In this document: positions 1 through 64,000 of the stretch, in pieces | Layout of the letters: each line of letters starts with the position of its first letter | Position numbering within the stretch: position 1 is the stretch's first letter | NCBI RefSeq assembly: GCF_018304765.1 | Contig: NZ_CP072642.1 | Span: 2,571,819 to 2,635,818, forward strand | Source: Chloracidobacterium sp. N | GTDB lineage: Bacteria; Acidobacteriota; Blastocatellia; Chloracidobacteriales; Chloracidobacteriaceae | Length of the DNA: 64,000 nucleotides | Direction: 5' to 3' | Notes under the pieces: model-generated | Databases searched by the model: none | What the model was told of the DNA's origin: nothing | Seen by the model: the letters and a program-made list of their open reading frames with translations, nothing else | Translations under genes and position numbers: made by a program

Positions 1-550
1 CCTGTCCGACGAGTCCGGCCACGGCGGCCACTTCCTCGACGGTATTGCGCCCCACGGGCTGGACGGCAATCCGTTCGGGGGAAACACCAAGGGCGCAGGC
101 GGCGTCCCGCATCACCTCGCCGGCCGGGCGTGGCGTGAACACGGCTCCGCCGGATGTTACCAGCCGGGCCGCCGGCAACAGGCGGTGCAGACGGATGCCT
201 TCGACGAGCCGCCGCAGGGAGGCGTCCGAAAGACATTCCGTAGGCGGCAGGTGTTCATCACCGCCCACGCCGCCCCCCAAAACGACAACCCAGCGGATGT
301 TGTGGGCATCCGGCGGCACTTCGCCCCGTGGGGCAAACGTGACCTGCCCCTGCTCCAGGGGCGTCAGCAGGGCATTGGCCGTCCAACCGTGACCGGCCAC
401 CACCAGAACCACGGCGGCCACCGTCACCACGGCTTTGCCTGCCCGTTGCCAGCGGGAAAACCACAGCAGCCCCAGTCCCACTCCCAGCCCCATCAGCACG
501 AGGGACAGCGGAAACAACAGCGGCGCCAGAAACTTTTCGAGAGCGAACAC
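1..550 (-). CDS. YdcF/ElyC-like DUF218 membrane protein (3' end outside window)
   Basis: The minus-strand frame from a GTG at 550 stays open to the window edge, giving 183 codons without a stop. The N-terminus has two hydrophobic segments (about residues 8-24 and 32-48). A domain with VVVLGGGVGGDE, then SGG and GRNTVEE follows, which matches the DUF218/YdcF pattern (ElyC, SanA and YdcF relatives, linked to envelope and peptidoglycan homeostasis). The start lies 3 bp after the glmS stop, so the two are very likely co-transcribed. An overlapping GTG frame at 554 encodes no recognisable domain. Family assignment is good; the substrate is unknown and the C-terminus is not visible. Confidence 0.75.
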   Translation of the reverse strand, partial: MFALEKFLAPLLFPLSLVLMGLGVGLGLLWFSRWQRAGKAVVTVAAVVLVVAGHGWTANALLTPLEQGQVTFAPRGEVPPDAHNIRWVVVLGGGVGGDEHLPPTECLSDASLRRLVEGIRLHRLLPAARLVTSGGAVFTPRPAGEVMRDAACALGVSPERIAVQPVGRNTVEEVAAVAGLVGQ

Positions 551-553
551 ACA

Positions 554-2410
554 CTATTCCACCGTCACGCTCTTGGCGAGATTGCGTGGCTGATCCACGT
601 CGCAGCCGCGCCGTACGGCAATGTGGTAGGCCAGCAACTGCAACGGCACCACGGCCAGCACGGCGGAGAGCAGTTCACTTGTGGCCGGAATGGGAATGAC
701 ATACTCAGCCAGCCCGGCAGCCTCGGTATCGCCTTCCGTGACAATGGCGATGACACGCCCATCGCGGGCTTTGACTTCCTGCAGATTCGACAGCGTCTTT
801 TCGTACCGCAGCTCGGAAGCCGCATTGCCAACTTCCCGGGGCATCACCATGACAACCGGCAGGCGCTCGTCAATGAGCGCGTTCGGTCCGTGCTTCATTT
901 CCCCGGCTGGAAAGCCCTCGGCGTGAATGTAGCTGATTTCCTTGAGCTTGAGTGCGCCTTCCAGCGCAATGGGAAAGTTCACGCCGCGGCCGAGGTAGAG
1001 AAAATCTGACGCCCGGAAAAACTCTCTGGACAGTTCGGCAATGGCCGCGTCCTGCTCCAGCGCAGCTTCCAGTTTGACCGGCAGGGCCAGCAGTTGTTCG
1101 ACGTGCTTCATCACGGCCGTCGGCGATAATGTCCCCCGGCACTGCCCCAGATGCAGTGCCAGCAGGTAGAGCGCCACGATCTGGGAAGTAAACGCCTTGG
1201 TGGAAGCCACCGAAATTTCCGGCCCGGCATGGGTCAGCAGGACGCCGTGGGCTTCGCGCGCGGCCATCGAGCCGGGCACGTTGCAGATGGCGAAGGTGTG
1301 GCAGCCACGCTGCTTGGCTTCGCGCAGCGCTGCCAGCGTGTCGGCGGTTTCGCCGGACTGCGTGATGACAACGACCAGCGTCTGCGCATCGAGCAGCGGA
1401 TTGCGGTAGCGGAACTCACTGGCGTAGTCCACCTCGACCGGCAGGCGGGCCAGTTCTTCGATGAGGACTTTCCCAACCAGCGCCGCGTGCCAGCTCGTCC
1501 CACAGGCCGGAATCACGATCCGGGTGAATGCCTGCCAGTCGGCGTCGGGAATGTCCGTCGGATCGAGATACACCCGCCCTTCATCCAGGCTGACCCGCCC
1601 GGCCAGGGTTTCCCGGATGGCGTGCGGCTGCTCGTGAATTTCCTTGAGCATGAAGTGCTTGAAGCCACCCTTCTCGGCCAGGACAGGGTCCCAGGTGACG
1701 CGCTGCACCGTCGGCGTCACCGGCCGCCCGGCAAAGTCCGTGAAGGTGACTTCGTTGGCACGTACAACGGCCACCTGCCCGTCTTCGAGAAACACCACCT
1801 CCCGGGTGTGCTGGAGAATGGCCGTGACATCGGAAGCCACGAAGTTTTCCTCCTGCCCCAGCCCGACAATCACCGGCGGGCCAAAGCGTGCCGCCACAAT
1901 CGTGTCCGGCTCGTCGGCTGCAATCACCGCCAGGGCGAACATCCCCGAAAGCTCGGCAATGGCCTGCCGGACGGCATCCGCCAGCCCCAGACCCGCCTGC
2001 TGATACTTGCCGATGAGGTGGGCAATCACCTCCGTGTCCGTCTGCGTCGCGAAAGCGTGGCCTTCCTGTTCCAGCGCCCGCTTCAGGGAAAGGTAGTTTT
2101 CGATGATGCCGTTGTGGACGACCACCACCCGTCCGCTGGCGTCGCGGTGCGGGTGGGCATTTTCCTCAGTCGGGCGTCCGTGGGTGGCCCAGCGGGTGTG
2201 CCCGATGCCGTAGCTGCCGGCAAGCGGCGCCCGCTGAATGACCGCTTCCAGGTTGTAGAGTTTTCCCGATGCGCGCCGCAGTTCAAGCTGCCCATCGGCC
2301 ACAACCGCCAGTCCGGCCGAGTCATAACCCCGGTACTCCAACCGCTTGAGACCATCGAGCAGAACCGAAACGACCGGCTTGGCGCCAACATAACCAACGA
2401 TACCGCACAT
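554..2410 (-). CDS. glmS: Glutamine--fructose-6-phosphate aminotransferase (isomerizing)
   Basis: Makes glucosamine-6-phosphate from fructose-6-phosphate and glutamine, the first committed step to UDP-GlcNAc for peptidoglycan and LPS. The start is fixed by MCGIVGYVG at 2410, because Cys2 must become the N-terminal nucleophile after Met removal; an in-frame upstream extension to 2488 would bury it. The class II glutaminase domain covers about residues 1-215 ([16 protein letters not shown]). Two SIS sugar-isomerase domains follow (about 295-425 and 470-600), with [16 protein letters not shown] and the C-terminal LAKSVTVE. The 618 aa length is normal for GlmS. It sits 16 bp after the preceding gene in a minus-strand run of five. 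No glmS ribozyme is apparent in the short upstream gap. Confidence 0.97.
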
Positions 2411-2426
2411 GGACGGAAGCCTTCTT

Positions 2427-2990
2427 TCAGGGCAGGGAATTCGTCTCCGGCGCGTCATCCGGCGCGGCGTCACCGGGTGACGCATCAATGGACTGCCCGT
2501 AGCGTTTTTCGACCAGCCGCCGGTTGCCCAGGCGAAAAATCAGGCGGTTTGGCTCAATCTTTTCGAGGACGCCATCGTAAAAACGCATCCCGGCGCGCAC
2601 CACGAGGGTCGTTTCATCCTCGACGCGGATGAAGGCCGTCAACCCCCGGGGCGATTCCGAAATGCCCAGCACTTCGACCCCGGCGATGAGATAGGGTAGG
2701 GTGTCCTCGCGCTTGATTTTTTTGGCTTCGAGCTGCTCGCGGTAGGCCGCCACCCGCGCTTCGACCGGAGGGTACTTGTCTTTGGCCGGACGTGATGGAG
2801 CTTCCGCCGGCGCGGCCGGGCGGTCAGGCGTGGCAGCCGGACGCGCTGACTTGCGCCTGGCGCTCGCCGGGCGGGTCGTCTGGGCCAGTCCACTGGCGCT
2901 GTCCAGGGCCAGCAGCAGGGCGCCAACCGCCAGCGGTTTCCACCACGCGGCGTAGTGCCAACGATACCAAGGGAAAGTATCTGTCTCCAT
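2427..2990 (-). CDS. Hypothetical membrane-anchored protein
   Basis: This 187-aa protein is not recognised. It has a short cytoplasmic N-terminus, one hydrophobic segment (about residues 18-36, signal anchor or signal peptide) and an Ala/Pro/Arg-rich linker (about 37-75). A compact C-terminal domain (about 80-165) contains [19 protein letters not shown] and the sequence [18 protein letters not shown]. The latter loosely recalls small beta domains of pilus or secretion accessory proteins such as PilP, but not enough to assign. The ATG at 2990 lacks a Shine-Dalgarno and is preceded directly by eight C residues. A second ATG at 3003 overlaps the stop of the upstream VWFA gene (TGATG) but is out of frame at the present tract length. 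Probably co-transcribed with glmS. Confidence 0.6.
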
Positions 2991-3002
2991 GGGGGGGGTA
3001 CA

Positions 3003-4022
3003 TCACTCACTGGGATTGGTGTAGTAACCGGCGCGGTGGCGCACTTTCCAATCGGGATGGCGCGGCACTTCAATGCGGATGGTGCGGAACGTGGCCGCTT
3101 CATTCGCCGGTGTATAGGCCAGAACGAAGCGTTGCCGCAAATCGGTGTCAATCTGCTCGAACGCCGTAAAAAACTCACGGTCCAGCCGTGGGAAAAAGGC
3201 CTGTCCGCCGGTTGCCGCGCACAGTCGTTCCAGGTCCGCCCGATTGACCATCCGGTTGTCATCGGTTGCGGTCAGCTCCGGTTGCCCAATGCCCAAGGCG
3301 TAGAGGCTCACCTGATTCCGCCAGGCGTGTTCGATGACTTCCCCGATCCGAACCAGACCTTCACTGTCAAAGCCGTCACTGATGGCGACCACCACCCGCC
3401 GCCGCTCGTCCGTTGCTTCCGGGATCAACTCGATGGCGGCATACAGGGCCGCATAGAGCGCCGTTCCCGGCGGTGTGTCCTGCCTGGGATCGAAGGGCAT
3501 CACCCGTCCCAGTGGTGACGGCAACCGCTCATCCAGAGTCGCCAGCGACTGCCGCAGGGCGTCCAGGCTGCCCGTCAGCGGCTGCGCCAGCAGCAGGTCC
3601 TGCTGACAGGCCAGCAGGGCCGCGCGGTCCTGTGGCAATCGCAGGATGCGTTCGAGAAACGTCAGCGTCGCCCGTTTGGCGAGTGGCAGGCGGCCCACCA
3701 TACTGCCGCTGCAATCGAGCACCACCACGACCGTCGTGGGCAGGTCAGGTGCCCGCCCCAGCGCGACGATGTCCTGCTCGACGCCATCTTCAAAGAGCCT
3801 GACATCGGCGGCCGTGATCGTCGTAACCGGACGATTGAGCCGATCCACGACAGTAAACGGCACAAGCACCTGCTGGGCGCGCAGCGTCACCAGGGTGTCA
3901 TCCGGCACCACCGCCCGCTCCTGGGCCACGGCTTCCACAGCCCCCAATCCCAGGCTACACAGACCCAGACTGCACAGAGCGACCAGCCCCTTCAGCCACG
4001 GCCTGCCGCCCCACGCCCGCAT
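3003..4022 (-). CDS. Secreted VWFA-domain protein
   Basis: The 339-aa product has a hydrophobic signal segment (about residues 10-33) ending near VEAVAQE. It continues with a short beta domain that includes the phrase RLFEDGVEQDIVAL. The von Willebrand factor A domain has an intact MIDAS start (VVLDCSGSM) and the later VVAISDGFDSEG strand. The family phrase LAYTPANE occurs near the C-terminus. Such secreted VWFA proteins are frequent in Acidobacteriota and are thought to mediate metal-dependent protein binding; the partner is unknown. The ATG at 4022 is preferred because it begins just before the signal segment and 23 bp after the upstream stop. A longer frame from 4112 would overlap the LON-domain gene. 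Confidence 0.8.
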   Translation of the reverse strand: MRAWGGRPWLKGLVALCSLGLCSLGLGAVEAVAQERAVVPDDTLVTLRAQQVLVPFTVVDRLNRPVTTITAADVRLFEDGVEQDIVALGRAPDLPTTVVVVLDCSGSMVGRLPLAKRATLTFLERILRLPQDRAALLACQQDLLLAQPLTGSLDALRQSLATLDERLPSPLGRVMPFDPRQDTPPGTALYAALYAAIELIPEATDERRRVVVAISDGFDSEGLVRIGEVIEHAWRNQVSLYALGIGQPELTATDDNRMVNRADLERLCAATGGQAFFPRLDREFFTAFEQIDTDLRQRFVLAYTPANEAATFRTIRIEVPRHPDWKVRHRAGYYTNPSE

Positions 4023-4044
4023 CTGGTCCGGGGCGTGCCGCAGG

Positions 4045-4749
4045 CTACGACTCCGGGTCCGGGTCGCCGAGTATGCCCCGTGAGCTGTGTCCGTTGGTTT
4101 TGGCCAGTTCATTGATGGCAGCCCGCAACTCGTACTTTTCTGCCGCCGGCAACAATAACCGCCGCAGGCGTTCGAGACGTTCCCTGGTGTCGGTCAACTC
4201 CATCAGTGCCATCTTCTGCTCTTCGCTCATCTGCAACAGCGACGCCACAAGAAATGACAACGCCCGTGGGTCTTCCGGCAGTTCATCCGGGAAGTTGTCG
4301 TCTTCCCGGCTCATCGCGCGAATGGCCTTGACCGTTCGCTTGAACGTCACGCGCACGGTTTCAGCCATTTCGGTGAGGTCTTCCCGCACCGGCTGATCAT
4401 CAAAAAAGGTGACGAGACCTTCCAGATAGGGCTCATCCTGAAAGTATTCGAGGGCATGGTAGCGAGCCAGTCCGGTTGTGAGGATGTTCATCCGTCCCTC
4501 TTCCAAGGGCACTGTTGCCAGGATGAAAGCCGCACACCCCACCCGCCCTACGGGCGGCGGGAAACCTTCGCGTCCTCTGACAAAGGTCACGCCGAAGATT
4601 TTTTCCCCGGCCAGACAATCACGCACCATAGCCTTGTACCGCTCCTCGAAAATGTGCAGCGGCAGCATCATCCCTGGAAACAAGGCGACCGGGAGCGGAA
4701 AGATGGGAATCCGCTTTGTACCTTCAAGGATGGGCAAGGGTTGGTTCAT
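4045..4749 (-). CDS. LON substrate-binding domain protein (stand-alone)
   Basis: The 234-aa protein resembles the N-terminal substrate-binding domain of Lon protease without the AAA and protease parts. The typical opening IPIFPLPVALFPGMMLPLHI is followed by FEERY. RVGCAAFI and ILTTGLARY strands come next, then a helical C-terminal half (about 120-225) with DPRALSFLVASLLQ and LERLRRLLLPAAEKYELR. Stand-alone LON-domain proteins are widespread and poorly characterised; a role in binding unfolded protein or in adaptor function is inference. It starts at ATG 4749 and is followed 23 bp later by the VWFA gene in the same direction. The 129-bp gap separating it from the TonB receptor contains no convincing terminator. 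Confidence 0.85.
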   Translation of the reverse strand: MNQPLPILEGTKRIPIFPLPVALFPGMMLPLHIFEERYKAMVRDCLAGEKIFGVTFVRGREGFPPPVGRVGCAAFILATVPLEEGRMNILTTGLARYHALEYFQDEPYLEGLVTFFDDQPVREDLTEMAETVRVTFKRTVKAIRAMSREDDNFPDELPEDPRALSFLVASLLQMSEEQKMALMELTDTRERLERLRRLLLPAAEKYELRAAINELAKTNGHSSRGILGDPDPES

Positions 4750-4878
4750 AACACATCATTGACAAACACGGGTTTCGACCAGCGTATGATTTCACACCCG
4801 GCCGGGTTTTGTCGAAGTCGGATGCCCTGACGCAGCCGGGAAACGACCACGACCATAGTCGCAGCCTGACCTGGCGAT

Positions 4879-7641
4879 TCAGAAACGGATGGTGTAGCGC
4901 ACGGTCAGATTGCGCCCCGGCGCGTCTATCCCGGAGGAAATCGTGCGGTAGTTCTGATCGAGCAGGTTGTCAAAAGCAATCAGCACGTCATGTCGCTCGC
5001 CAAACCGGTATCCCCCGCGCAGGTTGAGCGTGGCCCATCCGGGCAGACGCGGGAACAGCGGCGCACTGGCGGCTGTTCCCAACACGCGGGCTTGAATCTG
5101 CGCCAGGGTTTCGCCGGTCAGCCGCAGCCGGTCATCGGCCGTGCCCAGCCGCCCGTCGGGGCCGGCTTCGACAAATCCCCGCACCGTGGCGCCCCGACGG
5201 AAAAAGTTTTGAATCTGGGTGCGCGTCCGGGCCGCACCAATCCGGCGGTCATCGAGATTGAGCGACGACAGGCGCGTTTGCCGGTGGGCAGCCGCCACAA
5301 CGCCTTCCACCCACCATGTGCGACCGGGCGGCTGATAGCGCAGCCGCAGCAACCCCTGTGGCGGCGGGGTTCCACCTTCCACATCGGGCGGCCGCCCGGT
5401 GGCGCGGTCTTCCGCATGCAGCCAGGTAAAGTTGCCGCCAAGTGACCAGCTTGCCGTCAACCTGACGCCCAGCGAACTCTCAACGCCGTAGATACGCGCA
5501 TCGGTGAAGTTGGCCCGGACGCGCACGGGACTCGTTGCCGGCGCAACGAACACCGCCCCCGTCGGCAGTTGCGCCGTGATGATTTCCGTCCCCAGGCGCG
5601 TCCCCACTGCCCCCGGCGGCAGGATCAGGGTCTGTGTCGTGAGCAGGTCATTGATATTCGTCACAAAGCCGGTCAGATCGGCATCCATCCGTCCATTGCG
5701 GTAGCGCAGGCTGCCTTCGTAGCTCAGACTGCTTTCCGGGATGACCTGTCTGACCGGCAGCCCGGTTGACACGGCGGAGGCATCGGCCGTCGTGCCGATG
5801 AAGGCCTGCCGTCCGGCAACGGCTGGCGCAGCGATTTCAAAAACGCCATTCCCCTGCAGGCCCAGCGATCCCAGGTCGGTCATGTTGGGTGGACGAAAGC
5901 CACGGGCCACATTGCCGGCCAGCACCCAGCCGCGCCCCAGTTGCCACGCGCCGCTGAAGCGGAACGTCCAGGCTGCCGTGCGTACGCTGTCGTCCTCGAC
6001 CACGGCACGCCCTCCGACGAGCGCATTGTCGCGGGCGCGGGCGCGGTAGGAAGCCACGCCATAGCGCAGGCTGGCCGCTAGGCGCAGCCGATTCGGCACG
6101 GCCTCCCACACGTCCTGCACAAAAAAGCCGTAGTTGTTGAAATACGCGCCGTTGGGAACACGTGGACGGGCCGCCGTGGCGATGCCGGTCACAGGATGGG
6201 CATCGAAGGCGCGCGCCCGCATGACATCGCGGTAGGCATCCGCGCCACCCAGCACCGTGTGCCGTCCCGGAAGCGTCTTTGCACCAAATAACGACAGGCC
6301 CACAGCCCGGGTGCGTTCATACTGGGCGTTGATGAGCGCCCGGGGATTGCCCTGCCCGCCCTGATTGATCCGTTCTTCCCGCTGGATGTTGAAACTGCCG
6401 GTGACGGTCACACTGTCCAGACCGCCCACCCGCTGGCCGTCATAGCGCAGGTAGCCAAAGTCCAGCATCAGGTTGCCCAGTTTCGCCAGCAGGTTGCCGT
6501 CACCGCCCAGCAACTGATCGGAGCGTTGGCCGCCGTCCTGCTGTCCACGCTGGTAATGGACGACGAACTGGTGTCCGGCGCGGGGTGTCGCCACGGCCTT
6601 GAGGCTGCCGGCATATTCGGTGAAGGCGGTATCCGGTTGGCGCGTGCCGTAGAAGCGGTTTGAAGGCAGGTCAAAAAACCGGGTCACGGCTGCGCGCGAA
6701 TCTATGCCGCCGCCAGCGCGCAGGGTATTGATGCGCCGTCCGGCCAGATTGACCACGCCACCGAAGCGTGGGGTGCCGAAGGACAGACGGGTGGCGTGGC
6801 CGAAGCCGGACGTGGCACTGATGCCAAAGAAGGTGCTTTCTCCCTGAAACACAAAACCGCCGGTGGTCAGAGGCGCGGTGGCCGTGAGCAACTGGGCGCT
6901 TCCCCCCAGGCTGTCGCTGCCGTACTGCGCGCCGTGCGGCCCGTGCAGCACCTCCACGCCGCGCAAGCTGCCTGGTTCGAGCAGGTTGAAAAACGTACTG
7001 ATGCCGCCCCGCTGCGCACCTGTCGTGTAGCGGACGCCATCCACGAACACCGACACCCGGCTGGCCACGAGTCCGCGCACGAAGACGCCGCCCAGCGTGG
7101 CGCTGGTCTGCTGTACGGATAGCCCGGCTTCCTCGGCAAAAGCCTGGGCCAGCCCCTGGGTGGCGCGTTCCTGCAGGCGTCCGGCCGGAATCACCGTGAC
7201 GGTCTGCCCCAGTTCATCCTTGTCCTGGACAAGGCCAACGTCGGCCGTCACTGTGACGGTCTCGGCGACCGGCGTGGGCAGTACGGTGAGATCGCGCACC
7301 GTGGTGATGCCAGCCGCGAGTGAAACCGCCAGCCGCACCCCAAGCCCATCGGAGGTGGCCGCAACGAGTTCATAGGTTCCGGGCGTGACATCATCGAACA
7401 GGTACCGCCCATCAGCGGCGCTGACCGTGGTGGCCGCGACCGTCTGGCGCGCTGTCAGAAGCGTCAGCCGCGCTTGGGCAACAGGTGTACCGTTCACGTT
7501 ACGCACGTAACCGGTCAGCGTCGCCGATTCCGGGACTGGCGTTTTGGCGAGCGTTGTTGCACAAGCGCCTCCCAACAGCCAGGCGAGAAACAGCAGGCAG
7601 GCCAAAAAAGGCTTGGTGTCGGCTTGGTTCACTTGGTTCAT
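4879..7641 (-). CDS. TonB-dependent outer-membrane receptor
   Basis: This 920-aa protein has a signal peptide (about residues 1-33, followed by an Ala-rich processing region). A carboxypeptidase-regulatory-like beta-sandwich covers about 40-125, with TLTGYVRNVNGTPVAQARL and YLFDDVTPGTYEL. The plug domain (about 135-245) contains FVRGLVASRVSVFVDGVRY and VEVLHGPHGAQYGSDSLGG. A long beta-barrel follows, ending in the terminal aromatic of TVRYTIRF, the signature for outer-membrane insertion. It imports a ligand using TonB/ExbBD energy; siderophore, cobalamin or carbohydrate cannot be told apart from sequence. The ATG at 7641 is chosen over an upstream TTG at 7656. No regulator, TonB or ABC transporter is adjacent. 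Confidence 0.92.
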   Translation of the reverse strand: MNQVNQADTKPFLACLLFLAWLLGGACATTLAKTPVPESATLTGYVRNVNGTPVAQARLTLLTARQTVAATTVSAADGRYLFDDVTPGTYELVAATSDGLGVRLAVSLAAGITTVRDLTVLPTPVAETVTVTADVGLVQDKDELGQTVTVIPAGRLQERATQGLAQAFAEEAGLSVQQTSATLGGVFVRGLVASRVSVFVDGVRYTTGAQRGGISTFFNLLEPGSLRGVEVLHGPHGAQYGSDSLGGSAQLLTATAPLTTGGFVFQGESTFFGISATSGFGHATRLSFGTPRFGGVVNLAGRRINTLRAGGGIDSRAAVTRFFDLPSNRFYGTRQPDTAFTEYAGSLKAVATPRAGHQFVVHYQRGQQDGGQRSDQLLGGDGNLLAKLGNLMLDFGYLRYDGQRVGGLDSVTVTGSFNIQREERINQGGQGNPRALINAQYERTRAVGLSLFGAKTLPGRHTVLGGADAYRDVMRARAFDAHPVTGIATAARPRVPNGAYFNNYGFFVQDVWEAVPNRLRLAASLRYGVASYRARARDNALVGGRAVVEDDSVRTAAWTFRFSGAWQLGRGWVLAGNVARGFRPPNMTDLGSLGLQGNGVFEIAAPAVAGRQAFIGTTADASAVSTGLPVRQVIPESSLSYEGSLRYRNGRMDADLTGFVTNINDLLTTQTLILPPGAVGTRLGTEIITAQLPTGAVFVAPATSPVRVRANFTDARIYGVESSLGVRLTASWSLGGNFTWLHAEDRATGRPPDVEGGTPPPQGLLRLRYQPPGRTWWVEGVVAAAHRQTRLSSLNLDDRRIGAARTRTQIQNFFRRGATVRGFVEAGPDGRLGTADDRLRLTGETLAQIQARVLGTAASAPLFPRLPGWATLNLRGGYRFGERHDVLIAFDNLLDQNYRTISSGIDAPGRNLTVRYTIRF

Positions 7642-7738
7642 TGAAGGAAGCCCCAAGCGACCACCGCCTGGTCAGCAGTGCAGGCAGCGTACATTTCGCT
7701 TGGGGCGCAGCGTTTTGAGGAAAGACTGAAGAGGAAGG

Positions 7739-7828
7739 TGGCGGAGAAGGAGGGATTCGAACCCTCGGTACGCTTTCGCGTACACCGGTTTAGCAAACCA
7801 GCGCACTAGGCCACTATGCGACTTCTCC
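7739..7828 (-). tRNA. tRNA-Ser(GCT)
   Basis: The 90-nt minus-strand transcript folds as a type II tRNA. The acceptor stem GGAGAAG pairs with CTTCTCC, the discriminator is G and CCA is encoded. The anticodon loop TTTGCTAAA gives anticodon GCT (reads AGC/AGU, serine). A long variable arm (GTACGCGAAAGCGTAC) and the T loop GGTTCGAATCC are clear. The long variable arm agrees with serine identity. A good sigma-70-type promoter lies immediately upstream at 7852-7881. Confidence 0.96.
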
Positions 7829-7851
7829 GCGCGCGCTAACGATGCACAATG

Positions 7852-7881
7852 AGTATCAAGCGCCTTGCCACAAGCTGTCAA
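7852..7881 (-). promoter_or_regulatory. Putative sigma-70 promoter of tRNA-Ser
   Basis: On the minus strand a perfect -35 TTGACA (7881-7876) is followed by an 18-bp spacer and a -10 GATACT (7857-7852). The -10 lies about 23 bp before the tRNA 5' end. This also argues that translation of the divergent phosphoesterase gene begins downstream of this region, not at an ATG near 7849. Confidence 0.6.
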
Positions 7882-7977
7882 GAGACTTGGCGACGACCAA
7901 TCCCTGCAGGAAAAATGGCAAACGGCTGCCAGGCCAACTCCCTCACTCAAGCCCTGATGTCCCCGGTTTTGATGCGT

Positions 7978-10900
7978 ATGAACTTCAATGTACCGCGCCA
8001 GCTCAGATTGACTTTGGGAATCAGCCTGACGCTTCTGGCCATGCTCTTCACTGGTGGACGCCTGGCCGCCGACCGGCAACCCCAGCCGGAGTTTCGCCTG
8101 ACGCCGGCTGGGACGCTCATCCGGGACGCCGCCACCCACCAGCCCGCCGTCGGGGCACTTCCCGTCAACCTCATCCGCTCACCCGATGGGCGCTACCTCA
8201 TTGCCGTCAACAGCGGCTTCGGCATCCAGCGCAACGCCACCCACAAACTGCACCAGTCGCTGGCCGTGATTGACCTTGCCGCGCGTCCCGCGCCGACCGT
8301 CATCCAGAACGTCTATGTTCCCGTTCCGCAAAGCGTCTGTGTCGGGGCCGTGTTTGTCCCACCGCCTCACCCCGACGGCACCTGCACGTTTTATGTTTCC
8401 GGCGGCCACGAAAACAAAATCTGGCGCTTTCAGTTTGTCCCCGGCGCGCGGCAGCCGCTCCAGCCCGGCGTCAGCAACTTCAACACCCCGCTCGAAGCCC
8501 CGTTTATCGAAGTGTCCGGCCTGGCCGCCGAGCCGCCTTCGCCGCGCTACAACAACAACCTGGCGGCCGTCTTTCCCCTCGGCCTCGCCCTCAGTACCGA
8601 TGGCGAAACGCTCTACACCGCCAACAACCTGGGCGACAGCCTGGGTCTGATTCACCACCATCAGGGCAAGCCAGAACTGGAAAGCCTCAAGCTCCAGAAC
8701 CCCAAACGTCCGAACCAGGCCACGTACCCCTACGAAGTCAAAGTCGTTCCAACCGGGCAAGGCGACAAGGTATATGTCTCCTGCTGGGGCGATGGCTCGC
8801 TGGCTGTCGTTAACCCAACGACGAAAGCCGTCCGTTTCGTGGACATCGGCCGGCATCCAACCGCCATGACACTTGACCGCGCCCAAACCCGACTCTACGT
8901 GGTCAACTCGGACGGAGATGCCGTGAGCGTCATGGACACAGCCACGGATACTGAAATCGAACGCATTGCCCTGCGCCTCGATGAACGGAACCAGGGCGGA
9001 ACAAGTCCGCAAAGCCTTGCCCTCGACGAAGACGAAACCACACTGTACGTTGCCAATGCCCGCGCCAACTGCGTTGCCGTCGTCAGGCTGGGCGCGCAGG
9101 CACGGCCAACCGCACAACGTCATGACGCATCCGAAGCGCGTCATCAGTCTGCGTCAAAAAAGCCTTCTCGCAAAACGAAAGTCCGTTCCGAACCGGAGTC
9201 CACCGCCGAGCCTGAGAGACGGCAACAAGCCTCCGTTGTCAAAGGCTTCATCCCAACCGGGCTTTATCCGTCGGCCGTTGCCGTCGTCGGCAGGACGCTG
9301 GTTGTCGGCAATGGCAAAGGCACCGGCTTTGAAAACTCCTCGGTTGTAGCCAACACCTCCGGGCGGTTTCCCAACGCGCCCAACGATCGCTTCCCGGCGG
9401 AAGCGGAATCGGGAAGGCAGGGCGGGCAGTACAGTGTCGCCCTTGTGGCCGGAACGCTCAGCCGCATCCCGCTGCCGGATGACCGGCAACTGGCGGACTA
9501 CACGCGCCAGACACTGCAAAACAACGGTCTGCTCGGCCCCCACAAAACGCGCCTTTTCAAGGGCCCGTCGCCCATCCGGCACATCATCTACATCATCAAG
9601 GAAAACCGTACCTACGACGCCGTTTTTGGCGATCTGGAGCGCGCCGGGAACGGGCTTCCGGCCGACGGCGATCCCTACCTTGCCATTTTCGGAGCCGGAG
9701 AGGCCGCCATCGCGCGGGACGGCACCCCGCAGGACATCACCCCCAACCACCGCGCCCTGGCGCTGCGCTTCGGTCTGTTTGACCGCTTTTTTGTTAACTC
9801 CGAAGCCAGCCCCGACGGACACAACTGGGCCACGGCCGCCCTGTCGAGTGACTACACCGACAAGGCTTTTCGCTGGGAGTATTCCCGGCGGTCACGCACC
9901 TACGACTACGAAGGTTTCAACCGCCTGCCAAACTTCGCGCCGCGTCAGGGTGTTCCCCCGGCTTTCGACCTGCCGGTTACGGCGGATGACATTGAACGTT
10001 ACCTCGTCCGCTTCATCCCCTACCGCCAGGGGGCCCGTGACATTGCGGAACCCGACACCCTGTATCTCTGGGACGCCGCCGCGCGCGCCGGATTGACCTA
10101 CCGCAACTATGGCGAATTCGTCGGCACGGTCTCCCAGGTGGAGTTGGACGCCATCAACCGCAACCAACGACGGAGCTACCCCGACCTGACGCCCAACGTC
10201 ACGGCCACCCCGACCAAAAAAACCCTCGAAGGCCACGTCTGCCCGACGTTCCGCAACTTCGACATGCACACCCCCGATGCCATGACGACCGACTCCTACC
10301 TGGCGGCGTTGAACAGCCATGGACAGACCGACCCGCTCATCACCGTGCAGCACCCTGATGCCCGCTTCCGTGGCACATCGCGGCTTGGCGCCTGGCTCGC
10401 TGAGTTCCAGCAGTGCGTGGAGACCCGGCAGACCACCGGACGCGATGAACTGCCAAATTTTTCGATTGTCCGGCTGCCCAACGATCACACCAGCGGAATG
10501 ATGCCCGGTCTTCCCACTCCGCAGTTTCACGTGGCGGACAACGACTATGCTCTGGGGCGTCTGGTGGAAGCCGTCTCGACCTCACCATACTGGAAAGACA
10601 CCGCCATCTTTGTCGTCGAAGATGATGCTCAGAACGGCCCCGACCACGTGGACTGTCACCGGTCGGTGGCCCTGGTCATCAGCGCCTACAACCGGCCGGG
10701 CCAACTCATTCACGAATATCACACGACCGTCAGCCTGATTCGGACCATGGAACTTCTCCTGGGGCTGCCGCCAATGAATGCCCTGGACGCCAACGCGGTG
10801 CCCATGGACATCTTTCAGGACAAACCCGACCTCCGCCCATACCGGGCAATCCTGCCGCGCGTGGCGGCCGGTAATCTTCTCGTCGCGCCGCCACAAACCG

Positions 10901-11091
10901 CCCGCGAAGCCGCCATGGTGCGGTGGTGCCAGGCGATGAACCTGGCGCATGCCGATCTCGAAGATGCCGATGCGCTCAATGCCATCATCTGGTACGCCAC
11001 CTGTGGCAGCCACCGTCCCCCGCCGGCGCAAAGTCCTGATTTGCCGGTGTTTGCCGCCCTCGCTCAGGGGGTTGCCGGGCGCGATGAGTGA
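7978..11091 (+). CDS. Secreted YncE-like beta-propeller/phosphoesterase fusion
   Basis: The protein has about 1037 aa. After a signal peptide (LTLGISLTLLAMLFTGG) comes a seven-bladed-type propeller with YncE-like repeats over about residues 40-490 (LIRSPDGRYLIAVNSGFG, LALSTDGETLYTANNLGDS, TRLYVVNSDGDAVSVMD). An Arg/Lys/Ser-rich linker lies near 410-450. The C-terminal half matches the phosphoesterase family of phospholipase C/acid phosphatase type: HIIYIIKENRTYDAVFGDL, FFVNSEASPDGHNWATAA, and VVEDDAQNGPDHVDCHR for the metal site. It probably acts in the periplasm or outside the cell on phosphate esters; the substrate is unknown. ATG 7978 is preferred (7972 is also possible), because upstream in-frame ATGs lie within the tRNA promoter region and add no signal-like sequence. 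Confidence 0.82.
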   Translation: MNFNVPRQLRLTLGISLTLLAMLFTGGRLAADRQPQPEFRLTPAGTLIRDAATHQPAVGALPVNLIRSPDGRYLIAVNSGFGIQRNATHKLHQSLAVIDLAARPAPTVIQNVYVPVPQSVCVGAVFVPPPHPDGTCTFYVSGGHENKIWRFQFVPGARQPLQPGVSNFNTPLEAPFIEVSGLAAEPPSPRYNNNLAAVFPLGLALSTDGETLYTANNLGDSLGLIHHHQGKPELESLKLQNPKRPNQATYPYEVKVVPTGQGDKVYVSCWGDGSLAVVNPTTKAVRFVDIGRHPTAMTLDRAQTRLYVVNSDGDAVSVMDTATDTEIERIALRLDERNQGGTSPQSLALDEDETTLYVANARANCVAVVRLGAQARPTAQRHDASEARHQSASKKPSRKTKVRSEPESTAEPERRQQASVVKGFIPTGLYPSAVAVVGRTLVVGNGKGTGFENSSVVANTSGRFPNAPNDRFPAEAESGRQGGQYSVALVAGTLSRIPLPDDRQLADYTRQTLQNNGLLGPHKTRLFKGPSPIRHIIYIIKENRTYDAVFGDLERAGNGLPADGDPYLAIFGAGEAAIARDGTPQDITPNHRALALRFGLFDRFFVNSEASPDGHNWATAALSSDYTDKAFRWEYSRRSRTYDYEGFNRLPNFAPRQGVPPAFDLPVTADDIERYLVRFIPYRQGARDIAEPDTLYLWDAAARAGLTYRNYGEFVGTVSQVELDAINRNQRRSYPDLTPNVTATPTKKTLEGHVCPTFRNFDMHTPDAMTTDSYLAALNSHGQTDPLITVQHPDARFRGTSRLGAWLAEFQQCVETRQTTGRDELPNFSIVRLPNDHTSGMMPGLPTPQFHVADNDYALGRLVEAVSTSPYWKDTAIFVVEDDAQNGPDHVDCHRSVALVISAYNRPGQLIHEYHTTVSLIRTMELLLGLPPMNALDANAVPMDIFQDKPDLRPYRAILPRVAAGNLLVAPPQTAREAAMVRWCQAMNLAHADLEDADALNAIIWYATCGSHRPPPAQSPDLPVFAALAQGVAGRDE

Positions 11092-11122
11092 CGCTCCGGC
11101 GCAGAAAACGTTGGTAAAAAAC

Positions 11123-11150
11123 TTGACACTGCGGATGACAACGGGATAGA
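11123..11150 (+). promoter_or_regulatory. Putative sigma-70 promoter of the CHAP gene
   Basis: A perfect TTGACA at 11123-11128 is followed by a 16-bp spacer and GATAGA at 11145-11150 (or 17 bp and ATAGAG). It lies 50 bp before the ATG of the CHAP-domain gene, in the 108-bp gap after the phosphoesterase gene. The -35 is strong and the -10 is weak. Confidence 0.5.
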
Positions 11151-11199
11151 GAACGCCCGTCCTTACCATTATTCCCGTAATTTTGAGAGTCAACGAACC

Positions 11200-11820
11200 A
11201 TGGTGCTTCGCTTGAAGAAGCAACTTCGTCGCTTTTTTGTGATGACAGTTGCCGTACTCGGTCTGGCCACGGCAGTCACGGCCCAGGTGGAAGACAACAC
11301 CCATCAACCTTACAAAGGGTTTAGCTGGGGCTATTGCACATACTACGCCGCGCAGGTTTTCGACCGCTTTGCGGCGGCGGAAGGCGGCATTGACTGGCGC
11401 GGCAACGGCGGCATGTGGCTGCGCGCCGCACAGGAAAAAGGCTGGCAGACGAGTACCAACCCGCGCGATGCGCGCGTGGGCGCCATCATCGTCTGGCAAA
11501 ATGACGGTCGGGGACACGTCGGCGTTGTGGATGACGTGTATCCAGATGGCATCCTCATCAGCGAGATGAACTGGCGCGTCAACAGCGATGGCGACGCCAC
11601 GGGTGGTTTCAACCGCATCAGCCAGTCGTTTTTGCCGTTTTCGACCAACCTCGACCGTGGCGTGCGGCGGCGGTACTTTTTTGCCGGATTCATCTTCCCG
11701 GAAAGGGCGGCAACGGCGCGCAAAAGCTTTTCCACGCAGGACGCACGTGGGAGGGGCCGCCAGATTCGGACGGTGGATGCCGTTTCGCGGCCGCGTGTCG
11801 TCCGCAAGGGCCGCCCCTAG
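11200..11820 (+). CDS. Secreted CHAP-domain peptidoglycan amidase/endopeptidase
   Basis: A 206-aa protein with a signal peptide (about residues 8-29, ending VTAQ). The CHAP domain runs from about 40 to 175. The expected catalytic Cys is in GYCTYYAAQVFDRF (Cys46). His lies in RGHVGVVDDV (His106), with an acidic/Asn partner in ISEMNWRVNSDGD. CHAP enzymes cleave peptidoglycan cross-links or the amide to MurNAc, or bind murein as accessory factors. The spacing RVGAIIVWQNDGRGHVG is typical. The C-terminal tail (about 180-206) is basic. No toxin, phage or secretion genes are adjacent, so cell-wall remodelling is the likeliest role. Confidence 0.85.
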   Translation: MVLRLKKQLRRFFVMTVAVLGLATAVTAQVEDNTHQPYKGFSWGYCTYYAAQVFDRFAAAEGGIDWRGNGGMWLRAAQEKGWQTSTNPRDARVGAIIVWQNDGRGHVGVVDDVYPDGILISEMNWRVNSDGDATGGFNRISQSFLPFSTNLDRGVRRRYFFAGFIFPERAATARKSFSTQDARGRGRQIRTVDAVSRPRVVRKGRP

Positions 11821-12024
11821 AGCGACCCGACCTGGGATAAGGCGGTTTTCCGGCCTCGAACCTTCCCCCCCTGGGACAGGTGTTTTTCTGAGCTTTCCGC
11901 AGCCTGCGCGGCTGGGTTAGCCTCTTTTTGTGTGCTGACCTGCACGGTTACGTCGGTCTCCACAGGGTCGTATCGTGCGGCCCGGGACGCGGGCGGTTTG
12001 GATGGTCAAAAGGGGAGAAGTTTC

Positions 12025-13845
12025 ATGAGCACCACCCCGTTGCCCCTTTGGACACGCGAGGTCTCCGCCCGGCGTTCAGCCTGGTATCTTGGGCTGACGA
12101 CGTTCAGCATCCTCGTGCTCGAACTGGCCGCCATCCGGTGGATTGGCTCGCAAATCCGGGTCTTCGCCTACTTTGCCAACCTGGTACTCATGGCGGTTTT
12201 CCTTGGGATGGGCCTTGGGGTGGCCCTTGGCCGCCGGTATCCGCATCTTTTCGAGTGGGTGTTCCCGGCGCTGCTCGTCCTGGCCGCAGTTCTGGCTTTG
12301 TCCAAGCAGGTCGGGCTGATGGACTTGGGATTCCCTGACCCATCCATCAGCCTCTGGGGAGCTGATGTCAGGATGGTGTCTTTCGGCCAGTTCTGTCTGG
12401 CGACGCTGGTTGTCGTTGGACTGTTCTGGCTGGTGGCACTGGTGTTTTTGCTCATGGCCATTCCGGTGGGCTGGTGGTTCGGGCAGCTTCCGCCCCTGCG
12501 GGCTTATACCTATGACCTGCTTGGCTCACTCCTCGGCGTGCTGGCGTTCACCGCGGTGGCGGCGCTGCACCTGCCACCGGCCGTCTGGTTCGGACTGGGG
12601 TTGCTTCCGCTCGCCTGGGTCAGCCGCCGGTGGTGGGCAGCGTTCGGCATCGGCGTCATCCTGCTGACCGGCTGGGCCAGCCAGGGGGCTTACTTTTCGC
12701 CCTACAACCGCATTGATCTTGCAACCGACGATTTTTTCACCGGGGAGGGCCAGCCCCCCAACCCGGTTGCGCGCCCGGAATACAAGCTCAGTGTCAACCG
12801 GGACTTTCACCAGCACCTGCTCGATCTTTCCACCGCCACGGTCAGCCAGGAACCGCCCGATGCACTCCGGGCGCGGATTCAGAAAATCTACGAAATCCCG
12901 TTCCGTCTTACGTCGCGGCGCGACCGCGCCCTGGTCGTCGGGGCCGGCACGGGCAACGATGCCGCCGCTGCCCTGCGGGCCGGATTTGCCCACGTTTCCT
13001 GTGTCGAAATCGATCCGGTGATTTTACGCCTGGGGCGTGAGAAACACCCGGAACAACCATACACCCGCCCCAACGTCCGGCTCATCAACAACGATGCCCG
13101 CGCCTACTTCGAGCAAAACCATACCGACCAGTACGATGTCGTCTGCTACGGACTCGTGGACTCCCACGCCATGTTCTCGGCCCTGTCCACGCTCCGTCTG
13201 GACAACTACCTCTACACGGTCGAGGGGCTTCGTTCCGGCTGGAAGCACGTCGCACCGGGCGGCATCATGTCCGTTTCCTTCTCGGTTTTCGCCGGCGACT
13301 GGATGCTCTACCGCCTCAACAACACCCTTCTGGAGGCGACCGGCCTTCAGCCTTTGGTGATTCTGCACGGCTATAACTACGGGGTGACGTTTCTCGTAGG
13401 GCGCGAACTGATGCCCCAGACGGTGCAGGCCACAACGGGCTTTCCGGTTCACGTCCTCCCTGAAATGGAAATCCGCATTCCAACCGACGACTGGCCGTTT
13501 CTTTATCTGCGCCCCAATACGGTGCCCTATGCCTACCTGACCGTTCTGACGCTGATCCTCGTCACGGCCCTGGTGGCTGTCCGGCAGACGTTCGGGGCCG
13601 ACCTGCTCACCTCGCGCCGGTTTGACCCGGTGCTGTTTCTGATGGGTGCGGCCTTTCTGTTGCTTGAAACGCGGATGGTCACGGAGTTGGGTCTGCTCTT
13701 TGGTTCGACGTGGGTCGTCAACGCCTCCGTTTTTGCCGGCGTTCTTGTCATGGTGCTGCTGGCCAACGGCTACGTCATCCGGCGGACGGCCTCCCGGATT
13801 CAGCCGTGGTACGTCCCCTTGGTCATATCCCTGCTCGCGGTGTAG
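12025..13845 (+). CDS. Membrane spermidine-synthase-like methyltransferase-fold protein, ends at in-frame TAG
   Basis: The ATG at 12025 has a good upstream AAAAGGGGAG. The 606-aa product begins with about seven hydrophobic segments (residues 20-235). A soluble Rossmann domain of polyamine-synthase type follows, with ALVVGAGTGNDAAAALRAG, SCVEIDPVILRLGREKHPE and YDVVCYGLVDSHAMF. A second set of membrane helices starts near 500 and is interrupted by a TAG at 13843-13845. The same reading frame continues after the stop for another 107 codons of membrane sequence, with no frameshift. Integral-membrane spermidine-synthase-like proteins normally have this second membrane block, so the gene looks split by a nonsense change. 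The enzymatic reaction is unproven in this subfamily. Confidence 0.72.
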   Translation: MSTTPLPLWTREVSARRSAWYLGLTTFSILVLELAAIRWIGSQIRVFAYFANLVLMAVFLGMGLGVALGRRYPHLFEWVFPALLVLAAVLALSKQVGLMDLGFPDPSISLWGADVRMVSFGQFCLATLVVVGLFWLVALVFLLMAIPVGWWFGQLPPLRAYTYDLLGSLLGVLAFTAVAALHLPPAVWFGLGLLPLAWVSRRWWAAFGIGVILLTGWASQGAYFSPYNRIDLATDDFFTGEGQPPNPVARPEYKLSVNRDFHQHLLDLSTATVSQEPPDALRARIQKIYEIPFRLTSRRDRALVVGAGTGNDAAAALRAGFAHVSCVEIDPVILRLGREKHPEQPYTRPNVRLINNDARAYFEQNHTDQYDVVCYGLVDSHAMFSALSTLRLDNYLYTVEGLRSGWKHVAPGGIMSVSFSVFAGDWMLYRLNNTLLEATGLQPLVILHGYNYGVTFLVGRELMPQTVQATTGFPVHVLPEMEIRIPTDDWPFLYLRPNTVPYAYLTVLTLILVTALVAVRQTFGADLLTSRRFDPVLFLMGAAFLLLETRMVTELGLLFGSTWVVNASVFAGVLVMVLLANGYVIRRTASRIQPWYVPLVISLLAV

Positions 13846-13848
13846 TGG

Positions 13849-14172
13849 TTGGGGGCTGGGACGCTCAATCAGTTTTCGCTACTGACGCGCGGCATCCTGG
13901 GCGGACTGCTCTTTGCCCTGCCGGTGTTTTTTGCCGGGGTCATCGTCTCCACCCTTCTGAAGCGGGCCCAGGATGTCCCCGGTGCGCTGGGATCCAACAT
14001 CCTGGGTTCAGTGGTCGGCGGCTGCCTGGAATACCTTTCGATGTACGCGGGGTTACGCAAGATGACCTTGCTGGCGATGGCGCTCTACCTGACGGCGTAT
14101 CTCATTCTGGCGCGGCAGGCGGCCCAGCCGGAAGCGGCTGAAGCAGCGCTTCCCCGCGAAGCCGATGCCTGA
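13849..14172 (+). CDS. C-terminal part of the spermidine-synthase-like protein (after in-frame TAG)
   Basis: This frame is identical to that of the preceding gene and follows its TAG by one codon. From the TTG at 13849 it encodes 107 aa with three hydrophobic segments (ILGGLLFALPVFFAGVIVSTL, SMYAGLRKMTLLAMALYLTAY and a shorter one). A GALGSNILGSVVGGCLEYLS motif sits between the membrane segments, which fits the end of the large membrane spermidine-synthase-like family. There is no ribosome-binding site before 13849, so independent translation is doubtful. It is best read as the missing end of one roughly 715-residue protein. The alternatives are a pseudogene, stop readthrough or a sequencing error. 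Confidence 0.6.
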   Translation: MGAGTLNQFSLLTRGILGGLLFALPVFFAGVIVSTLLKRAQDVPGALGSNILGSVVGGCLEYLSMYAGLRKMTLLAMALYLTAYLILARQAAQPEAAEAALPREADA

Positions 14173-14191
14173 TGGGGTCAGAACGGACACC

Positions 14192-16048
14192 CTAGCGACG
14201 GGGCAGGGCAACGGGCGCTTCCGCCACCTCCGCTGCCGGCTTCAACCCCTGAGTCAGTTTCCGAATGTCACTTTCTTCCAGGGTTTCGCGTTCAAGTAAC
14301 TCGCGGGTACAACGCTCCAGCACCTCGCGGTTGCTTTCGAGAATGCGGTAGGCACGCTCAAAAGCGCCCATGACAATGTCCCGGATGGCTTGGTCAATCC
14401 GCGCCTGCGTGGACTCGGCCACCCGGCATCCGCCCGGCGCCAACTCCGGCACGTCCAGAAAACGCGGCTTCTGCGCCTCAAAGGCAACATAGCCCAGCCC
14501 TTCGTCCATGCCGTAACGGGTGATCATGTCGCGGGCAATGTCGGTTGCCCGCGCCAGGTCATCGGCCGCGCCCGTCGAAATTTCCCCAAACACGAGCTTT
14601 TCGGCTGCCCGGCCGCCCAACAGCACGGCAATTTTGTTTTCCAAATCGGCGCGTGTCATCAGAAACCGGTCTTCGGTTGGCCGCTGCAAGGTGTACCCAA
14701 GCGCCCCAATCCCACGGGGAATGATCGAAATCTTGTGGACGGCATCCGCCCCCGGCAAAGCCAGCGCGACCAGTGCATGCCCGATTTCGTGATAGGCCAC
14801 GGTTTCGCGCTCTCTGGGGTTGATGACGCGGTTTTTCTTTTCCAGACCGGCCACCAGGCGCTCCAGCGCCACCGTAAAATCCACCAGCTCGACCGCTGCC
14901 GCCTTGCGCCGGGTTGCCGCCAGTGCGGCTTCATTGACGAGATTGGCCAGATCAGCACCGGAAAAACCGGTCGTCAACGCGGCGACCTGCTCCAGGTCGA
15001 GACCGGGTGCCAGCGTGATCTTCCTGGCGTGAACTTTGAGAATCTCCAGCCGTCCCTTCTTGTCGGGACGGTCCACGAGCACCTGCCGGTCAAACCGGCC
15101 GGCGCGCAGCAGCGCCGGGTCAAGAATCTCCGGTCGGTTGGTTGCCGCCAGAATGATCAGGCCCACTGACGTATCGAAACCATCCATTTCAGTCAGCAAC
15201 TGATTGAGCGTCTGCTCGCGCTCGTCGTGTCCGACCAGCGGGCCGCCCGCGCCGCGCGCCCGTCCCAGCGCATCCAGTTCGTCAATGAAAATGATCGCCG
15301 GTGCGTGCGTGCGCGCCTGCTCAAACAGATCACGTACCCGGGCAGCGCCCACTCCGACAAACATTTCAATGAACTCCGAACCCGAAATCGAGAAAAACGG
15401 CACGCCGGCTTCACCGGCAACGGCCTTGGCCAGCAGGGTTTTGCCGGTGCCCGGCGGGCCCACCAGCAGCACCCCCTTGGGAATCCGCGCGCCCAGACGA
15501 CCATATTCCTGCGGCGCTTTCAGAAAGTTGACGACTTCCTCCAGTTCGGCTTTGGCTTCATCCACCCCTGCCACGTCGCCAAACGTCACGCCGGTTTTTT
15601 TCTCGACATACACCTTGGCGCGGCTCCTGCCGACGCTCATGAAGCCGCCCATGCCCTGCTTTTCAGCAAACCGCCGGAACAGGAAAAACCACACCCCGAA
15701 GAAGACCAAAACCGGCAGCACCCACGAAAGCAGGTCACGCACCCAGGTGCTTTCCACGATGCGGCTGTACCGGACGCCATACCCCGACAACCGCTCGGCC
15801 AGTTCCGGCTCCACCCGCGTCGCCGCAATCGAGGTCTTGCCGCGATTGTCCGGCGCTTTCAACCGCCCGGTTATCGTCCTGTCCGTGACGATGACCTCCT
15901 CCACCCGCCCTTCCGCCAGGGCCTTTTCAAACTCACTGTAAGGAACGGGCTCGACGGTACTTACCCGCTGCCAGTACTCCTGGAACACCAGCAGCGCCAG
16001 AATGGCCACCATCCAGTATCCGAAATTCCAGCGACTTTCCTGCTTCAT
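14192..16048 (-). CDS. ftsH: ATP-dependent zinc metalloprotease FtsH
   Basis: A membrane-anchored AAA+ protease that degrades unfolded membrane and short-lived cytosolic proteins. Two membrane segments (about residues 11-24 and 105-124) flank a small periplasmic domain. Walker A is GPPGTGKT (197-204) and Walker B is IIFIDELD (252-259). The second region of homology includes [20 protein letters not shown]. The zinc site HEIGH is at 420-424. The 618 aa length is standard. It converges with the split spermidine-synthase-like gene, 19 bp away, and follows hsp20 on the same strand, separated from it by a strong terminator, so it probably has its own promoter in the 16049-16130 gap. Confidence 0.97.
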
Positions 16049-16133
16049 CCCTGATTCGTCCTTGACAACGCGGGGCGTGGTGGCTGGTGCAGACGTACCC
16101 TGCCACAGCTATGCCTCGTCTCCCAAAGGTAAC

Positions 16134-16170
16134 AAAAAACGCCGCCCCTGGAGCGGTGTTTCGGGCGGCG
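16134..16170 (-). terminator. Rho-independent terminator after hsp20
   Basis: Read on the minus strand, the 8-bp stem CGCCGCCC (16170-16163) pairs with GGGCGGCG (16147-16140) and is followed at once by TTTTTT (16139-16134). It lies about 30 bp after the hsp20 stop and separates hsp20 from ftsH. Confidence 0.85.
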
Positions 16171-16198
16171 TGCTGAACTTCGGCGGCTCCGCAACCGC

Positions 16199-16792
16199 CT
16201 AACTCTCAATGGGAATGGGACGCCCCCGCTGCGGCCGGCTCGGCGTCCGCTTGCCAATCGTCAACGTCAGGACACCGTTCCTGAAACTGGCCTTGATATT
16301 GTCAGCATCCGCATCGTCGGGCAGGTTGAGCATCCGCTGAAAAGCGCCATACGTACGCTCGATCCGATGCTGCTGCCCGTCTTTGTACTCCTGCTCGTGG
16401 CGCTTTTCGCCCTGAATGTACAGCACGTCTTCGTCCAGCGTGATGTTGACATCCTTCGGCTCTACACCGGGTAGCTCCAGTGCAATGTGGTAGTGCGTCT
16501 CTGTTTCGTGAATGTCGAGCGCCGGGCGGAGCAGCCCCTGCCAGTCGGAAGCCGGCCAGTCCGGCATTGTCATGGATGGCCACGCCAGTCCAAAGTTGCG
16601 CAACGCCTCGTTGAACAGCCGGTCAATCTCGCGTTGCAGTTGCACCACCGGCAAAAAGGGCGTGGGAGGAGCAGGTTCTGCCGTCCCGCGCGATGTCCCC
16701 GAAGACTCTGCTTTGCGGACCGGGAGCGTTGTCGGTTGGGTTTCCTGTTCTTTCCTGAACCAGTTCCAGGGGGCCAGTTTTTTCAGGTCCAT
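16199..16792 (-). CDS. Small heat-shock protein, Hsp20/alpha-crystallin family
   Basis: An ATP-independent chaperone that holds unfolding proteins. The start at 16792 is set by GAGGAG seven bases upstream of MDLKKLAPWNWF; an in-frame start at 16831 is less likely. An N-terminal variable arm (1-85) contains a helix with QREIDRLFNEALRNFG. The alpha-crystallin domain (about 95-185) includes HYHIALELPGVEPKDVNITL and VLYIQGEKRHE. It also has FQRMLNLPDDADADNIKASF and the hallmark FRNGVLTLTI. The last residues (GRPIPIES) hold the C-terminal I-x-I anchor used for oligomer assembly. The 197 aa length is slightly long for the family because of the N-terminal arm. A strong terminator follows. Confidence 0.93.
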   Translation of the reverse strand: MDLKKLAPWNWFRKEQETQPTTLPVRKAESSGTSRGTAEPAPPTPFLPVVQLQREIDRLFNEALRNFGLAWPSMTMPDWPASDWQGLLRPALDIHETETHYHIALELPGVEPKDVNITLDEDVLYIQGEKRHEQEYKDGQQHRIERTYGAFQRMLNLPDDADADNIKASFRNGVLTLTIGKRTPSRPQRGRPIPIES

Positions 16793-16840
16793 GGCAGTTC
16801 TCCTCGATATGAAAGTCCTGTCTGTAAACATACACCCGGT

Positions 16841-16861
16841 GAATAGCGAATAGCGAATAGC
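16841..16861. repeat. Three tandem 7-bp repeats upstream of hsp20
   Basis: GAATAGC is repeated three times without interruption, about 50-70 bp upstream of the hsp20 start codon and within its probable promoter region. On the hsp20-sense strand it reads GCTATTC three times. It could be a regulator-binding array or chance; there is no known match. Confidence 0.4.
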
Positions 16862-17030
16862 AAGGCGGTTTGGCCCCTTCGCTGAAGCTCGTCATCAAAG
16901 CTCGTCGTCGTTCCCCCAGCCTGAATTTTGGCGGTCAACGGTGAAGCGGTTCGGGCAACCGGAGTGGATGGACGCGCCGGGCTGCTTTACGGCGGAGCCG
17001 GCTTTTTCTGTGGCAGCCGCAATCTGGTGG

Positions 17031-17603
17031 CTACCGTTGAAACCAGCTTCCGAGCAGCGTGACGAGACCCAGCAGGGCAAAGACAGCGGCGGCCACGGCG
17101 TGAACCAGCTTCATCGGGATTTTGGACGCCAGCCTGTCCCCGACAAAGATGGCGGGCACGTCGGCGATGAGCATCCCCAGGGTGGTGCCAAGGATGACCA
17201 TCCAGGGCGCGGCATAGTGGGCGGCAAGGGCCACGGTGGCGATCTGGGTTTTGTCACCCATTTCCACGAGGAAAAACGTCAGCAGCGTTGCACCGAAGAC
17301 ACCGAAGCGCCGGGCAACCTGGGTTTCTTCCTCTTCGATGCGGTCAGGGATGAGCGTCCAGATAGCCATGCCGATAAAGGACAGACCAAGCACCCAGCGC
17401 AGCACATCAGGGCTGACGACGCGGGTGAGCCAGGCTCCCAGCGCACCGGCCAGTCCGTGGTTGAGCAGGGTGGCCACCAGGATGCCCAGAATGATGGGCA
17501 ACGGCTTTTTGAACCGCGCCGCAAGGATGAAGGCGAGAAGCTGGGTTTTGTCGCCGATCTCCGCCAGTGCGACAACGGCCGTTGAAACGAGAAGGGATTC
17601 CAT
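17031..17603 (-). CDS. GDT1/TMEM165 family (UPF0016) cation transporter, probable Mn2+ exporter
   Basis: The 190-aa protein has six hydrophobic segments in two homologous halves. Each half carries the family signature E-x-G-D-K-T: AEIGDKTQLLAFILAARF near residue 14 and VEMGDKTQIATVALAAHY near residue 113. Bacterial members of the family export manganese or move Ca2+/Mn2+ in exchange for protons; Mn2+ export is inferred. An acidic loop (IPDRIEEEETQ) separates the halves. The gene lies between hsp20 (same direction, 238 bp downstream) and a divergent DUF6544-like gene. I looked for a yybP-ykoY manganese riboswitch in the leader and could not make a convincing one. Confidence 0.9.
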   Translation of the reverse strand: MESLLVSTAVVALAEIGDKTQLLAFILAARFKKPLPIILGILVATLLNHGLAGALGAWLTRVVSPDVLRWVLGLSFIGMAIWTLIPDRIEEEETQVARRFGVFGATLLTFFLVEMGDKTQIATVALAAHYAAPWMVILGTTLGMLIADVPAIFVGDRLASKIPMKLVHAVAAAVFALLGLVTLLGSWFQR

Positions 17604-17779
17604 GGAGAGCCTGAAGGGAAAGCCCGGAGTGGTGCCTTGCCGGGATGCCCGGCATCCGCCTCTGGGAGATGTCGCCAGGAACGGCGGCCGGGCAGCCCGA
17701 AAGCCTACATATCAGGGCTATCGGGGCGCGTTCAAGAAAAGAGCGCGGCGTATGCAGCAGCCTCACATCAAGCTGGCGT

Positions 17780-17838
17780 CCTGGGAGGGCGGGCTTCCAG
17801 CCCGCCAAGGACGTGGGCGGGACGCCCGCGCTCCCAGG
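17780..17838. repeat. GC-rich intergenic element with two hairpins inside an outer stem
   Basis: The outer arms CCTGGGAG (17780-17787) and CTCCCAGG (17831-17838) are exact complements. They enclose GGCGGGCT-TCC-AGCCCGCC and a second hairpin GGGCGGG-ACG-CCCGC. The whole can form a three-way junction or cruciform. A related sequence (GGAGCGCGGGCATCCTGCCCGC) recurs at 49353-49389 after panB. Two copies in 64 kb suggest a dispersed intergenic repeat family. The rest of the gap 17604-17959 holds no gene that I can support. Confidence 0.6.
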
Positions 17839-17959
17839 CATTCACCCGTGGCCACCGTGGATTTGTCGCAGGCGATCACCGGCCCGGGCAGGGACATCTG
17901 GGCCTTCAATAGTTATGCTCGAAGTGTATGTAGCGAACTGGTTGAGTCCGGCAGGAGGC

Positions 17960-18805
17960 ATGAAGGTGGTTGGCTGGATTCTGGTGGCGTTAGCGACCAC
18001 GGCGGTTGCTGTGTGGACAGCGGGCTATTGGCGCTGGTCATACAAAACACGGGTGCTGCTGCAGCGGCTCGAAGCCGCCCGGGTGAACACCCCGCCCGCG
18101 CGTTTCGACCTTCGCGAGCTCGACGGCTTGCCCGAGCCGGTAGCCCGGCACCTGCGGCAGGTCTTGCCGGAGGGTGCATCAATCATCCGTGCGGCTGATG
18201 TGGTGCACGCCGGCACCTTCAACCTGAGCCAAACCGACGAACAGTGGAAGCCATTCACTTCACGGCAGAGGGTTGTCACGCAACGGCCGGGTTTCGTCTG
18301 GGACGGAAGGGTGGCAATGGCACCGGGACTGGCCGTGCATGTGCACGACGCCTACGTGGATGGCGAAGGCATCCTCGAGCCCGCCATCCTGGGGCTGTTC
18401 ACCCTGGTGAATCTTCGGGATCGCGGCGAGGTGGCGCGGGGTGAGTTGGTGCGTTTCATGGCAGAGGCTGCCTGGTACCCCACCGCCCTGCTCCCGAGTC
18501 AGGGCATGTGCTGGGAACCCATCGACGACCGAAGCGCGCGCGCCACACTCAGCGATGGGGATGTCCGACTGACCATGACGTTCCATTTCGGCAACGACGG
18601 TCTCATCGCCACGATCCGCGCCGAGGACCGTGGGCGTACCGTCGGCGACCGGGTTATCCCGACCCCGTGGGAAGGAAGAATGTTCGACTACCAGCGGCGT
18701 CAGGGACTGCTCGTCCCGATCCGGGGAGAGGTGGCCTGGCTGACCCCGGAAGGCCGGCTGCCATACTGGCGCGGCACGATCAAGGAACTCAGATTCGAGT
18801 ATTGA
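17960..18805 (+). CDS. DUF6544-like membrane-anchored protein
   Basis: The product is about 281 aa. A single N-terminal membrane segment (VGWILVALATTAVAVWTAGYW) is followed by a soluble domain of repeated beta strands. PEPVARHLRQVLPEGASIIR, HAGTFNLSQTDEQWKPFTS and QGMCWEPIDDRSARATLSDG resemble the DUF6544/DUF6920 family, which often includes a conserved W-P-TALLPSQG patch; here it is AAWYPTALLPSQG. Function is unknown. ATG 17960 starts right at the membrane segment, but its AGGAGG is only one base away. ATG 17915, 15 codons upstream, is an alternative. It is flanked by the GC-rich repeat upstream and the tmRNA region downstream. Confidence 0.62.
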   Translation: MKVVGWILVALATTAVAVWTAGYWRWSYKTRVLLQRLEAARVNTPPARFDLRELDGLPEPVARHLRQVLPEGASIIRAADVVHAGTFNLSQTDEQWKPFTSRQRVVTQRPGFVWDGRVAMAPGLAVHVHDAYVDGEGILEPAILGLFTLVNLRDRGEVARGELVRFMAEAAWYPTALLPSQGMCWEPIDDRSARATLSDGDVRLTMTFHFGNDGLIATIRAEDRGRTVGDRVIPTPWEGRMFDYQRRQGLLVPIRGEVAWLTPEGRLPYWRGTIKELRFEY

Positions 18806-19127
18806 CCCGGATCATCGGATCGCTGTCATGTCGCCTGGACTGCCAATCCAAACGCGATAGACAACCGATGGTCATGACGCAGCGGTTCGGCCTGAAGACC
18901 CAAAAGTTCACAGGGTGTCGTTACCGGACTCAACTCACGCCTGCACCGGTGGGCAGGATGCACTGGTTGTGGGGTCAATGTACCTGATTGGCCCATTCTG
19001 GATTGGGCCATCCTGGTGAGAGAACGCGGCCTATTGTTCCAGGCGTTTCTGCCGATGAACACCCGAAGCCCTGATGGGCGGGACTTGATGACTGGAACGC
19101 TCCCCGGCGCAGGGGTGGCTGGCAAGC
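18806..19127. other. Intergenic stretch without a supported gene
   Basis: This 320-bp stretch lies between the DUF6544-like stop and the ssrA terminator. I see no supported coding frame. It contains one perfect 7-bp inverted repeat, TGGCCCA (18989-18995) with TGGGCCA (19004-19010), with no T-tract. Its function is unknown. Confidence 0.5.
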
Positions 19128-19157
19128 AAAAAGGGCCCGGAAACTATCCGCGCCCTT
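19128..19157 (-). terminator. Rho-independent terminator of ssrA
   Basis: On the minus strand AAGGGC-G-CGG pairs with CCG-G-GCCCTT (19157-19131, with one G/G mismatch) around an ATAGTTT loop. It ends in a short T run. It lies six bases after the encoded CCA end of the tmRNA. Confidence 0.8.
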
Positions 19158-19162
19158 GGAAG

Positions 19163-19531
19163 TGGTGGAGATGGAGGGAGTCGAACCCTCGTCCGTGAAC
19201 CTTCGGCGCCGGAGACTACGTGCGTAGTCGCTTCCGTTGTATCTCGTACCCCGGCCGCCGGAACAGCGACCTGAAGCCGCCGGGATACCAGCCCAGTGCT
19301 ATCTCGCGGTGACGCCCCAGGCGTAACATCACCACCAGCTCGTGAACGTCACGCCCGCTTCATTCGGCACGAGCCACCAAATGAGCAGACGGCTCAGCAG
19401 TGATTAGGCTGCGAGAGCGAATTCCTGCGTTTCGGCAGGTAATGGTTTCCACGCTTTTTGACGAGCGGCATGGTCGCCCGGCACGCCTCACGTGCACCTC
19501 ACAATGTCCACGTCGAAACCGTGTCATCCCC
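19163..19531 (-). ncRNA. ssrA: Transfer-messenger RNA (tmRNA)
   Basis: Rescues stalled ribosomes and tags the unfinished protein for proteolysis. The 369-nt RNA begins GGGGATGACACGGTTTCGAC and ends with CATCTCC-A-CCA. Its ends pair as the tRNA-like acceptor stem (GGGGATG with CATCTCC, one G-U). The T arm GGGTTCGACTCCC is present. The tag frame is at 19436-19404: a GCC resume codon, then ETQEFALAA and TAA, giving AETQEFALAA, the usual ten residues with the LAA degron. The resume codon is chosen by tag length and position (nt 96); a longer in-frame reading from GCG at nt 78 is possible but less likely. Confidence 0.95.
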
Positions 19532-19763
19532 ACATTCTCAAAGAGCCATGTGCTGCCCGACAGCACAGCCATCCGCAACTATACCACAGATGTGTATGCC
19601 CACCACACCAAGCCTGACCTGAAAACCCGGCCGGCAACTGGCAGCCACACCGGGCAGCTACCCTGCCCCTGATGGCTACGGCTGGCAGTGATTCGTGAAA
19701 TACAGGGCCGGCGCGTGCTATCGTTGCCCCAACTCCCGATTTTGTGTCGTGTCTGCACGCTTC

Positions 19764-21569
19764 ATGGATATTCAGCACATCCGCAATTTCTCCATTATCG
19801 CCCACATTGATCACGGCAAATCCACGCTGGCCGACCGCCTGCTCGAACGCACCGGCGCCCTGACCCAACGTGAGATGGCCGAGCAGGTTCTCGACGCCAT
19901 GGACCTCGAACGGGAGCGTGGCATCACCATCAAGGCCCACGCCGTCCGTCTCAACTACCGGGCGCGCAACGGCGAAGACTATGTCCTGAACCTTATTGAC
20001 ACCCCGGGCCACGTGGACTTCAGCTACGAAGTCTCGCGCTCGCTGGCCGCATGTGAAGGCGCACTCGTCGTCGTGGACGCCACCCAGGGCGTCGAAGCCC
20101 AGACGCTCGCCAACGCCTACCTGGCGCTCGAAAACAATCTCGAAATGTTCCCGGTCATCAACAAGATTGACCTGCCATCGGCCGAACCGGAGCGCGTGCT
20201 GTCCCAGATCGAACAGGTCATCGGGCTTGACCCCACACATGCCGTTCTCGCCAGCGCCAAGACGGGCGTGGGGACGGAAGAACTCCTTGAACGCATCGTG
20301 GAAAAAATCCCGCCCCCGCAGGGTGACCGCAACGCCCCGCTCAAGGCGCTTATTTTCGATTCCTGGTTTGACAGCTACAAAGGTGTCATCGTGCTCGTCC
20401 GGGTCGTGGATGGCGTGCTGCGACCGGGGATGAAAATCCGCTTCATGGCCACGGGCCGCGACTACGAAGTGGAAGGCGTCGGCGTCATGACGCCCAAGAT
20501 GCGTGAAATCAGTGAACTGGGCGCCGGAGAAGTCGGCTTCTTCTTCTCCAACATTAAAACCGTCGCCGACGTGCGCATCGGCGACACGGTGACCGAAGCA
20601 GCCCGTCCAGCCGCCGAGCCGTTGCCCGGCTTCCAGGAAGTCAAGCCCATGGTCTTTGCCGGGCTGTACCCGGTTGAAAGTGACCAGTACGAAGCCCTGC
20701 GCGACGCGCTCGACAAGCTGCGCCTCAATGACTCGTCCTTTCTCTACGAACCGGAACACTCCGCCGCCCTCGGCTTTGGCTTTCGCTGTGGCTTCCTCGG
20801 ACTGCTCCACATGGAAATCGTCCAGGAACGACTCGAACGGGAGTTCGGCCTTGACCTCATCACCACGGCGCCCAGTGTCCGCTTTGATGTCTATCTGACG
20901 AACGGTGAGAAGCTCACCATTGACAGCCCCTCCAAGCTGCCCGATCCGGCCAAGATCGAGCGCATCGAGGAACCCATCATCCGCGCCACCATCATGACGC
21001 AGGATGATTACCTTGGTCCAATCCTGACCCTGCTCGACGAAAAACGCGGCGTTCAGCGTGGCTTTGACTACATCGGCGAAAAGCGCGTCATGCTGACTTA
21101 CGACATTCCGCTGCTCGAAGTCGTTCTCGACTTCTTTGACCGGCTGAAATCCGTATCACGCGGCTATGCTTCGCTCGATTACCACCTGAAAGGTTACGAA
21201 CCGGCCGATCTCGTCAAGCTCGATGTTCTGGTTTCCGGTGAGCCGGTGGATGCACTGTCGCTCATCATTCACCGCGACAACGCCTACACCCGCGGACGCG
21301 CCCTTGCCGAGAAAATGAAGGAACTCATCCCCCGGCAACTTTTCGAGGTGCCCATTCAGGCAGCCATTGGAAACCGGGTCATTGCCCGCGAAACCGTCAA
21401 GGCCATGGGCAAGAATGTCCTCGCCAAATGCTACGGCGGTGACATCACGCGCAAGAAGAAACTGCTCGAAAAGCAGAAGGAAGGGAAAAAGCGCATGAAA
21501 AAGGTTGGGCGCGTGGATATTCCGCAGGAAGCTTTTCTGGCCGTGCTGCGCGTTGGTGACAACAAGTGA
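19764..21569 (+). CDS. lepA: Elongation factor 4 (LepA), back-translocating GTPase
   Basis: A ribosome-associated translational GTPase affecting initiation-complex and 30S biogenesis or back-translocation. The start [20 protein letters not shown] at 19764 is canonical; an in-frame ATG at 19695 would add 23 unrelated residues. The G1 motif is [10 protein letters not shown]2 and switch I lie around RGITIKA, G3 is DTPGHVDF and G4 is NKIDLPSA. The elongation-factor domains are followed by the LepA-specific C-terminal region with [20 protein letters not shown]. The 601 aa length is standard. It is divergent from ssrA, and a terminator follows at 21622-21648. Confidence 0.98.
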
Positions 21570-21621
21570 AAGCGCGTCAATTCTTATAACGCACCCGATG
21601 AGGCGATTTTGCACCACGCAC

Positions 21622-21648
21622 AAGGCAGTCCCTGCATGGCTGCCTTTT
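21622..21648 (+). terminator. Terminator between convergent lepA and the GH57 gene
   Basis: AAGGCAG (21622-21628) pairs with CTGCCTT (21640-21646) around an 11-base loop and is followed by TT, giving a T run of four. Because A residues also flank the other side, it may work in both directions, but its minus-strand face overlaps the GH57 stop. Confidence 0.6.
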
Positions 21649-23234
21649 CAGCGCGCATAAACCCGGTAATCCATCTCCGGGAAAATCGTGTCGCGTTTCT
21701 CCACTTCGGCCAGCCAGTCTTCATCCACCGTCTCGCTGGTGAGCATTTCATACAGGCGGGTGAAGCGGTGGATGTGGTCACGGAAGCGCTTCTCGGCATA
21801 CTGGACCATGGTTTTGTTGGTAATGATGAACGCCCAGTCGCTTGACTGCGCCAGCAACAGTTCCCGCGCCGCCTGATTGAGCGCCCGGTGCACAAGCGGA
21901 CTGCCCGGTGTGGGAAACCGCCGGGCCAGTTCCTCCATGCGCCGTTCGGCCTGGTGCTGGTGGCGATACATCCACTGCGTATCCCGGTTGAGCCAAACCC
22001 GGTTGTAACCCTCTGCGCCCCACGACGAAGCCGATGGCACCTGGGGCTGGTTGTGGGGAAACATCTGCAGGTAGTCGCTCGGTGTGGCCAGAACGACCTC
22101 ATCCTGGTCAAAGTGGATTTTGCGGATGAGGAAGTCCAGAAACTGCGGCCCCTCATACCACCAGTGACCGTACAGCTCGGCATCGTAGGGCGACACCACC
22201 AGCGGGGCGCGCCCGATGACCGTCCGCAGGTGGCGCATCTGGGCCTGCCGGGAAGCGAGAAAATGCCCGGCGTGTTCGGCGGCGGTTTCAGTGGCCCAGG
22301 CCGGTATGTAGGGCTGCTTGTGGTGCAGGTCCACCTTGCCCGTGACGCGAAAGTATTTGATGCCGATGTTGCGGCGCACCCCGTCCGCGTGCAGGTAGGG
22401 CTTGATGTAGTCGTAGTCGGCTTCATAGCCCAGGTCTTTGTAAAACTCCCGGTAGTTGGGATGGCCCGGATAACCGACCAGTGAACTCCAGACCTGCTCG
22501 CTGGTTTCCACATCGCGGGCAAAGGCCGCAACGCCCGAAGGGGTGATGGTCGGCGCAAAGATGCCCCGCGCCGGCCGCGGCGAACCAAACATGATGCTGT
22601 GCGAGTCCACGATAAAGTAGCGCAAGCCGACTTCGGCCAGCAGCGCATCAATGCCCGGTTCGTAAGCACATTCTGCCAGCCAGATGCCGGAGGGCAACCG
22701 GCCGAAATGCTTTTCGTAGTTGCGTACCGCAACCCGGATTTGCGCCCGCCGCGCCGATTCATAGCGCATCAGTGGCAAAAACCCGTGTGTGGCACAACAG
22801 GTGATGATCTCCAGCACGCCCTCATCCTGCAATCGCCGGAAAGCGCCAACCAGATCACGGTGATAGACGTTTTCATACAGGTTTTGGACAGCACGGAAGT
22901 GTTCGTGGTGCGCCTGTGCCGCCGGAGCAAAGGGAGTGCCTTTGGTACGAACGATTTCCTTCTCGGCCAGCTCGACGAGTTTGCCCAGATGACGGACGTA
23001 CCGCTCGCGCAAAAGGTCATCCACGAGCATTTCGCACAGCGGCGGCGTCAGGGTCATGGTCAGCCGGACGCGCACCCCAGCCCGGTGCAGGCTCTCGAAA
23101 ACGAACAACAGCGGGACGTAGGTTTCACTGATGGCTTCGTAGAGCCAGTCTTCCTCCAGAAACTCCGGGTATTCTGGATGCCGCACAAACGGCAGGTGGG
23201 CATGCAGAATCAGTGACAGAAATCCGGTGGTCAT
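21648..23234 (-). CDS. Glycoside hydrolase family 57 protein, probable 1,4-alpha-glucan branching enzyme
   Basis: The 528-aa enzyme begins GFLSLILHAHLPFVRHPEYP, the GH57 first conserved region. The probable nucleophile Glu lies in GIWLAECAYEPGID. The acid/base Asp lies in SPYDAELYGHWWYEGPQFLD. The C-terminal helical domain (about 420-528) contains LNQAARELLLAQSSDWAFII, as in GH57 branching enzymes of the Thermus/Thermococcus type. It would introduce alpha-1,6 branches into glycogen-like glucan in the cytoplasm. No other glycogen gene is in the window, so substrate specificity is by family only. The gene follows lpdA on the same strand after a 114-bp gap and converges with lepA. Confidence 0.9.
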   Translation of the reverse strand: MTTGFLSLILHAHLPFVRHPEYPEFLEEDWLYEAISETYVPLLFVFESLHRAGVRVRLTMTLTPPLCEMLVDDLLRERYVRHLGKLVELAEKEIVRTKGTPFAPAAQAHHEHFRAVQNLYENVYHRDLVGAFRRLQDEGVLEIITCCATHGFLPLMRYESARRAQIRVAVRNYEKHFGRLPSGIWLAECAYEPGIDALLAEVGLRYFIVDSHSIMFGSPRPARGIFAPTITPSGVAAFARDVETSEQVWSSLVGYPGHPNYREFYKDLGYEADYDYIKPYLHADGVRRNIGIKYFRVTGKVDLHHKQPYIPAWATETAAEHAGHFLASRQAQMRHLRTVIGRAPLVVSPYDAELYGHWWYEGPQFLDFLIRKIHFDQDEVVLATPSDYLQMFPHNQPQVPSASSWGAEGYNRVWLNRDTQWMYRHQHQAERRMEELARRFPTPGSPLVHRALNQAARELLLAQSSDWAFIITNKTMVQYAEKRFRDHIHRFTRLYEMLTSETVDEDWLAEVEKRDTIFPEMDYRVYAR

Positions 23235-23348
23235 GCGTAGGGTATGGACTGAAACGGCTTTACCGTTGTCTCCCGAATGGCTTGCCGTAGCGGTATGGTG
23301 CTCTCCACCGAACCGGCAACCAGCCCGGTGGCTGCCTGGAGGCGGGCA

Positions 23349-24758
23349 TCAGATGTGAATGGGACTGCCAAAAACTCCGTGCGCCGCCTCCATAACTGAC
23401 TCCGATAGGGTTGGATGGGCGTGAATCGTGCGCACAAGTTCTTCGGTTGTCAGTTCACCACGGAGCGCGACACAGGCTTCGGCAATCAGCTCTGTGGCGC
23501 GGGGGCCGATGATGTGGACGCCCAGAATTTCGTCATACTTCGCATCGCTGACGATTTTCACCATGCCTTCCGTCCGCCCCAGAATCCGCGCCTTGCCGCT
23601 GGCGGCAAAGGGAAAGGAACCAACTTTGACCTCGTAGCCCCGTTCGCGGGCTTTGGCTTCGGTCAGGCCGACGCTGGCGACTTCCGGCTCGCAGTAGGTG
23701 CAGCTTGGCACACGGTCATAGTTGATGGGCTCGGTGGTGTGTCCGGCCATGTGTTCGACCGCCACGATGCCTTCCGCCGAGGCAACGTGGGCCAGCCAGG
23801 GGGTGTTGATGACATCCCCGATGGCATACACATTCGGTTCTGCCGTTTGCAAGAAGCCATTGACTGCGATGTAACCACCCTTTTCCACCACGGCCCTGGT
23901 GTTTTCGAGGCCAATTCCATCGCTGATGGGGCGTCGCCCGACGGCCACCAACAGTTTTTCGGTTTGCAACGTGGTGCGTTCACCCTGCCCATCCACAAGT
24001 GTCACCGCTACGCCCTGGTCATTGACCTTGGCAGCTTCACATTTGGTGCTGGTTTTGACCGTGATTTTCTGCGCCCGTAGTGCGCGCTCCAGTTCGGCGC
24101 TGATGGCGGCGTCCTCGATGGGCAGCACACGCGGCAGCATTTCGACGAGCGTCGTTTGAACGCCAAAGCGCGTCATGACGGAAGCAAACTCCACACCTAC
24201 CGCGCCGGCCCCAAGAATGACGATGGAAGCCGGCAGCTCCGTCATCTCCAAGGCATGGTCGCTGTTGATGATACGCACACCATCGGTCGGAAAGAGCGGA
24301 ATGTCCCGCGGCACCGAACCCGTGGCCACCAGAATGAACCGCGCCGTGAGGTATTCCTTTGTATCGCCATTGGTCACGCTGACGGTGTGCGGGTCCTCGA
24401 TAAAGCCAAAGCCCTTGAAGACGTTGACCTTGTTTTTGTTCATCAGGTACTCGACACCCTTGGCCGATTTGATCACAATTTTGTGCTTGTATTTCCGCAC
24501 GCCCTCGTAATCGAGTTTCACATCCGAAACGATCACGCCATAGTCAGCCGCGTGTTTGGACTGCTCATAGATGGTCGCACTTTCGAGCAGCGCCTTGGTG
24601 GGAATGCAGCCGCGCAGCAGGCACGTCCCACCCAGATGTTTGTCCTTTTCGACAATAGCCACACTCAGCCCAAGCTGCGCCGCCCGGATGGCCGCCACAT
24701 AACCACCCGGCCCGGCGCCGATAATCACCACATCAAAGGAAGCGTTGGAAGAACTCAC
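23349..24758 (-). CDS. lpdA: Dihydrolipoyl dehydrogenase (E3)
   Basis: The FAD-dependent E3 component of 2-oxoacid dehydrogenase and glycine-cleavage complexes, re-oxidising dihydrolipoamide with NAD+. The FAD motif is VVIIGAGPGGYVAAIRAAQL (residues 10-29). The redox disulfide is GGTCLLRGCIPTKALLES. The NAD motif is IVILGAGAVGVEFASV. A second FAD site includes YAIGDV. The C-terminal interface has the catalytic His-Glu region HAHPTLSESVMEA. The 469 aa length is typical. No E1 or E2 genes are nearby, so it is a stand-alone lpd probably shared among complexes. Confidence 0.96.
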   Translation of the reverse strand: MSSSNASFDVVIIGAGPGGYVAAIRAAQLGLSVAIVEKDKHLGGTCLLRGCIPTKALLESATIYEQSKHAADYGVIVSDVKLDYEGVRKYKHKIVIKSAKGVEYLMNKNKVNVFKGFGFIEDPHTVSVTNGDTKEYLTARFILVATGSVPRDIPLFPTDGVRIINSDHALEMTELPASIVILGAGAVGVEFASVMTRFGVQTTLVEMLPRVLPIEDAAISAELERALRAQKITVKTSTKCEAAKVNDQGVAVTLVDGQGERTTLQTEKLLVAVGRRPISDGIGLENTRAVVEKGGYIAVNGFLQTAEPNVYAIGDVINTPWLAHVASAEGIVAVEHMAGHTTEPINYDRVPSCTYCEPEVASVGLTEAKARERGYEVKVGSFPFAASGKARILGRTEGMVKIVSDAKYDEILGVHIIGPRATELIAEACVALRGELTTEELVRTIHAHPTLSESVMEAAHGVFGSPIHI

Positions 24759-24914
24759 GGTTATGCCTCATATCACGGGATGGCAGACGGACCGGGGAGC
24801 AGCCAGCACTGCATTTTTCCGGAGTTGGGAAGGCGCTTGGACGGGAAGCCCGGCATGCTGGGGGCGCCTGTGACCCGATAGCCACCATCCGACATCATCA
24901 GACATCATCAGAAT

Positions 24915-24944
24915 GGAAAAAACGGATGCCAAGCGGCATCCGTT
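24915..24944 (-). terminator. Rho-independent terminator of tRNA-Gln
   Basis: On the minus strand AACGGATGCC (24944-24935) pairs perfectly with GGCATCCGTT (24930-24921) around a 4-base loop and is followed by TTTT. It lies 16 bp after the tRNA-Gln CCA end. The flanking A/T runs make it potentially bidirectional. Confidence 0.9.
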
Positions 24945-24959
24945 TTGTATGGGGAGGGT

Positions 24960-25033
24960 TGGCTGGGAGACAGGGATTCGAACCCCGATACTCTGGTCCA
25001 GAGCCAGATGTCCTACCATTGAACGATCTCCCA
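24960..25033 (-). tRNA. tRNA-Gln(CTG)
   Basis: A 74-nt tRNA with acceptor stem TGGGAGA/TCTCCCA, discriminator G and encoded CCA. The anticodon arm TCTGG-CTCTGGA-CCAGA gives anticodon CTG, reading CAG. The T arm GGGGTTCGAATCCC is clear. The acceptor starting with U1-A72 is typical for glutamine tRNA. Confidence 0.95.
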
Positions 25034-25122
25034 ACAAGGACTGACCGCAGCCAGCAGTGGCTATGCTGGCTGAAAAGCCCCCGGAAAGTCAACCCAAACC
25101 TCACCTGAAACTGGCTATCCGC

Positions 25123-25151
25123 TTGACAAAACACACCTGTGCAGCCATATC
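25123..25151 (+). promoter_or_regulatory. Putative promoter of the gmd operon
   Basis: TTGACA at 25123-25128 is a perfect -35, followed by a 17-bp spacer and CATATC at 25146-25151, a weak -10. It lies about 80 bp before the gmd ATG and is divergent from tRNA-Gln. Confidence 0.45.
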
Positions 25152-25233
25152 CCACCTCTGGCACTTTTGGCTCCATGTGGTATGGATGAAGGGCCCGCAC
25201 AAGTTCTCCACAGGAATTTCAGGAATTGTACCA

Positions 25234-26250
25234 ATGGACAAAGTCGCGCTCATCACGGGCATCACCGGACAGGACGGCTCCTACCTGACCGAGTTGCTGA
25301 TCGCCAAGGGGTATGCTGTCCACGGCATCGTTCGGCGCAGCAGTTCGTTTTCCACGGGACGCATTGACCACCTGTACCGTGACCCGCATGACCCACTGCG
25401 TCAACTCACCCTGCATTACGGCGATCTGGCTGACAGCACCAGCCTGCGGCGCATCCTTGAAGCCGTCCAGCCGGATGAAATCTACAATCTCGCTGCACAG
25501 TCACACGTCAAGGTATCCTTCGAGCAGGCGGAGTACACCGGCGATGTCGTCGCCACCGGAACGTTACGGTTGCTGGAATCCATGCGGGATGTCGTGGCCC
25601 GTACCGGCAAGCCCATCCGCTACTACCAGGCCGGTTCATCGGAAATGTTTGGTGCAGCCCCGCCACCGCAAAGCGAAGCCACGCTGTTCTATCCCCGCAG
25701 TCCTTATGCCGTGGCCAAAGTGGCTGCCTACTGGTACACTGTCAACTACCGCGAAGCCTACGGCCTTTTTGCCTGCAACGGTATCCTGTTCAACCACGAG
25801 AGCGAACGACGGGGCGAGACCTTTGTGACGCGCAAGATTACGCGCGCCGTCGGGCGTATCAAATACGGGCTTCAGAAAAAACTCTACCTGGGCAACCTCG
25901 ACGCCAAGCGTGACTGGGGCTTTGCCGGCGATTACGTCGAAGCCATGTGGCGGATGCTCCAGCAGGCAGCCCCGGATGACTACGTCATCGCCACGGGTGA
26001 AGCTCACTCGGTACGGGAGTTTCTCGAAGCGGCGTTTGCCCACGTGGAGCTCGACTGGCGGGATTACGTCGAGATTGACCCACGGTATTTTCGCCCGACG
26101 GAAGTCGATCACCTGCTTGGCGACGCCAGCAAGGCGCGGCAACATCTGGGCTGGCAACCACAGGTTTCCTTCCCGGCGCTTGTCGCCCGCATGGTTGACC
26201 ATGATCTGGAATTGGCACGGCGCGAAGCCCTTGTGCGCGCCTCCCTCTGA
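25234..26250 (+). CDS. gmd: GDP-mannose 4,6-dehydratase
   Basis: Converts GDP-D-mannose to GDP-4-keto-6-deoxymannose, the first step to GDP-L-fucose and GDP-rhamnose for surface glycans. The start [20 protein letters not shown] at 25234 begins exactly at the NADP-binding GxxGxxG strand; the open frame extends further upstream but adds no domain. The catalytic triad motifs are SSEMFG and [14 protein letters not shown] (Tyr-x3-Lys). The substrate-binding [17 protein letters not shown] and the later [20 protein letters not shown] are diagnostic for Gmd. It is 338 aa. fcl follows 17 bp later, forming a complete GDP-fucose pathway. Confidence 0.97.
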
Positions 26251-26267
26251 ATGACGGGGTTTGCCCT

Positions 26268-27200
26268 ATGGAAAAAGACGCCAGAATCTATGTGGCCGGA
26301 CACCGGGGACTGGTCGGTTCAGCCATCGTACGCAGGCTCCGCGCGGAGGGCTTTACGAACCTGCTTCTGCGAACGCGGGCGGAACTTGATCTGACACGGC
26401 AGACGGAAGTTGAAGCCTTTTTTGCCGCTGAACGTCCGGCGTATGTCTTTCTGGCGGCAGCCAAGGTCGGCGGCATCCTGGCCAATGACACCTACGGCGG
26501 GGATTTCATCCGGGACAATCTTCTTATCCAGACGCATGTCATCGAAGCTGCCCGCCAGACCGATGTCCAGAAACTCCTGTTCCTCGGCTCGTCCTGTATC
26601 TATCCCAAGTTTGCACCACAGCCGATGCCGGAGAATTGCCTGCTGACCGGCATTCTGGAACCGACCAATGAGCCTTATGCCGTGGCCAAGATTGCCGGGC
26701 TGACGATGGTCAAAGCATACCGAAAACAGTATGGTTTCAACGGCATCTCATTGATGCCAACGAACTTGTACGGTCCGGGCGACAACTTTGACCTGACCTC
26801 GTCGCACGTTCTGGCGGCGCTTCTGCGGAAGTTTCACGAAGCCAGGCTGACCAGCGCCCCTACTGTTACCGTGTGGGGCACCGGGAAACCACGCCGCGAG
26901 TTTCTTCACGTGGACGATCTGGCGGATGCGGCTTTGTTTCTCATGCAACGCTACGAAAGTGAAGACCCCATCAATGTTGGCGTCGGTGAAGACATCTCCA
27001 TTGGTGAGCTGGCGATGATGATCCGCGACATCGTGGGTTATACCGGCGACATCATCTACGACACGGCAAAGCCGGACGGCACGCCGCGCAAACTGCTCGA
27101 TGTCTCCCGGCTGCATGCCCTGGGCTGGCAGGCCCGGATCGGACTTCGCGAAGGAATTGCGGCAACTTATGCCTGGTATTGCGCTCACCATGGCGGATGA
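26268..27200 (+). CDS. fcl: GDP-L-fucose synthase
   Basis: A bifunctional epimerase-reductase that makes GDP-L-fucose from the Gmd product with NADPH. It is a 310-aa SDR fold with [20 protein letters not shown] at the N-terminus. [15 protein letters not shown], the catalytic SSCIYPK and Tyr-x3-Lys in [11 protein letters not shown] follow, then [10 protein letters not shown]. It lies 17 bp after gmd, and its stop overlaps the start of rsmG by 11 bp, so at least these three are transcribed together. No glycosyltransferase is in the window to say where the fucose goes. Confidence 0.96.
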
Positions 27201-27942
27201 AATGCACACCATACCGGAAGGTGTCTCACCGGAGCGTCCACAACGCCTGCCCTTCGTTGCGGATCGGGATGTGCCGTTGTTTCGGGCGCAGTTGACCGTG
27301 GCGCTGGCAAACCACGGGATAGCCATGGATGCCGCGCAGGTGACGGCACTCGTCACCCACTACCATCTGCTTGGTGAGGCGAACAATCGGTTCAACCTGA
27401 CCCGGTTGATAGCTCCCGCCGAGGCCGTTCGCTGGCACTACCTCGATGTTCTGGCAGCACTACCGTGTTTGACGGCTCCTGATTTACCGGATCGGTGGGT
27501 GGACATCGGCTCCGGCGGTGGTTTTCCTGGACTGGTTCTGGCTGTCGCGCGCCCGGACTGGCAGTTTATTCTCACCGAACGGCGCGCCAAAAAAGCGGCG
27601 TTTCTTCGCCACTGTGTGGCTGAACTTGATCTTGGCAGGCGGGTTCAGGTCTTTGCCGGCGACATCGAACCGGGCACCGTCAGGCGGGCGCTGAGTTCCT
27701 GCGGGACGGATGTTTCACGTGAAACGTGCGGTATCCTGGCGCGGGCTGTCGAGGACGGCCCGCGCCGTCTGCCACGGCTGTTGCGTGTGTCCCCCTTTGT
27801 GAGCGCTGCCTTCTGGTTCGGACAGGAAGATGCCCGGGCACTGGCCAGCCGTTTGCCTCCAACCTGGGAACTACGCCAGCACCACCCGCTCCCGACGGGA
27901 GACCGGCGTGCAGTCATTCTGCTAACCCGGCGCACCAACTAA
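27190..27942 (+). CDS. rsmG: 16S rRNA (guanine527-N7)-methyltransferase
   Basis: Methylates G527 of 16S rRNA using SAM. The GidB/RsmG fold is recognised by [19 protein letters not shown], the SAM-binding [35 protein letters not shown] and the terminal VILLTRR strand. It is about 250 aa from ATG 27190; ATG 27202 is an alternative. The next genes are parA and parB, the classic gid-par neighbourhood usually near the chromosomal origin. The coding sequence contains a 15/16 match to the ParB site parS at 27711-27726, so this stretch serves both as code and as a centromere element. Confidence 0.93.
27711..27726. promoter_or_regulatory. parS-like ParB-binding site inside rsmG
   Basis: TGTTTCACGTGAAACG matches the conserved 16-bp parS palindrome TGTTTCACGTGAAACA at 15 of 16 positions. 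It lies within the rsmG coding sequence, 393 bp upstream of parA. Confidence 0.85.
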
Positions 27943-28076
27943 TCCTTTTACGCTCCCCCGGCGGCTGCGCTACAATGCCCCTCCGGGTAGCCAACACAGG
28001 CAGCTAACACAGGTAGCCAACAGAAACAGCCAAATGGTTACAGCGGAACTGGCGGAAGCCGGAAGTCGCTGCCGGG

Positions 28077-28092
28077 TGTTTCACGTTTCACA
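28077..28092. promoter_or_regulatory. Degenerate parS half-site before parA
   Basis: TGTTTCACGTTTCACA keeps the left half of parS and has a changed right half. It sits 27 bp upstream of the parA start, where ParB or ParA binding could autoregulate the operon. It is weaker than the two full sites. Confidence 0.45.
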
Positions 28093-28118
28093 TTTTGAGC
28101 ACGAACAAGGGGGACGGC

Positions 28119-28922
28119 ATGGGGAAAATCATCGCCGTTGCCAACCAGAAAGGCGGCGTTGGCAAGACGACGACAGCCATCAATCTGGCGGCAAGCCTGG
28201 CTGTCAATGACCAGCGGACACTCCTCGTGGACGCCGATCCACAGGCCAATGCCAGCAGTGGCGTCGGCATCCGGCGTGGTACGCTGCGGCGCACGCTCTA
28301 CCATGCCCTCATTTTGGATGAACCGCTGCACAATATCATCCAGACCACGGAACTGCCGGCGCTCCAGGTTGCGCCAGCCGACCGCAACCTGGCCGGAGCA
28401 GAAGTCGAACTCGTCAACCTCGAAGAACGCGAATTCGTCCTGCGCCGGGTACTTGAAAATCATCGGCAGCAATACGACTACATCATCATTGACTGCCCGC
28501 CCAGCCTGGGACTGTTGACCATCAACGCCCTCAGTGCTGCTGACTCTGTCCTGGTGCCAATCCAGTGCGAATACTTTGCCCTGGAGGGTGTATCGGAGCT
28601 GCTCGACACCCTGGCGCGCATCCGGCGCAGCTTCAACCCAACCCTGGCCATCGAGGGTTTTCTGCTCACCATGTTCGATGAGCGGACGAATCTTTCCAAC
28701 CAGGTCATGGCCGATTTGCGGGACTTTTACGGCAAACAGGTCTTCGATACGGTCATCACCCGCAACATCCGTCTTGCCGAAGCGCCAAGCCACGGGAAGC
28801 CCATCATCCTCTACGACATCAAGTCGCGGGGGGCAAATGCCTACCTACAACTCGCCAAGGAGGTCATCTCGCATGACAACCAGAAGGGCGCTTGGACGCG
28901 GACTGAGCGCGCTGCTTCCTGA
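28119..28922 (+). CDS. parA: Chromosome-partitioning ATPase ParA (Soj)
   Basis: The Walker-type ATPase that moves ParB-parS complexes during chromosome segregation. ATG 28119 follows AAGGGGGA at correct spacing and gives MGKIIAVANQKGGVGKTT with the deviant Walker A (residues 11-18); an in-frame TTG at 28095 is less likely. LVDADPQANASSGVG, IIIDCPPSLGLLTINAL and CEYFALEGVSELLDTL are characteristic of chromosomal Soj/ParA. The 267-aa length and lack of an N-terminal HTH fit type Ib/chromosomal ParA. The stop lies inside parB (50-bp overlap). Confidence 0.97.
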   Translation: MGKIIAVANQKGGVGKTTTAINLAASLAVNDQRTLLVDADPQANASSGVGIRRGTLRRTLYHALILDEPLHNIIQTTELPALQVAPADRNLAGAEVELVNLEEREFVLRRVLENHRQQYDYIIIDCPPSLGLLTINALSAADSVLVPIQCEYFALEGVSELLDTLARIRRSFNPTLAIEGFLLTMFDERTNLSNQVMADLRDFYGKQVFDTVITRNIRLAEAPSHGKPIILYDIKSRGANAYLQLAKEVISHDNQKGAWTRTERAAS

Positions 28923-29733
28923 ACGTACGCCACCCGCCAGCGAAACCCTGCTCGAACTCGACATCGAGCGTATCCTGCCCAACCTGGAGCAACCGCGCGT
29001 CACGTTCCACGAAGGAAAGCTTGAGGAACTGGCACAGTCCATCCGGGAACACGGTCTGCTTCAGCCCATCGTCGTACGGCCACAGGGCGACAACTTCCAG
29101 ATCATTGCCGGTGAACGCCGGTGGCGGGCCGCCCAACGGGCAGGACTGCACCGCATTCCGGCGGTGGTGCGGGAAGTCCCCGACGGGCAACTGCTTGAAC
29201 TGGCGCTGGTCGAAAACATTCAACGTGAAGACCTGACGCCCATCGAGGAAGCCCAGGCCTACCGCCGCCTGATGGACGAGTTGGGACTGACCCAGGAACA
29301 GGTGGCCGCCCGGTTGGGCAAGGACCGGGCCACCATCGCCAATGCCATCCGGCTGCTCCGGCTTCCGCCTGACATTCAAAAACTGGTTGAAGACCGCCTG
29401 CTCAGTCCCGGTCATGCTCGTGCCTTGCTCGCTCTGGAAAATGAGGCGCTCCAGCGGCGTGTCGCCGAAGGCGTCATCGAGCGGGGGTTGTCTGTCCGCG
29501 AAACCGAGCGTTTCGTCAAACGTGTCCTGCGTGGCGAGCCGGTTCTCGTGGGCAACGTCCATCCGACGGATCCGAATGTCAAGTTTGCCGAGTCCAAGCT
29601 CTCCAAACTGCTCGGCACAAAAGTTCGCATTGTCGGACGGGGACGCGGCGGCTGCATCGAAATCGAATACTACAGTGCAGAAGACCTCGACCGGCTCTAC
29701 AACCGGCTGCTACGGCTGACTGACAGCCAGTGA
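28873..29733 (+). CDS. parB: Chromosome-partitioning protein ParB (Spo0J), CTP-dependent clamp
   Basis: Binds parS, spreads along DNA as a CTP-gated clamp and loads SMC. The 286-aa product starts MTTRRALGRGLSALLPE, the ParA-stimulating N-terminus. The CTP-binding motifs are GERRWRAAQRAGLHRIPAVV and ENIQREDLTPIEEA. The central HTH is LTQEQVAARLGKDRATIANA, then IRLLRLP. A short C-terminal dimerisation domain follows with IEIEYYSAEDLDRLYNRLL. It overlaps parA by 50 bp, implying translational coupling, and is followed 24 bp later by a perfect parS. Confidence 0.97.
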   Translation: MTTRRALGRGLSALLPERTPPASETLLELDIERILPNLEQPRVTFHEGKLEELAQSIREHGLLQPIVVRPQGDNFQIIAGERRWRAAQRAGLHRIPAVVREVPDGQLLELALVENIQREDLTPIEEAQAYRRLMDELGLTQEQVAARLGKDRATIANAIRLLRLPPDIQKLVEDRLLSPGHARALLALENEALQRRVAEGVIERGLSVRETERFVKRVLRGEPVLVGNVHPTDPNVKFAESKLSKLLGTKVRIVGRGRGGCIEIEYYSAEDLDRLYNRLLRLTDSQ

Positions 29734-29757
29734 ACCGACCGTCTGTGAGCGGCAGGC

Positions 29758-29773
29758 TGTTTCACGTGAAACA
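29758..29773. promoter_or_regulatory. Perfect parS site after parB
   Basis: TGTTTCACGTGAAACA at 29758-29773 is an exact 16-bp parS palindrome in the gap between parB and purL. Confidence 0.93.
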
Positions 29774-29883
29774 CCGGCTGCAATGCGTCGCCCACTTCAC
29801 CACGGCATTCCCCTGTGGTTACAATCCGCGGCTTCGATGTAACCCGACACTTGGACGCATGTCCTCTGGGAGGCTCCTGGCCC

Positions 29884-32184
29884 ATGGCCTCTGCACCTGA
29901 AGCAACAGCGACACTGGTCGTCACCCCTGAACTTCTGGCTGTTCACCGTCTGACATCCGAGGAGTATGCCCGGCTGTGCCAACTTCTGGGACGCACACCA
30001 ACCCTGGTTGAACTGGGCATATTCTCGGTTATGTGGTCTGAACACTGCTCGTACAAGTCTTCACGGACGTACCTGAAGACGCTTCCGACGACAGGGCCGC
30101 GGGTGGTACAGGGACCCGGCGAAAATGCCGGTATCCTTGATATTGGCGAAGGCTGGTGTATCGCCTTCAAGATTGAGTCACACAACCACCCTTCATTCAT
30201 TGAGCCCTTTCAGGGGGCTGCCACCGGCGTCGGCGGTATTCTGCGCGATGTCTTTACCATGGGGGCGCGTCCCGTTGCCCTGCTCAACTCCCTGCGCTTT
30301 GGTCCACTTGATGCACCCCGGCACGGCCCGCGCAACCGGGCGCTTCTGGACGGGGTCGTACGTGGAATTGCCCACTACGGCAATGCTTTTGGCTGCCCAA
30401 CCATCGGTGGCGAGGTCTATTTCGAGGACTGTTACAGCCTGAATCCGCTCGTCAATGCCTTTGCCTTGGGGCTTGTTCGTCATGACCAGATTTTTTTGGG
30501 CAAGGCGGCTGGGATTGGCAACCCCGTCATGTACGTCGGCGCGAAGACCGGACGTGATGGCATTCACGGCGCGACCATGGCCTCGGCCGAGTTTGACGAC
30601 AACGCCCTTGCCAAACGCCCAACCGTCCAGGTTGGCGATCCGTTCTGCGAAAAACTGTTGCTCGAAGCCTGTCTCGAAGCCATGCGGGCTGGTTGCATTG
30701 TCGGCATTCAGGATATGGGCGCGGCCGGGCTGACCTCTTCCAGTTGCGAAATGGGTGCCCGTGCCGGAACCGGTATTGACCTGGAGCTGTCCCACGTCCC
30801 GCAGCGCGAAACCGGCATGACACCTTATGAAATCATGCTCTCGGAGTCGCAGGAACGCATGCTGCTGGTGGCCGACAGCGGGCGGGAGCGGGAAGTACAG
30901 GAGATATTTGCCAAGTGGGGGCTTTCAGCCGTCGTCGTCGGGCGCGTCACCGATACCCAACGGTTGCGGGTCTATCACCACGGCCGGATCGTTGCTGACA
31001 TTCCAAACCGGTTTCTCACCGATGACGCACCGCGTTACGAACGCCCGGCAGCCCCTCCGGCCGGGTGGATTGCGGATGCCGCCGCCCGTCAGTCCGCCCG
31101 GGAAGCCGAGCTGGCCCGGATATTTCCCGTGGCCGAACGGCGGCTCTCTGCCGCACAAATCCAGACTGACCTGCGACAGTTGCTCGGCTCGCCCAACCTC
31201 GCTTCACGACAGTGGATTTACCGGCAGTACGATCACATGGTGCGCACAAACACCATCGTCCTGCCCGGAGCCGATGCCGCCGTCATCCGCATCAAGGAAA
31301 CCCGCAAGGCAGTGGCCATGACGCTCGACGGCAACGGACGCTACGTAGCCATTGACCCCCGCCGTGGAGCCGCTCTGGCCGTTGCCGAAGCCTGCCGCAA
31401 CCTGGTGGCCGTCGGCGCTGAACCCATCGGATTGACCAACTGCCTCAACTTTGCCTCTCCAGAGCGCCCGGAAGTGATGTGGCAACTCCGGGAAGCCATT
31501 GCCGGTATGGGAGAGGCGGCAGCGTTCTTCGCCACGCCCATCGTCAGCGGCAACGTCAGTCTCTACAACGAAACAGAAGGGCACGGCGTCTTCCCGACCC
31601 CAGTCATTGGTGCAGTTGGTCTCATCGAGGATGTGCGGCTGGTCATCCCCCCCCGCACGCTGGACGAAGGGGCCGCCGTGTACGTGTTGGGCGCAACCGG
31701 CGAAGACTTGGGCGGCACAGAGTATCTCCGACAACGTTTCGGCGTGATCACCGGTCCGTTGCCGGTGCTGAATCTGGACGCGGAACGCCGACTCCAGCAC
31801 TGCGTCCTGGAGGGCGCACAGCAACGCCTGTGGGCAGCCGCACACGACTGTTCAGACGGCGGGCTGTTGGTGGCGCTTGCTGAACTGTGTTTTTCTAGCC
31901 ACGGTAAAGCCCTGTCTGGTATGGATTTATGCCTTTCAGCCGAAGCCCCTGGACTTTCCCGGGCCGGACTTCTGTTCGGCGAAACACCCGGACGGATGCT
32001 GGTTGTGGTTGCGGCATCCCACCGCGCTGAAGCGGAAGCGCTCTGTCAGAAGCATCAGGTTCCATGCCATCCGCTGGGCATCGTTCGCGGCAACCGGTTT
32101 ACGGTTACGCTGGATGGTGAACTGGCGCTCGATGAACCCGTCGCAGAACTGGAGCACCTCTGGCGGACGGCACTGTGCCTGTAG
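29884..32184 (+). CDS. purL: Phosphoribosylformylglycinamidine synthase subunit PurL
   Basis: Fourth step of purine synthesis: amination of FGAR to FGAM, together with PurQ and PurS. The 766-aa length marks the small multi-subunit type; PurQ and PurS are not in the window. [12 protein letters not shown], the His-containing [49 protein letters not shown] and the second-half motifs [19 protein letters not shown] and [16 protein letters not shown] are all present. ATG 29884 is preferred, with GGGAGG about 11 bases upstream; a GTG at 29815 in frame would add 23 residues. It follows parB in the same direction. Confidence 0.96.
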
Positions 32185-32232
32185 CCCCTGCCTTGTCCCA
32201 ACAGGCAGCGATTGCAGGGCGCTTTCAGAACG

Positions 32233-34980
32233 TCAGCCGGTGCTCTTGAGGCCGCTCGAAATGGCGTTGATGGTCAACAGCAAGTCCACCAGCAGACTTT
32301 CGCTTTGCGTGTCATCCGATGCCGCGCGGGCCGCGCGCCATGTCTTGAGAAGTTCAATCTGCCGCTGGTGCAGCGCCGCCAGCCCGGCCCGCCGGAGTTG
32401 CATGGTGAGTGCCGTCCGCTGGCGACGTTCGGTAAGCGGTACGCCAAAAACCTGCTCGACGCCGCGGCGCGTCCGCTCGAACTCAGCCAGAATGGTTGAA
32501 AGCACGGTCGTTCGGGCGATGGTATCAGGCACCAGCTCCGCATAGGCCTGCATCCAGGCCGCATCGGCCAGAAGAAGCTGACTGCCGGCATTCATCAGAA
32601 GCAACCGGGTTGGATACCACCGCATGGCGTCCTGGCGCAGTTGGGTCAGCCACGCCGGATGGTGCGTGGCCAGCATGTCCAGCGCCGTGCCAAGTCCGTA
32701 CCAGCCGGAGAGAAAAAACCGTGCCTGGCTCCAACTGAAAACCCAGGGAATGGCGCGCAGGTCAGCTAGGGTACGCTTTCCGGTACGGCGTGACGGGCGC
32801 GATCCGATTCGGCTGGCCTCAATGGCGTCTATCGGCGTGGCGTGGGCAAAAAATTCCAGAAAGCCGGGTAGTTCCAGCAACGCCCGGTAGGCGCGGTGAC
32901 TTTCGTCGGCGAGGAAGTCAAGCACCGGTTCAAGGGGGTGGGGCGTTTTCGCAGTGGATTGCGCCAACAGGTAGGTTTCAAGCATCCCAGATGTGAGCAG
33001 TTCGAGTTCATAAGTGGCCGTGATGAGGTTGGCATACTTTTGTGAAATCGTTTCGCCCTGCTCCGTCAGCCGCAGGCGTCCTGACACTGACTCCGGCGGC
33101 AGAGCGTTGAGAAAGCGATGGGTGGGGCCGGCGCCCCGGCTCGGCGTGCCACCACGACCGTGAAAGAAGCGCAGCAGTACGCCACGCGCCTGTGCCACAG
33201 CCGACAATACCTGCTGGGCCCGGTAAAGCCCCCACAGACTGGCAACAGCGCCGGCGTCCTTGTTGCTGTCGCTGTAACCAATCATGACCTGCTGCACAGG
33301 CGGCTGTCCGGGGCGCTGCATCCAGGCCAGACTGCGGCGCGTCATCGGATGGTCCAGAAAAGCTGACAGAATGTCCGGGCTGTGCCGCAAATCATCGAGG
33401 GTTTCAAAAAGCGGAACAACCGGCAGCGGGCATACCAGTCCGTCGGACGTGGAGATGGTGAGCCCGGCTTCACGTGCCAGCCCGTACACAGCCAGGAGAT
33501 CGGAAGTCGCGCGGGTCATGCTCACAATCAGCGCGCCCAGCCCTGACCAACCGTATTGCTGGCCGTACTCAGCCGCCACCTGCAGGGCGCCAACCACACG
33601 CCCAGCGGCATCACCAGGCGGTGCGCCAAGTACGGCCAACGGTCGCGTCTGGGCCAGTTCCGTTTCCCAAAACGCGCAGCGGCGGGCTTCATCCCACTGG
33701 TCATATTCGGCTTCTACGCCAGCGGCCCGGAGCCATTCGACAACCGCCTGTTCATGCACGGCGCTGTTTTGCCGGATGTCAAGTACCGCCAAGTGAAATC
33801 CAAACGTTTCCACCAGACGGAGCAGCGGCCAGACTTCTGATTCACACAACCGTTTTGCGCCAACCGCAAGCAACGTCTCGCCCAGCAGGCGCAGATCGGC
33901 AGCCAGCTCCGATGCCGCAGTGTAGGGCTGGCGCGCTGTCGGCCAGCCCAGTTCTGCGCCTGGCAGGCGGGCCAGCATGACGTTGACCGCCTGCCGCCAC
34001 GACTCGTAAGGGTTTCGCTCCAGCGCCGACTGGAGAACCGGGTCATGCGCTTCCCGTGCCGTGGACAGGTACGCCATCAGCGCCGCCGGCGGCGACTGGC
34101 GACGATCCGAAAGGCTCATCCGCGCTGCCAGTTCGGTCAGCCGGGAACGGAACAACCGCAGTGCAGCCTGGCGGAGCGTGTGCAGAGACTCACGGGTCGT
34201 TTCCGGGGTGACGAGCGGGTGGCCATCACGATCCCCTCCAACCCATGTGCCAAAGGTGATATGCGGCAGGTGTGCCGGGTCTGTCGGGCGCATCGCAGCC
34301 TCCATCCCCAGTTCATCCCAGGCATCGAGCAAGTGCCGGTCCATCCAGCCAATGGCTTCTGGCAGGGTGGTTGTCAGGTAATGGAGAACGTTGCGGAGTT
34401 CGTCGGCGACCGTCGGTTTTTCGAGATAAATTTCACCGGTCCGCCACAGACGCTCCAGTTCGCGTTTGATCTCGTCCCGGATGGCGCGGCGTTCATTGGG
34501 CGTCCACACCGAGTTTTCGAGCTTGACCAGAAGCAGGTAAAGCCGCCGGTGGTGCTCCAGTACGGTCGCCCGCTTGGCCTCAGTGGGATGGGCGGTCAAA
34601 ACCGGTTCGACATGAAGCTGCGCGAGCGCCGTCAGGATGTCTGCCGCAGACCGTCCCCGGCGACGTAGCTTGTGCAGCACCGCGCCCCACAGCCCCGGTT
34701 CGGCAGCACAGCCGGCGCTGGCTTCAAGCGCCCGCCGGTTTTGCGCGGCGGCATTTTCTTCGGCCATGTTGAGCAGTTGGAAAACCACCGAGCAGGCCTG
34801 GACAAAACGCTCATGGGAGGTATCTGGCAGGGGCGCCGTTTCCTCTATCGGAAGGGACTGCGCCAGCTCTGGAGCACCTGTCTCCGACAAAACCTCCTGA
34901 AAACACGCCACGAGAAACCGATAGTCGCGCTCAGCACGGGCCAGATCGGCCAGCGCCGATGAAGCTGTAGGCACAGTCAT
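32233..34980 (-). CDS. ppc: Phosphoenolpyruvate carboxylase
   Basis: Adds bicarbonate to PEP to refill oxaloacetate. The 915-aa length is full for the bacterial-type enzyme. The catalytic His region is VEPVLTAHPTEAKRATVLEH, followed by TFGTWVGGDRDGHPLVTPET. MIGYSDSNKDAGAVASLWGL and the glycine-rich FFHGRGGTPSRGAGPTHRF are all intact. The C-terminus ends TINAISSGLKSTG; the canonical enzyme ends in NTG, so the final tripeptide STG differs by one residue. It converges with purL across 48 bp and starts 107 bp downstream of bioA, probably with its own promoter. Confidence 0.97.
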   Translation of the reverse strand: MTVPTASSALADLARAERDYRFLVACFQEVLSETGAPELAQSLPIEETAPLPDTSHERFVQACSVVFQLLNMAEENAAAQNRRALEASAGCAAEPGLWGAVLHKLRRRGRSAADILTALAQLHVEPVLTAHPTEAKRATVLEHHRRLYLLLVKLENSVWTPNERRAIRDEIKRELERLWRTGEIYLEKPTVADELRNVLHYLTTTLPEAIGWMDRHLLDAWDELGMEAAMRPTDPAHLPHITFGTWVGGDRDGHPLVTPETTRESLHTLRQAALRLFRSRLTELAARMSLSDRRQSPPAALMAYLSTAREAHDPVLQSALERNPYESWRQAVNVMLARLPGAELGWPTARQPYTAASELAADLRLLGETLLAVGAKRLCESEVWPLLRLVETFGFHLAVLDIRQNSAVHEQAVVEWLRAAGVEAEYDQWDEARRCAFWETELAQTRPLAVLGAPPGDAAGRVVGALQVAAEYGQQYGWSGLGALIVSMTRATSDLLAVYGLAREAGLTISTSDGLVCPLPVVPLFETLDDLRHSPDILSAFLDHPMTRRSLAWMQRPGQPPVQQVMIGYSDSNKDAGAVASLWGLYRAQQVLSAVAQARGVLLRFFHGRGGTPSRGAGPTHRFLNALPPESVSGRLRLTEQGETISQKYANLITATYELELLTSGMLETYLLAQSTAKTPHPLEPVLDFLADESHRAYRALLELPGFLEFFAHATPIDAIEASRIGSRPSRRTGKRTLADLRAIPWVFSWSQARFFLSGWYGLGTALDMLATHHPAWLTQLRQDAMRWYPTRLLLMNAGSQLLLADAAWMQAYAELVPDTIARTTVLSTILAEFERTRRGVEQVFGVPLTERRQRTALTMQLRRAGLAALHQRQIELLKTWRAARAASDDTQSESLLVDLLLTINAISSGLKSTG

Positions 34981-35087
34981 GACCTTTTATGCCTCCCTTT
35001 CCCTGCCGAAGTGGCGCCGGTCGCGCCCAGGCCCGCATGAGCTGGCGAAAGGAAATCTCCCGGCAAGAGAAGTTTCCAACCTGAGCG

Positions 35088-36473
35088 TTACAACGATTCG
35101 GCCACTTCCGGGATGACTGTGTGCAGCACATCCACCAGTTCGTCTATCTGCGCCGTTGAAATCGCCAGCGGCGGCATCAGAACGACGACATTGCCGAGCG
35201 GCCGGAGAATGACTCCGTAATCACGGCAGCGGTTTGTCACGCGATAGCCCATGAGCTGGTCAGGCGGAAAGGGCGTTCGGGCTGCGCGGTCGGCCACAAG
35301 TTCAATGCCCACCATCAGGCCCCGCTGCCGGATGTCCCCCACGAGCGGCAGCGTCCGCAGTTCCTCCAATCGCAAGGCCAGGTGATTGGCAACTGTCCGC
35401 ACGTGGTCGAGCGTCCGGTTTCGCTCAAACAGGTCGAGATTCGCCAGCGCCACAGCACAGGCGAGCGGGTTGCCCGTGTAGGTATGCCCGTGAAAGAACG
35501 TCCTGAACTCACTGGCTTCACCCAGAAAAGCCGCGTAGATGGCCTCTGTGGCAAGGGTTGCCGCCAGCGGCAGGTAGCCGCCCGTCAGCCCTTTGGCAAC
35601 ACACAGCAGGTCCGGTGCAACCCCTTCAGACTCACAGGCAAACATCCAGCCGGTGCGACCAAAGCCGGTGGCCACCTCATCGCATATCAGCAGCACGTCA
35701 TGGGCTGTACACAGTTCGCGCACCCGCCGGACGTAGCCTTCCGGTTGGGCCAGCATACCGGCCGCGCCCATCAGGACCGGCTCGATGATGACCGCTGCGA
35801 CTTCGTCGGCGTGTTCGGACAGAATACGTCCCAGTTCCTCTGCACAGGCCAGCCCACAGCCTGGACGTTCAAGCTTCAGCGGGCAGCGATAGCAGTGCGG
35901 CTCCGGCGCTGTCAGCGTCTCGAACAGCATCGGACGGTAGAGGTCATGAAAGAGCGCAATCCCGCCGACAGAGACCGCTCCCACCGTATCGCCGTGATAA
36001 GACTCGCGGAGGTGAATGAACTTCGTTTTCCGTGGGCGCGGGTCAGAACGCTGCCGCCAATACTGGAAAGCCATCTTGAGGGCAATCTCGACGGCCGTCG
36101 AACCGGAGTCCGAGTAAAACACTCTGGTCAGCCCAGGGGGCGCCATCTGCACCAGTCTGGCAGCCAGTTCAATGGCCGGTGGATGCGTCAGCCCCAGAAG
36201 CGTCGTGTGCGCCACCCGGTCAAGCTGGTGGCGGATGGCGGCATCCAGTTCAGGAGTACGGTGCCCGTGGGTTGTCACCCACAGGCTGGACACCCCATCC
36301 AGGTAACGCCGGCCTTCAACATCGTAGAGATAGCAGCCCTCGGCGCGTTCAATGATGAGCGGGCGTGCCGCCTGCCATCCCTGCATCTGCGTGAAAGGAT
36401 GCCAGAGATGGGCCTTGTCGAGGGCTTCCAACCGCAAAAGGGCTGACGGGCTTTCAGGATGGGCAGCAGACAT
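35088..36473 (-). CDS. bioA: Adenosylmethionine--8-amino-7-oxononanoate aminotransferase
   Basis: PLP enzyme of biotin synthesis using SAM as amino donor to make 7,8-diaminopelargonate. From ATG 36473 it is 461 aa. HLWHPFTQMQGW near residue 22 is the BioA signature. RRYLDGVSSLWVTTHGHRTP, YSDSGSTAVEIALKMAFQYW, ESYHGDTVGAVSVGG, LLICDEVATGFGRTG and the PLP lysine in LLCVAKGLTGGYLPLAATL follow. An in-frame GTG or ATG upstream (frame open to 36551) is less likely. No other biotin gene is adjacent, so the pathway must be dispersed. Confidence 0.94.
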   Translation of the reverse strand: MSAAHPESPSALLRLEALDKAHLWHPFTQMQGWQAARPLIIERAEGCYLYDVEGRRYLDGVSSLWVTTHGHRTPELDAAIRHQLDRVAHTTLLGLTHPPAIELAARLVQMAPPGLTRVFYSDSGSTAVEIALKMAFQYWRQRSDPRPRKTKFIHLRESYHGDTVGAVSVGGIALFHDLYRPMLFETLTAPEPHCYRCPLKLERPGCGLACAEELGRILSEHADEVAAVIIEPVLMGAAGMLAQPEGYVRRVRELCTAHDVLLICDEVATGFGRTGWMFACESEGVAPDLLCVAKGLTGGYLPLAATLATEAIYAAFLGEASEFRTFFHGHTYTGNPLACAVALANLDLFERNRTLDHVRTVANHLALRLEELRTLPLVGDIRQRGLMVGIELVADRAARTPFPPDQLMGYRVTNRCRDYGVILRPLGNVVVLMPPLAISTAQIDELVDVLHTVIPEVAESL

Positions 36474-36518
36474 GGGCGCTTGTGACCTCACGCCGGTCTG
36501 TTTTAACGAAAAGGCTGG

Positions 36519-36556
36519 CAAAAATGAAGGCCGTTGCCTGCATCCAGGCAACGGCC
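36519..36556 (-). terminator. Rho-independent terminator after the ferredoxin gene
   Basis: On the minus strand GGCCGTTGCCTG (36556-36545) pairs perfectly over 12 bp with CAGGCAACGGCC (36540-36529) around a GATG loop, then TTCATTTTTG. It lies 23 bp after the ferredoxin stop and isolates it from bioA. Confidence 0.88.
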
Positions 36557-36579
36557 GGTGAAATCAGGTGCGGGTGGGA

Positions 36580-36816
36580 CTACTCAGCGCCGTCGTTGCC
36601 AATGGCTTCTACCGGGCAGGCATCCATGGCTTCCTGGCACTGCTCCATTTCCTCATCGTTTTCAGGCTGCTTGAAAACGTAGGAATAGCCACCATCGTCG
36701 TTGCGCGTGAAGTTGTTGGGTGCCGTATCGCGGCACACGTCGCAGTCAATGCACTGGGTGTCCACGTAGAACATCCCAGGTACGTTGTCTGGATACTTGT
36801 CGTCAACCGATGCCAT
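36580..36816 (-). CDS. Small [4Fe-4S]-type ferredoxin
   Basis: The 78-aa acidic protein has CIDCDVC near residue 22 and a distant C-x3-CP (MDACPVEAI) near residue 65. This gives the four ligands for one cubane cluster, and the second cluster is missing. This is the single-cluster ferredoxin type (Thermotoga/Bacillus Fer-like). It is a low-potential electron carrier whose partner is unknown. A strong terminator follows the gene, so it is monocistronic in that direction. Its upstream region is a 373-bp gap shared with the divergent roadblock-domain gene and contains a large inverted repeat. Confidence 0.9.
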   Translation of the reverse strand: MASVDDKYPDNVPGMFYVDTQCIDCDVCRDTAPNNFTRNDDGGYSYVFKQPENDEEMEQCQEAMDACPVEAIGNDGAE

Positions 36817-36942
36817 TGCTTTGGTACCTCATTCAGGGAAGTTGAGTCGCCAGAAGTGGCAGAACCCCGGCACGGTAATGCTTCCGGCGTTCGTCACTCC
36901 GACTGCCGGATACTGCCGATGCCGTGAAGCTAGTGCAAGACG

Positions 36943-36977
36943 GGAAGTTTTTTCAATACTTTCATTGAAAAACTTCC
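36943..36977. promoter_or_regulatory. Large inverted repeat between divergent ferredoxin and roadblock genes
   Basis: GGAAGTTTTTTCAAT (36943-36957) is the reverse complement of ATTGAAAAACTTCC (36964-36977) apart from one extra T, with a 6-base centre. It is A/T-rich in an otherwise GC-rich gap. It could be an operator, or a hairpin with T runs on both strands. The rest of the 36817-37189 gap shows no gene that I can support. Confidence 0.55.
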
Positions 36978-37189
36978 GGGCTTTTGCCTGTTCAGCGCCG
37001 TGTCCAGGTCCGGCCGCTCCGCAAGGCAGGTGTGATGTGCCCTGCATTTGGGCAGCAGCATAACGAATTGGCTGAAAAATGAAGCCAAAATCCGCATGTT
37101 TCCGCATGGTCATTTGACGAAGGGCGGCCACATGGATAGCGTGCAACCACGCATCTAGCTTGTAACCAGACCGTTCCGTTCGACCAAAT

Positions 37190-37549
37190 ATGTCTTTCGA
37201 GACCATCATGCATGGCGTGCTCGACCGGATTGAAGGAGCACGGGGTTGGGCGTTCCTGGCCGATGACGGGGAAATCGTTTTTCGCCAGACCGTTGGTGAC
37301 TTTGAAACGCTGCCCCTGCTGGCGGCCTACCACGGCATTACCGTGGGCAACTACCGCCGGTTTGGACTGCGAAGCCTGCTGGAGAACATTCGCACCATCG
37401 TTTGTACGTACGACGAGGCCGTTTGTATCCTGAAGCTTTTCCCGGAAAACTACTTTCTGGTGCTCGTTCTGGCGCGTGAGTCCAATGTCGGCTATGCCCT
37501 GTGGCTGCTGGAGCAGGCGATGCCGGCCCTGCTCGAAGAAATCGGGTGA
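37190..37549 (+). CDS. Roadblock/LC7 (MglB-like) domain protein
   Basis: A 119-aa alpha/beta protein fitting the roadblock fold. An N-terminal helix (ETIMHGVLDRIEGARG) is followed by a beta hairpin (WAFLADDGEIVFRQTVGD) and a long helix including LLENIRTIVCTYDEA. Strands VCILKLFPENYFLVLVLARE and a closing helix ALWLLEQAMPALLEEI complete it. In bacteria such proteins act with small Ras-like GTPases (MglA/MglB polarity, or gliding regulators). No GTPase gene is adjacent, so the partner must be elsewhere. Assignment is from predicted fold pattern, not from a catalytic motif. Confidence 0.68.
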   Translation: MSFETIMHGVLDRIEGARGWAFLADDGEIVFRQTVGDFETLPLLAAYHGITVGNYRRFGLRSLLENIRTIVCTYDEAVCILKLFPENYFLVLVLARESNVGYALWLLEQAMPALLEEIG

Positions 37550-37601
37550 CAGCGCCGGCCGGGATCAACGCTCAAGCCCAAGGCGGCAGGTCACACGGCA
37601 C

Positions 37602-38393
37602 TCAGGCTGACTTGATGAGGCGGGCAAAGGCCCGCAGTCCGTTGACAATGTCCTGCTGGTCAAAGGTGCGGGTCAGGGAGCGTTCGATTTCATCGCTCAT
37701 CTGGCCAATCCGGCTTTTGAAGGACTGCTCAGCCCGCTCGATGGTGTGCTGAAGGGCGAGAATATCCTGGTGGGTTTTGGCGCTGGTGGTGGTCAGGGTG
37801 GCCAGTTCCTCGGCGATTTGCCTGACCTGGCTGTGAAGCCCCTCCAGGTCAGCTTTGACCTCGGCAATGTCGTTTTTGAGCTTCATGGTGTCGTCGCGTG
37901 GAAACCGGGCCTCTTCGCTGATGTCCGTCAGCTTGCGGTGCAGGTAGTCATACGCCGCACCAAACGGACGAAAGACCATCGTGACCAGGTAGAACCCGGC
38001 AAACCAGTACCCCACGCTGCCTTGGGTGAAATAGGCAAGACCGCCAATGATGAGGGCCGAAAGCACGTGCAGCCCAAGGGCCACCCAGAGCGTCGTGCGT
38101 TGCGTCCGTTTGACGTAAGCCAACCGTTCGTCATTGACGGTCAGCCCGGCTTCACGCGAGCGCTCCAGCTCGAACTGGACGGATTTGGCCTGGAAGTGGA
38201 TGTCCCATGGAACGGTCAGAATGAGCAACAGCCATATCAGGCAAACGACACCCATGCCGATGTCGAGCGCCAGCCTTGGGGTGAGCGCCGGCACCTGCCA
38301 GCCGCTCATCCAGGCGGTGACGGCAAACACGATGAGCAGCCCGATACCGATAAAGGCGGTGGTGAAAAGCACTCTCAAAAATCGCTCGAACAC
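37602..38393 (-). CDS. Hypothetical membrane protein with C-terminal coiled coil
   Basis: Not recognised. The 263-aa protein has four hydrophobic segments: about residues 7-30, 43-64, 102-121 and 126-147. A cytoplasmic charged stretch lies between segments 2 and 3 (QAKSVQFELERSREAGLTV). A C-terminal coiled coil runs from about 165 to 245 with heptad-like MKLKNDIAEVKADLEGLHSQ and ALQHTIERAEQSFKSRIGQM. The architecture suggests an inner-membrane protein with a cytoplasmic oligomerising tail. It sits between the convergent roadblock gene (52 bp away) and the zinc-ribbon coiled-coil gene upstream. Confidence 0.65.
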   Translation of the reverse strand: MFERFLRVLFTTAFIGIGLLIVFAVTAWMSGWQVPALTPRLALDIGMGVVCLIWLLLILTVPWDIHFQAKSVQFELERSREAGLTVNDERLAYVKRTQRTTLWVALGLHVLSALIIGGLAYFTQGSVGYWFAGFYLVTMVFRPFGAAYDYLHRKLTDISEEARFPRDDTMKLKNDIAEVKADLEGLHSQVRQIAEELATLTTTSAKTHQDILALQHTIERAEQSFKSRIGQMSDEIERSLTRTFDQQDIVNGLRAFARLIKSA

Positions 38394-38528
38394 GACTTCC
38401 CCCTTTTCACCGCCAAGCCGGTCTCTGAAGGCGCAACCAGACCTGCATGCAACGACTGGAACCGCTGTCCGTCAGCGCGCGCTCATCAAAGCCCTGTGCC
38501 CCATCAGGCGTTATTGGGCGCGTCCGTG

Positions 38529-39287
38529 TCAGGAGTCGGCTCCGGCGGCGGCCACCTGTTCGGCAGAGGCCGTCGCACTGCCCTCCGGGCGGTAGAAGAG
38601 AATGCGGCCGCAACTGTCACAGGTGTGAATACCAATCCCCTGCCGCACCAGACTGTAAACCTGTGGGCGCAGTCGCATCCGGCAGGCCGAGCAAGTGCCG
38701 TTGATGACCTGCGCCATAACGTGTCCACCCCGAAGTTTGGCCACGCGGGTATAGTTGGTGAGCCAGGTTTTTGAAAGCTTGGTCTCCATCTCGCGCCGCC
38801 GAACGCGGATGCGTTCGACTTCCGCCAGATAGGCGGCCTCGGCCCGGGCATTCTCGGCCAATGCGGCATCCGTTTCAGCCCGGCGCTTTTCGATTTCCGG
38901 CGCGTGCAAAGCGACTTCGGCTTCAAGTTTGGCCGCTTCGGCGCGGGCTTCGGCAATTTTGGACTCGCACTGCGCCACGGATTTTTTGGCCGTGTCTATT
39001 TCCCGGATGGCCGTTTCGTACTCGCGTTGGTTGCGGACGCGCTGGAGGTCCGCCGTGTATTTGGCAAACTGGGACTGGAAGTGCACAAGATCGCTTTCGA
39101 GGTCACGGAGGCGACGACGAACAGCGTCGAGATTGGTCTGGGCTGTGGTGTAAGCCGCAATATGGTGCTGGAACTCGGATTCGATCCGCTCGCGTTCAAT
39201 GGCAAATTGGCGGGTTTTGGTCTGACATTCAGCAAGTTGACGGTCAGTTTCCTGTAGGGCGATGAGCAGTTCCAAGTCCTGACTCAC
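38529..39287 (-). CDS. Coiled-coil protein with C4 zinc ribbon (CT398/CdsZ-like)
   Basis: A 252-aa protein with a long coiled coil (about residues 1-175: ELLIALQETDRQLAECQTKT, REYETAIREIDTAKKSVAQC, KLEAEVALHAPEIEKRRAET). A C-terminal C4 zinc ribbon follows: CSACRMRLRPQVYSLVRQG and later CDSCGRILFY. This two-part design matches the widespread zf-RING_7/CT398 family. The function is not settled; CT398 has been linked to sigma-54 and flagellar or secretion components in chlamydiae. It starts with ATG 39287. A 135-bp gap separates it from the membrane coiled-coil gene downstream. Confidence 0.82.
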   Translation of the reverse strand: MSQDLELLIALQETDRQLAECQTKTRQFAIERERIESEFQHHIAAYTTAQTNLDAVRRRLRDLESDLVHFQSQFAKYTADLQRVRNQREYETAIREIDTAKKSVAQCESKIAEARAEAAKLEAEVALHAPEIEKRRAETDAALAENARAEAAYLAEVERIRVRRREMETKLSKTWLTNYTRVAKLRGGHVMAQVINGTCSACRMRLRPQVYSLVRQGIGIHTCDSCGRILFYRPEGSATASAEQVAAAGADS

Positions 39288-39538
39288 GGATACCTCCTAT
39301 CGGGATGGGACAGGAATGCGGGATTGGAGACTACTACCTTGCTCCGGGCGAAGCAAGGAACCGCAACCCCGGCGGCGGCGGCCGCCTTCCCGGATGCCGG
39401 CCGCCCAAGTGCAGCAACCACGAATCACCGAAAACCGGTTACGTTTTGCTGGTTGAACCACTGCGGTGAATGGTTCGGACAGCACCTTCTTTGAGAGGCC
39501 ACTCCTGCTCAGGCTCATGGCAGGAACCCGCCGGTAGC

Positions 39539-40099
39539 TCATTCAATTTCGTCAGGCGTCAGGCAGAGGCCCTCGGACGTGACCGGGGTTCCGGTACTTG
39601 ACCAAAACTCAAAGGTCAGCGTCCGCCGGCCGGCTTCGGTGGCGTATTCCATGTGCAGCATGTCGCGTGGGTGCTCGCCTGTGTTGCGGTAGAACCGCAG
39701 ATTGCGTGCGGCTACGAGCTGGTAGTCCCGCTGGCGCCAGGTGAGCTGGTCCGGCGGCGATTCCGGGTCAAGCTCCAACGCTTCCACTTCGCCGTATTCG
39801 GTCGGGTCAAGGGGAAAAGAAACCACGGCGCGTCCGGCCGTGGACTGTGGATTCGGACGGTGAACCTCGACGAAGTGGCGCCGTTCGCCGTCCGTCACTT
39901 CAAACTGCCAGAACACGAGGGTTTGCTGCTCGATGTCCACGAACCGGTGGGCTTTGTCAATGACCCACCGGCCCGGAAGCGGACTTGTCGGGGAGAGAAC
40001 GATGGTGTCTCCGGCACTCAAATCGGCCAGGGCGCGGGTCTGACGCCTGGGTGCGGCGTCTTTTTTTCCAAAGAAAGAAAGCCAGCCCACGTATGTCAC
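39539..40099 (-). CDS. Hypothetical protein, beta-rich
   Basis: The 186-aa protein is not confidently recognised. After a short basic N-terminus comes a run of predicted strands: LSAGDTIVLSPTSPLPGRWV, FVDIEQQTLVFWQFEVTDGE, RHFVEVHRPN, DYQLVAARNLRFYRNTGEH and MEYATEAGRRTLTFEFWSST. The W-x-F-E-V-x-D-G pattern recalls DUF4178-type beta repeats, but the match is weak. There is no signal peptide or membrane segment, so it is probably cytoplasmic. It follows the response-regulator gene on the same strand with a 38-bp gap, which hints at co-transcription. The 251-bp gap downstream of it (39288-39538) holds nothing I can support. Confidence 0.6.
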   Translation of the reverse strand: MTYVGWLSFFGKKDAAPRRQTRALADLSAGDTIVLSPTSPLPGRWVIDKAHRFVDIEQQTLVFWQFEVTDGERRHFVEVHRPNPQSTAGRAVVSFPLDPTEYGEVEALELDPESPPDQLTWRQRDYQLVAARNLRFYRNTGEHPRDMLHMEYATEAGRRTLTFEFWSSTGTPVTSEGLCLTPDEIE

Positions 40100-40137
40100 C
40101 TCCGAGTCGCCTGACGGTCGTGCCCTGTCGGGGACTG

Positions 40138-40530
40138 TCAGGCACGTGCCGTCCGTTCCGCCACCCGGCGCAACAGATCGGCTATCTCGAAAGGTTTACG
40201 CAGGCAATCGTCAGGGGCAAGGTTGAATTCCGACGTGGCCAGAACCTCATCAATCTTTTCGGACGCCGAGCAAATCAGAATCGGCACCTGCCACATTTCC
40301 GGGTTGTCGGCGGAGCGAATGACCTCGATCAGGTGTGTTCCATCAATCACCGGCATCATGATGTCGAGGATGATCAGGTCCGGGACGCGCTTCTTCAACA
40401 GCATCATGGCACCGATGCCGTCTTCCACAGCGGTCACTTCATAGCCATCGTGGGTCAGCAGTTCGGTCAGCAGTTCACGGATATCGGCATCGTCATCCAC
40501 AACGAGAATGTGCTTTCTGGTGTCAGTCAT
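40138..40530 (-). CDS. Single-domain response regulator (CheY-like receiver)
   Basis: A 130-aa receiver domain with no output domain. The acidic pocket is VVDDDAD (residues 10-16), the phospho-acceptor is Asp56 in LIILDIMMP, Thr/Ser is represented by LICSASE and the Lys is in DCLRKPFEIADLL. It would relay a phosphate by protein contact or act in a phosphorelay. No histidine kinase is next to it. ATG 40530 is preferred to an in-frame GTG at 40563, which adds 11 residues before the first strand. It sits between the acyltransferase gene (same strand, 44 bp upstream) and the hypothetical beta-rich gene. Confidence 0.9.
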   Translation of the reverse strand: MTDTRKHILVVDDDADIRELLTELLTHDGYEVTAVEDGIGAMMLLKKRVPDLIILDIMMPVIDGTHLIEVIRSADNPEMWQVPILICSASEKIDEVLATSEFNLAPDDCLRKPFEIADLLRRVAERTARA

Positions 40531-40574
40531 GGGTTTGCTGTCGGAATGAGAGAGTGTATTCACCGTCCCAGGGA

Positions 40575-41657
40575 TCAGAAAAAGATACCTTCGCGCTCTT
40601 CAAGTCCGCGATCGATAAGGCGCCGAATTTCGCGTTTGACCCGGTCCACCTTGCGTTGAATGACCTCATCGCGGTCATCCGGGTCGCCGCGAAAGACGAG
40701 CGGTTCGCCGAAGTAGATACGATATTTGGTTGGAAAAGGAATCATTCCCAGCACGCCCAGCCATGGAAAGGTCGGCGTAATGGGAAAATAGGGCATGCCA
40801 AGCAGCCTGGCGAGCGGTTTGCAGTCCACGAAACTGGGGGCCTGTTCTTCGCCGCCAACCACGCCAAAGGGAACGATGGGCGTGTTGGTGGCCAGCGCCA
40901 GCCGCATGAAGCCCAGCCCGAACCGGACGAGTTTGTAGCGGTCTTTCCAGACCTTGCCGGAGCCGCGCGCGCCTTCCGGGAAAACCAGGATGGCTTCGCC
41001 TTTCTGAAGCAGGCGCTCACAGTTGAGCGGATCACCGACGATGGCGCCGCTACGCTGGATGAAGTTGCCCAAAAGCGGCATCGTGGTGAACCACCGTTCC
41101 ACCATGGCGCGGCACAGCCGGGGGGGATTGGCTTCGAGCAGCATGGCAACCGACACCATGGCCCCGTCAATGGGCAGTTGCCCGCTATGGTTGCCAATCA
41201 GCAGCACACGTCCCGGAGGGACATGCTCGATGCCGTAGGTTTGTACCCGCCAGTAATGCCGGTAGAGCCGTGCAAACAGTGAATATCCATAGCGCGCCGT
41301 TCCGGGGTGCAGTCCCCAGGAGTCATAGCCATACTCGTTGACCGCCGTTGGAATCTGGCGCATCCTGGCATCCACCTCAGCATCCACCAAACGGTCGGCC
41401 AGGGCGGCCATCCAGCCGCTCGAGGTGACGGTAGGCAACAGGTTGCGCGGTTTGGCCCGACGGCGTGACCGGGCCGCGGCAGGTGTCGCTGCTGGTGCGG
41501 GCGGCTCCGGCGTGGGCAATAACCGAAGCGTGGGTTCGTCGTCCAGACGTTGAATGGTAAGGACTTTTTTCCGGGGCGCCCGCCGGGGCTTTTCCGGCGC
41601 CGTGTCCGCCGGGGGAACGACAGCGAGTGGTGGCAGCGTCGAACGTTTACGGGCCAT
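40575..41657 (-). CDS. PlsC-like lysophospholipid acyltransferase family protein
   Basis: The 360-aa protein starts at ATG 41657, which has AGGAG nine bases upstream. A basic, Pro/Ala-rich N-terminal extension of about 80 residues precedes the acyltransferase domain. The domain has RVLLIGNHSGQLPIDGAMVS, where the NH-x6-D spacing is a variant of the usual H-x4-D. AMVERWFTTMPLLGNFIQRS, ILVFPEGARGSGKVWKDRYK and TPIVPFGVVGGEEQ correspond to blocks II-IV. It is membrane-associated by family and probably acylates a lysophospholipid or related lipid; the substrate is uncertain. The long tail (EVIQRKVDRVKREIRRLIDR) is helical. Confidence 0.82.
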   Translation of the reverse strand: MARKRSTLPPLAVVPPADTAPEKPRRAPRKKVLTIQRLDDEPTLRLLPTPEPPAPAATPAAARSRRRAKPRNLLPTVTSSGWMAALADRLVDAEVDARMRQIPTAVNEYGYDSWGLHPGTARYGYSLFARLYRHYWRVQTYGIEHVPPGRVLLIGNHSGQLPIDGAMVSVAMLLEANPPRLCRAMVERWFTTMPLLGNFIQRSGAIVGDPLNCERLLQKGEAILVFPEGARGSGKVWKDRYKLVRFGLGFMRLALATNTPIVPFGVVGGEEQAPSFVDCKPLARLLGMPYFPITPTFPWLGVLGMIPFPTKYRIYFGEPLVFRGDPDDRDEVIQRKVDRVKREIRRLIDRGLEEREGIFF

Positions 41658-41806
41658 GGTGACGTTTCTCCTGTGGGCGCACGCCCGGCACACAGAGACG
41701 GCGCGACGCTGAACAGCATTACCACACGGACAACAATGGTATGAGCATAAGCCGTGCTCTTGGCCGTAAGCAACGGTTTTTCACGGCGATGGGAACGAGG
41801 GATGGC

Positions 41807-43081
41807 TTATTCCCGGTCGGAACTTCCGTCAGGGCTGGTGGCATCCTCAGCCGAGGGAACGAACTCCAGCCCGTACTGTGCGCCTTCCGCGGCAATCCAT
41901 TGCTGTTGATGCTGTTCATAGATAGCAAGACGCGCCCGCATCTGCTCAACGGCCTGGGGTGCGACAGGCTCTGTCAGCATCCGCGCCTGCTCTTCCAGCA
42001 GGTCATGCAGCTCATCGGCAAGACGGGTTGCGCCAGCATTGAACGGGCGCAGTTGCTTGAGCCGTTGACGGGCAGCCGCACTGGCCGCCAGCACCTCCGG
42101 CGGGACGGGCTGCCCGGTTTCGAGGTGCCGTACAATGCGGCGGTACACCCGCTCCCCTTCATTGCAGGCCTCGGCAAAACGGCTGATCGCCTTGTTTTCC
42201 GGGAAGACGTTCGCCCCACCCAGAAAGTGCGCCAGCGACGGCGGATTGCCCCGGTAATTCCAAAACATGAACCCAAAGCAGAGCACGACGACGGCACCGA
42301 TCACGATTTGCCACACGTGCCAGACGGTCGGCGTCTTCCGTTCGTGCGGCGGCGAGTAAGGAATGAACAGTGCCAGGCCGATGCCGGTCAGCAGTCCACC
42401 CACGTGACCCGACCGGCTGACGAAAGGGATGGAAAAAGTGATGATGAGGTTGATGGCCAGAGTGAGCCAGACGCCGCGTTGCATCGTGGCCCGTACCATG
42501 GGCGGAATTTCAGCGCGGTACTTGTAAACAAACACGAGCAGCGCGCCGAACATACCAAAGAGCGCCCCGGAGGCGCCGGCCCCGATGCTTTCGGGATGGG
42601 CGAAAAAATAGCTTGCGACGAACCCGCCGATCCCGGAAAGCAGATACAGGATGGTGAAACGCGCCGAGCCGTAGAGCGATTCCAACTGCGGGCCGAGCAC
42701 CCAGAGGGCGTACATGTTGGCCAGCAGGTGAATTATCCCGATGTGCAGGAACATGGGAACGACCAGCCGCCACACTTCCCCCTGGTCAATGAGCTTCCGG
42801 TTACAGGCCCCAAAGGCCGTCAGCACCTCCGGATCTGTTGAGCCGCCAGCAAAGGCCGTCAGCAAAAACATCGCCACGTTGATGCCGATGAGCACGTAAC
42901 TGAGCGGGGCGCGCCGGAAAAACACCGCTTCGACAAACCTGGCAGCCCGCTGGCGTTCCCGTTGCTCACGTTCCACTTCCGGCGGCAGCGCGCCACATTC
43001 CAGGCAACGCAGCACGCCGCTGGGGGTAAGCAGTCCGCATTGGTGGCAGACGCGCAAAGGGCGTTCGGTCACTGGTTCCAT
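41807..43081 (-). CDS. Rhomboid intramembrane serine protease with N-terminal zinc ribbon
   Basis: The 424-aa protein begins with a C-x2-C/C-x2-C ribbon (Cys12, 15, 26 and 29). A rhomboid core of six to seven membrane segments follows, with VPMFLHIGIIHLLANMYALW. The catalytic Ser is in GAGASGALFGMFGALL and the catalytic His in SRSGHVGGLLTGIGL. After the core is a long soluble helical C-terminal region (about 290-424) rich in Glu/Gln/Arg. ATG 43081 is chosen because it lies 3 bp after the RDD-gene stop; the open frame runs on to 43213 but would overlap that gene. The substrate is unknown. It is probably co-transcribed with the RDD gene and rpoD. Confidence 0.9.
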   Translation of the reverse strand: MEPVTERPLRVCHQCGLLTPSGVLRCLECGALPPEVEREQRERQRAARFVEAVFFRRAPLSYVLIGINVAMFLLTAFAGGSTDPEVLTAFGACNRKLIDQGEVWRLVVPMFLHIGIIHLLANMYALWVLGPQLESLYGSARFTILYLLSGIGGFVASYFFAHPESIGAGASGALFGMFGALLVFVYKYRAEIPPMVRATMQRGVWLTLAINLIITFSIPFVSRSGHVGGLLTGIGLALFIPYSPPHERKTPTVWHVWQIVIGAVVVLCFGFMFWNYRGNPPSLAHFLGGANVFPENKAISRFAEACNEGERVYRRIVRHLETGQPVPPEVLAASAAARQRLKQLRPFNAGATRLADELHDLLEEQARMLTEPVAPQAVEQMRARLAIYEQHQQQWIAAEGAQYGLEFVPSAEDATSPDGSSDRE

Positions 43082-43083
43082 CG

Positions 43084-43881
43084 CTAATCCACGAGGTACT
43101 TCGCCCGTGCGCGGTACTGCCGGTCCACGGCTTCCAGGAACGGCTCCGGGTCCAGTGGCGGGGAGACGCCCAGCCGCTGACTGATCGGGGCGGCAATCCG
43201 GGCCGCCATCCACGGACGCGCTTTTTCAGGGAGGGTTGAACGGCGCAGGAGAAACCGCTCCACAGCCGCAATGTCGTCGGCCGTCAGGGCGTGGACATTG
43301 CCAATGTCATCCATCACGGCTGGCGGCTGACGCCGAACTTCCACGGCATGCGTGGCCAACACCTGATCGAGCACCGGGGTCGTGCCCAGACGCTCTTTGA
43401 CAACCACCGTGCCAGCAACGAGATCGCCCAACCGCCGGGCTTCCCGGTGGAGCATGATGCTCATGACCCCCAGGGCGTAGCCACTCGGCAGGAAATCCAT
43501 GGTGCGCAGGACATTGCGCACCAGCGCCTCAAAAAAGCCAATCGGACGCCCGTCAATCCGAATCACCCGCAGCCGCATCCACCGCTTGCCTGGGGTTTGA
43601 CCGTTCCACACCGTTTCAAAGATGGCAAAGTAGCCGAAATACATCAGAAAGGACACGAGGACCAGGAGCGCCAGCAGCCACAGCTCAACGGAGCGGCTCA
43701 ACTGGAGGTCGCGGAGAACGTCACTGATCTGGGCGACAACAAGGCCAAGAACAAACAGAGTCAAAAACTGAATACCGTGATCGATGAGGGCCGCCAGAAA
43801 GCGGCTGCCGACGTTGGCGAGCGCAAACCGCAGCTCGACGCGCTCCGGGGTTTCGATGACGAGTTGGTTGTCGAGCCGCAT
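43084..43881 (-). CDS. RDD-family membrane protein
   Basis: A 265-aa protein with an N-terminal strand-rich leader (DNQLVIETPERVELRFALAN). The RDD domain starts in VGSRFLAALIDHGIQFLTLF. A second segment has LWLLALLVLVSFLMYFGYFA and a third GQTPGKRWMRLRVIRIDGRP. The conserved Arg-Asp pair appears here as R...D in the first helix. A soluble C-terminal tail (about 165-265) follows. The function of most RDD proteins is unknown; some are ion or compatible-solute related. It ends 3 bp before the rhomboid gene, so the two are surely one transcript. Start ATG 43881. Confidence 0.85.
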   Translation of the reverse strand: MRLDNQLVIETPERVELRFALANVGSRFLAALIDHGIQFLTLFVLGLVVAQISDVLRDLQLSRSVELWLLALLVLVSFLMYFGYFAIFETVWNGQTPGKRWMRLRVIRIDGRPIGFFEALVRNVLRTMDFLPSGYALGVMSIMLHREARRLGDLVAGTVVVKERLGTTPVLDQVLATHAVEVRRQPPAVMDDIGNVHALTADDIAAVERFLLRRSTLPEKARPWMAARIAAPISQRLGVSPPLDPEPFLEAVDRQYRARAKYLVD

Positions 43882-43968
43882 GACAGAAGTGATACTGCCG
43901 TCCAGGACCTGCCTTGGCAAGCGACCCGGACGGCAGTCTGCCGTTCCCATTACTGGAAACAGCTACAG

Positions 43969-45648
43969 TTACTGACCATCATCAAAGAAGGTCTTGAGTT
44001 TCCGGCTCCGCGACGGATGGCGGAGCTTGCGCAGGGCCTTGGCTTCGATCTGGCGGATGCGTTCCCGCGTGACGGAGAAGTGCCGCCCGACTTCCTCCAA
44101 GGTTCGTTCCTGGCCATCTCCATCCAGTCCGAAACGCATCTTGAGGATTTGTTCCTCACGTTGGGTGAGCGTGCTGAGCACCTCCAGCGTGGCTTCCCGC
44201 AAGCCCTTGCCGACGATCATTTCTGCCGGATTGAGACTGTTGCGGTCTTCGATGAAACTGCCCAGGTTGGATTCGCCGTCATCACCGATGGGCGTTTCCA
44301 GGCTGATGGGCTCCTGGGCAATCTTGAGCGCCTGCCGAACCTTGACGACCGGCAAATCCGTGCGCTGGGCCAGCTCTTCGTGCGTGGGTTCACGGCCCAG
44401 TTCCTGAACCATCAGACGCGCGGTGCGAACAATCTTGTTGATGGTTTCAACCATGTGCACCGGAACGCGAATCGTCCGCCCCTGATCGGCAATGGCGCGG
44501 GTCACCGCCTGCCGAATCCACCACGTGGCATAGGTCGAGAACTTGTAGCCCCGCCGGTAATCAAACTTCTCCACCGCACGCATCAGCCCGATGTTGCCTT
44601 CTTGGATGAGGTCGGAAAACTGCAAGCCCCGCGAACGGTTGATGTAGTTTTTGGCAATGGAGACGACGAGCCGCAGGTTGGCCTCGATCATCTCGCGCCG
44701 GGCTTTTTCGGCTTCCTCGGTCGAAGCGAAAATTTCCCGCAGCGAACCTTTGATGCGGCTGGCCGGTTCAAGGTAGCGCTTCTCGATGTCCGCAATAACC
44801 TTCTGCGCCTGCTCAATCTGGGCGCGTGTTTCCGCTTCATCAAGGCGTGCGCGCCGCTGCTTGTTTTTCAGCGCCGCCTGGGCGTTTTCAATCTTGCGCT
44901 CGGCATCCTGAATCTGGCGCACCACAGCCCGGATACGGTCGTTGAACTTCTGCCGTATCTGGTCAGAAAAGAGCACGCTGCGGATGAGCCGCGACAGCTC
45001 AACCCGCTTGCGGAGATACTTCCGGTAGCGCTGCTGGGCTTTGCGCGGCGTGCGCTTGCGTTCCTTCTCGATTTTGGCCGCCTCTTCGCGGATGTGCGCC
45101 AGCGTGCGTGAAATCGTCTGGAAACGCTCGATGGTCTCGAAAAGGTAACGTTCTTCGTTTTCCAGCGTGATGTCCTCGGCATCCGAGTCCGAGGTGTCAA
45201 TGACCTGCCGGATGCCAATTTTGCGTTCCTTGAGCTGCTCGGCGAACTCTTCCAACTGCTCGGCAACGATGAGTGACCGCGAGTGGGCTTTGTAGAGCCG
45301 CCGGCGGCCGCGCTCGATGCGCTTGGCAATGTTGACTTCGTCCTCGCGGGTCAGCAGGGCAACATTGCTCATCTCGCGCAGGTACAACGTCATCGCATCG
45401 AGCGAGCGGTCGCTTTCGGAAGCCGACAGGTCAGGCGGTGGGACAACGCCACCGTTTTCAGCATCTTCGACAGCCTCTTCGAGTTCTTCCGTATCTTCCG
45501 CTTCGCTGTCCAGGATGAAGTCATCCTCTTCGGACGCCGTGGAGTCTATCTCGGCCAGAAACTTTTCGAGGTCAAGGGTTGGAAGTACGCCTTCCGCTGT
45601 CGGGTCAGCGTCGCTGTCCATCATATTTTCTTTGAGGTCGAGTCGCAT
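43969..45648 (-). CDS. rpoD: RNA polymerase primary sigma factor (sigma-70)
   Basis: A 559-aa principal sigma factor. An acidic N-terminal region (residues 20-75) partly replaces sigma 1.1. Region 1.2 lies near [21 protein letters not shown] long, charged non-conserved insertion follows (about 115-310). Region 2 has [40 protein letters not shown] and [20 protein letters not shown]. Region 3 has the phrase [12 protein letters not shown]. Region 4.2 is an HTH with [20 protein letters not shown]. The first ATG (45648) is used; MMDSDAD nine codons later is an alternative. The RDD and rhomboid genes follow in the same direction. Confidence 0.96.
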
Positions 45649-45958
45649 GGCTGTGTGGGTCTGGAACAGGAAATGCTTGCTCTTGTGGCTGCAGTTGGTA
45701 AACTTGGATCAATCACCGTCAGGATACGTTGCGCCGTTTGTCGCATCAACCGGGTTTTCATCGGGCGCAAGGGTCTCTGCCAAGCATACTGTTTTCAAAT
45801 TGCGGACACTGTGCGTTCTGTGACGAAGGGGACACCTTTCCTTTCCCGGCTTACGCGCGGTTTTTTCGCGCATAGGTTCATAGACGCTTGTACAGGTCTC
45901 AAAGTTTCCTGTCCTTGCTGCTTTTGCCGGTGTTCCTGAACCCGGCTGGGGCCGTACC
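45649..45958. other. Divergent intergenic region rpoD / rdgB
   Basis: This 310-bp stretch must carry promoters for both rpoD (minus) and rdgB (plus). I see no supported small ORF, RNA gene, terminator or strong consensus promoter in it. Confidence 0.5.
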
Positions 45959-46573
45959 ATGTCTCTTTCCGCGCCGCTCATCCTGGCCACCCGGAACGCC
46001 GGGAAATTGCACGAGTTTCGCCACCTGCTCGCTGGCGTGACCACGGAAGTCATCGGCCTTGATGCTTTCCCGTCCCTGCCCCCTGTGCCCGAAACCGGCA
46101 GCACGTTCGAGGCAAACGCACGGCTCAAGGCACGTGCCGTTCAGGAGCAGACCGGCGGCTGGGTCATTGCCGACGACTCCGGGCTGTGCGTGGATGCCCT
46201 GGGTGGCGCGCCCGGCGTTTTCTCGGCACGTTATGCCGGTGAGCAGGCGTCCGATGCCGACAACGTGGCCAAACTTCTGGCGGCCATGCGTGACGTGCCC
46301 GCCGAACAGCGTACGGCCCGGTTCGTCTGCGTCCTGGCGCTGGTCACGGACACCGAAGAAGCCTGTTTCACCGGCGTCTGTACCGGTACGCTGACCGCGT
46401 CCCCGCGCGGCTCACACGGGTTTGGCTATGACCCGCTGTTTATTCCCACCGGCGATACGCGCACCTTTGCCGAGATGACCCCGGCGGAAAAGGCGGTTTA
46501 CAGCCACCGGGCGCGCGCCGCCCAGGCGCTCGTGGACCATCTTCGGGCGGGTTTTGGGAACCGTCTTCCGTAA
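45959..46573 (+). CDS. rdgB: XTP/dITP diphosphatase (non-canonical purine NTP pyrophosphatase)
   Basis: House-cleaning enzyme that hydrolyses ITP, dITP and XTP to prevent mutagenic incorporation. The 204-aa product carries the Ham1 pattern. LILATRNAGKLHEFRHLLAG is at the N-terminus, FEANARLKARAVQEQTGGWV with the metal-binding ADDSGLCVDALGGAPGVFSA follows, and the late SHGFGYDPLFIP and SHRARA complete it. All key acidic and basic residues are in place. It is the first gene of a plus-strand series; nuoI follows after 122 bp. Confidence 0.96.
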   Translation: MSLSAPLILATRNAGKLHEFRHLLAGVTTEVIGLDAFPSLPPVPETGSTFEANARLKARAVQEQTGGWVIADDSGLCVDALGGAPGVFSARYAGEQASDADNVAKLLAAMRDVPAEQRTARFVCVLALVTDTEEACFTGVCTGTLTASPRGSHGFGYDPLFIPTGDTRTFAEMTPAEKAVYSHRARAAQALVDHLRAGFGNRLP

Positions 46574-46695
46574 CGGGCAGCGCGGCTGGCGGCAGATCGC
46601 CGCGTTCGCACTTCCACCGGCAGGACTTGAGACAACCGGCCGTTCCAGGCATGGTTTAGGACGAGCGTTCTGCCTTCACACGAGGAGTCTGGCCG

Positions 46696-47202
46696 ATGTC
46701 TTCCATCCTGTCTGAAATTTTCGAGGCGGCAAAAACCGTCCGCGCCATTGCTCAGGGCATGGCCGTGACCCTGAGCTACATCCCGAAGCAAAAACTCACC
46801 CGCCAGTACCCCGACGTACCGGTTGAGCTGTACCCACGTTTTCGGGGCGAGCACTATCTGGCGCGGGACGAAAACGGCAAAGAGCGCTGTGTTGCCTGCT
46901 TTCTCTGCGCCGCGGCCTGCCCGGCCGATGCCATCTACATTGAAGCGGACGAAGACCTCCGGCCCTACGCCGAGCGTCCGGGCATGGAGCCGCGTTACGC
47001 CCGCGTCTATAACATTGACTACGGGCGGTGCATTCTGTGCGGCTACTGCGTCGAGGCCTGCCCGAAAGACGCCATCAAGCACGGCCACAACTTTGAAATG
47101 GCCGTGACGAACTTCGCCGAGCTGGTCAAGGACAAAGAGTATCTGTTGTCCAACTTGGAGCGCGAAAAGACGCGAAACCTGACGATTCGCAGCGACGCCT
47201 GA
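46696..47202 (+). CDS. nuoI: NADH-quinone oxidoreductase subunit I (NuoI)
   Basis: Peripheral-arm subunit of complex I that carries clusters N6a and N6b. The 168-aa protein has two [4Fe-4S] motifs, [12 protein letters not shown] and [12 protein letters not shown], and the NuoI-specific N-terminus ([37 protein letters not shown]). After the second motif are [16 protein letters not shown] and KEYLL, also typical. GAGGAG precedes ATG 46696. No other nuo genes are adjacent, so complex I genes are dispersed in this genome or this is a detached subunit. Confidence 0.93.
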
Positions 47203-47243
47203 CCGCCAACCCCCAAAGTGCAGGCCCCCAAAGTGCAGGCTGC

Positions 47244-47462
47244 TTACGCACCAGTAGCGGCATTTGCCGCGTTTTCCTGGGTCTCTTCTTTTTGTGATTG
47301 GTAGTGTGCCAGCAGGGCCCGACCCTCGCGGCTGCGGGGATCAATGGTACGAATGTGCTTGTTGCCAACCATTTCCCAGATTGCGGTGACAACGCCGTTT
47401 TTCTCGACGGCGCTGTAGGTCTTCTGCTCCGGGCTGATTTCTGACTGAGCTGCTTCGGACAT
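47244..47462 (-). CDS. Hypothetical small protein
   Basis: The 72-aa frame from ATG 47462 encodes a soluble, polar product: KTYSAVEKNGVVTAIWEMVG, then HIRTIDPRSREGRALLAHYQ and a Gln/Glu/Ala-rich tail. No family is recognised. A longer reading from 48074 overlaps yacG and has no domain, so the short ATG is preferred. Codon use is like its neighbours. It converges with nuoI 41 bp away. Confidence 0.55.
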   Translation of the reverse strand: MSEAAQSEISPEQKTYSAVEKNGVVTAIWEMVGNKHIRTIDPRSREGRALLAHYQSQKEETQENAANAATGA

Positions 47463-47669
47463 AGGGTCAAACGCTATCCAAACCTGATTTCGTCGTGTTT
47501 TGGGATGCTCGCACCTTGCCTGGCGCACGTGCGAAAGCGCATATTCCCATGGGCATTGGTGTTCTGTCCAGAATGCCGGACGCCTTTCTCCCGCCGCCAC
47601 ACTGACTCCGGCGGGCAGAAACGGTGTGGTCCACAGATGTTTTTCACACGGCCAAGGAGGTGATGCTCC

Positions 47670-47867
47670 ATGGTTTTGCGCTGTCCGATTTGTGGCGCCG
47701 TAACCACATGGGCTGGAAATCCCACCCGTCCCTTCTGCTCCGAAGCCTGCCAGATGCGGGACTTGGGCAACTGGCTGACTGAACGCTACAGCCTGCCGGT
47801 GAGCGAGCCGCCGACACCGGAAACCGAACCGACACCGGAAACCGAATCGTCCCTTCAGGATGAGTGA
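47670..47867 (+). CDS. yacG: DNA gyrase inhibitor YacG-like zinc-ribbon protein
   Basis: The 65-aa protein opens with VLRCPICGAVTTWAGNPTRP and continues FCSEACQMRDLGNWLTERY. The four zinc ligands are Cys5, Cys8, Cys23 and Cys27. The RDLGNWL helix is the YacG hallmark. In E. coli YacG binds GyrB and blocks DNA binding; conservation of that role here is inferred. An AGGAGG eight bases before ATG 47670 gives an excellent start. The tail (residues 43-65) is acidic and repeats P-E-T-E, a low-complexity feature. Confidence 0.88.
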   Translation: MVLRCPICGAVTTWAGNPTRPFCSEACQMRDLGNWLTERYSLPVSEPPTPETEPTPETESSLQDE

Positions 47868-48008
47868 AAGGGGAAACTGCCCGGCAAGGTAGCGCCTTGA
47901 TGCCAGCCACCTTGCACGGGCGCTCCACTGAGGTGGACCGGCCAACGCTGAGCGCCAGAGGCTGCCTCTACGCCGTGGACAGACCCAACCCATGAGGCAC
48001 TGACCACC

Positions 48009-48431
48009 ATGCTCCGCATTGTTCTCTGGGTGGACACCAAACGCTACGAAGTCGGTTCCCCGTCCTTCTTCCACTGCTTTTTCTCAACCATCGCCTACCG
48101 TCTGGAAAACGATGCCTGGGGCAGTGTGTATCCACGCATCATGCTGGACTTTTACAAAGGGCGACTGCGCTACACCGACGCCCCCCAAGCTCTGAGCGAA
48201 CTCGATGCCATCCAGCTCGGCTTTGAGATGATGCCGCCGGAGGACATCATCTGGGACTACGACGACCTCGACCGGCAGCCCCCATGGGCAGAAGGCGCGC
48301 TGGAAAACACCTCCTGCGCCGCCGAGTGCTTCTTTACACCGACCGAGGAGCACCTGTTCGCCGTACTCCGGCAGGCCTTCAATCGCAGCATCGAAGTTCG
48401 CCATGACGTACGCATCCGCCGTATGGCATAA
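48009..48431 (+). CDS. Imm70-like immunity-family protein
   Basis: A 140-aa soluble protein beginning MLRIVLWVDTKRYEVGSPSF, then FHCFFSTIAYRLENDAWGSV, DFYKGRLRYTDAPQALSELD, PEDIIWDYDDLDRQPPWAEG and a C-terminal helix HLFAVLRQAFNRSIEVRHDV. This order matches my memory of the Immunity protein 70 family, in which members counter polymorphic toxins or occur alone. No toxin gene is adjacent; yacG and panB flank it. It may be an orphan immunity gene or have a housekeeping role. Annotated by pattern, so moderate confidence. Confidence 0.6.
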   Translation: MLRIVLWVDTKRYEVGSPSFFHCFFSTIAYRLENDAWGSVYPRIMLDFYKGRLRYTDAPQALSELDAIQLGFEMMPPEDIIWDYDDLDRQPPWAEGALENTSCAAECFFTPTEEHLFAVLRQAFNRSIEVRHDVRIRRMA

Positions 48432-48474
48432 CCCATCGTTTTACACTTCAACCTGCTGAGGAAACCGACACCTT

Positions 48475-49347
48475 ATGCCTGCATCCCGTGTCACGCCGGG
48501 CGACCTGACGCGCCTGAAGGCTGACGGCAAGCGCATCGTCGCCCTGACCGCCTATGACCGCCCGACGGCCATGGTCTGCGAAGCCGCTGGCGTGGATGTC
48601 ATTCTGGTTGGCGACTCCCTGGGCAACGTCCTGCTCGGCTATGAAACGACCCTTCCCGTGACCATGGACGACATGCTTCACCACGTCAGAGCCGTTGCAC
48701 GCAGTACGCATCAGGCGCTGGTCGTCGCCGACCTGCCGTTTCTGTCCTATCAGGCCGATCAGGCGGAGGCGCTGCGCAACGCCGGGCGGTTTCTCAAGGA
48801 AGGCGGCGCCCAGGCTGTCAAACTTGAAGGCGGCAGCCGCAGCGCCGAAACCATCGAGCGTATGGTCACAGCCGGCATTCCGGTCATGGGGCACCTTGGC
48901 TACACCCCACAATCGGCCCACGTCTTCGGAAGGAACGTTGTCCAAGGACGCGATGTGGATGTGGCCACGACGCTCGTCCACGATGCCCTGGTTCTGGAGG
49001 AGGCCGGTTGTTTTGCCATCGTTCTGGAATGCGTTCCCCACGAAGTTGCCCGGGCCATATCCGAGCGACTGCGGATTCCCACGATTGGCATCGGCGCCGG
49101 CAACGGCTGTGACGGGCAGATTCTTGTCTTTCACGACGCCGTTGGCTGGGGGCCGGGCGCGAACCTGAAGTTCGTCAAACGCTATGCCAATGTCGGCGAC
49201 ATCCTGCGCCAGGCCGTCAGCGACTATGCCCGCGAAGTACGCGAAGGCGTTTTTCCGGCGGCGGAACACTCGTTTTCGATGTCCGCCGAAGCCCGCGTGC
49301 TGTTTGAGCAGGAACTGGAGGAAATGGACGCCACTTGTGACGAGTAA
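48475..49347 (+). CDS. panB: 3-methyl-2-oxobutanoate hydroxymethyltransferase
   Basis: First committed step of pantothenate (CoA) synthesis: transfers a hydroxymethyl group from methylene-THF to alpha-ketoisovalerate. The 290-aa TIM barrel shows KRIVALTAYDRPTAMVCEAA and VDVILVGDSLGNVLLGYETT. The catalytic and metal region near VVADLPFLSYQ, the KLEGGSR segment, GIPVMGHLGYTPQSAH and TIGIGAGNGCDGQILVFHD are also present. All family motifs are intact. It starts 43 bp after the Imm70-like gene. A hairpin with a T run follows (49353-49389). panC and panD are not in the window. Confidence 0.96.
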   Translation: MPASRVTPGDLTRLKADGKRIVALTAYDRPTAMVCEAAGVDVILVGDSLGNVLLGYETTLPVTMDDMLHHVRAVARSTHQALVVADLPFLSYQADQAEALRNAGRFLKEGGAQAVKLEGGSRSAETIERMVTAGIPVMGHLGYTPQSAHVFGRNVVQGRDVDVATTLVHDALVLEEAGCFAIVLECVPHEVARAISERLRIPTIGIGAGNGCDGQILVFHDAVGWGPGANLKFVKRYANVGDILRQAVSDYAREVREGVFPAAEHSFSMSAEARVLFEQELEEMDATCDE

Positions 49348-49352
49348 CCTTC

Positions 49353-49389
49353 ACCCGGGAGCGCGGGCATCCTGCCCGCTCCGGGTTTT
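49353..49389 (+). terminator. Hairpin with T run after panB; copy of a GC-rich intergenic motif
   Basis: ACCCGG ... CCGGGT arms enclose GCGGGCA-TCC-TGCCCGC, followed by TTTT. It can act as a rho-independent terminator for panB. The core GCGGGC-A/G-TCC-T/C-GCCCGC resembles part of the element at 17780-17838. Confidence 0.65.
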
Positions 49390-49403
49390 CTGGAGCACCC
49401 TCA

Positions 49404-50825
49404 ATGACCACAATCAAGTTTGGTACGGATGGCTGGCGCGGACGCATTGCCCGTGAGTTTACCTTTGCCAATCTGGACCGTGTGGCCCAGGCCACGGCCG
49501 AGCAGTTCCTGGCCGACGCCGACGGAACGGCCCCGCTGGTCTATGTCGGCCACGACCGCCGCTTTCTTGGTGAGGATTTCGCAGCGCGCGTGGCCGAAGT
49601 CATGGCCGGCAATGGTTTCCAGGTACGTGTGTACGACCAGTTCGTGCCGACGCCCATGGTGTCCTACGACTGCTATGCCGAACGTGCCCGGGGCGGGATC
49701 GTCATCACGGCAAGCCACAATCCGCCACAGTTTTCGGGCTTCAAAATCAAGCTGCCCTTTGGCGGTTCGGCGCCGCCGGAATACACCCTCCAGGTGGAAG
49801 CCCGCCTTGACGCCAACCCGCCGCGCACGACAGGGCTGCGCGCGGCGCTGGCCAGCGGACAGGTGCAGTACGTGCCCCCTTCCGCGCGCTACCTGGCACG
49901 GATCGGCGAGCTGCTTGACCTCGACCGCCTGCGCGCCTTCGACGGCGAAGTGCTCGTGGACTCGATGTACGGCGCCGGCGGACGATACATCGAGCAGTTG
50001 CTCCAAGGCGGCCGGCTGCGCGTCACCACCCTGCGCGCCGAGCGGGACCCCTACTTTGGCGGCATTCACCCGGAGCCGATGATGCCGCAGCTCCAACCCC
50101 TGTGTGATGAGGTGGTCCGCCGCCGGGCCTTTCTGGGACTGGCAACGGATGGCGATGCTGACCGTATCGGCGCGGTGGATGACACCGGCGCTTACCTGAA
50201 CACCCACCGCATGCTGGCCATTCTGGCGCTGTATCTCATCCGCAAGCGCGGACTGACCGGCGGCATTGCCCGGACGGTTTCCCAAAGTGTCGTCGTCAAA
50301 CGCATTGCCGAGCGCCACGGGCTGCCAACCTATGAAACGCCCGTTGGCTTCAAGCACATTGCCGCCCTGATGCGAACCCACGACATCCTGTGTGGCGGCG
50401 AGGAATCCAACGGCCTGGGCTGCAAACTGCACATCCCGGAGCGGGACGGCATCTTCAGCGGGCTGCTCTTTCTGGAAGCCATTCTGGCCTTTGGCAGGAA
50501 GCCGTCCGAGCTGGTGGCCGACATTTCGGAGGAGTTTGGATTTTTTGCCTACGACCGGCGCGACCTGGCACTTGACCACATCGAGCAGGGATTGGCGTTC
50601 ATCGAGCGCCTGAAAGCCGACCCGCCGGCGGCTGTCGCCGGGTATCCGGTGCGCGAGGTGGGACTGCTCGACGGCGTGAAACTCCACTTCGAGGACGAAA
50701 GCTGGCTGCTGTTCCGGGCTTCGGGCACTGAGCCGTTGGTGCGCGTCTATAGCGAGGCCACGACCGTCGAAAAGATGTCGGCGCTGCTGGCTTTCGGCGA
50801 ACAGTTGGTGCACGAGTCACTTTGA
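49404..50825 (+). CDS. Phosphoglucomutase/phosphomannomutase family protein
   Basis: A 473-aa alpha-D-phosphohexomutase. The four domains are recognisable: phosphoserine loop GIVITASHNPPQFSGFKIKL, metal loop LGLATDGDADRIGAVDD, sugar loop CGGEESNGLG and phosphate loop LFRASGTEPLVRVYSEA. It interconverts hexose-1- and hexose-6-phosphate; glucose versus mannose preference cannot be decided from motifs. It would feed both the glucan branch (GH57 enzyme) and GDP-mannose for gmd and fcl. The cardiolipin synthase gene follows 54 bp later in the same direction. Confidence 0.93.
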   Translation: MTTIKFGTDGWRGRIAREFTFANLDRVAQATAEQFLADADGTAPLVYVGHDRRFLGEDFAARVAEVMAGNGFQVRVYDQFVPTPMVSYDCYAERARGGIVITASHNPPQFSGFKIKLPFGGSAPPEYTLQVEARLDANPPRTTGLRAALASGQVQYVPPSARYLARIGELLDLDRLRAFDGEVLVDSMYGAGGRYIEQLLQGGRLRVTTLRAERDPYFGGIHPEPMMPQLQPLCDEVVRRRAFLGLATDGDADRIGAVDDTGAYLNTHRMLAILALYLIRKRGLTGGIARTVSQSVVVKRIAERHGLPTYETPVGFKHIAALMRTHDILCGGEESNGLGCKLHIPERDGIFSGLLFLEAILAFGRKPSELVADISEEFGFFAYDRRDLALDHIEQGLAFIERLKADPPAAVAGYPVREVGLLDGVKLHFEDESWLLFRASGTEPLVRVYSEATTVEKMSALLAFGEQLVHESL

Positions 50826-50879
50826 CGATGTGGACAGGCAGGTGGCGACAGCCGCCCTTCCACGAAAGAAGCCGGGCGA

Positions 50880-52310
50880 ATGGACGCCGTTTGGTTTGAA
50901 TGGACAGCGTTTATCCTCTTCGGTGTCGTTGGTCTCATCGTCTCCGGGCACGCGCTGCTCTACAAACGCGAAGCACGCTCGGCCCTGCTGTGGCTGCTCG
51001 TCGTCTGGTTTCTGCCGGTTCTGGGCGCGGTACTCTACCTGCTGATCGGCATCAACCGCCTCCAGCGCCGCGCCCAGCGTCTCCGGGACGCCACGGCCCT
51101 GCCACCGGCGGCTGAACAGATTGCCGGTGAAGACCAAACCGAACTGCTGGCGGATGATGACTTGGGTGGACTGGCGCGGCTTGTCCAACAGGTCACAGGA
51201 CAACCGCTGCTGGCCGGAAATCACCTCACGCCACTGGTCAACGGTGTGCAGGCCTATCCGGCCATGCTTGACGCCATCGCCCAGGCCCGGCACAGCATCG
51301 CCCTGGCCACCTACATTTTCGACCGCGACGGCATCGGCGACCAGTTTGTACACGCTCTGCTGGCAGCACAGCAGCGCGGCGTCAGCATTCGCATTCTCAT
51401 AGACGATGTGTACGTGCGCCTGGTACGCGGCTCAGCCTTCAAGTTTCTCAAAGCCGCTGGGCTGAATGTGGTCTCTTTCAACCCGCCGGTACTTCCGGCG
51501 CGGCTTCACGCCGCCAACCTGCGCAATCACCGCAAGCTGCTCATTGTGGACGGCCAGATTGGCTTTACCGGCGGCATGAATATCCACCGCCCCTACTGGC
51601 GGCCGGAAAACCCGGCGACTGCCTTTCGTGACCTGCACTTTCACGTCCGGGGGCCGGTCGTCCGCCACATGGTGGAAACCTTCACCGACGACTGGTACTT
51701 CACCACTGGCGAACGCCTGGATACCAGGTTCTGGGGGGAGGAAGGCCCCCAACCGGCCGGACCGGCACTGGCGCGCGGCATCGAAGCCGGCCCGGATGAA
51801 ACCCTTGACCGCCTGCGGTGGGTCTTTCTGGGCGCGCTGAATGTGGCGCGGCAGAGCGTCAGAATCTGGACGCCTTATTTCGTCCCCGACCAGTCCCTTC
51901 TGGCCGCATTGAGTGCGGCGGCGCTGCGTGGTGTCGAAGTGGACATCCTGACGCCGGTTGAAAACAACCATCCGCTGGTTCAGTGGGCCGGACGGGCGCA
52001 CTACTGGCAGGTACTTGAACACGGAGCGCACATCTGGGAACGCCCCGGCCCGTTTGACCACAGCAAGCTCATGGTTGTGGACAGTCGCTGGGTGTGCATC
52101 GGTTCAGCCAACTGGGATGCCCGCAGCCTGCGGCTCAACTTTGAGTTCAACCTGGAAGTCTATGACACGGCCTTGGCGCAGCATCTGGAGGCGCTGTTCC
52201 AGGCGGCCCGCCGGGAAGCCACACTGGTTACCGCTGCCCAACTCCGGGAGCGTCCGCTGCCGATTCGCCTGCGTGACGGTGCGGCGCGGCTGTTCTCTCC
52301 GATGCTGTAG
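50880..52310 (+). CDS. cls: Cardiolipin synthase (phospholipase D family)
   Basis: Joins two phosphatidylglycerols, or PG with PE, to give cardiolipin. The 476-aa protein has two N-terminal membrane segments (about residues 6-25 and 38-58). Two HKD catalytic motifs follow, NHRKLLIVDGQIGFTGGMN and DHSKLMVVDSRWVCIGSANW. Both include the H-x-K-x4-D core and the following G-S/G-G-x-N. Length and layout match bacterial ClsA/Cls. It converges with the ampG gene across only 14 bp. Confidence 0.93.
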   Translation: MDAVWFEWTAFILFGVVGLIVSGHALLYKREARSALLWLLVVWFLPVLGAVLYLLIGINRLQRRAQRLRDATALPPAAEQIAGEDQTELLADDDLGGLARLVQQVTGQPLLAGNHLTPLVNGVQAYPAMLDAIAQARHSIALATYIFDRDGIGDQFVHALLAAQQRGVSIRILIDDVYVRLVRGSAFKFLKAAGLNVVSFNPPVLPARLHAANLRNHRKLLIVDGQIGFTGGMNIHRPYWRPENPATAFRDLHFHVRGPVVRHMVETFTDDWYFTTGERLDTRFWGEEGPQPAGPALARGIEAGPDETLDRLRWVFLGALNVARQSVRIWTPYFVPDQSLLAALSAAALRGVEVDILTPVENNHPLVQWAGRAHYWQVLEHGAHIWERPGPFDHSKLMVVDSRWVCIGSANWDARSLRLNFEFNLEVYDTALAQHLEALFQAARREATLVTAAQLRERPLPIRLRDGAARLFSPML

Positions 52311-52324
52311 GGCCGCCGGCTCGG

Positions 52325-53650
52325 TCAGCTTTGCGCCGTCGCAGGGCGGTTGAAGCGCAGCGCCAGCGACACCAGCAGAATCGCCGGAAGACCGAGCAGC
52401 GCTGTGCCGACAAAAAACTTTGTGTAGCCAAACGTCGCCACGGCCGATCCCGAAAAACCTGCCGCCCACTTTGGCAACAGCAACATCATCGAGCTAAGCA
52501 GGGCATACTGCGTTGCCGAGTATCCGACGTTCGTCAGCGACGACAGGTAGGCGACAAAGGCCGCCGAAGCCAGCCCCGTGGCGAGATATTCCGCAGAAAT
52601 GACCACGACCAGCGCCGCCAGGTGCGGGTCCGTGAGACTGAGCGCCGCAAAGAGGAGATTCGTGCCGCTGCTCAGCAGGGCCCCCAGCCACAGCGGCCAC
52701 AAGCTCCCCCGGCGCGACACCAGAACCCCACCCAGGAAGGCGCCGGTGAGCGTCATGACGACGCCATAGACGTTGCTTACGGCTGCAATCTGGTCTTTCG
52801 TGTAACCCATGTCCACGTAAAACGGGTTGACCATCACGGCCAGAACGGTATCGCTCAGGCGGTAGGTCGTGATGAGCAGCAGCGTCAGCACCGCCTGCCA
52901 GCGGTAACGGCGCAGAAAATCGGCAAACGGTTCGAGGAGGGCTTCGCGCAGCCACGCCCAAAGGTTTCCGGCAACAGAGACGCGCCGGGTGTCCGGTTCG
53001 CGCGAACACAGGACCGTAAGCACACCAACTGCCATTGAAGCCGCCATGACAAGGTAGGCCGCCTGCCAGCCAAACTGGTCATAGCCGTTACGGCTGCCAA
53101 GCCGGGTGGCGATCCAGAGCGTCCCGGCGCTGCTCCACATCATGGCCAGCCGGTAGCCGGTCTGGTAGGCCGCGGCCAGAATGCCTTGGCGCGTCACATC
53201 GGCAGATTCGATGCGGTAGGCATCGAGGGCAATATCCTGGGTAGCCGAGGCAAAGGCCACAAACAGCGCAAAGCTGACGGTTCGCCCCAGCGCCTGACGC
53301 GGGTCAGTCAGCGCGAGGCCCACAAGGCCGCCCGCCACGGCAAGCTGCGCCAACAACAGCCAGCCCCGGCGCTGGCCGAGCCGTGTCGTCAGTCCGGGAA
53401 GCGGCATGCGGTCAACCAGCGGCGACCAACACCACTTGAAACCATAGACCAGTCCAACCCAACTGGCGTAACCGATGGCGGTCAGGTCAACGCCCGCCTC
53501 GCGCAGCCGAAAGCTCAGTGTGCTAAGCGCCAGCAGCAACGGCAGCCCGGCCGCAAAGCCAAGGAGGAGCATCCGTACGGTCGGCCCTTCAAGGTAGGGC
53601 GCCAGCGTCGTGCGCCAGTTTGAAGGCGGAGAAACAGTCGGAGATGACAA
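52325..53650 (-). CDS. ampG: AmpG-like MFS muropeptide permease
   Basis: A 441-aa protein with about 12 hydrophobic segments. The AmpG family pattern includes LLLGFAAGLPLLLALSTLSF, WVGLVYGFKWCWSPLVDRMP, FASATQDIALDAYRIES and TGLASAAFVAYLSSLTNVGY. It imports anhydro-muropeptides from peptidoglycan turnover into the cytoplasm. The start is TTG at 53650, the only good candidate before the first helix. It follows the lytic transglycosylase gene on the same strand with 60 bp between them. The transglycosylase releases the substrate and this protein imports it, which supports the call. Confidence 0.88.
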   Translation of the reverse strand: MSSPTVSPPSNWRTTLAPYLEGPTVRMLLLGFAAGLPLLLALSTLSFRLREAGVDLTAIGYASWVGLVYGFKWCWSPLVDRMPLPGLTTRLGQRRGWLLLAQLAVAGGLVGLALTDPRQALGRTVSFALFVAFASATQDIALDAYRIESADVTRQGILAAAYQTGYRLAMMWSSAGTLWIATRLGSRNGYDQFGWQAAYLVMAASMAVGVLTVLCSREPDTRRVSVAGNLWAWLREALLEPFADFLRRYRWQAVLTLLLITTYRLSDTVLAVMVNPFYVDMGYTKDQIAAVSNVYGVVMTLTGAFLGGVLVSRRGSLWPLWLGALLSSGTNLLFAALSLTDPHLAALVVVISAEYLATGLASAAFVAYLSSLTNVGYSATQYALLSSMMLLLPKWAAGFSGSAVATFGYTKFFVGTALLGLPAILLVSLALRFNRPATAQS

Positions 53651-53710
53651 CGGCGTGGGCTGAAGCCGGGAACCAGACCTGCAACGCCGGCCCGGCTCCG
53701 GTTGCTGGTT

Positions 53711-56116
53711 TCACCACTGCTGCGGGCGCAGGTTTTCGTCAAACAACAGCCGATAGCAGCGGTAGTTGGTCATGACCTTGAAAACATAGTCCTTGGTTTC
53801 GGCATAGCCGACTTCAGAAGCAAAGCGCGCCTGGTCGTCCGCACCGGCCCGTGCGCACCAGCGCGCCACAGCGGTCTCACCGCCATTGTATGCCGCGACA
53901 ACGGCTGCCGGATGGTTGGGAAACAAGGTAAACAAATCGGCCACATACTGGGCCGCAAACTGTATGGCAAAGCGTGGTTCGTAGAGGTCCGTCTGGGTCA
54001 CGTCCGGCAGCCCCAGCTTTTGGGCAACCTGTTCCGCCGTGGCAGCAATGAACTGAAACATGCCGCGCGCGCCGACCGGTGATTTGACGGTGGGATTGAA
54101 ACGCGATTCCTGCCGGGCAATGGCCAGCAACAGACGTGGGTCCACACCACGCCGCCGCGCATGTTCAACCAGTTCATCGCGGTAGGGCGCAGGGTAAAGC
54201 AGTTCGGCCACAAGGCGCGGCATGACTTCCAGCCGGAAGTCTTCCGGCAGCGTGCCAAATGTCGGCTCTCCGTAAGCCATGGCTTTCCACGCCTGATTGC
54301 CACGTCCGGCATAGACGGCCTGAGCCAGCGCCGGCCCGCTGCCGCCTTCCAGAAAGGGCAGGGCGTCGTCGAAGAGCCGGAGAAACGACAGTTCTTCGGC
54401 CAGGTTGCGGCTCGCCGGAGCAGCTTCAGCACGGAGAATCACCTGCCGGCCCGGTTCGGGCACGCTGACCTGCCAAGCACGGGCATAGGCCGGAAGCTGG
54501 CGATAGATGGTTTCAAGCTGGCCCAGCAGAGCGCGCCGCGTATCCGGGTCGGAGGTCAACCGCAGTGCCTGGTGCAGCCCGTCCTTGGTCTGGCTCTGGC
54601 GGAAGTAGCTGAGGCGCTGGGCAATCAGGGCTTGTGCTTTACGGTTTTCAGCCAGCGCCAGAAGCCGCGCGGTGGCTTGCTGGCCGTAGTAGCTCGTCCG
54701 GGTGTCAGGCAGCGAGAGATAGACTTCGATGGCTTCCGCGAAACGCTCCAGACGTTCCAGACAGAGGGCGCGCAGGAAAGTGACTTCGTTGGCATTGGTC
54801 GAACCGGGACCGCGCCGGTGCAGCGGCAGGCGTTGCAGGTCTTCCAGCACACTGAGCGCCGCGCGCCAGTTGCTCTGGGACATGAAAATCTTTGCCCGTT
54901 GAAAGCGCGCCGTCACGCCGGCCAGCTCACGCGGGAAGCGTTTTTCCGCGCGGTCGCACCATTCGAGAGCTGCCTTGAAGTCACCGGCCAGGCGCAGGGC
55001 GTCAATGGCATTCAGATACGCGCCGCCCAAAAACTCACTGTTGTGATAGGCCGCAATGAAGGCTTCGTACCGCGCAACGGCTTCCTGATAACGTCCGGCA
55101 TTCTGGAGCGCGTGTCCGACCTGGTAGTAGCCTTTTTCGCCTTCCGGTGACGTGGGATATTCCTCGTGTGCGCGGTCCAGCCAGCGGATGGCTTCATCCC
55201 AGTTTTCCTCGATAAAGAAAGCGCGCCCCAGGCTCCACAGGGCTTCAGGACGCTCTGGAACGGCCGGGACATGCTCCACCAGCGCGCGGAAATGGCGTTT
55301 TGCGCCTTCGGTGTGGCGATTGGCCAGATAGAGCCGGGCGCGCACCAGGCGCTGGGCTGGCGGCAAGGTGGTGTCTCCCTGGGCGTCAAGCTGTTCGGCC
55401 GCCAGCAGGGCCGCATCATCTTTTCCGGTGGCCAGCAGCCGCCGGAACAGCGTCTGCGCCTCTGTTTCCTGGCCAACCCGGCGCAGGAGCACGCCGAGCC
55501 GGGCCTCATATTCACGGCTTTGGGAAGCCATCTGGCGATACAGCCCAATGGCGCGGTCAAGCTGTCCCGTTGTCGCGTAGCTTTCGGCCAGACGCAGGCG
55601 GGCGCTGCGTGCGGCCGGATGGATTCCGAACCGCTGCACAAGCTCGGTCAGCCAGCGTTGTTCATCGCGGCTGGCAGCCCGGTTGCCGGACTGGGCTTCC
55701 TGACGCGCCAACTCGGCCAGGTATTTCAGGCAGTACGGTGCGAACATCTGCCCGCCGGGGCGTTGCATGACCTGTTCATACAGGGTTCTGGCGCCTGCCA
55801 GATCGCCGGTGCGGTGGAGCAGGCGCGCCCGCAGATAATCGTAGTTGTTGACCGTGTAGAGCTGCGGCGCAGCACTGGCAAACTGGGCGAGATCGCGCAG
55901 CGCATCGGCATAACGCCGGTCATCCACGGCCTTCTGGATGCGGAGCGTTGCCGTTCGGGCCTCGAATGGCGCGTGGGAGACGGATGTTTCAGCCGGGCCG
56001 GGCGCCGGAAGGTCAGAAGTCGTACCGGGCGGCACGGGCAGCGTCGGAAGGGTTGTCAGCAGGGCGACAAAGACGGTGCTGCGGGCCAGCAGGCGTTGTC
56101 TTCCGGGCGTGAGCAT
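53711..56116 (-). CDS. slt: Soluble lytic murein transglycosylase (Slt70-like)
   Basis: Cleaves the MurNAc-GlcNAc bond to give 1,6-anhydro muropeptides in the periplasm. The start at ATG 56116 gives 801 aa with a signal segment (about residues 8-28). A large superhelical tetratricopeptide-like region follows (about 75-590). The C-terminal lysozyme-fold catalytic domain has the Glu in LLLAIARQESRFNPTVKSPV, then GARGMFQFIAATAEQVAQKL and VVAAYNGGETAVARW. The same frame runs on upstream to 56758, but that part is the antisense of the Rpn gene and is not coding. ampG follows directly. Confidence 0.93.
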   Translation of the reverse strand: MLTPGRQRLLARSTVFVALLTTLPTLPVPPGTTSDLPAPGPAETSVSHAPFEARTATLRIQKAVDDRRYADALRDLAQFASAAPQLYTVNNYDYLRARLLHRTGDLAGARTLYEQVMQRPGGQMFAPYCLKYLAELARQEAQSGNRAASRDEQRWLTELVQRFGIHPAARSARLRLAESYATTGQLDRAIGLYRQMASQSREYEARLGVLLRRVGQETEAQTLFRRLLATGKDDAALLAAEQLDAQGDTTLPPAQRLVRARLYLANRHTEGAKRHFRALVEHVPAVPERPEALWSLGRAFFIEENWDEAIRWLDRAHEEYPTSPEGEKGYYQVGHALQNAGRYQEAVARYEAFIAAYHNSEFLGGAYLNAIDALRLAGDFKAALEWCDRAEKRFPRELAGVTARFQRAKIFMSQSNWRAALSVLEDLQRLPLHRRGPGSTNANEVTFLRALCLERLERFAEAIEVYLSLPDTRTSYYGQQATARLLALAENRKAQALIAQRLSYFRQSQTKDGLHQALRLTSDPDTRRALLGQLETIYRQLPAYARAWQVSVPEPGRQVILRAEAAPASRNLAEELSFLRLFDDALPFLEGGSGPALAQAVYAGRGNQAWKAMAYGEPTFGTLPEDFRLEVMPRLVAELLYPAPYRDELVEHARRRGVDPRLLLAIARQESRFNPTVKSPVGARGMFQFIAATAEQVAQKLGLPDVTQTDLYEPRFAIQFAAQYVADLFTLFPNHPAAVVAAYNGGETAVARWCARAGADDQARFASEVGYAETKDYVFKVMTNYRCYRLLFDENLRPQQW

Positions 56117-56227
56117 GGTGACATCCGTTGAGAACTGTCCTTGGGCGCGTCTTCGTTGCAGCGACGGCCATCGCTGATGAAGTACTGCGTATGGCGTGGA
56201 CACCGGTGAACTGGGCGAGCAAAGGCA

Positions 56228-57145
56228 ATGGCGTACGACAACCTGTGCAAGTATCTGGCAGAAACCTACCCGGCGGCTTTCGTCCGCTGGCTCGCCAGGC
56301 ATTATCCTGAGCTTCCACACGACATGGAAGCCGCTGAAGTCGAGGTTCTCAAAACCGAACTGCCCGTCGAGCCGATTCGCGCCGATTTCGTCACCTTCAT
56401 CCGGGCCGCAGGCGTGCTTCTGCACATCGAGTTTCACCTCGATCCGGCTTCCGACCCACCGCTGGCGTTTCGGATGCTGGAGTACTGGGTGCGTCTTTTC
56501 CGCCGCTACCGCACTCCGGCCCGGCAGGTGGTTCTGTTGCTGAAGAGTACACCGGCGGCCCGGGAGATGCCCAGCACGTTCACAGCCGGTATGACACACC
56601 ATGGTTTCCACGTGCTGCGTCTGTGGGAAGTTGAAGCGACTGAACTTCTGGATGACGAAGCTTTGTTGCCGCTGGCTGTTCTCGGAAAAGCGGACTCCGA
56701 CGAGGCACTTTTGCGGGAAACTGCGGCGCGGGTCGAGCAGATGACAGACGCCAGCCAACGCGCTAACGTGTCAGCCTGTGCGCAGGTGCTGGCCGGATTG
56801 CGCTTTGACCGGGAGTTGATCCGGGCTTTATTTCGGGAGGAAGCGATGCGGGAATCGGTCATCTATCAGGAAATCATCGAACGTGGGCTGGCGCAGGGTG
56901 TCGAACGCGGGCTGGCGCAGGGCAGTCATCTGGAAGCCATCCGGCTGGCCCGCACGCTGCTCGAACGCCGCTTTGGCCCGCTCCCGGAAAGCATCGCCGC
57001 CCAGGTTGCCCTGCTGTCACGGGAACAGGCTGAAAACCTGGTTGTTGAAACTCTGAAATTCGACAGCCTTGACGCGGTACGTACCTGGCTGGCCGTCCAG
57101 CCTACGACTTCCGAAGCGACTGAAGACCCGTCCAGTCCTTCGTAA
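56228..57145 (+). CDS. Rpn-family recombination-promoting nuclease-like protein, copy 1
   Basis: A 305-aa protein of the Rpn/PD-(D/E)XK group (often labelled putative transposase). The nuclease core lies in residues 35-160. Probable metal residues are Asp53 in RADFVTF and Glu68 in LLHIEFHLDP, with His70 where Gln is common. A helical segment (about 165-205) precedes a C-terminal region with two 8-residue ERGLAQG(V/S) repeats and a DUF4351-like tail (ARTLLERRFGPLPESIAAQV). A strong GGGAGG and in-frame ATG at 56846 (residue 207) could yield a separate 99-aa C-terminal protein. Members in E. coli act as DNases inhibited by such internal products. Confidence 0.88.
   Translation: MAYDNLCKYLAETYPAAFVRWLARHYPELPHDMEAAEVEVLKTELPVEPIRADFVTFIRAAGVLLHIEFHLDPASDPPLAFRMLEYWVRLFRRYRTPARQVVLLLKSTPAAREMPSTFTAGMTHHGFHVLRLWEVEATELLDDEALLPLAVLGKADSDEALLRETAARVEQMTDASQRANVSACAQVLAGLRFDRELIRALFREEAMRESVIYQEIIERGLAQGVERGLAQGSHLEAIRLARTLLERRFGPLPESIAAQVALLSREQAENLVVETLKFDSLDAVRTWLAVQPTTSEATEDPSSPS
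56846..57145 (+). CDS. Possible internally translated C-terminal product (RpnS-like), copy 1
   Basis: GGGAGG at 56835-56840 lies five bases before ATG 56846, in frame with the Rpn gene, a better start signal than that of the full-length gene. It would give 99 residues starting MRESVIYQEIIERGL and containing the 8-aa repeats. By analogy with E. coli Rpn proteins this would be the intragenic antitoxin. The same signal is at 57862 and 58878 in copies 2 and 3 (the latter 115 residues). Translation is inferred. Confidence 0.5.
   Translation: MRESVIYQEIIERGLAQGVERGLAQGSHLEAIRLARTLLERRFGPLPESIAAQVALLSREQAENLVVETLKFDSLDAVRTWLAVQPTTSEATEDPSSPS
56879..56926 (+). repeat. 24-bp in-frame repeats, two units (Rpn copy 1)
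   Basis: Two 24-bp units, each encoding ERGLAQG plus one residue (V, then S). The same two-unit array is at 57895-57942 in copy 2. Confidence 0.85.
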
Positions 57146-57155
57146 CGGCCAGGCT

Positions 57156-57203
57156 TCAGGCTACACCAGCACGCGCTGCCAGAGTTGCAAACTCGCGCCG
57201 GGC
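57156..57203 (-). pseudogene. Remnant of the amidohydrolase 3' end in spacer 1
   Basis: Read on the minus strand the spacer encodes ARREFATLAARAGVA followed by TGA. The intact amidohydrolase gene at 59236-60558 ends ARREFTALAVRAGVA and TGA. Thirteen of 15 residues agree, and the nucleotide match continues across the stop. Upstream of this the similarity ends, so only about 50 bp of the gene is left. Confidence 0.78.
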
Positions 57204-57243
57204 CCAAACTCAAATCCCGGCTGCGTCTGCCTAAGCAAGGGCA

Positions 57244-58161
57244 ATGGCGTACGACAACCTGTGCAAGTATCTGGCAGAAACCTACCCGGCGGCTTTCGTC
57301 CGCTGGCTCGCCAGGCATTATCCTGAGCTTCCACACGACATGGAAGCCGCTGAAGTCGAGGTTCTCAAAACCGAACTGCCCGTCGAGCCGATTCGCGCCG
57401 ATTTCGTCACCTTCATCCGGGCCGCAGGCGTGCTTCTGCACATCGAGTTTCACCTCGATCCGGCTTCCGACCCACCGCTGGCGTTTCGGATGCTGGAGTA
57501 CTGGGTGCGTCTTTTCCGCCGCTACCGCACTCCGGCCCGGCAGGTGGTTCTGTTGCTGAAGAGTACACCGGCGGCCCGGGAGATGCCCAGCACGTTCACA
57601 GCCGGTATGACACACCATGGTTTCCACGTGCTGCGTCTGTGGGAAGTTGAAGCGACTGAACTTCTGGATGACGAAGCTTTGTTGCCGCTGGCTGTTCTCG
57701 GAAAAGCGGACTCCGACGAGGCACTTTTGCGGGAAACTGCGGCGCGGGTCGAGCAGATGACAGACGCCAGCCAACGCGCTAACGTGTCAGCCTGTGCGCA
57801 GGTGCTGGCCGGATTGCGCTTTGACCGGGAGTTGATCCGGGCTTTATTTCGGGAGGAAGCGATGCGGGAATCGGTCATCTATCAGGAAATCATCGAACGT
57901 GGGCTGGCGCAGGGTGTCGAACGCGGGCTGGCGCAGGGCAGTCATCTGGAAGCCATCCGGCTGGCCCGCACGCTGCTCGAACGCCGCTTTGGCCCGCTCC
58001 CGGAAAGCATCGCCGCCCAGGTTGCCCTGCTGTCACGGGAACAGGCTGAAAACCTGGTTGTTGAAACTCTGAAATTCGACAGCCTTGACGCGGTACGTAC
58101 CTGGCTGGCCGTCCAGCCTACGACTTCCGAAGCGACTGAAGACCCGTCCAGTCCTTCGTAA
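57244..58161 (+). CDS. Rpn-family recombination-promoting nuclease-like protein, copy 2
   Basis: Encodes a 305-aa protein identical in every residue to copy 1, with the same Asp53/Glu68 nuclease core, two ERGLAQG repeats and internal ATG (57862) preceded by GGGAGG. The upstream context differs slightly from copy 1 (AAGCAAGGGCA before ATG instead of GAGCAAAGGCA). The perfect identity, including silent positions, means a very recent duplication or active gene conversion. Any protein expression or toxicity would add to that of copy 1. Confidence 0.88.
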   Translation: MAYDNLCKYLAETYPAAFVRWLARHYPELPHDMEAAEVEVLKTELPVEPIRADFVTFIRAAGVLLHIEFHLDPASDPPLAFRMLEYWVRLFRRYRTPARQVVLLLKSTPAAREMPSTFTAGMTHHGFHVLRLWEVEATELLDDEALLPLAVLGKADSDEALLRETAARVEQMTDASQRANVSACAQVLAGLRFDRELIRALFREEAMRESVIYQEIIERGLAQGVERGLAQGSHLEAIRLARTLLERRFGPLPESIAAQVALLSREQAENLVVETLKFDSLDAVRTWLAVQPTTSEATEDPSSPS

Positions 58162-58171
58162 CGGCCAGGCT

Positions 58172-58219
58172 TCAGGCTACACCAGCACGCGCTGCCAGAG
58201 TTGCAAACTCGCGCCGGGC
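58172..58219 (-). pseudogene. Remnant of the amidohydrolase 3' end in spacer 2
   Basis: Identical to the remnant at 57156-57203, shifted by the 1016-bp repeat period. It shows that the diverged spacer already existed when copies 1 and 2 arose. Confidence 0.78.
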
Positions 58220-58259
58220 CCAAACTCAAATCCCGGCTGCGTCTGCCTAAGCAAGGGCA

Positions 58260-59225
58260 ATGGCGTACGACAACCTGTGCAAGTATCTGGCAGAAACCTA
58301 CCCGGCGGCTTTCGTCCGCTGGCTCGCCAGGCATTATCCTGAGCTTCCACACGACATGGAAGCCGCTGAAGTCGAGGTTCTCAAAACCGAACTGCCCGTC
58401 GAGCCGATTCGCGCCGATTTCGTCACCTTCATCCGGGCCGCAGGCGTGCTTCTGCACATCGAGTTTCACCTCGATCCGGCTTCCGACCCACCGCTGGCGT
58501 TTCGGATGCTGGAGTACTGGGTGCGTCTTTTCCGCCGCTACCGCACTCCGGCCCGGCAGGTGGTTCTGTTGCTGAAGAGTACACCGGCGGCCCGGGAGAT
58601 GCCCAGCACGTTCACAGCCGGTATGACACACCATGGTTTCCACGTGCTGCGTCTGTGGGAAGTTGAAGCGACTGAACTTCTGGATGACGAAGCTTTGTTG
58701 CCGCTGGCTGTTCTCGGAAAAGCGGACTCCGACGAGGCACTTTTGCGGGAAACTGCGGCGCGGGTCGAGCAGATGACAGACGCCAGCCAACGCGCTAACG
58801 TGTCAGCCTGTGCGCAGGTGCTGGCCGGATTGCGCTTTGACCGGGAGTTGATCCGGGCTTTATTTCGGGAGGAAGCGATGCGGGAATCGGTCATCTATCA
58901 GGAAATCATCGAACGTGGGCTGGCGCAGGGTGTCGAACGCGGGCTGGCGCAGGGCATTGAACGCGGGCTGGCACAGGGTGTCGAACGCGGGCTGGCGCAG
59001 GGCAGTCACCTGGAAGCCATCCGGCTGGCCCGCACGCTGCTCGAACGCCGTTTTGGCCCGCTCCCGGAAAGCATCGCTGCCCAGATTGGCCTGCTGTCAC
59101 GGGAACAGGCCGAAAACCTGGCTGTCGAAACTCTGAACTTTGACAGCCTCGACGCGGTACGTACCTGGCTGGCCCTCCAGCCCACGACTTCCGAAGTCAC
59201 CGAAAACCCGGACAAGCCTTCGTAA
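58260..59225 (+). CDS. Rpn-family recombination-promoting nuclease-like protein, copy 3 (expanded repeats)
   Basis: A 321-aa protein, identical to copies 1 and 2 over the first 217 residues. It then has four ERGLAQG units instead of two (16 extra residues). The tail differs in places: AAQIGLLSREQAENLAVETL and TSEVTENPDKPS, against AQVALLSREQAENLVVETL and TSEATEDPSSPS. The nuclease residues and the internal GGGAGG-ATG (58878) are kept. Because only the C-terminal, possibly antitoxin, part differs, its product might not be interchangeable with that of copies 1 and 2. It converges with the amidohydrolase gene across 10 bp. Confidence 0.88.
   Translation: MAYDNLCKYLAETYPAAFVRWLARHYPELPHDMEAAEVEVLKTELPVEPIRADFVTFIRAAGVLLHIEFHLDPASDPPLAFRMLEYWVRLFRRYRTPARQVVLLLKSTPAAREMPSTFTAGMTHHGFHVLRLWEVEATELLDDEALLPLAVLGKADSDEALLRETAARVEQMTDASQRANVSACAQVLAGLRFDRELIRALFREEAMRESVIYQEIIERGLAQGVERGLAQGIERGLAQGVERGLAQGSHLEAIRLARTLLERRFGPLPESIAAQIGLLSREQAENLAVETLNFDSLDAVRTWLALQPTTSEVTENPDKPS
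58911..59006 (+). repeat. 24-bp in-frame repeats, four units (Rpn copy 3)
   Basis: Four contiguous 24-bp units at 58911, 58935, 58959 and 58983 encode ERGLAQGV, ERGLAQGI, ERGLAQGV and ERGLAQGS. The two middle units are an insertion relative to copies 1 and 2, as expected from slippage or unequal exchange. Confidence 0.92.
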
Positions 59226-59235
59226 CGGCCAGGCT

Positions 59236-60558
59236 TCAGGCCACACCAGCCCGCACCGCCAAGGCGGTAAACTCACGCCGTGCCTGGGCCTGCACGTCTG
59301 CGGCATTGAGTGTCGTCAACGCTCCGTCGCGGACGACGACGCGACCGGCAATGACCACATGCCGTACGTCAGAAGCCATAGCCGCATAGACCAGGGCTGA
59401 GAGTGGATCGGGATGCGGCGCGGCATGCAGGGTGTCAAGCGTCACGACGGCTATATCGGCCGCTTTTCCCACGTCAAGACTGCCAATTTCGTTCTCCAGT
59501 CCAAGCGCCCGTGCTCCGTGCCAGGTTGCCATCTGAAAGGCGTCCAGCGCGGTGAGTTTTCGCGCGCCACAGCGCATTTTCTGAAGCAGCGCGGCTGTCC
59601 GCATTTCCGTGAAGGCATCGAGCCGGTTGTTGCACGGTGCGCCATCGGCGCCCAGGGAAACTGAAATACCGCGCTCCAGCATTTCCACGACTTTGGCGAT
59701 GCCGGAGCCGAGTTTCAGGTTTGAGGACGGGCAGTGCAGCACGTGGGTTCCGGTCTCGGCCAGAAGCTCCTGCTCGGTCTCGTCAAGCCAGATACAGTGC
59801 GCGATGCCGACGTGGGGGCCGGTCAGGCCCAGCGCGTGCAGGTGTGCCAGGTTTCGCCGTCCGGTCAGACGTTCGACCAGCGCCACTTCATCCCGGCTTT
59901 CCGAAGCGTGCGTGTGGATGCGTACGCCCTTTTCACGCGCCAGGGCTGCCACTTCCCGCAACAGCGTTTCGGTGCACGACAAAACGAAGCGGGGCGCAAA
60001 GGCCATGTGAATCCGGCCCCCGGCCTGGCCGTGCCAGGCGTCGAGCAGGCGGAGGGATTCAGTACGCGCCTGCGCTGTCGTCTCACGAAGGCCCGGGGGC
60101 ACTTCATCGCCGGCATCCATCAGGCACTTCCCGACAACCGCGCGAAAACCGGTTTCGGCAACGACCTCCAGGGCCGCTTCCGTGTGGTGGACACTCTCCA
60201 TCGTCATGGCGCAGGTCGTCCCACCGGACATCATTTCTGCGATGGCGAGTTGCGCCGAAACCCGGAGACTGTCAGGTGTGTGGGCGGCCTCGAACTTCCA
60301 GATGCGCGTCTTCAGCCAGTCGAGAAGTTCAAGATCGTCGGCCGCACCCCGGAACAGAGTCTGGCACAGATGAATGTGCGATTGGACAAAACCCGGTATC
60401 ACCACGCACCCGGAGGCATCGAGTGTCTCATCGGCTGTTTCAGGAACTTTGCCCAGGTGCGTGATGCGGCCGTCCTGCACATAGAGATCGCCGTTGATGA
60501 CTTGGTGGTGTGGGCCGCCCGTGAGCAGTGTGCCGTCGATAATCCGCAGCGTCGGCAT
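59236..60558 (-). CDS. Amidohydrolase, MTA/SAH-deaminase-like
   Basis: The 440-aa metal-dependent hydrolase has the N-terminal HxH in GFVQSHIHLCQTLFRG. The middle motifs are VRIHTHASESRDEVAL and GPHVGIAHCIWLD. The substrate and metal region is CPSSNLKLGSGIAKVVEML, and the late Asp is in SVSLGADGAPCNNRLDAF. This set fits the TrzN/MtaD group that deaminates methylthioadenosine, S-adenosylhomocysteine or 5'-deoxyadenosine; specificity is not decided. The start at 60558 lies 5 bp after the upstream methyltransferase stop. The 3' end (ARREFTALAVRAGVA) is duplicated as a fragment in the Rpn spacers. Confidence 0.88.
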   Translation of the reverse strand: MPTLRIIDGTLLTGGPHHQVINGDLYVQDGRITHLGKVPETADETLDASGCVVIPGFVQSHIHLCQTLFRGAADDLELLDWLKTRIWKFEAAHTPDSLRVSAQLAIAEMMSGGTTCAMTMESVHHTEAALEVVAETGFRAVVGKCLMDAGDEVPPGLRETTAQARTESLRLLDAWHGQAGGRIHMAFAPRFVLSCTETLLREVAALAREKGVRIHTHASESRDEVALVERLTGRRNLAHLHALGLTGPHVGIAHCIWLDETEQELLAETGTHVLHCPSSNLKLGSGIAKVVEMLERGISVSLGADGAPCNNRLDAFTEMRTAALLQKMRCGARKLTALDAFQMATWHGARALGLENEIGSLDVGKAADIAVVTLDTLHAAPHPDPLSALVYAAMASDVRHVVIAGRVVVRDGALTTLNAADVQAQARREFTALAVRAGVA

Positions 60559-60562
60559 GGTT

Positions 60563-61831
60563 TTACTCCGTCGTGGGTGGGGCTACGGTCTGGCGCTCGA
60601 CCTGGATGTGCGGCAACAACCGCAGCCCATCGGCCAAGGGCGCCGGCGCCGACGAAAGCCACAGGACATCCCCCCGCCTGGCCGTGCTGAAGGCTTCATT
60701 ACCGGCGTGGCGGTCACGCTTGAAGCGCGTCAGCAGCGTACAGCGGTCAGGGCCACAGACAAGCCGTTTTTCACGTCCCTTTTCACGCTGGAGGTCGCCA
60801 ATGACGCGCCACGGCGTCCAGCCCGAACGAGCTTCCGTCGCGCGTTTTCCATCCCGCCGCAGTACGAAGTAAAAAAACTTCTGGACGCGACTGGACAGCC
60901 CGCTCATCGCATCGAGCTGTGCAACGAGCGGCGTTGGTTGCCAGGTCAGCGCGACATGACACCAGTCCCGTTCCGGTTGCCCGGCCAGCATCCGACAGGG
61001 CCCGTTGGCCGTGCAGGGCGCGAAAATTCCACATTCTGAAAGATCTTCGAGGAGCGCGTCACGAAGCTGCATGGCCGCACGCGCACTTGCGTGCAGGGCC
61101 GGCTCAATGACGCACAAACTGCCATCCGGTGCAAGGTGATCCCGGACCAGTTCCCGCACCCAGGCAGCCGGCGGGACGTCCTCCGGGGCGCACTCGTTGA
61201 GAACGTTGGAAAGCCAGATGAAATCAGCCGCAGCGTGCGGTGGGTATCTGCCCGTACTTTTGGCGTCGCCGGTGTGTGGCGTCACGTGCAGCGTCATAGC
61301 TTCACGACGCTCGGCATTGAGCCAATCGGCAGCCTGCCGCAGCAGGTCCGTCGCTTTCTGGAGGGCGGCTGGCGACATTTCGACCAGAACGATCCGCACC
61401 TGGAACGCCGCCGGCTGCAATGCCGCCAGAAATGACAGCGTTGCCAGAGCCGAAGTACCCGGCCCGCAGCCCACATCCAGGACAGTGAACCGGGATTTTG
61501 CTGTGAGTTCTTTGGCAACATCTGGATGCCCGCCAAGCTCGGCCAGCACCCGGGCAACTTTGACATAGTTGCGCGGCAGAAAGTGGAACAGGTAGGCCAG
61601 ACGGCGCGTGTCGTGCCAGTAATCTCCAGGAGCAGCCTCCGCGAGGTTTTGGCGCTCCCGGGTAAAATCATCGGAAAGCCGCACCAGGGCACTGGCCGTC
61701 GGGCGCAGAAATGCCTTACCGACCGGCCCACGGTCGTACTGGGCCAGCGCCTCCGGGCCAAGCAGATGCCCTACCAGATGGCGTTCCACGTGCTGTAACA
61801 AGTCGTTGTTCATCAGGGTGCTGGCGTTCAT
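60563..61831 (-). CDS. SAM-dependent methyltransferase, Rsm22-like
   Basis: The 422-aa protein has an N-terminal helical part with LAYLFHFLPRNYVKVARVLA, as in the mitochondrial-type Rsm22 family. The SAM-binding FTVLDVGCGPGTSALATLSF, an acidic VLVEMSPAALQKA strand, and a loop with IWLSNVLNECAPEDVPPAAW follow. A Cys-rich stretch (ECGIFAPCTANGPCRM) could bind metal or a cluster, and SGWTPWRVIGDLQREKGREK lies near the C-terminus. The family is thought to act in ribosome assembly; the substrate is unknown. ATG 61831 is used; 61813 is an alternative. It is nearly contiguous with the amidohydrolase gene (4 bp). Confidence 0.75.
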   Translation of the reverse strand: MNASTLMNNDLLQHVERHLVGHLLGPEALAQYDRGPVGKAFLRPTASALVRLSDDFTRERQNLAEAAPGDYWHDTRRLAYLFHFLPRNYVKVARVLAELGGHPDVAKELTAKSRFTVLDVGCGPGTSALATLSFLAALQPAAFQVRIVLVEMSPAALQKATDLLRQAADWLNAERREAMTLHVTPHTGDAKSTGRYPPHAAADFIWLSNVLNECAPEDVPPAAWVRELVRDHLAPDGSLCVIEPALHASARAAMQLRDALLEDLSECGIFAPCTANGPCRMLAGQPERDWCHVALTWQPTPLVAQLDAMSGLSSRVQKFFYFVLRRDGKRATEARSGWTPWRVIGDLQREKGREKRLVCGPDRCTLLTRFKRDRHAGNEAFSTARRGDVLWLSSAPAPLADGLRLLPHIQVERQTVAPPTTE

Positions 61832-61938
61832 GGTCTGCCGGGGCGCAAGCCCTTTCCGGGGAAGTGGTTGTTTTGCCCGGCAAGGCCGCTTATCGTTGCA
61901 AGTCCTGATCTCATCTGCCGGGAGTATGGAAGCGCCGT

Positions 61939-62817
61939 ATGATTGAAGCCTACTTCGCGGAAAAGGTTCCCGAAGTCAACCGCTGGCTTGACCAACTCAT
62001 GCCGCCAGTGACGACCCCGCCGCCGCGCATTCACGAAGCCATGCGGTACAGTCTGATGGCTGGTGGCAAGCGGCTGCGCCCCATACTCGTGCTGGCTGCT
62101 GGCGAGGTTTTTGGCGGCGCACCAGAGCGGCTCTATCCAGTGGCCTGTGCCTTCGAGATGGTTCATACCTATTCTCTCATCCACGATGACCTGCCGGCCA
62201 TGGACAACGACGACCTGCGGCGGGGTATGCCAACCTGCCACAAGCAGTTTGATGAAGCGACCGCCATTCTGGCCGGAGACGGGCTGATGACCCATGCGTT
62301 TCGGATTCTGGCTGAAATGGATGCCCCTGCCGAACAAAAAGTGCGCGTCATCCGGGAACTGGCCGTTAGGTCCGGTACGGTTGAAGGCATGATTGCCGGC
62401 CAGATTGTTGACCTCGAAGCCGAAGGAAAGCCCATTGATGCCGGGCGGCTGGCATTCATTCACCGGGCCAAAACCGGCGCGCTCATCCGTGGGGCGCTGG
62501 TTTGCGGCGGGATTGTCGCCGATGCCACCGAAAGTGACCTGGCACTCCTGTCCGCCTACGGCGACCGGGTGGGGCTGGCTTTCCAGATTGCCGATGACAT
62601 TCTCGACGAAACGGCCACGGCTGAGCAGTTGGGCAAAACCCCCGGCAAGGACGCGGCAGCCGGCAAGGCGACCTATCCGGCGCTGTACGGGCTGGAGGCT
62701 TCGCGGAAACAGGCCGAGTCCCTGGCTGAGGAAGCCATTGAAGTGCTTGCGCCGCTCGGCCAACGGGCGGAACTGCTCATCGCGATGGCGCGCTTTGTCG
62801 TACACCGCACTTCGTAG
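61939..62817 (+). CDS. ispA: Polyprenyl (farnesyl/geranylgeranyl) diphosphate synthase
   Basis: Condenses IPP with allylic diphosphates for isoprenoids. The 292-aa enzyme has the GGKRLRP motif (MAGGKRLRPILVLAAGEVFG). The first Asp-rich motif is DDLPAMDNDDLRRG, preceded by HTYSLIH. The second is AFQIADDILDETATAEQLGK, then the KDAAAGKATYPALYGL region. The six-residue-type FARM with an intervening PAM insertion matches FPP/GGPP synthase of the bacterial type. Chain length is uncertain, as the residues upstream of the FARM (EMVHTYSLIH) do not settle it. Named ispA by family only. Confidence 0.9.
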   Translation: MIEAYFAEKVPEVNRWLDQLMPPVTTPPPRIHEAMRYSLMAGGKRLRPILVLAAGEVFGGAPERLYPVACAFEMVHTYSLIHDDLPAMDNDDLRRGMPTCHKQFDEATAILAGDGLMTHAFRILAEMDAPAEQKVRVIRELAVRSGTVEGMIAGQIVDLEAEGKPIDAGRLAFIHRAKTGALIRGALVCGGIVADATESDLALLSAYGDRVGLAFQIADDILDETATAEQLGKTPGKDAAAGKATYPALYGLEASRKQAESLAEEAIEVLAPLGQRAELLIAMARFVVHRTS

Positions 62818-62873
62818 CCCGGCGGGCTCGGTGCTTCGTCTTTCACTTTCTTTCGTCCGTGCGGAGAGCTTCT

Positions 62874-63446
62874 ATGCGATACATCATGAGTTACATCATG
62901 AGTTGGTTTCTGGTGCTGTTTCTGGCCGCAGGCGCATCCGTTGCCGCCACCCAGTCCGGGGTCAAGCGGGATACTCCCCGCCCCGGAAACTCCAGTTCCG
63001 AAGAGGCAGCGCCAGCGCCGGATTTCACAGTGCCAAGCCTGACCGATGACACCTCCATCCGCCTTTCTTCCCTGCGCGGCAAGGTGGTGGTCATGAACTT
63101 CTGGGCAAGCTGGTGTCCACCCTGCCGCGCCGAATTCCCGCTTCTGGCCAAGCTCTATAACCAATACAAGGAACGGGATGTCGTTTTGTTGTCGCTCAAC
63201 CTGGCCGAAGAAGCCGAAACGGCGCGTCATTTCATCCAGCAGACAGCGCCGCCCTTCCCCGTGTATGCCGGCGCCATCGCCGCCGCCAAGTACAATGCTT
63301 CACGGCTGCCGACGACCTATTTCATTGACCGGGCCGGGCGCATCCGGCGGCAGGTTTCCGGGTTTCATCCCAAGCGCACGGAAGCTGAATTCTCCAGCCT
63401 TATTGATGAGCTTCTGGCCGAGCCGGCCCCGGTGGCCCAGCCATGA
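62874..63446 (+). CDS. TlpA/ResA-like thiol:disulfide oxidoreductase
   Basis: The 190-aa exported thioredoxin-fold protein has a signal or anchor segment (about residues 9-25), a short low-complexity linker and the domain from about 48. The redox site is FWASWCPPCRAEFPLL (Cys81 and Cys84 from the ATG at 62874). The cis-Pro is in NASRLPTTYFID. It would act in the periplasm in cytochrome c maturation or general disulfide reduction. ATG 62874 follows GGAGAG; a start at 62859 is less likely. The stop overlaps the next gene's ATG (ATGA). Confidence 0.88.
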   Translation: MRYIMSYIMSWFLVLFLAAGASVAATQSGVKRDTPRPGNSSSEEAAPAPDFTVPSLTDDTSIRLSSLRGKVVVMNFWASWCPPCRAEFPLLAKLYNQYKERDVVLLSLNLAEEAETARHFIQQTAPPFPVYAGAIAAAKYNASRLPTTYFIDRAGRIRRQVSGFHPKRTEAEFSSLIDELLAEPAPVAQP

Positions 63447-64000
63447 AAGCCATGTCGAAACCTGCTGCCCCATACCGTTTTCTGACCGCGTGCTTCGTCC
63501 TGCTCGTTCTGGCCGGCTTTGGTGGCTCGTCGCCGCTTCCGTCCAACCTGGATGCCGTCAGTGTCGTTCAGCTCAAACGGCATCTTTCCTTTCTGGCCTC
63601 AGCCGAGCTTGGCGGGCGCTATACCCTCAGTGCCGGCAATCGCATCGCAGCGCGTTATCTGGCTGCCCAGCTCGAAGCCTTTGGCTACCGGGGGGCAGCC
63701 ACGGACGGCTCGTTTTTCCAGAAAATTCCATTTGTGACGCGAACCGGCGGGCAGGACTCCAGGCTGATGCTGGAGGGTGCCCCAAAACCCTTTGTCCATG
63801 GCGAGGACTTCATTCTGCGCGATCCGGCGGCAACCCTGCCCAATCTGTCGCTGGAAGCTGAGATGGTCTTTGTTGGGTACGGGGCATCCCACCCAAAAAT
63901 GGATGCTTACCAGATGGTCAATGCCGAGGGACGGATTGTTCTCTGCTTGGCAAGCGGCACGCCGGATGTTCTGGCCGGGGAAAGCCTGCCAAACGATTGG
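63443..64000 (+). CDS. M28-family metallopeptidase, 5' part (continues past window)
   Basis: The frame from ATG 63443 overlaps the TlpA-like stop by 4 bp and runs open to the window end (186 codons). It has a signal-type segment (FLTACFVLLVLAGFGGS), then LKRHLSFLASAELGGRYTLS and NRIAARYLAAQLEAFGYRGA. This is the opening common to secreted M28 aminopeptidases (compare the SPELAGR / A-x-YLAxQFxxxG pattern). A PA-like insert begins around AEMVFVGYGASHPKMDAYQM. The zinc site lies beyond the window, so the class is inferred. ATG 63452 is an alternative start. Confidence 0.72.
   Translation, partial: MKAMSKPAAPYRFLTACFVLLVLAGFGGSSPLPSNLDAVSVVQLKRHLSFLASAELGGRYTLSAGNRIAARYLAAQLEAFGYRGAATDGSFFQKIPFVTRTGGQDSRLMLEGAPKPFVHGEDFILRDPAATLPNLSLEAEMVFVGYGASHPKMDAYQMVNAEGRIVLCLASGTPDVLAGESLPNDW

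Follow-up and report, generated by a model that had tools for sequence, protein, structure and literature searches.

The Rpn systems of E. coli combine a full-length protein, RpnL, with a short C-terminal product, RpnS, made from an internal start; in these systems, short repeats begin 8-20 residues past that start (PMC10327210). The same paper (Zhong et al. 2023) mentions rpn arrays that result from tandem direct duplication, as well as separate rpnS genes, which in some species are of the DUF4351 type. Here, we describe three rpn-like genes in a stretch of 64,000 nucleotides from Chloracidobacterium sp. N, analysed as a whole and called the window. An earlier note on this DNA had described them as tandem gene-within-gene toxin-antitoxin units with variable repeats.

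The three genes and their family

The three genes lie on the + strand with a repeat period of 1016 bp, the spacing given in the earlier note (Table 1). Between copies 1 and 2 there is no difference (100% identity), the 98-bp spacer included; at a shift of 1016 the run of identity amounts to 1717 bp (56224-57940). Copy 3 equals copies 1 and 2 through the end of the array, while the size of the array and the tail differ. The octamer counts previously read as two, two and four agree with the lengths of the 24-bp arrays. No defence genes are found among the neighbours of the array. An Rfam search gave nothing useful; a scan of the window genes for promoters detected no sigma-70-like internal promoter, and terminator-like sites occurred at chance frequency. 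A PHROGs search gave nothing useful, and for the window protein PADLOC returned a weak match that is confined to the repeat region.

Table 1. Coordinates of the rpn-like genes, their internal elements and a second array in the same genome
Feature	Coordinates	Strand	Remarks
Copy 1, full-length	56228..57145	+	305 aa; nuclease half and DUF4351 tail
Copy 2, full-length	57244..58161	+	same sequence as copy 1
Copy 3, full-length	58260..59225	+	321 aa; four octamers; tail differs
Copy 1, internal reading frame	56846..57145	+	RpnS-like, 99 aa, 10.9 kDa; ATG 56846
Copy 2, internal reading frame	57862..58161	+	99 aa, 10.9 kDa; ATG 57862
Copy 3, internal reading frame	58878..59225	+	115 aa, 12.6 kDa; ATG 58878
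GGGAGG, copy 1	56835..56840	+	Shine-Dalgarno-like; 5 nt upstream of internal ATG
GGGAGG, copy 2	57851..57856	+	
GGGAGG, copy 3	58867..58872	+	
24-bp repeat array, copy 1	56877..56922	+	1.9 units
24-bp repeat array, copy 2	57893..57938	+	1.9 units
24-bp repeat array, copy 3	58909..59002	+	3.9 units
Spacer, copy 1/copy 2	57146..57243		98 bp; identical to spacer 58162-58259
Second rpn array, contig C2	L047:4083-8258		four tandem copies

The proteins match the Pfam family DUF4351 (PF14261) with 33.4 and 38.7 bits, above its gathering cutoff of 25 bits. The NCBIfam Rpn model (TIGR01784) is covered over nearly its whole length with 29.4 and 29.2 bits, below its curated cutoff of 52.1 bits, and Transposase_31 (PF04754), to which E. 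coli Rpn belongs, is not matched by the window proteins at E values up to 10. When the profile of the window family was compared with an alignment of the PF04754 type, no more than 25 columns could be aligned, those surrounding the E-x-Q motif, and a sequence search of the PDB gave nothing useful. The DUF4351 match and the full-length TIGR01784 match speak for the assignment to the Rpn family made in the earlier note, the TIGR01784 cutoff and the lack of a PF04754 match against it. Judged by these profile matches, the window genes are DUF4351-type Rpn relatives.

A multi-copy array on a chromosome, which had been put forward as a new arrangement, is not new, since arrays are mentioned in PMC10327210 and tandem full-length copies were found in seven further loci (L081, L152, L153, L154, L156, L157 and L159) and in a second array of the same genome, on contig C2. 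The genes of the C2 array are of the PF04754 type (E about 1e-30), with the E-x-Q motif intact, tails of a sequence type unlike that of the window tails, and tetrapeptide repeats that number 4, 5, 6 and 7; the array sits among defence-type genes. A literature search, mostly of open-access papers, found no paper on rpn arrays in Chloracidobacterium.

Probable internal start and short product

In each copy, GGGAGG and an in-frame ATG precede the array, as the earlier note had observed, and the product of about 11-13 kDa that it predicted corresponds well to the computed masses. Its statement that the internal start looks better than the full-length one also agrees with anti-SD pairing as computed with the E. 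coli anti-SD letters, which gives the internal ATG -10.3 kcal/mol and the full-length one -6.0 (copy 1) or -2.7 kcal/mol (copies 2 and 3).

Nevertheless, it could be imagined that the genes encode single-product nucleases, in which the internal ATG and GGGAGG reflect the conserved peptide FREEAMRESVIYQ and are not translated from. This peptide is indeed conserved, synonymous shuffling of codons in the window genes alone yields an SD of equal strength in 9.5 to 14.5% of cases, and the orthologue in genome G005 keeps the ATG with a weak SD (-2.9). Across 79 relatives, however, the SD excess over synonymous expectation peaks at the internal Met, first of 213 codon positions (mean z -1.55), so that the SD exceeds chance in this larger set and not in the window genes alone. 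After clustering at 60% identity, which left 20 representatives, the internal Met still ranks first of 212 positions (z -1.26, with -0.59 as the lowest value elsewhere; combined p 1.8e-4). Against this, only 3 of the 20 reach a single-sequence p of 0.05, and while the codon at this position is ATG in 71 of the 79 relatives, it is TTG (3) or a non-start Leu codon (5) in the other eight.

The same Met is also present in all of eight stand-alone C-terminal genes, found in cyanobacteria in 6 of 80 loci, and in six of these genes the frame has no possible start codon upstream of it. These eight were kept from 13 short open reading frames; left out were two that are cut at a locus edge (L043, L053), a frame-broken remnant (L148), one with a match that begins further down the profile (L106) and one without the start motif (L082). 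One kept gene, L139 (first), is without an SD. On the basis of the SD peak in the relatives and the shared first Met of the stand-alone genes, the internal start is probably real, and a single product per gene seems rather unlikely. Beyond E. coli and C. difficile, sequence evidence for internal starts in Rpn genes would thereby cover a distant branch as well, that of DUF4351, which falls below the cutoff of the Rpn model and is common in cyanobacteria.

The short protein is predicted to form one long helix (3-43) and three short helices, and the repeat array begins at about its residue 11-12. Foldseek found no significant match of the short protein to any entry, RpnAS (PDB 7TH0) included, and RpnAS was not matched in a profile search either. 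Position and prediction support the view that the array lies in an inhibitor-like helix; its unit number differs between adjacent copies of one genome, as the earlier note had observed.

Predicted nuclease half and proposed mechanism

In the AF2 model of the full-length protein (pLDDT 88.7), the hinge of lowest confidence (206-209) contains the internal Met, M207, and a helix (207-265) spans the repeats. Residues 1-135 align with PD-(D/E)XK nucleases, best with EndoMS/NucS (Z 8.4, rmsd 3.0 A, 101 residues), a Z slightly above the 7-8 that is typical for models without a clear match. Many further nucleases align at Z 5-6, one non-nuclease, an RNA polymerase subunit, scores Z 6.5, and Foldseek alone found no match to the nuclease model at E 0.001. 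D4, D53 and E68, which were equated with the RpnA active-site residues D11, D63 and E82 by motif order, are present in every one of the 79 relatives. Prediction thus gives a PD-(D/E)XK-like nuclease half, in keeping with the core proposed earlier; at the position of RpnA Q84, it has His.

This His could mean that the genes are nuclease-dead paralogues that do not cut, and that what is conserved is the tail, which would inhibit other Rpn proteins present in the cell, such as the C2 ones, or serve them as a decoy. Among the 79 relatives the His is confined to the window genus, and according to PMC5350276 RpnA Q84K is inactive and has lost all phenotypes. In the same paper, however, RpnA Q84A retains toxicity, and the position, mostly Gln in the relatives (70), is also occupied by Glu (5) or Thr (1). 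Moreover, D4, D53 and E68 are intact, the entire nuclease half is retained in all three copies, and cross-inhibition is unlikely because the C2 tails are of another sequence type. A loss of nuclease function is improbable. Even less credible is a partial assembly artefact, in which the identity of copies 1 and 2 and their spacer would stem from a mis-assembled repeat and the chromosome would have two copies, given that the genome is in two contigs, that copy 3 differs from the others and that the related genome G001 has two diverged copies side by side, flanked by the same neighbouring genes.

By analogy with E. coli RpnL/RpnS, it is fairly probable that the window genes are gene-within-gene toxin-antitoxin systems. 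Each copy would consist of an N-terminal PD-(D/E)XK DNA endonuclease, a flexible hinge and a C-terminal domain made up of one long repeat-bearing helix and subsequent short helices. Ribosomes would also start at the hinge, at the internal ATG, and there make the C-terminal domain alone. This short protein may keep the full-length nuclease inactive by pairing with the corresponding helix in it, until a trigger, possibly phage infection, releases the nuclease to cut DNA. Nuclease activity, toxicity, inhibition, trigger and repeat-number specificity are all features that we infer. The array probably arose by tandem duplication and gene conversion: all three copies share one and the same nuclease half, and copy 3 stands apart in its repeat array and tail. 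Under the repeat-number rule measured for E. coli RpnC, should it apply here, the two-octamer inhibitors of copies 1 and 2 would be interchangeable with each other and not with the four-octamer inhibitor of copy 3. Identical nuclease halves with unequal arrays in one genome constitute natural material on repeat number and the fit between inhibitor and nuclease, and the C2 array, with its counts of 4, 5, 6 and 7, is even better material on repeat-number matching in one cell.

Repeat numbers of co-resident copies and comparison with known systems

It is tempting to speculate that co-resident rpn copies are driven to unequal repeat numbers, each inhibitor neutralising its own nuclease only, and that tandem duplication with gain or loss of units leads to insulated toxin-antitoxin modules. 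Stand-alone inhibitors would then confer immunity against other copies without neutralising the adjoining full-length gene. All eight cyanobacterial stand-alone genes differ in repeat number from the adjoining full-length gene. A comparison of array lengths gave equal net lengths in 4 of 44 same-locus pairs (12 of which are those from which the idea arose), 2 of 27 pairs taken from separate loci of one genome and 17 of 106 between-genome pairs, in a set with extra regions chosen for adjacency of copies, pairs that have genes and genomes in common, and genome labels assigned by hand. At a tail identity of at least 90%, lengths are equal in 2 of 25 same-locus versus 9 of 27 between-genome pairs (Fisher p 0.040), and at a minimum of 95% in 1 of 13 versus 5 of 9 (p 0.023). 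Below 90% there is no difference (2/19 versus 8/79, or 3/19 with L161, an "unequal" pair of net 39 that is an alignment artefact and equal by eye); in the L165 pair, counted as "equal", 12 gap columns offset one another.

Gene conversion of flanks accounts for this length pattern as well, and window copies 1 and 2 have equal repeat numbers (2, 2 and 4 octamers in the three copies). In E. coli, rpnE and ypaA have unequal repeat numbers in 14 of 14 genomes with both genes whole, in a sample of 16 regions taken from 60 listed records, out of 5371 that matched (one region without ypaA and one cut were left out, and L180 was counted by eye); when the 9 distinct combinations are paired at random, 44% of trials contain no equal pair. 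No paper on repeat mismatch between co-resident copies was found in a mostly open-access literature search. Altogether, such insulation is doubtful.

The window genes have in common with E. coli RpnL/RpnS (RpnA-E and RpnP2; PMC10327210) a PD-(D/E)XK half, predicted here, an internal ribosome-binding site and start, recognised here by sequence, and short repeats of variable number 8-20 residues past this start; tandem arrays and separate C-terminal genes are likewise shared with the window family. Unlike the E. coli genes, they have a DUF4351 tail, no PF04754 match and a sub-cutoff TIGR01784 score, an octamer array and His for Gln in E-x-Q. Cyanobacterial DUF4351 proteins (L072-L151), annotated as Rpn family or related, belong to the same family, with 37-53% identity over the best segment. 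They share the internal Met, the SD and the tandem copies, and occur as stand-alone copies too; unlike the window genes, they mostly have Gln in E-x-Q (70 of 79, a mixed set), and their genomes and contexts differ. The C2 array, finally, resembles that of the window in its tandem copies, its repeats based on four residues and their unequal number between copies, but is of the PF04754 type, with four copies, E-x-Q kept and defence-type neighbours.

Layout and relatives of the array

The three Rpn-type genes that the earlier note had placed at 1016-bp spacing do recur as reading frames every 1016 bp on the plus strand, each with a GGGAGG and an in-frame ATG (56846, 57862 and 58878), and the counts of two, two and four repeat units hold as well: TRF finds 1.9, 1.9 and 3.9 units of 24 bp in copies 1, 2 and 3. 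Gene and 98-bp spacer are the same in copies 1 and 2, and at a shift of 1016 the identical run extends over 1717 bp (56224-57940). Copy 3 is the same as far as the end of the repeat array, beyond which it has two extra octamers (8-residue repeats) and scattered changes in the tail. The array lies between a divergent SLT transglycosylase gene on its left and a convergent amidohydrolase gene on its right, with an MFS transporter gene and an Rsm22-type methyltransferase gene further outward; none of these four nearest neighbours is a defence gene.

The two rpn arrays of the genome (copies 1 to 3 in window coordinates; L047 is a fetched locus on C2, the other contig of genome G000)
Feature	Location	Strand	Length or profile match
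Copy 1, rpn-like reading frame	56228-57145	+	305 aa
Copy 2, rpn-like reading frame	57244-58161	+	305 aa
Copy 3, rpn-like reading frame	58260-59225	+	321 aa
Second rpn array, four tandem PF04754-type genes	L047:4083-8258 = G000:C2:870082-874257	minus	PF04754 E about 1e-30

At E 0.001, 23 of 58 related genomes contain matches to the window gene. G001 has two copies, 92% alike over the first 300 nt compared and flanked by the same neighbouring genes, with four octamers in the left copy and two in the right. G005 has a single orthologue (77%) and G006 has one (69%) plus, at contig ends, two fragments of what may be a second copy. In the G006 orthologue (L010:1501-2424), LFREESGLFREETMRES precedes the internal Met and the segment coding for the Shine-Dalgarno (SD) sequence looks duplicated in frame. 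Tail comparison over the final complete 120-column block places window copy 3 nearer to the right G001 copy (4 differences) than to the left one (20); copies 1 and 2 have a tail about equally distant from both (14 and 19). Taken as a whole, these comparisons suggest a history of tandem duplication and gene conversion. In GTDB species genomes, a scan confirmed at least 514 relatives; of the best 80, which were kept, 77 are cyanobacterial by title.

The probable internal translation start

The internal start does look better than the full-length one, as had been proposed: with E. coli anti-SD letters, pairing is -10.3 kcal/mol at the internal ATG and -6.0 (copy 1) or -2.7 (copies 2 and 3) at the full-length start. 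For the window genes by themselves the case is modest, since 9.5-14.5% of synonymous shuffles match the internal SD strength. Over the whole family, comparison of the sequences makes a strong case. When SD strength upstream of every codon was compared with synonymous shuffles in 79 relatives, the internal Met had the largest excess among 213 positions (mean z -1.55; spread over positions 0.31), followed by adjoining codons that share its upstream stretch. The codon itself is ATG in 71 relatives, TTG in 3 and a non-start Leu codon in 5. The peak is kept in 20 representatives of 60% identity clusters (z -1.26; lowest elsewhere -0.59; combined p 1.8e-4), with just 3 of the 20 reaching p 0.05 singly. 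Furthermore, eight stand-alone C-terminal genes carry the internal Met, in 6 of the loci of the best 80 of at least 514 relatives (two each in L073 and L139, one each in L078, L120, L127 and L145); for 6 of these genes no possible start codon comes before that Met in the frame. The weak internal SD of the G005 orthologue counts against an internal start.

The AlphaFold2 model gives a third line of support: M207, the internal Met, falls in the hinge of lowest confidence (206-209), and the repeats are spanned by a helix (207-265). Modelled alone, the short protein is predicted to form one long helix and three short ones. It also counts against the reading that neither fold nor profile searches with the short protein found RpnAS, the short product of E. 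coli RpnA.

Family membership and the predicted nuclease half

The C-terminal part matches Pfam DUF4351 over cutoff. The NCBIfam Rpn model TIGR01784 is matched over nearly its whole length at 29 bits, under its 52.1 cutoff, and the Pfam search gave no match to PF04754, the domain found in E. coli Rpn. On these scores, the protein is by profile a DUF4351 protein and a sub-threshold relative of Rpn. Its AlphaFold2 model is confident (pLDDT 88.7). For residues 1-135 the best structural alignment is to EndoMS/NucS (Z 8.4, rmsd 3.0 A, 101 residues), a score barely higher than models lacking a clear match usually reach at best; PaqCI, Shedu and McrC follow at Z 5.7-6.1, and an RNA polymerase subunit reaches 6.5. 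Foldseek alone gave no match at E 0.001. The acidic residues support the nuclease reading by their order and by their conservation, with D4, D53 and E68 present in 79 of 79 non-redundant relatives. By motif order, the position of RpnA Q84 holds Gln in 70 of them, Glu in 5, Thr in 1 and His in 3, all three from the window's genus. In RpnA, D11A, D63A, E82A and Q84K lose every phenotype, and Q84A retains killing (PMC5350276). Of the proposed Rpn family membership with a PD-(D/E)XK-like core, the predicted nuclease-like fold and the invariant acidic residues stand; the two Rpn profile thresholds are missed, and the Q84 position holds His.

Repeat numbers and the comparison with E. coli Rpn

The genome (3.7 Mb, two contigs) holds a second array, on C2, whose genes of 348, 340, 344 and 336 aa have 7, 5, 6 and 4 tetrapeptides, counted by eye between LLREG and (M/V)HRG. 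Genes around it (L188, L189, L047:8326-12924; G000:C2:852000-892000) match PADLOC models for DrmMI, DrmD/DpdE, DruE, a type III methylase and restriction enzyme, and a PD-T4-6 kinase, so that the surroundings are probably a defence island. The one C2-type copy of G001, with 2 tetrapeptides, sits between DrmMI-like and DruE-like genes (L190). Numerous 7-bp-based minisatellites (GGCGAGT-like) occur within and past the DrmMI-like gene (L047:8452-11944) and translate to runs such as SATRHSPLATRHSPLA.

The C2 counts gave rise to the idea that copies in one genome avoid having the same number of repeats. Equal net array length occurs in 4 of 44 same-locus pairs, which are non-independent, include the pairs that prompted the idea and contain two misjudged by alignment (L161, L165). 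At tail identity of at least 90%, lengths are equal in 2/25 same-locus vs 9/27 between-genome pairs (p 0.040); below 90%, in 2/19 vs 8/79. In none of the 14 E. coli genomes fetched with both genes whole do rpnE and ypaA have the same repeat number, but chance pairing of their arrays gives no equal pair in 44% of trials. Fast array turnover with gene conversion of the flanks explains everything seen, and avoidance is therefore unproven.

Some gene pairs differ in array length. Two near-identical rpn-like genes of G009, about 7 kb apart (L050:1880-2809 and L050:9285-10160), have arrays five tetrapeptides apart, as do two successive stand-alone C-terminal genes of Moorena bouillonii with like tails, which precede a full-length gene (L073:2794-3512). 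In E. coli K-12, rpnE and the adjoining ypaA, a separate RpnES, are one 4-aa repeat apart (L172:4905-6002; other such loci, L173-L187). In RpnC, a single added repeat abolishes recognition unless present in both partners (PMC10327210); by this rule and the one-repeat difference, YpaA might fail to block RpnE.

E. coli rpn genes encode a toxic nuclease, RpnL, and an inhibitor, RpnS, from an internal start; separate RpnS genes exist, annotated as DUF4351 in some species, and the plasmid-borne RpnP2 protects against some phages (PMC10327210). That a multi-copy array would be a new arrangement is wrong, because the same paper already mentions rpn arrays, which resemble tandem direct duplications; further tandem full-length copies occur in seven loci (L081, L152, L153, L154, L156, L157 and L159). 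The window array is real and probably functional, with a predicted nuclease and putative inhibitor of a kind already described. The analysis adds a comparison across relatives that supports an internal start in the DUF4351 branch, a variant with His at the Q84 position, and a genome with two rpn arrays, suited to testing repeat-number specificity. The window genes share the internal-start, repeat and array features of E. coli Rpn, but differ from it in falling under the TIGR01784 and PF04754 thresholds and in carrying His at the Q84 position.
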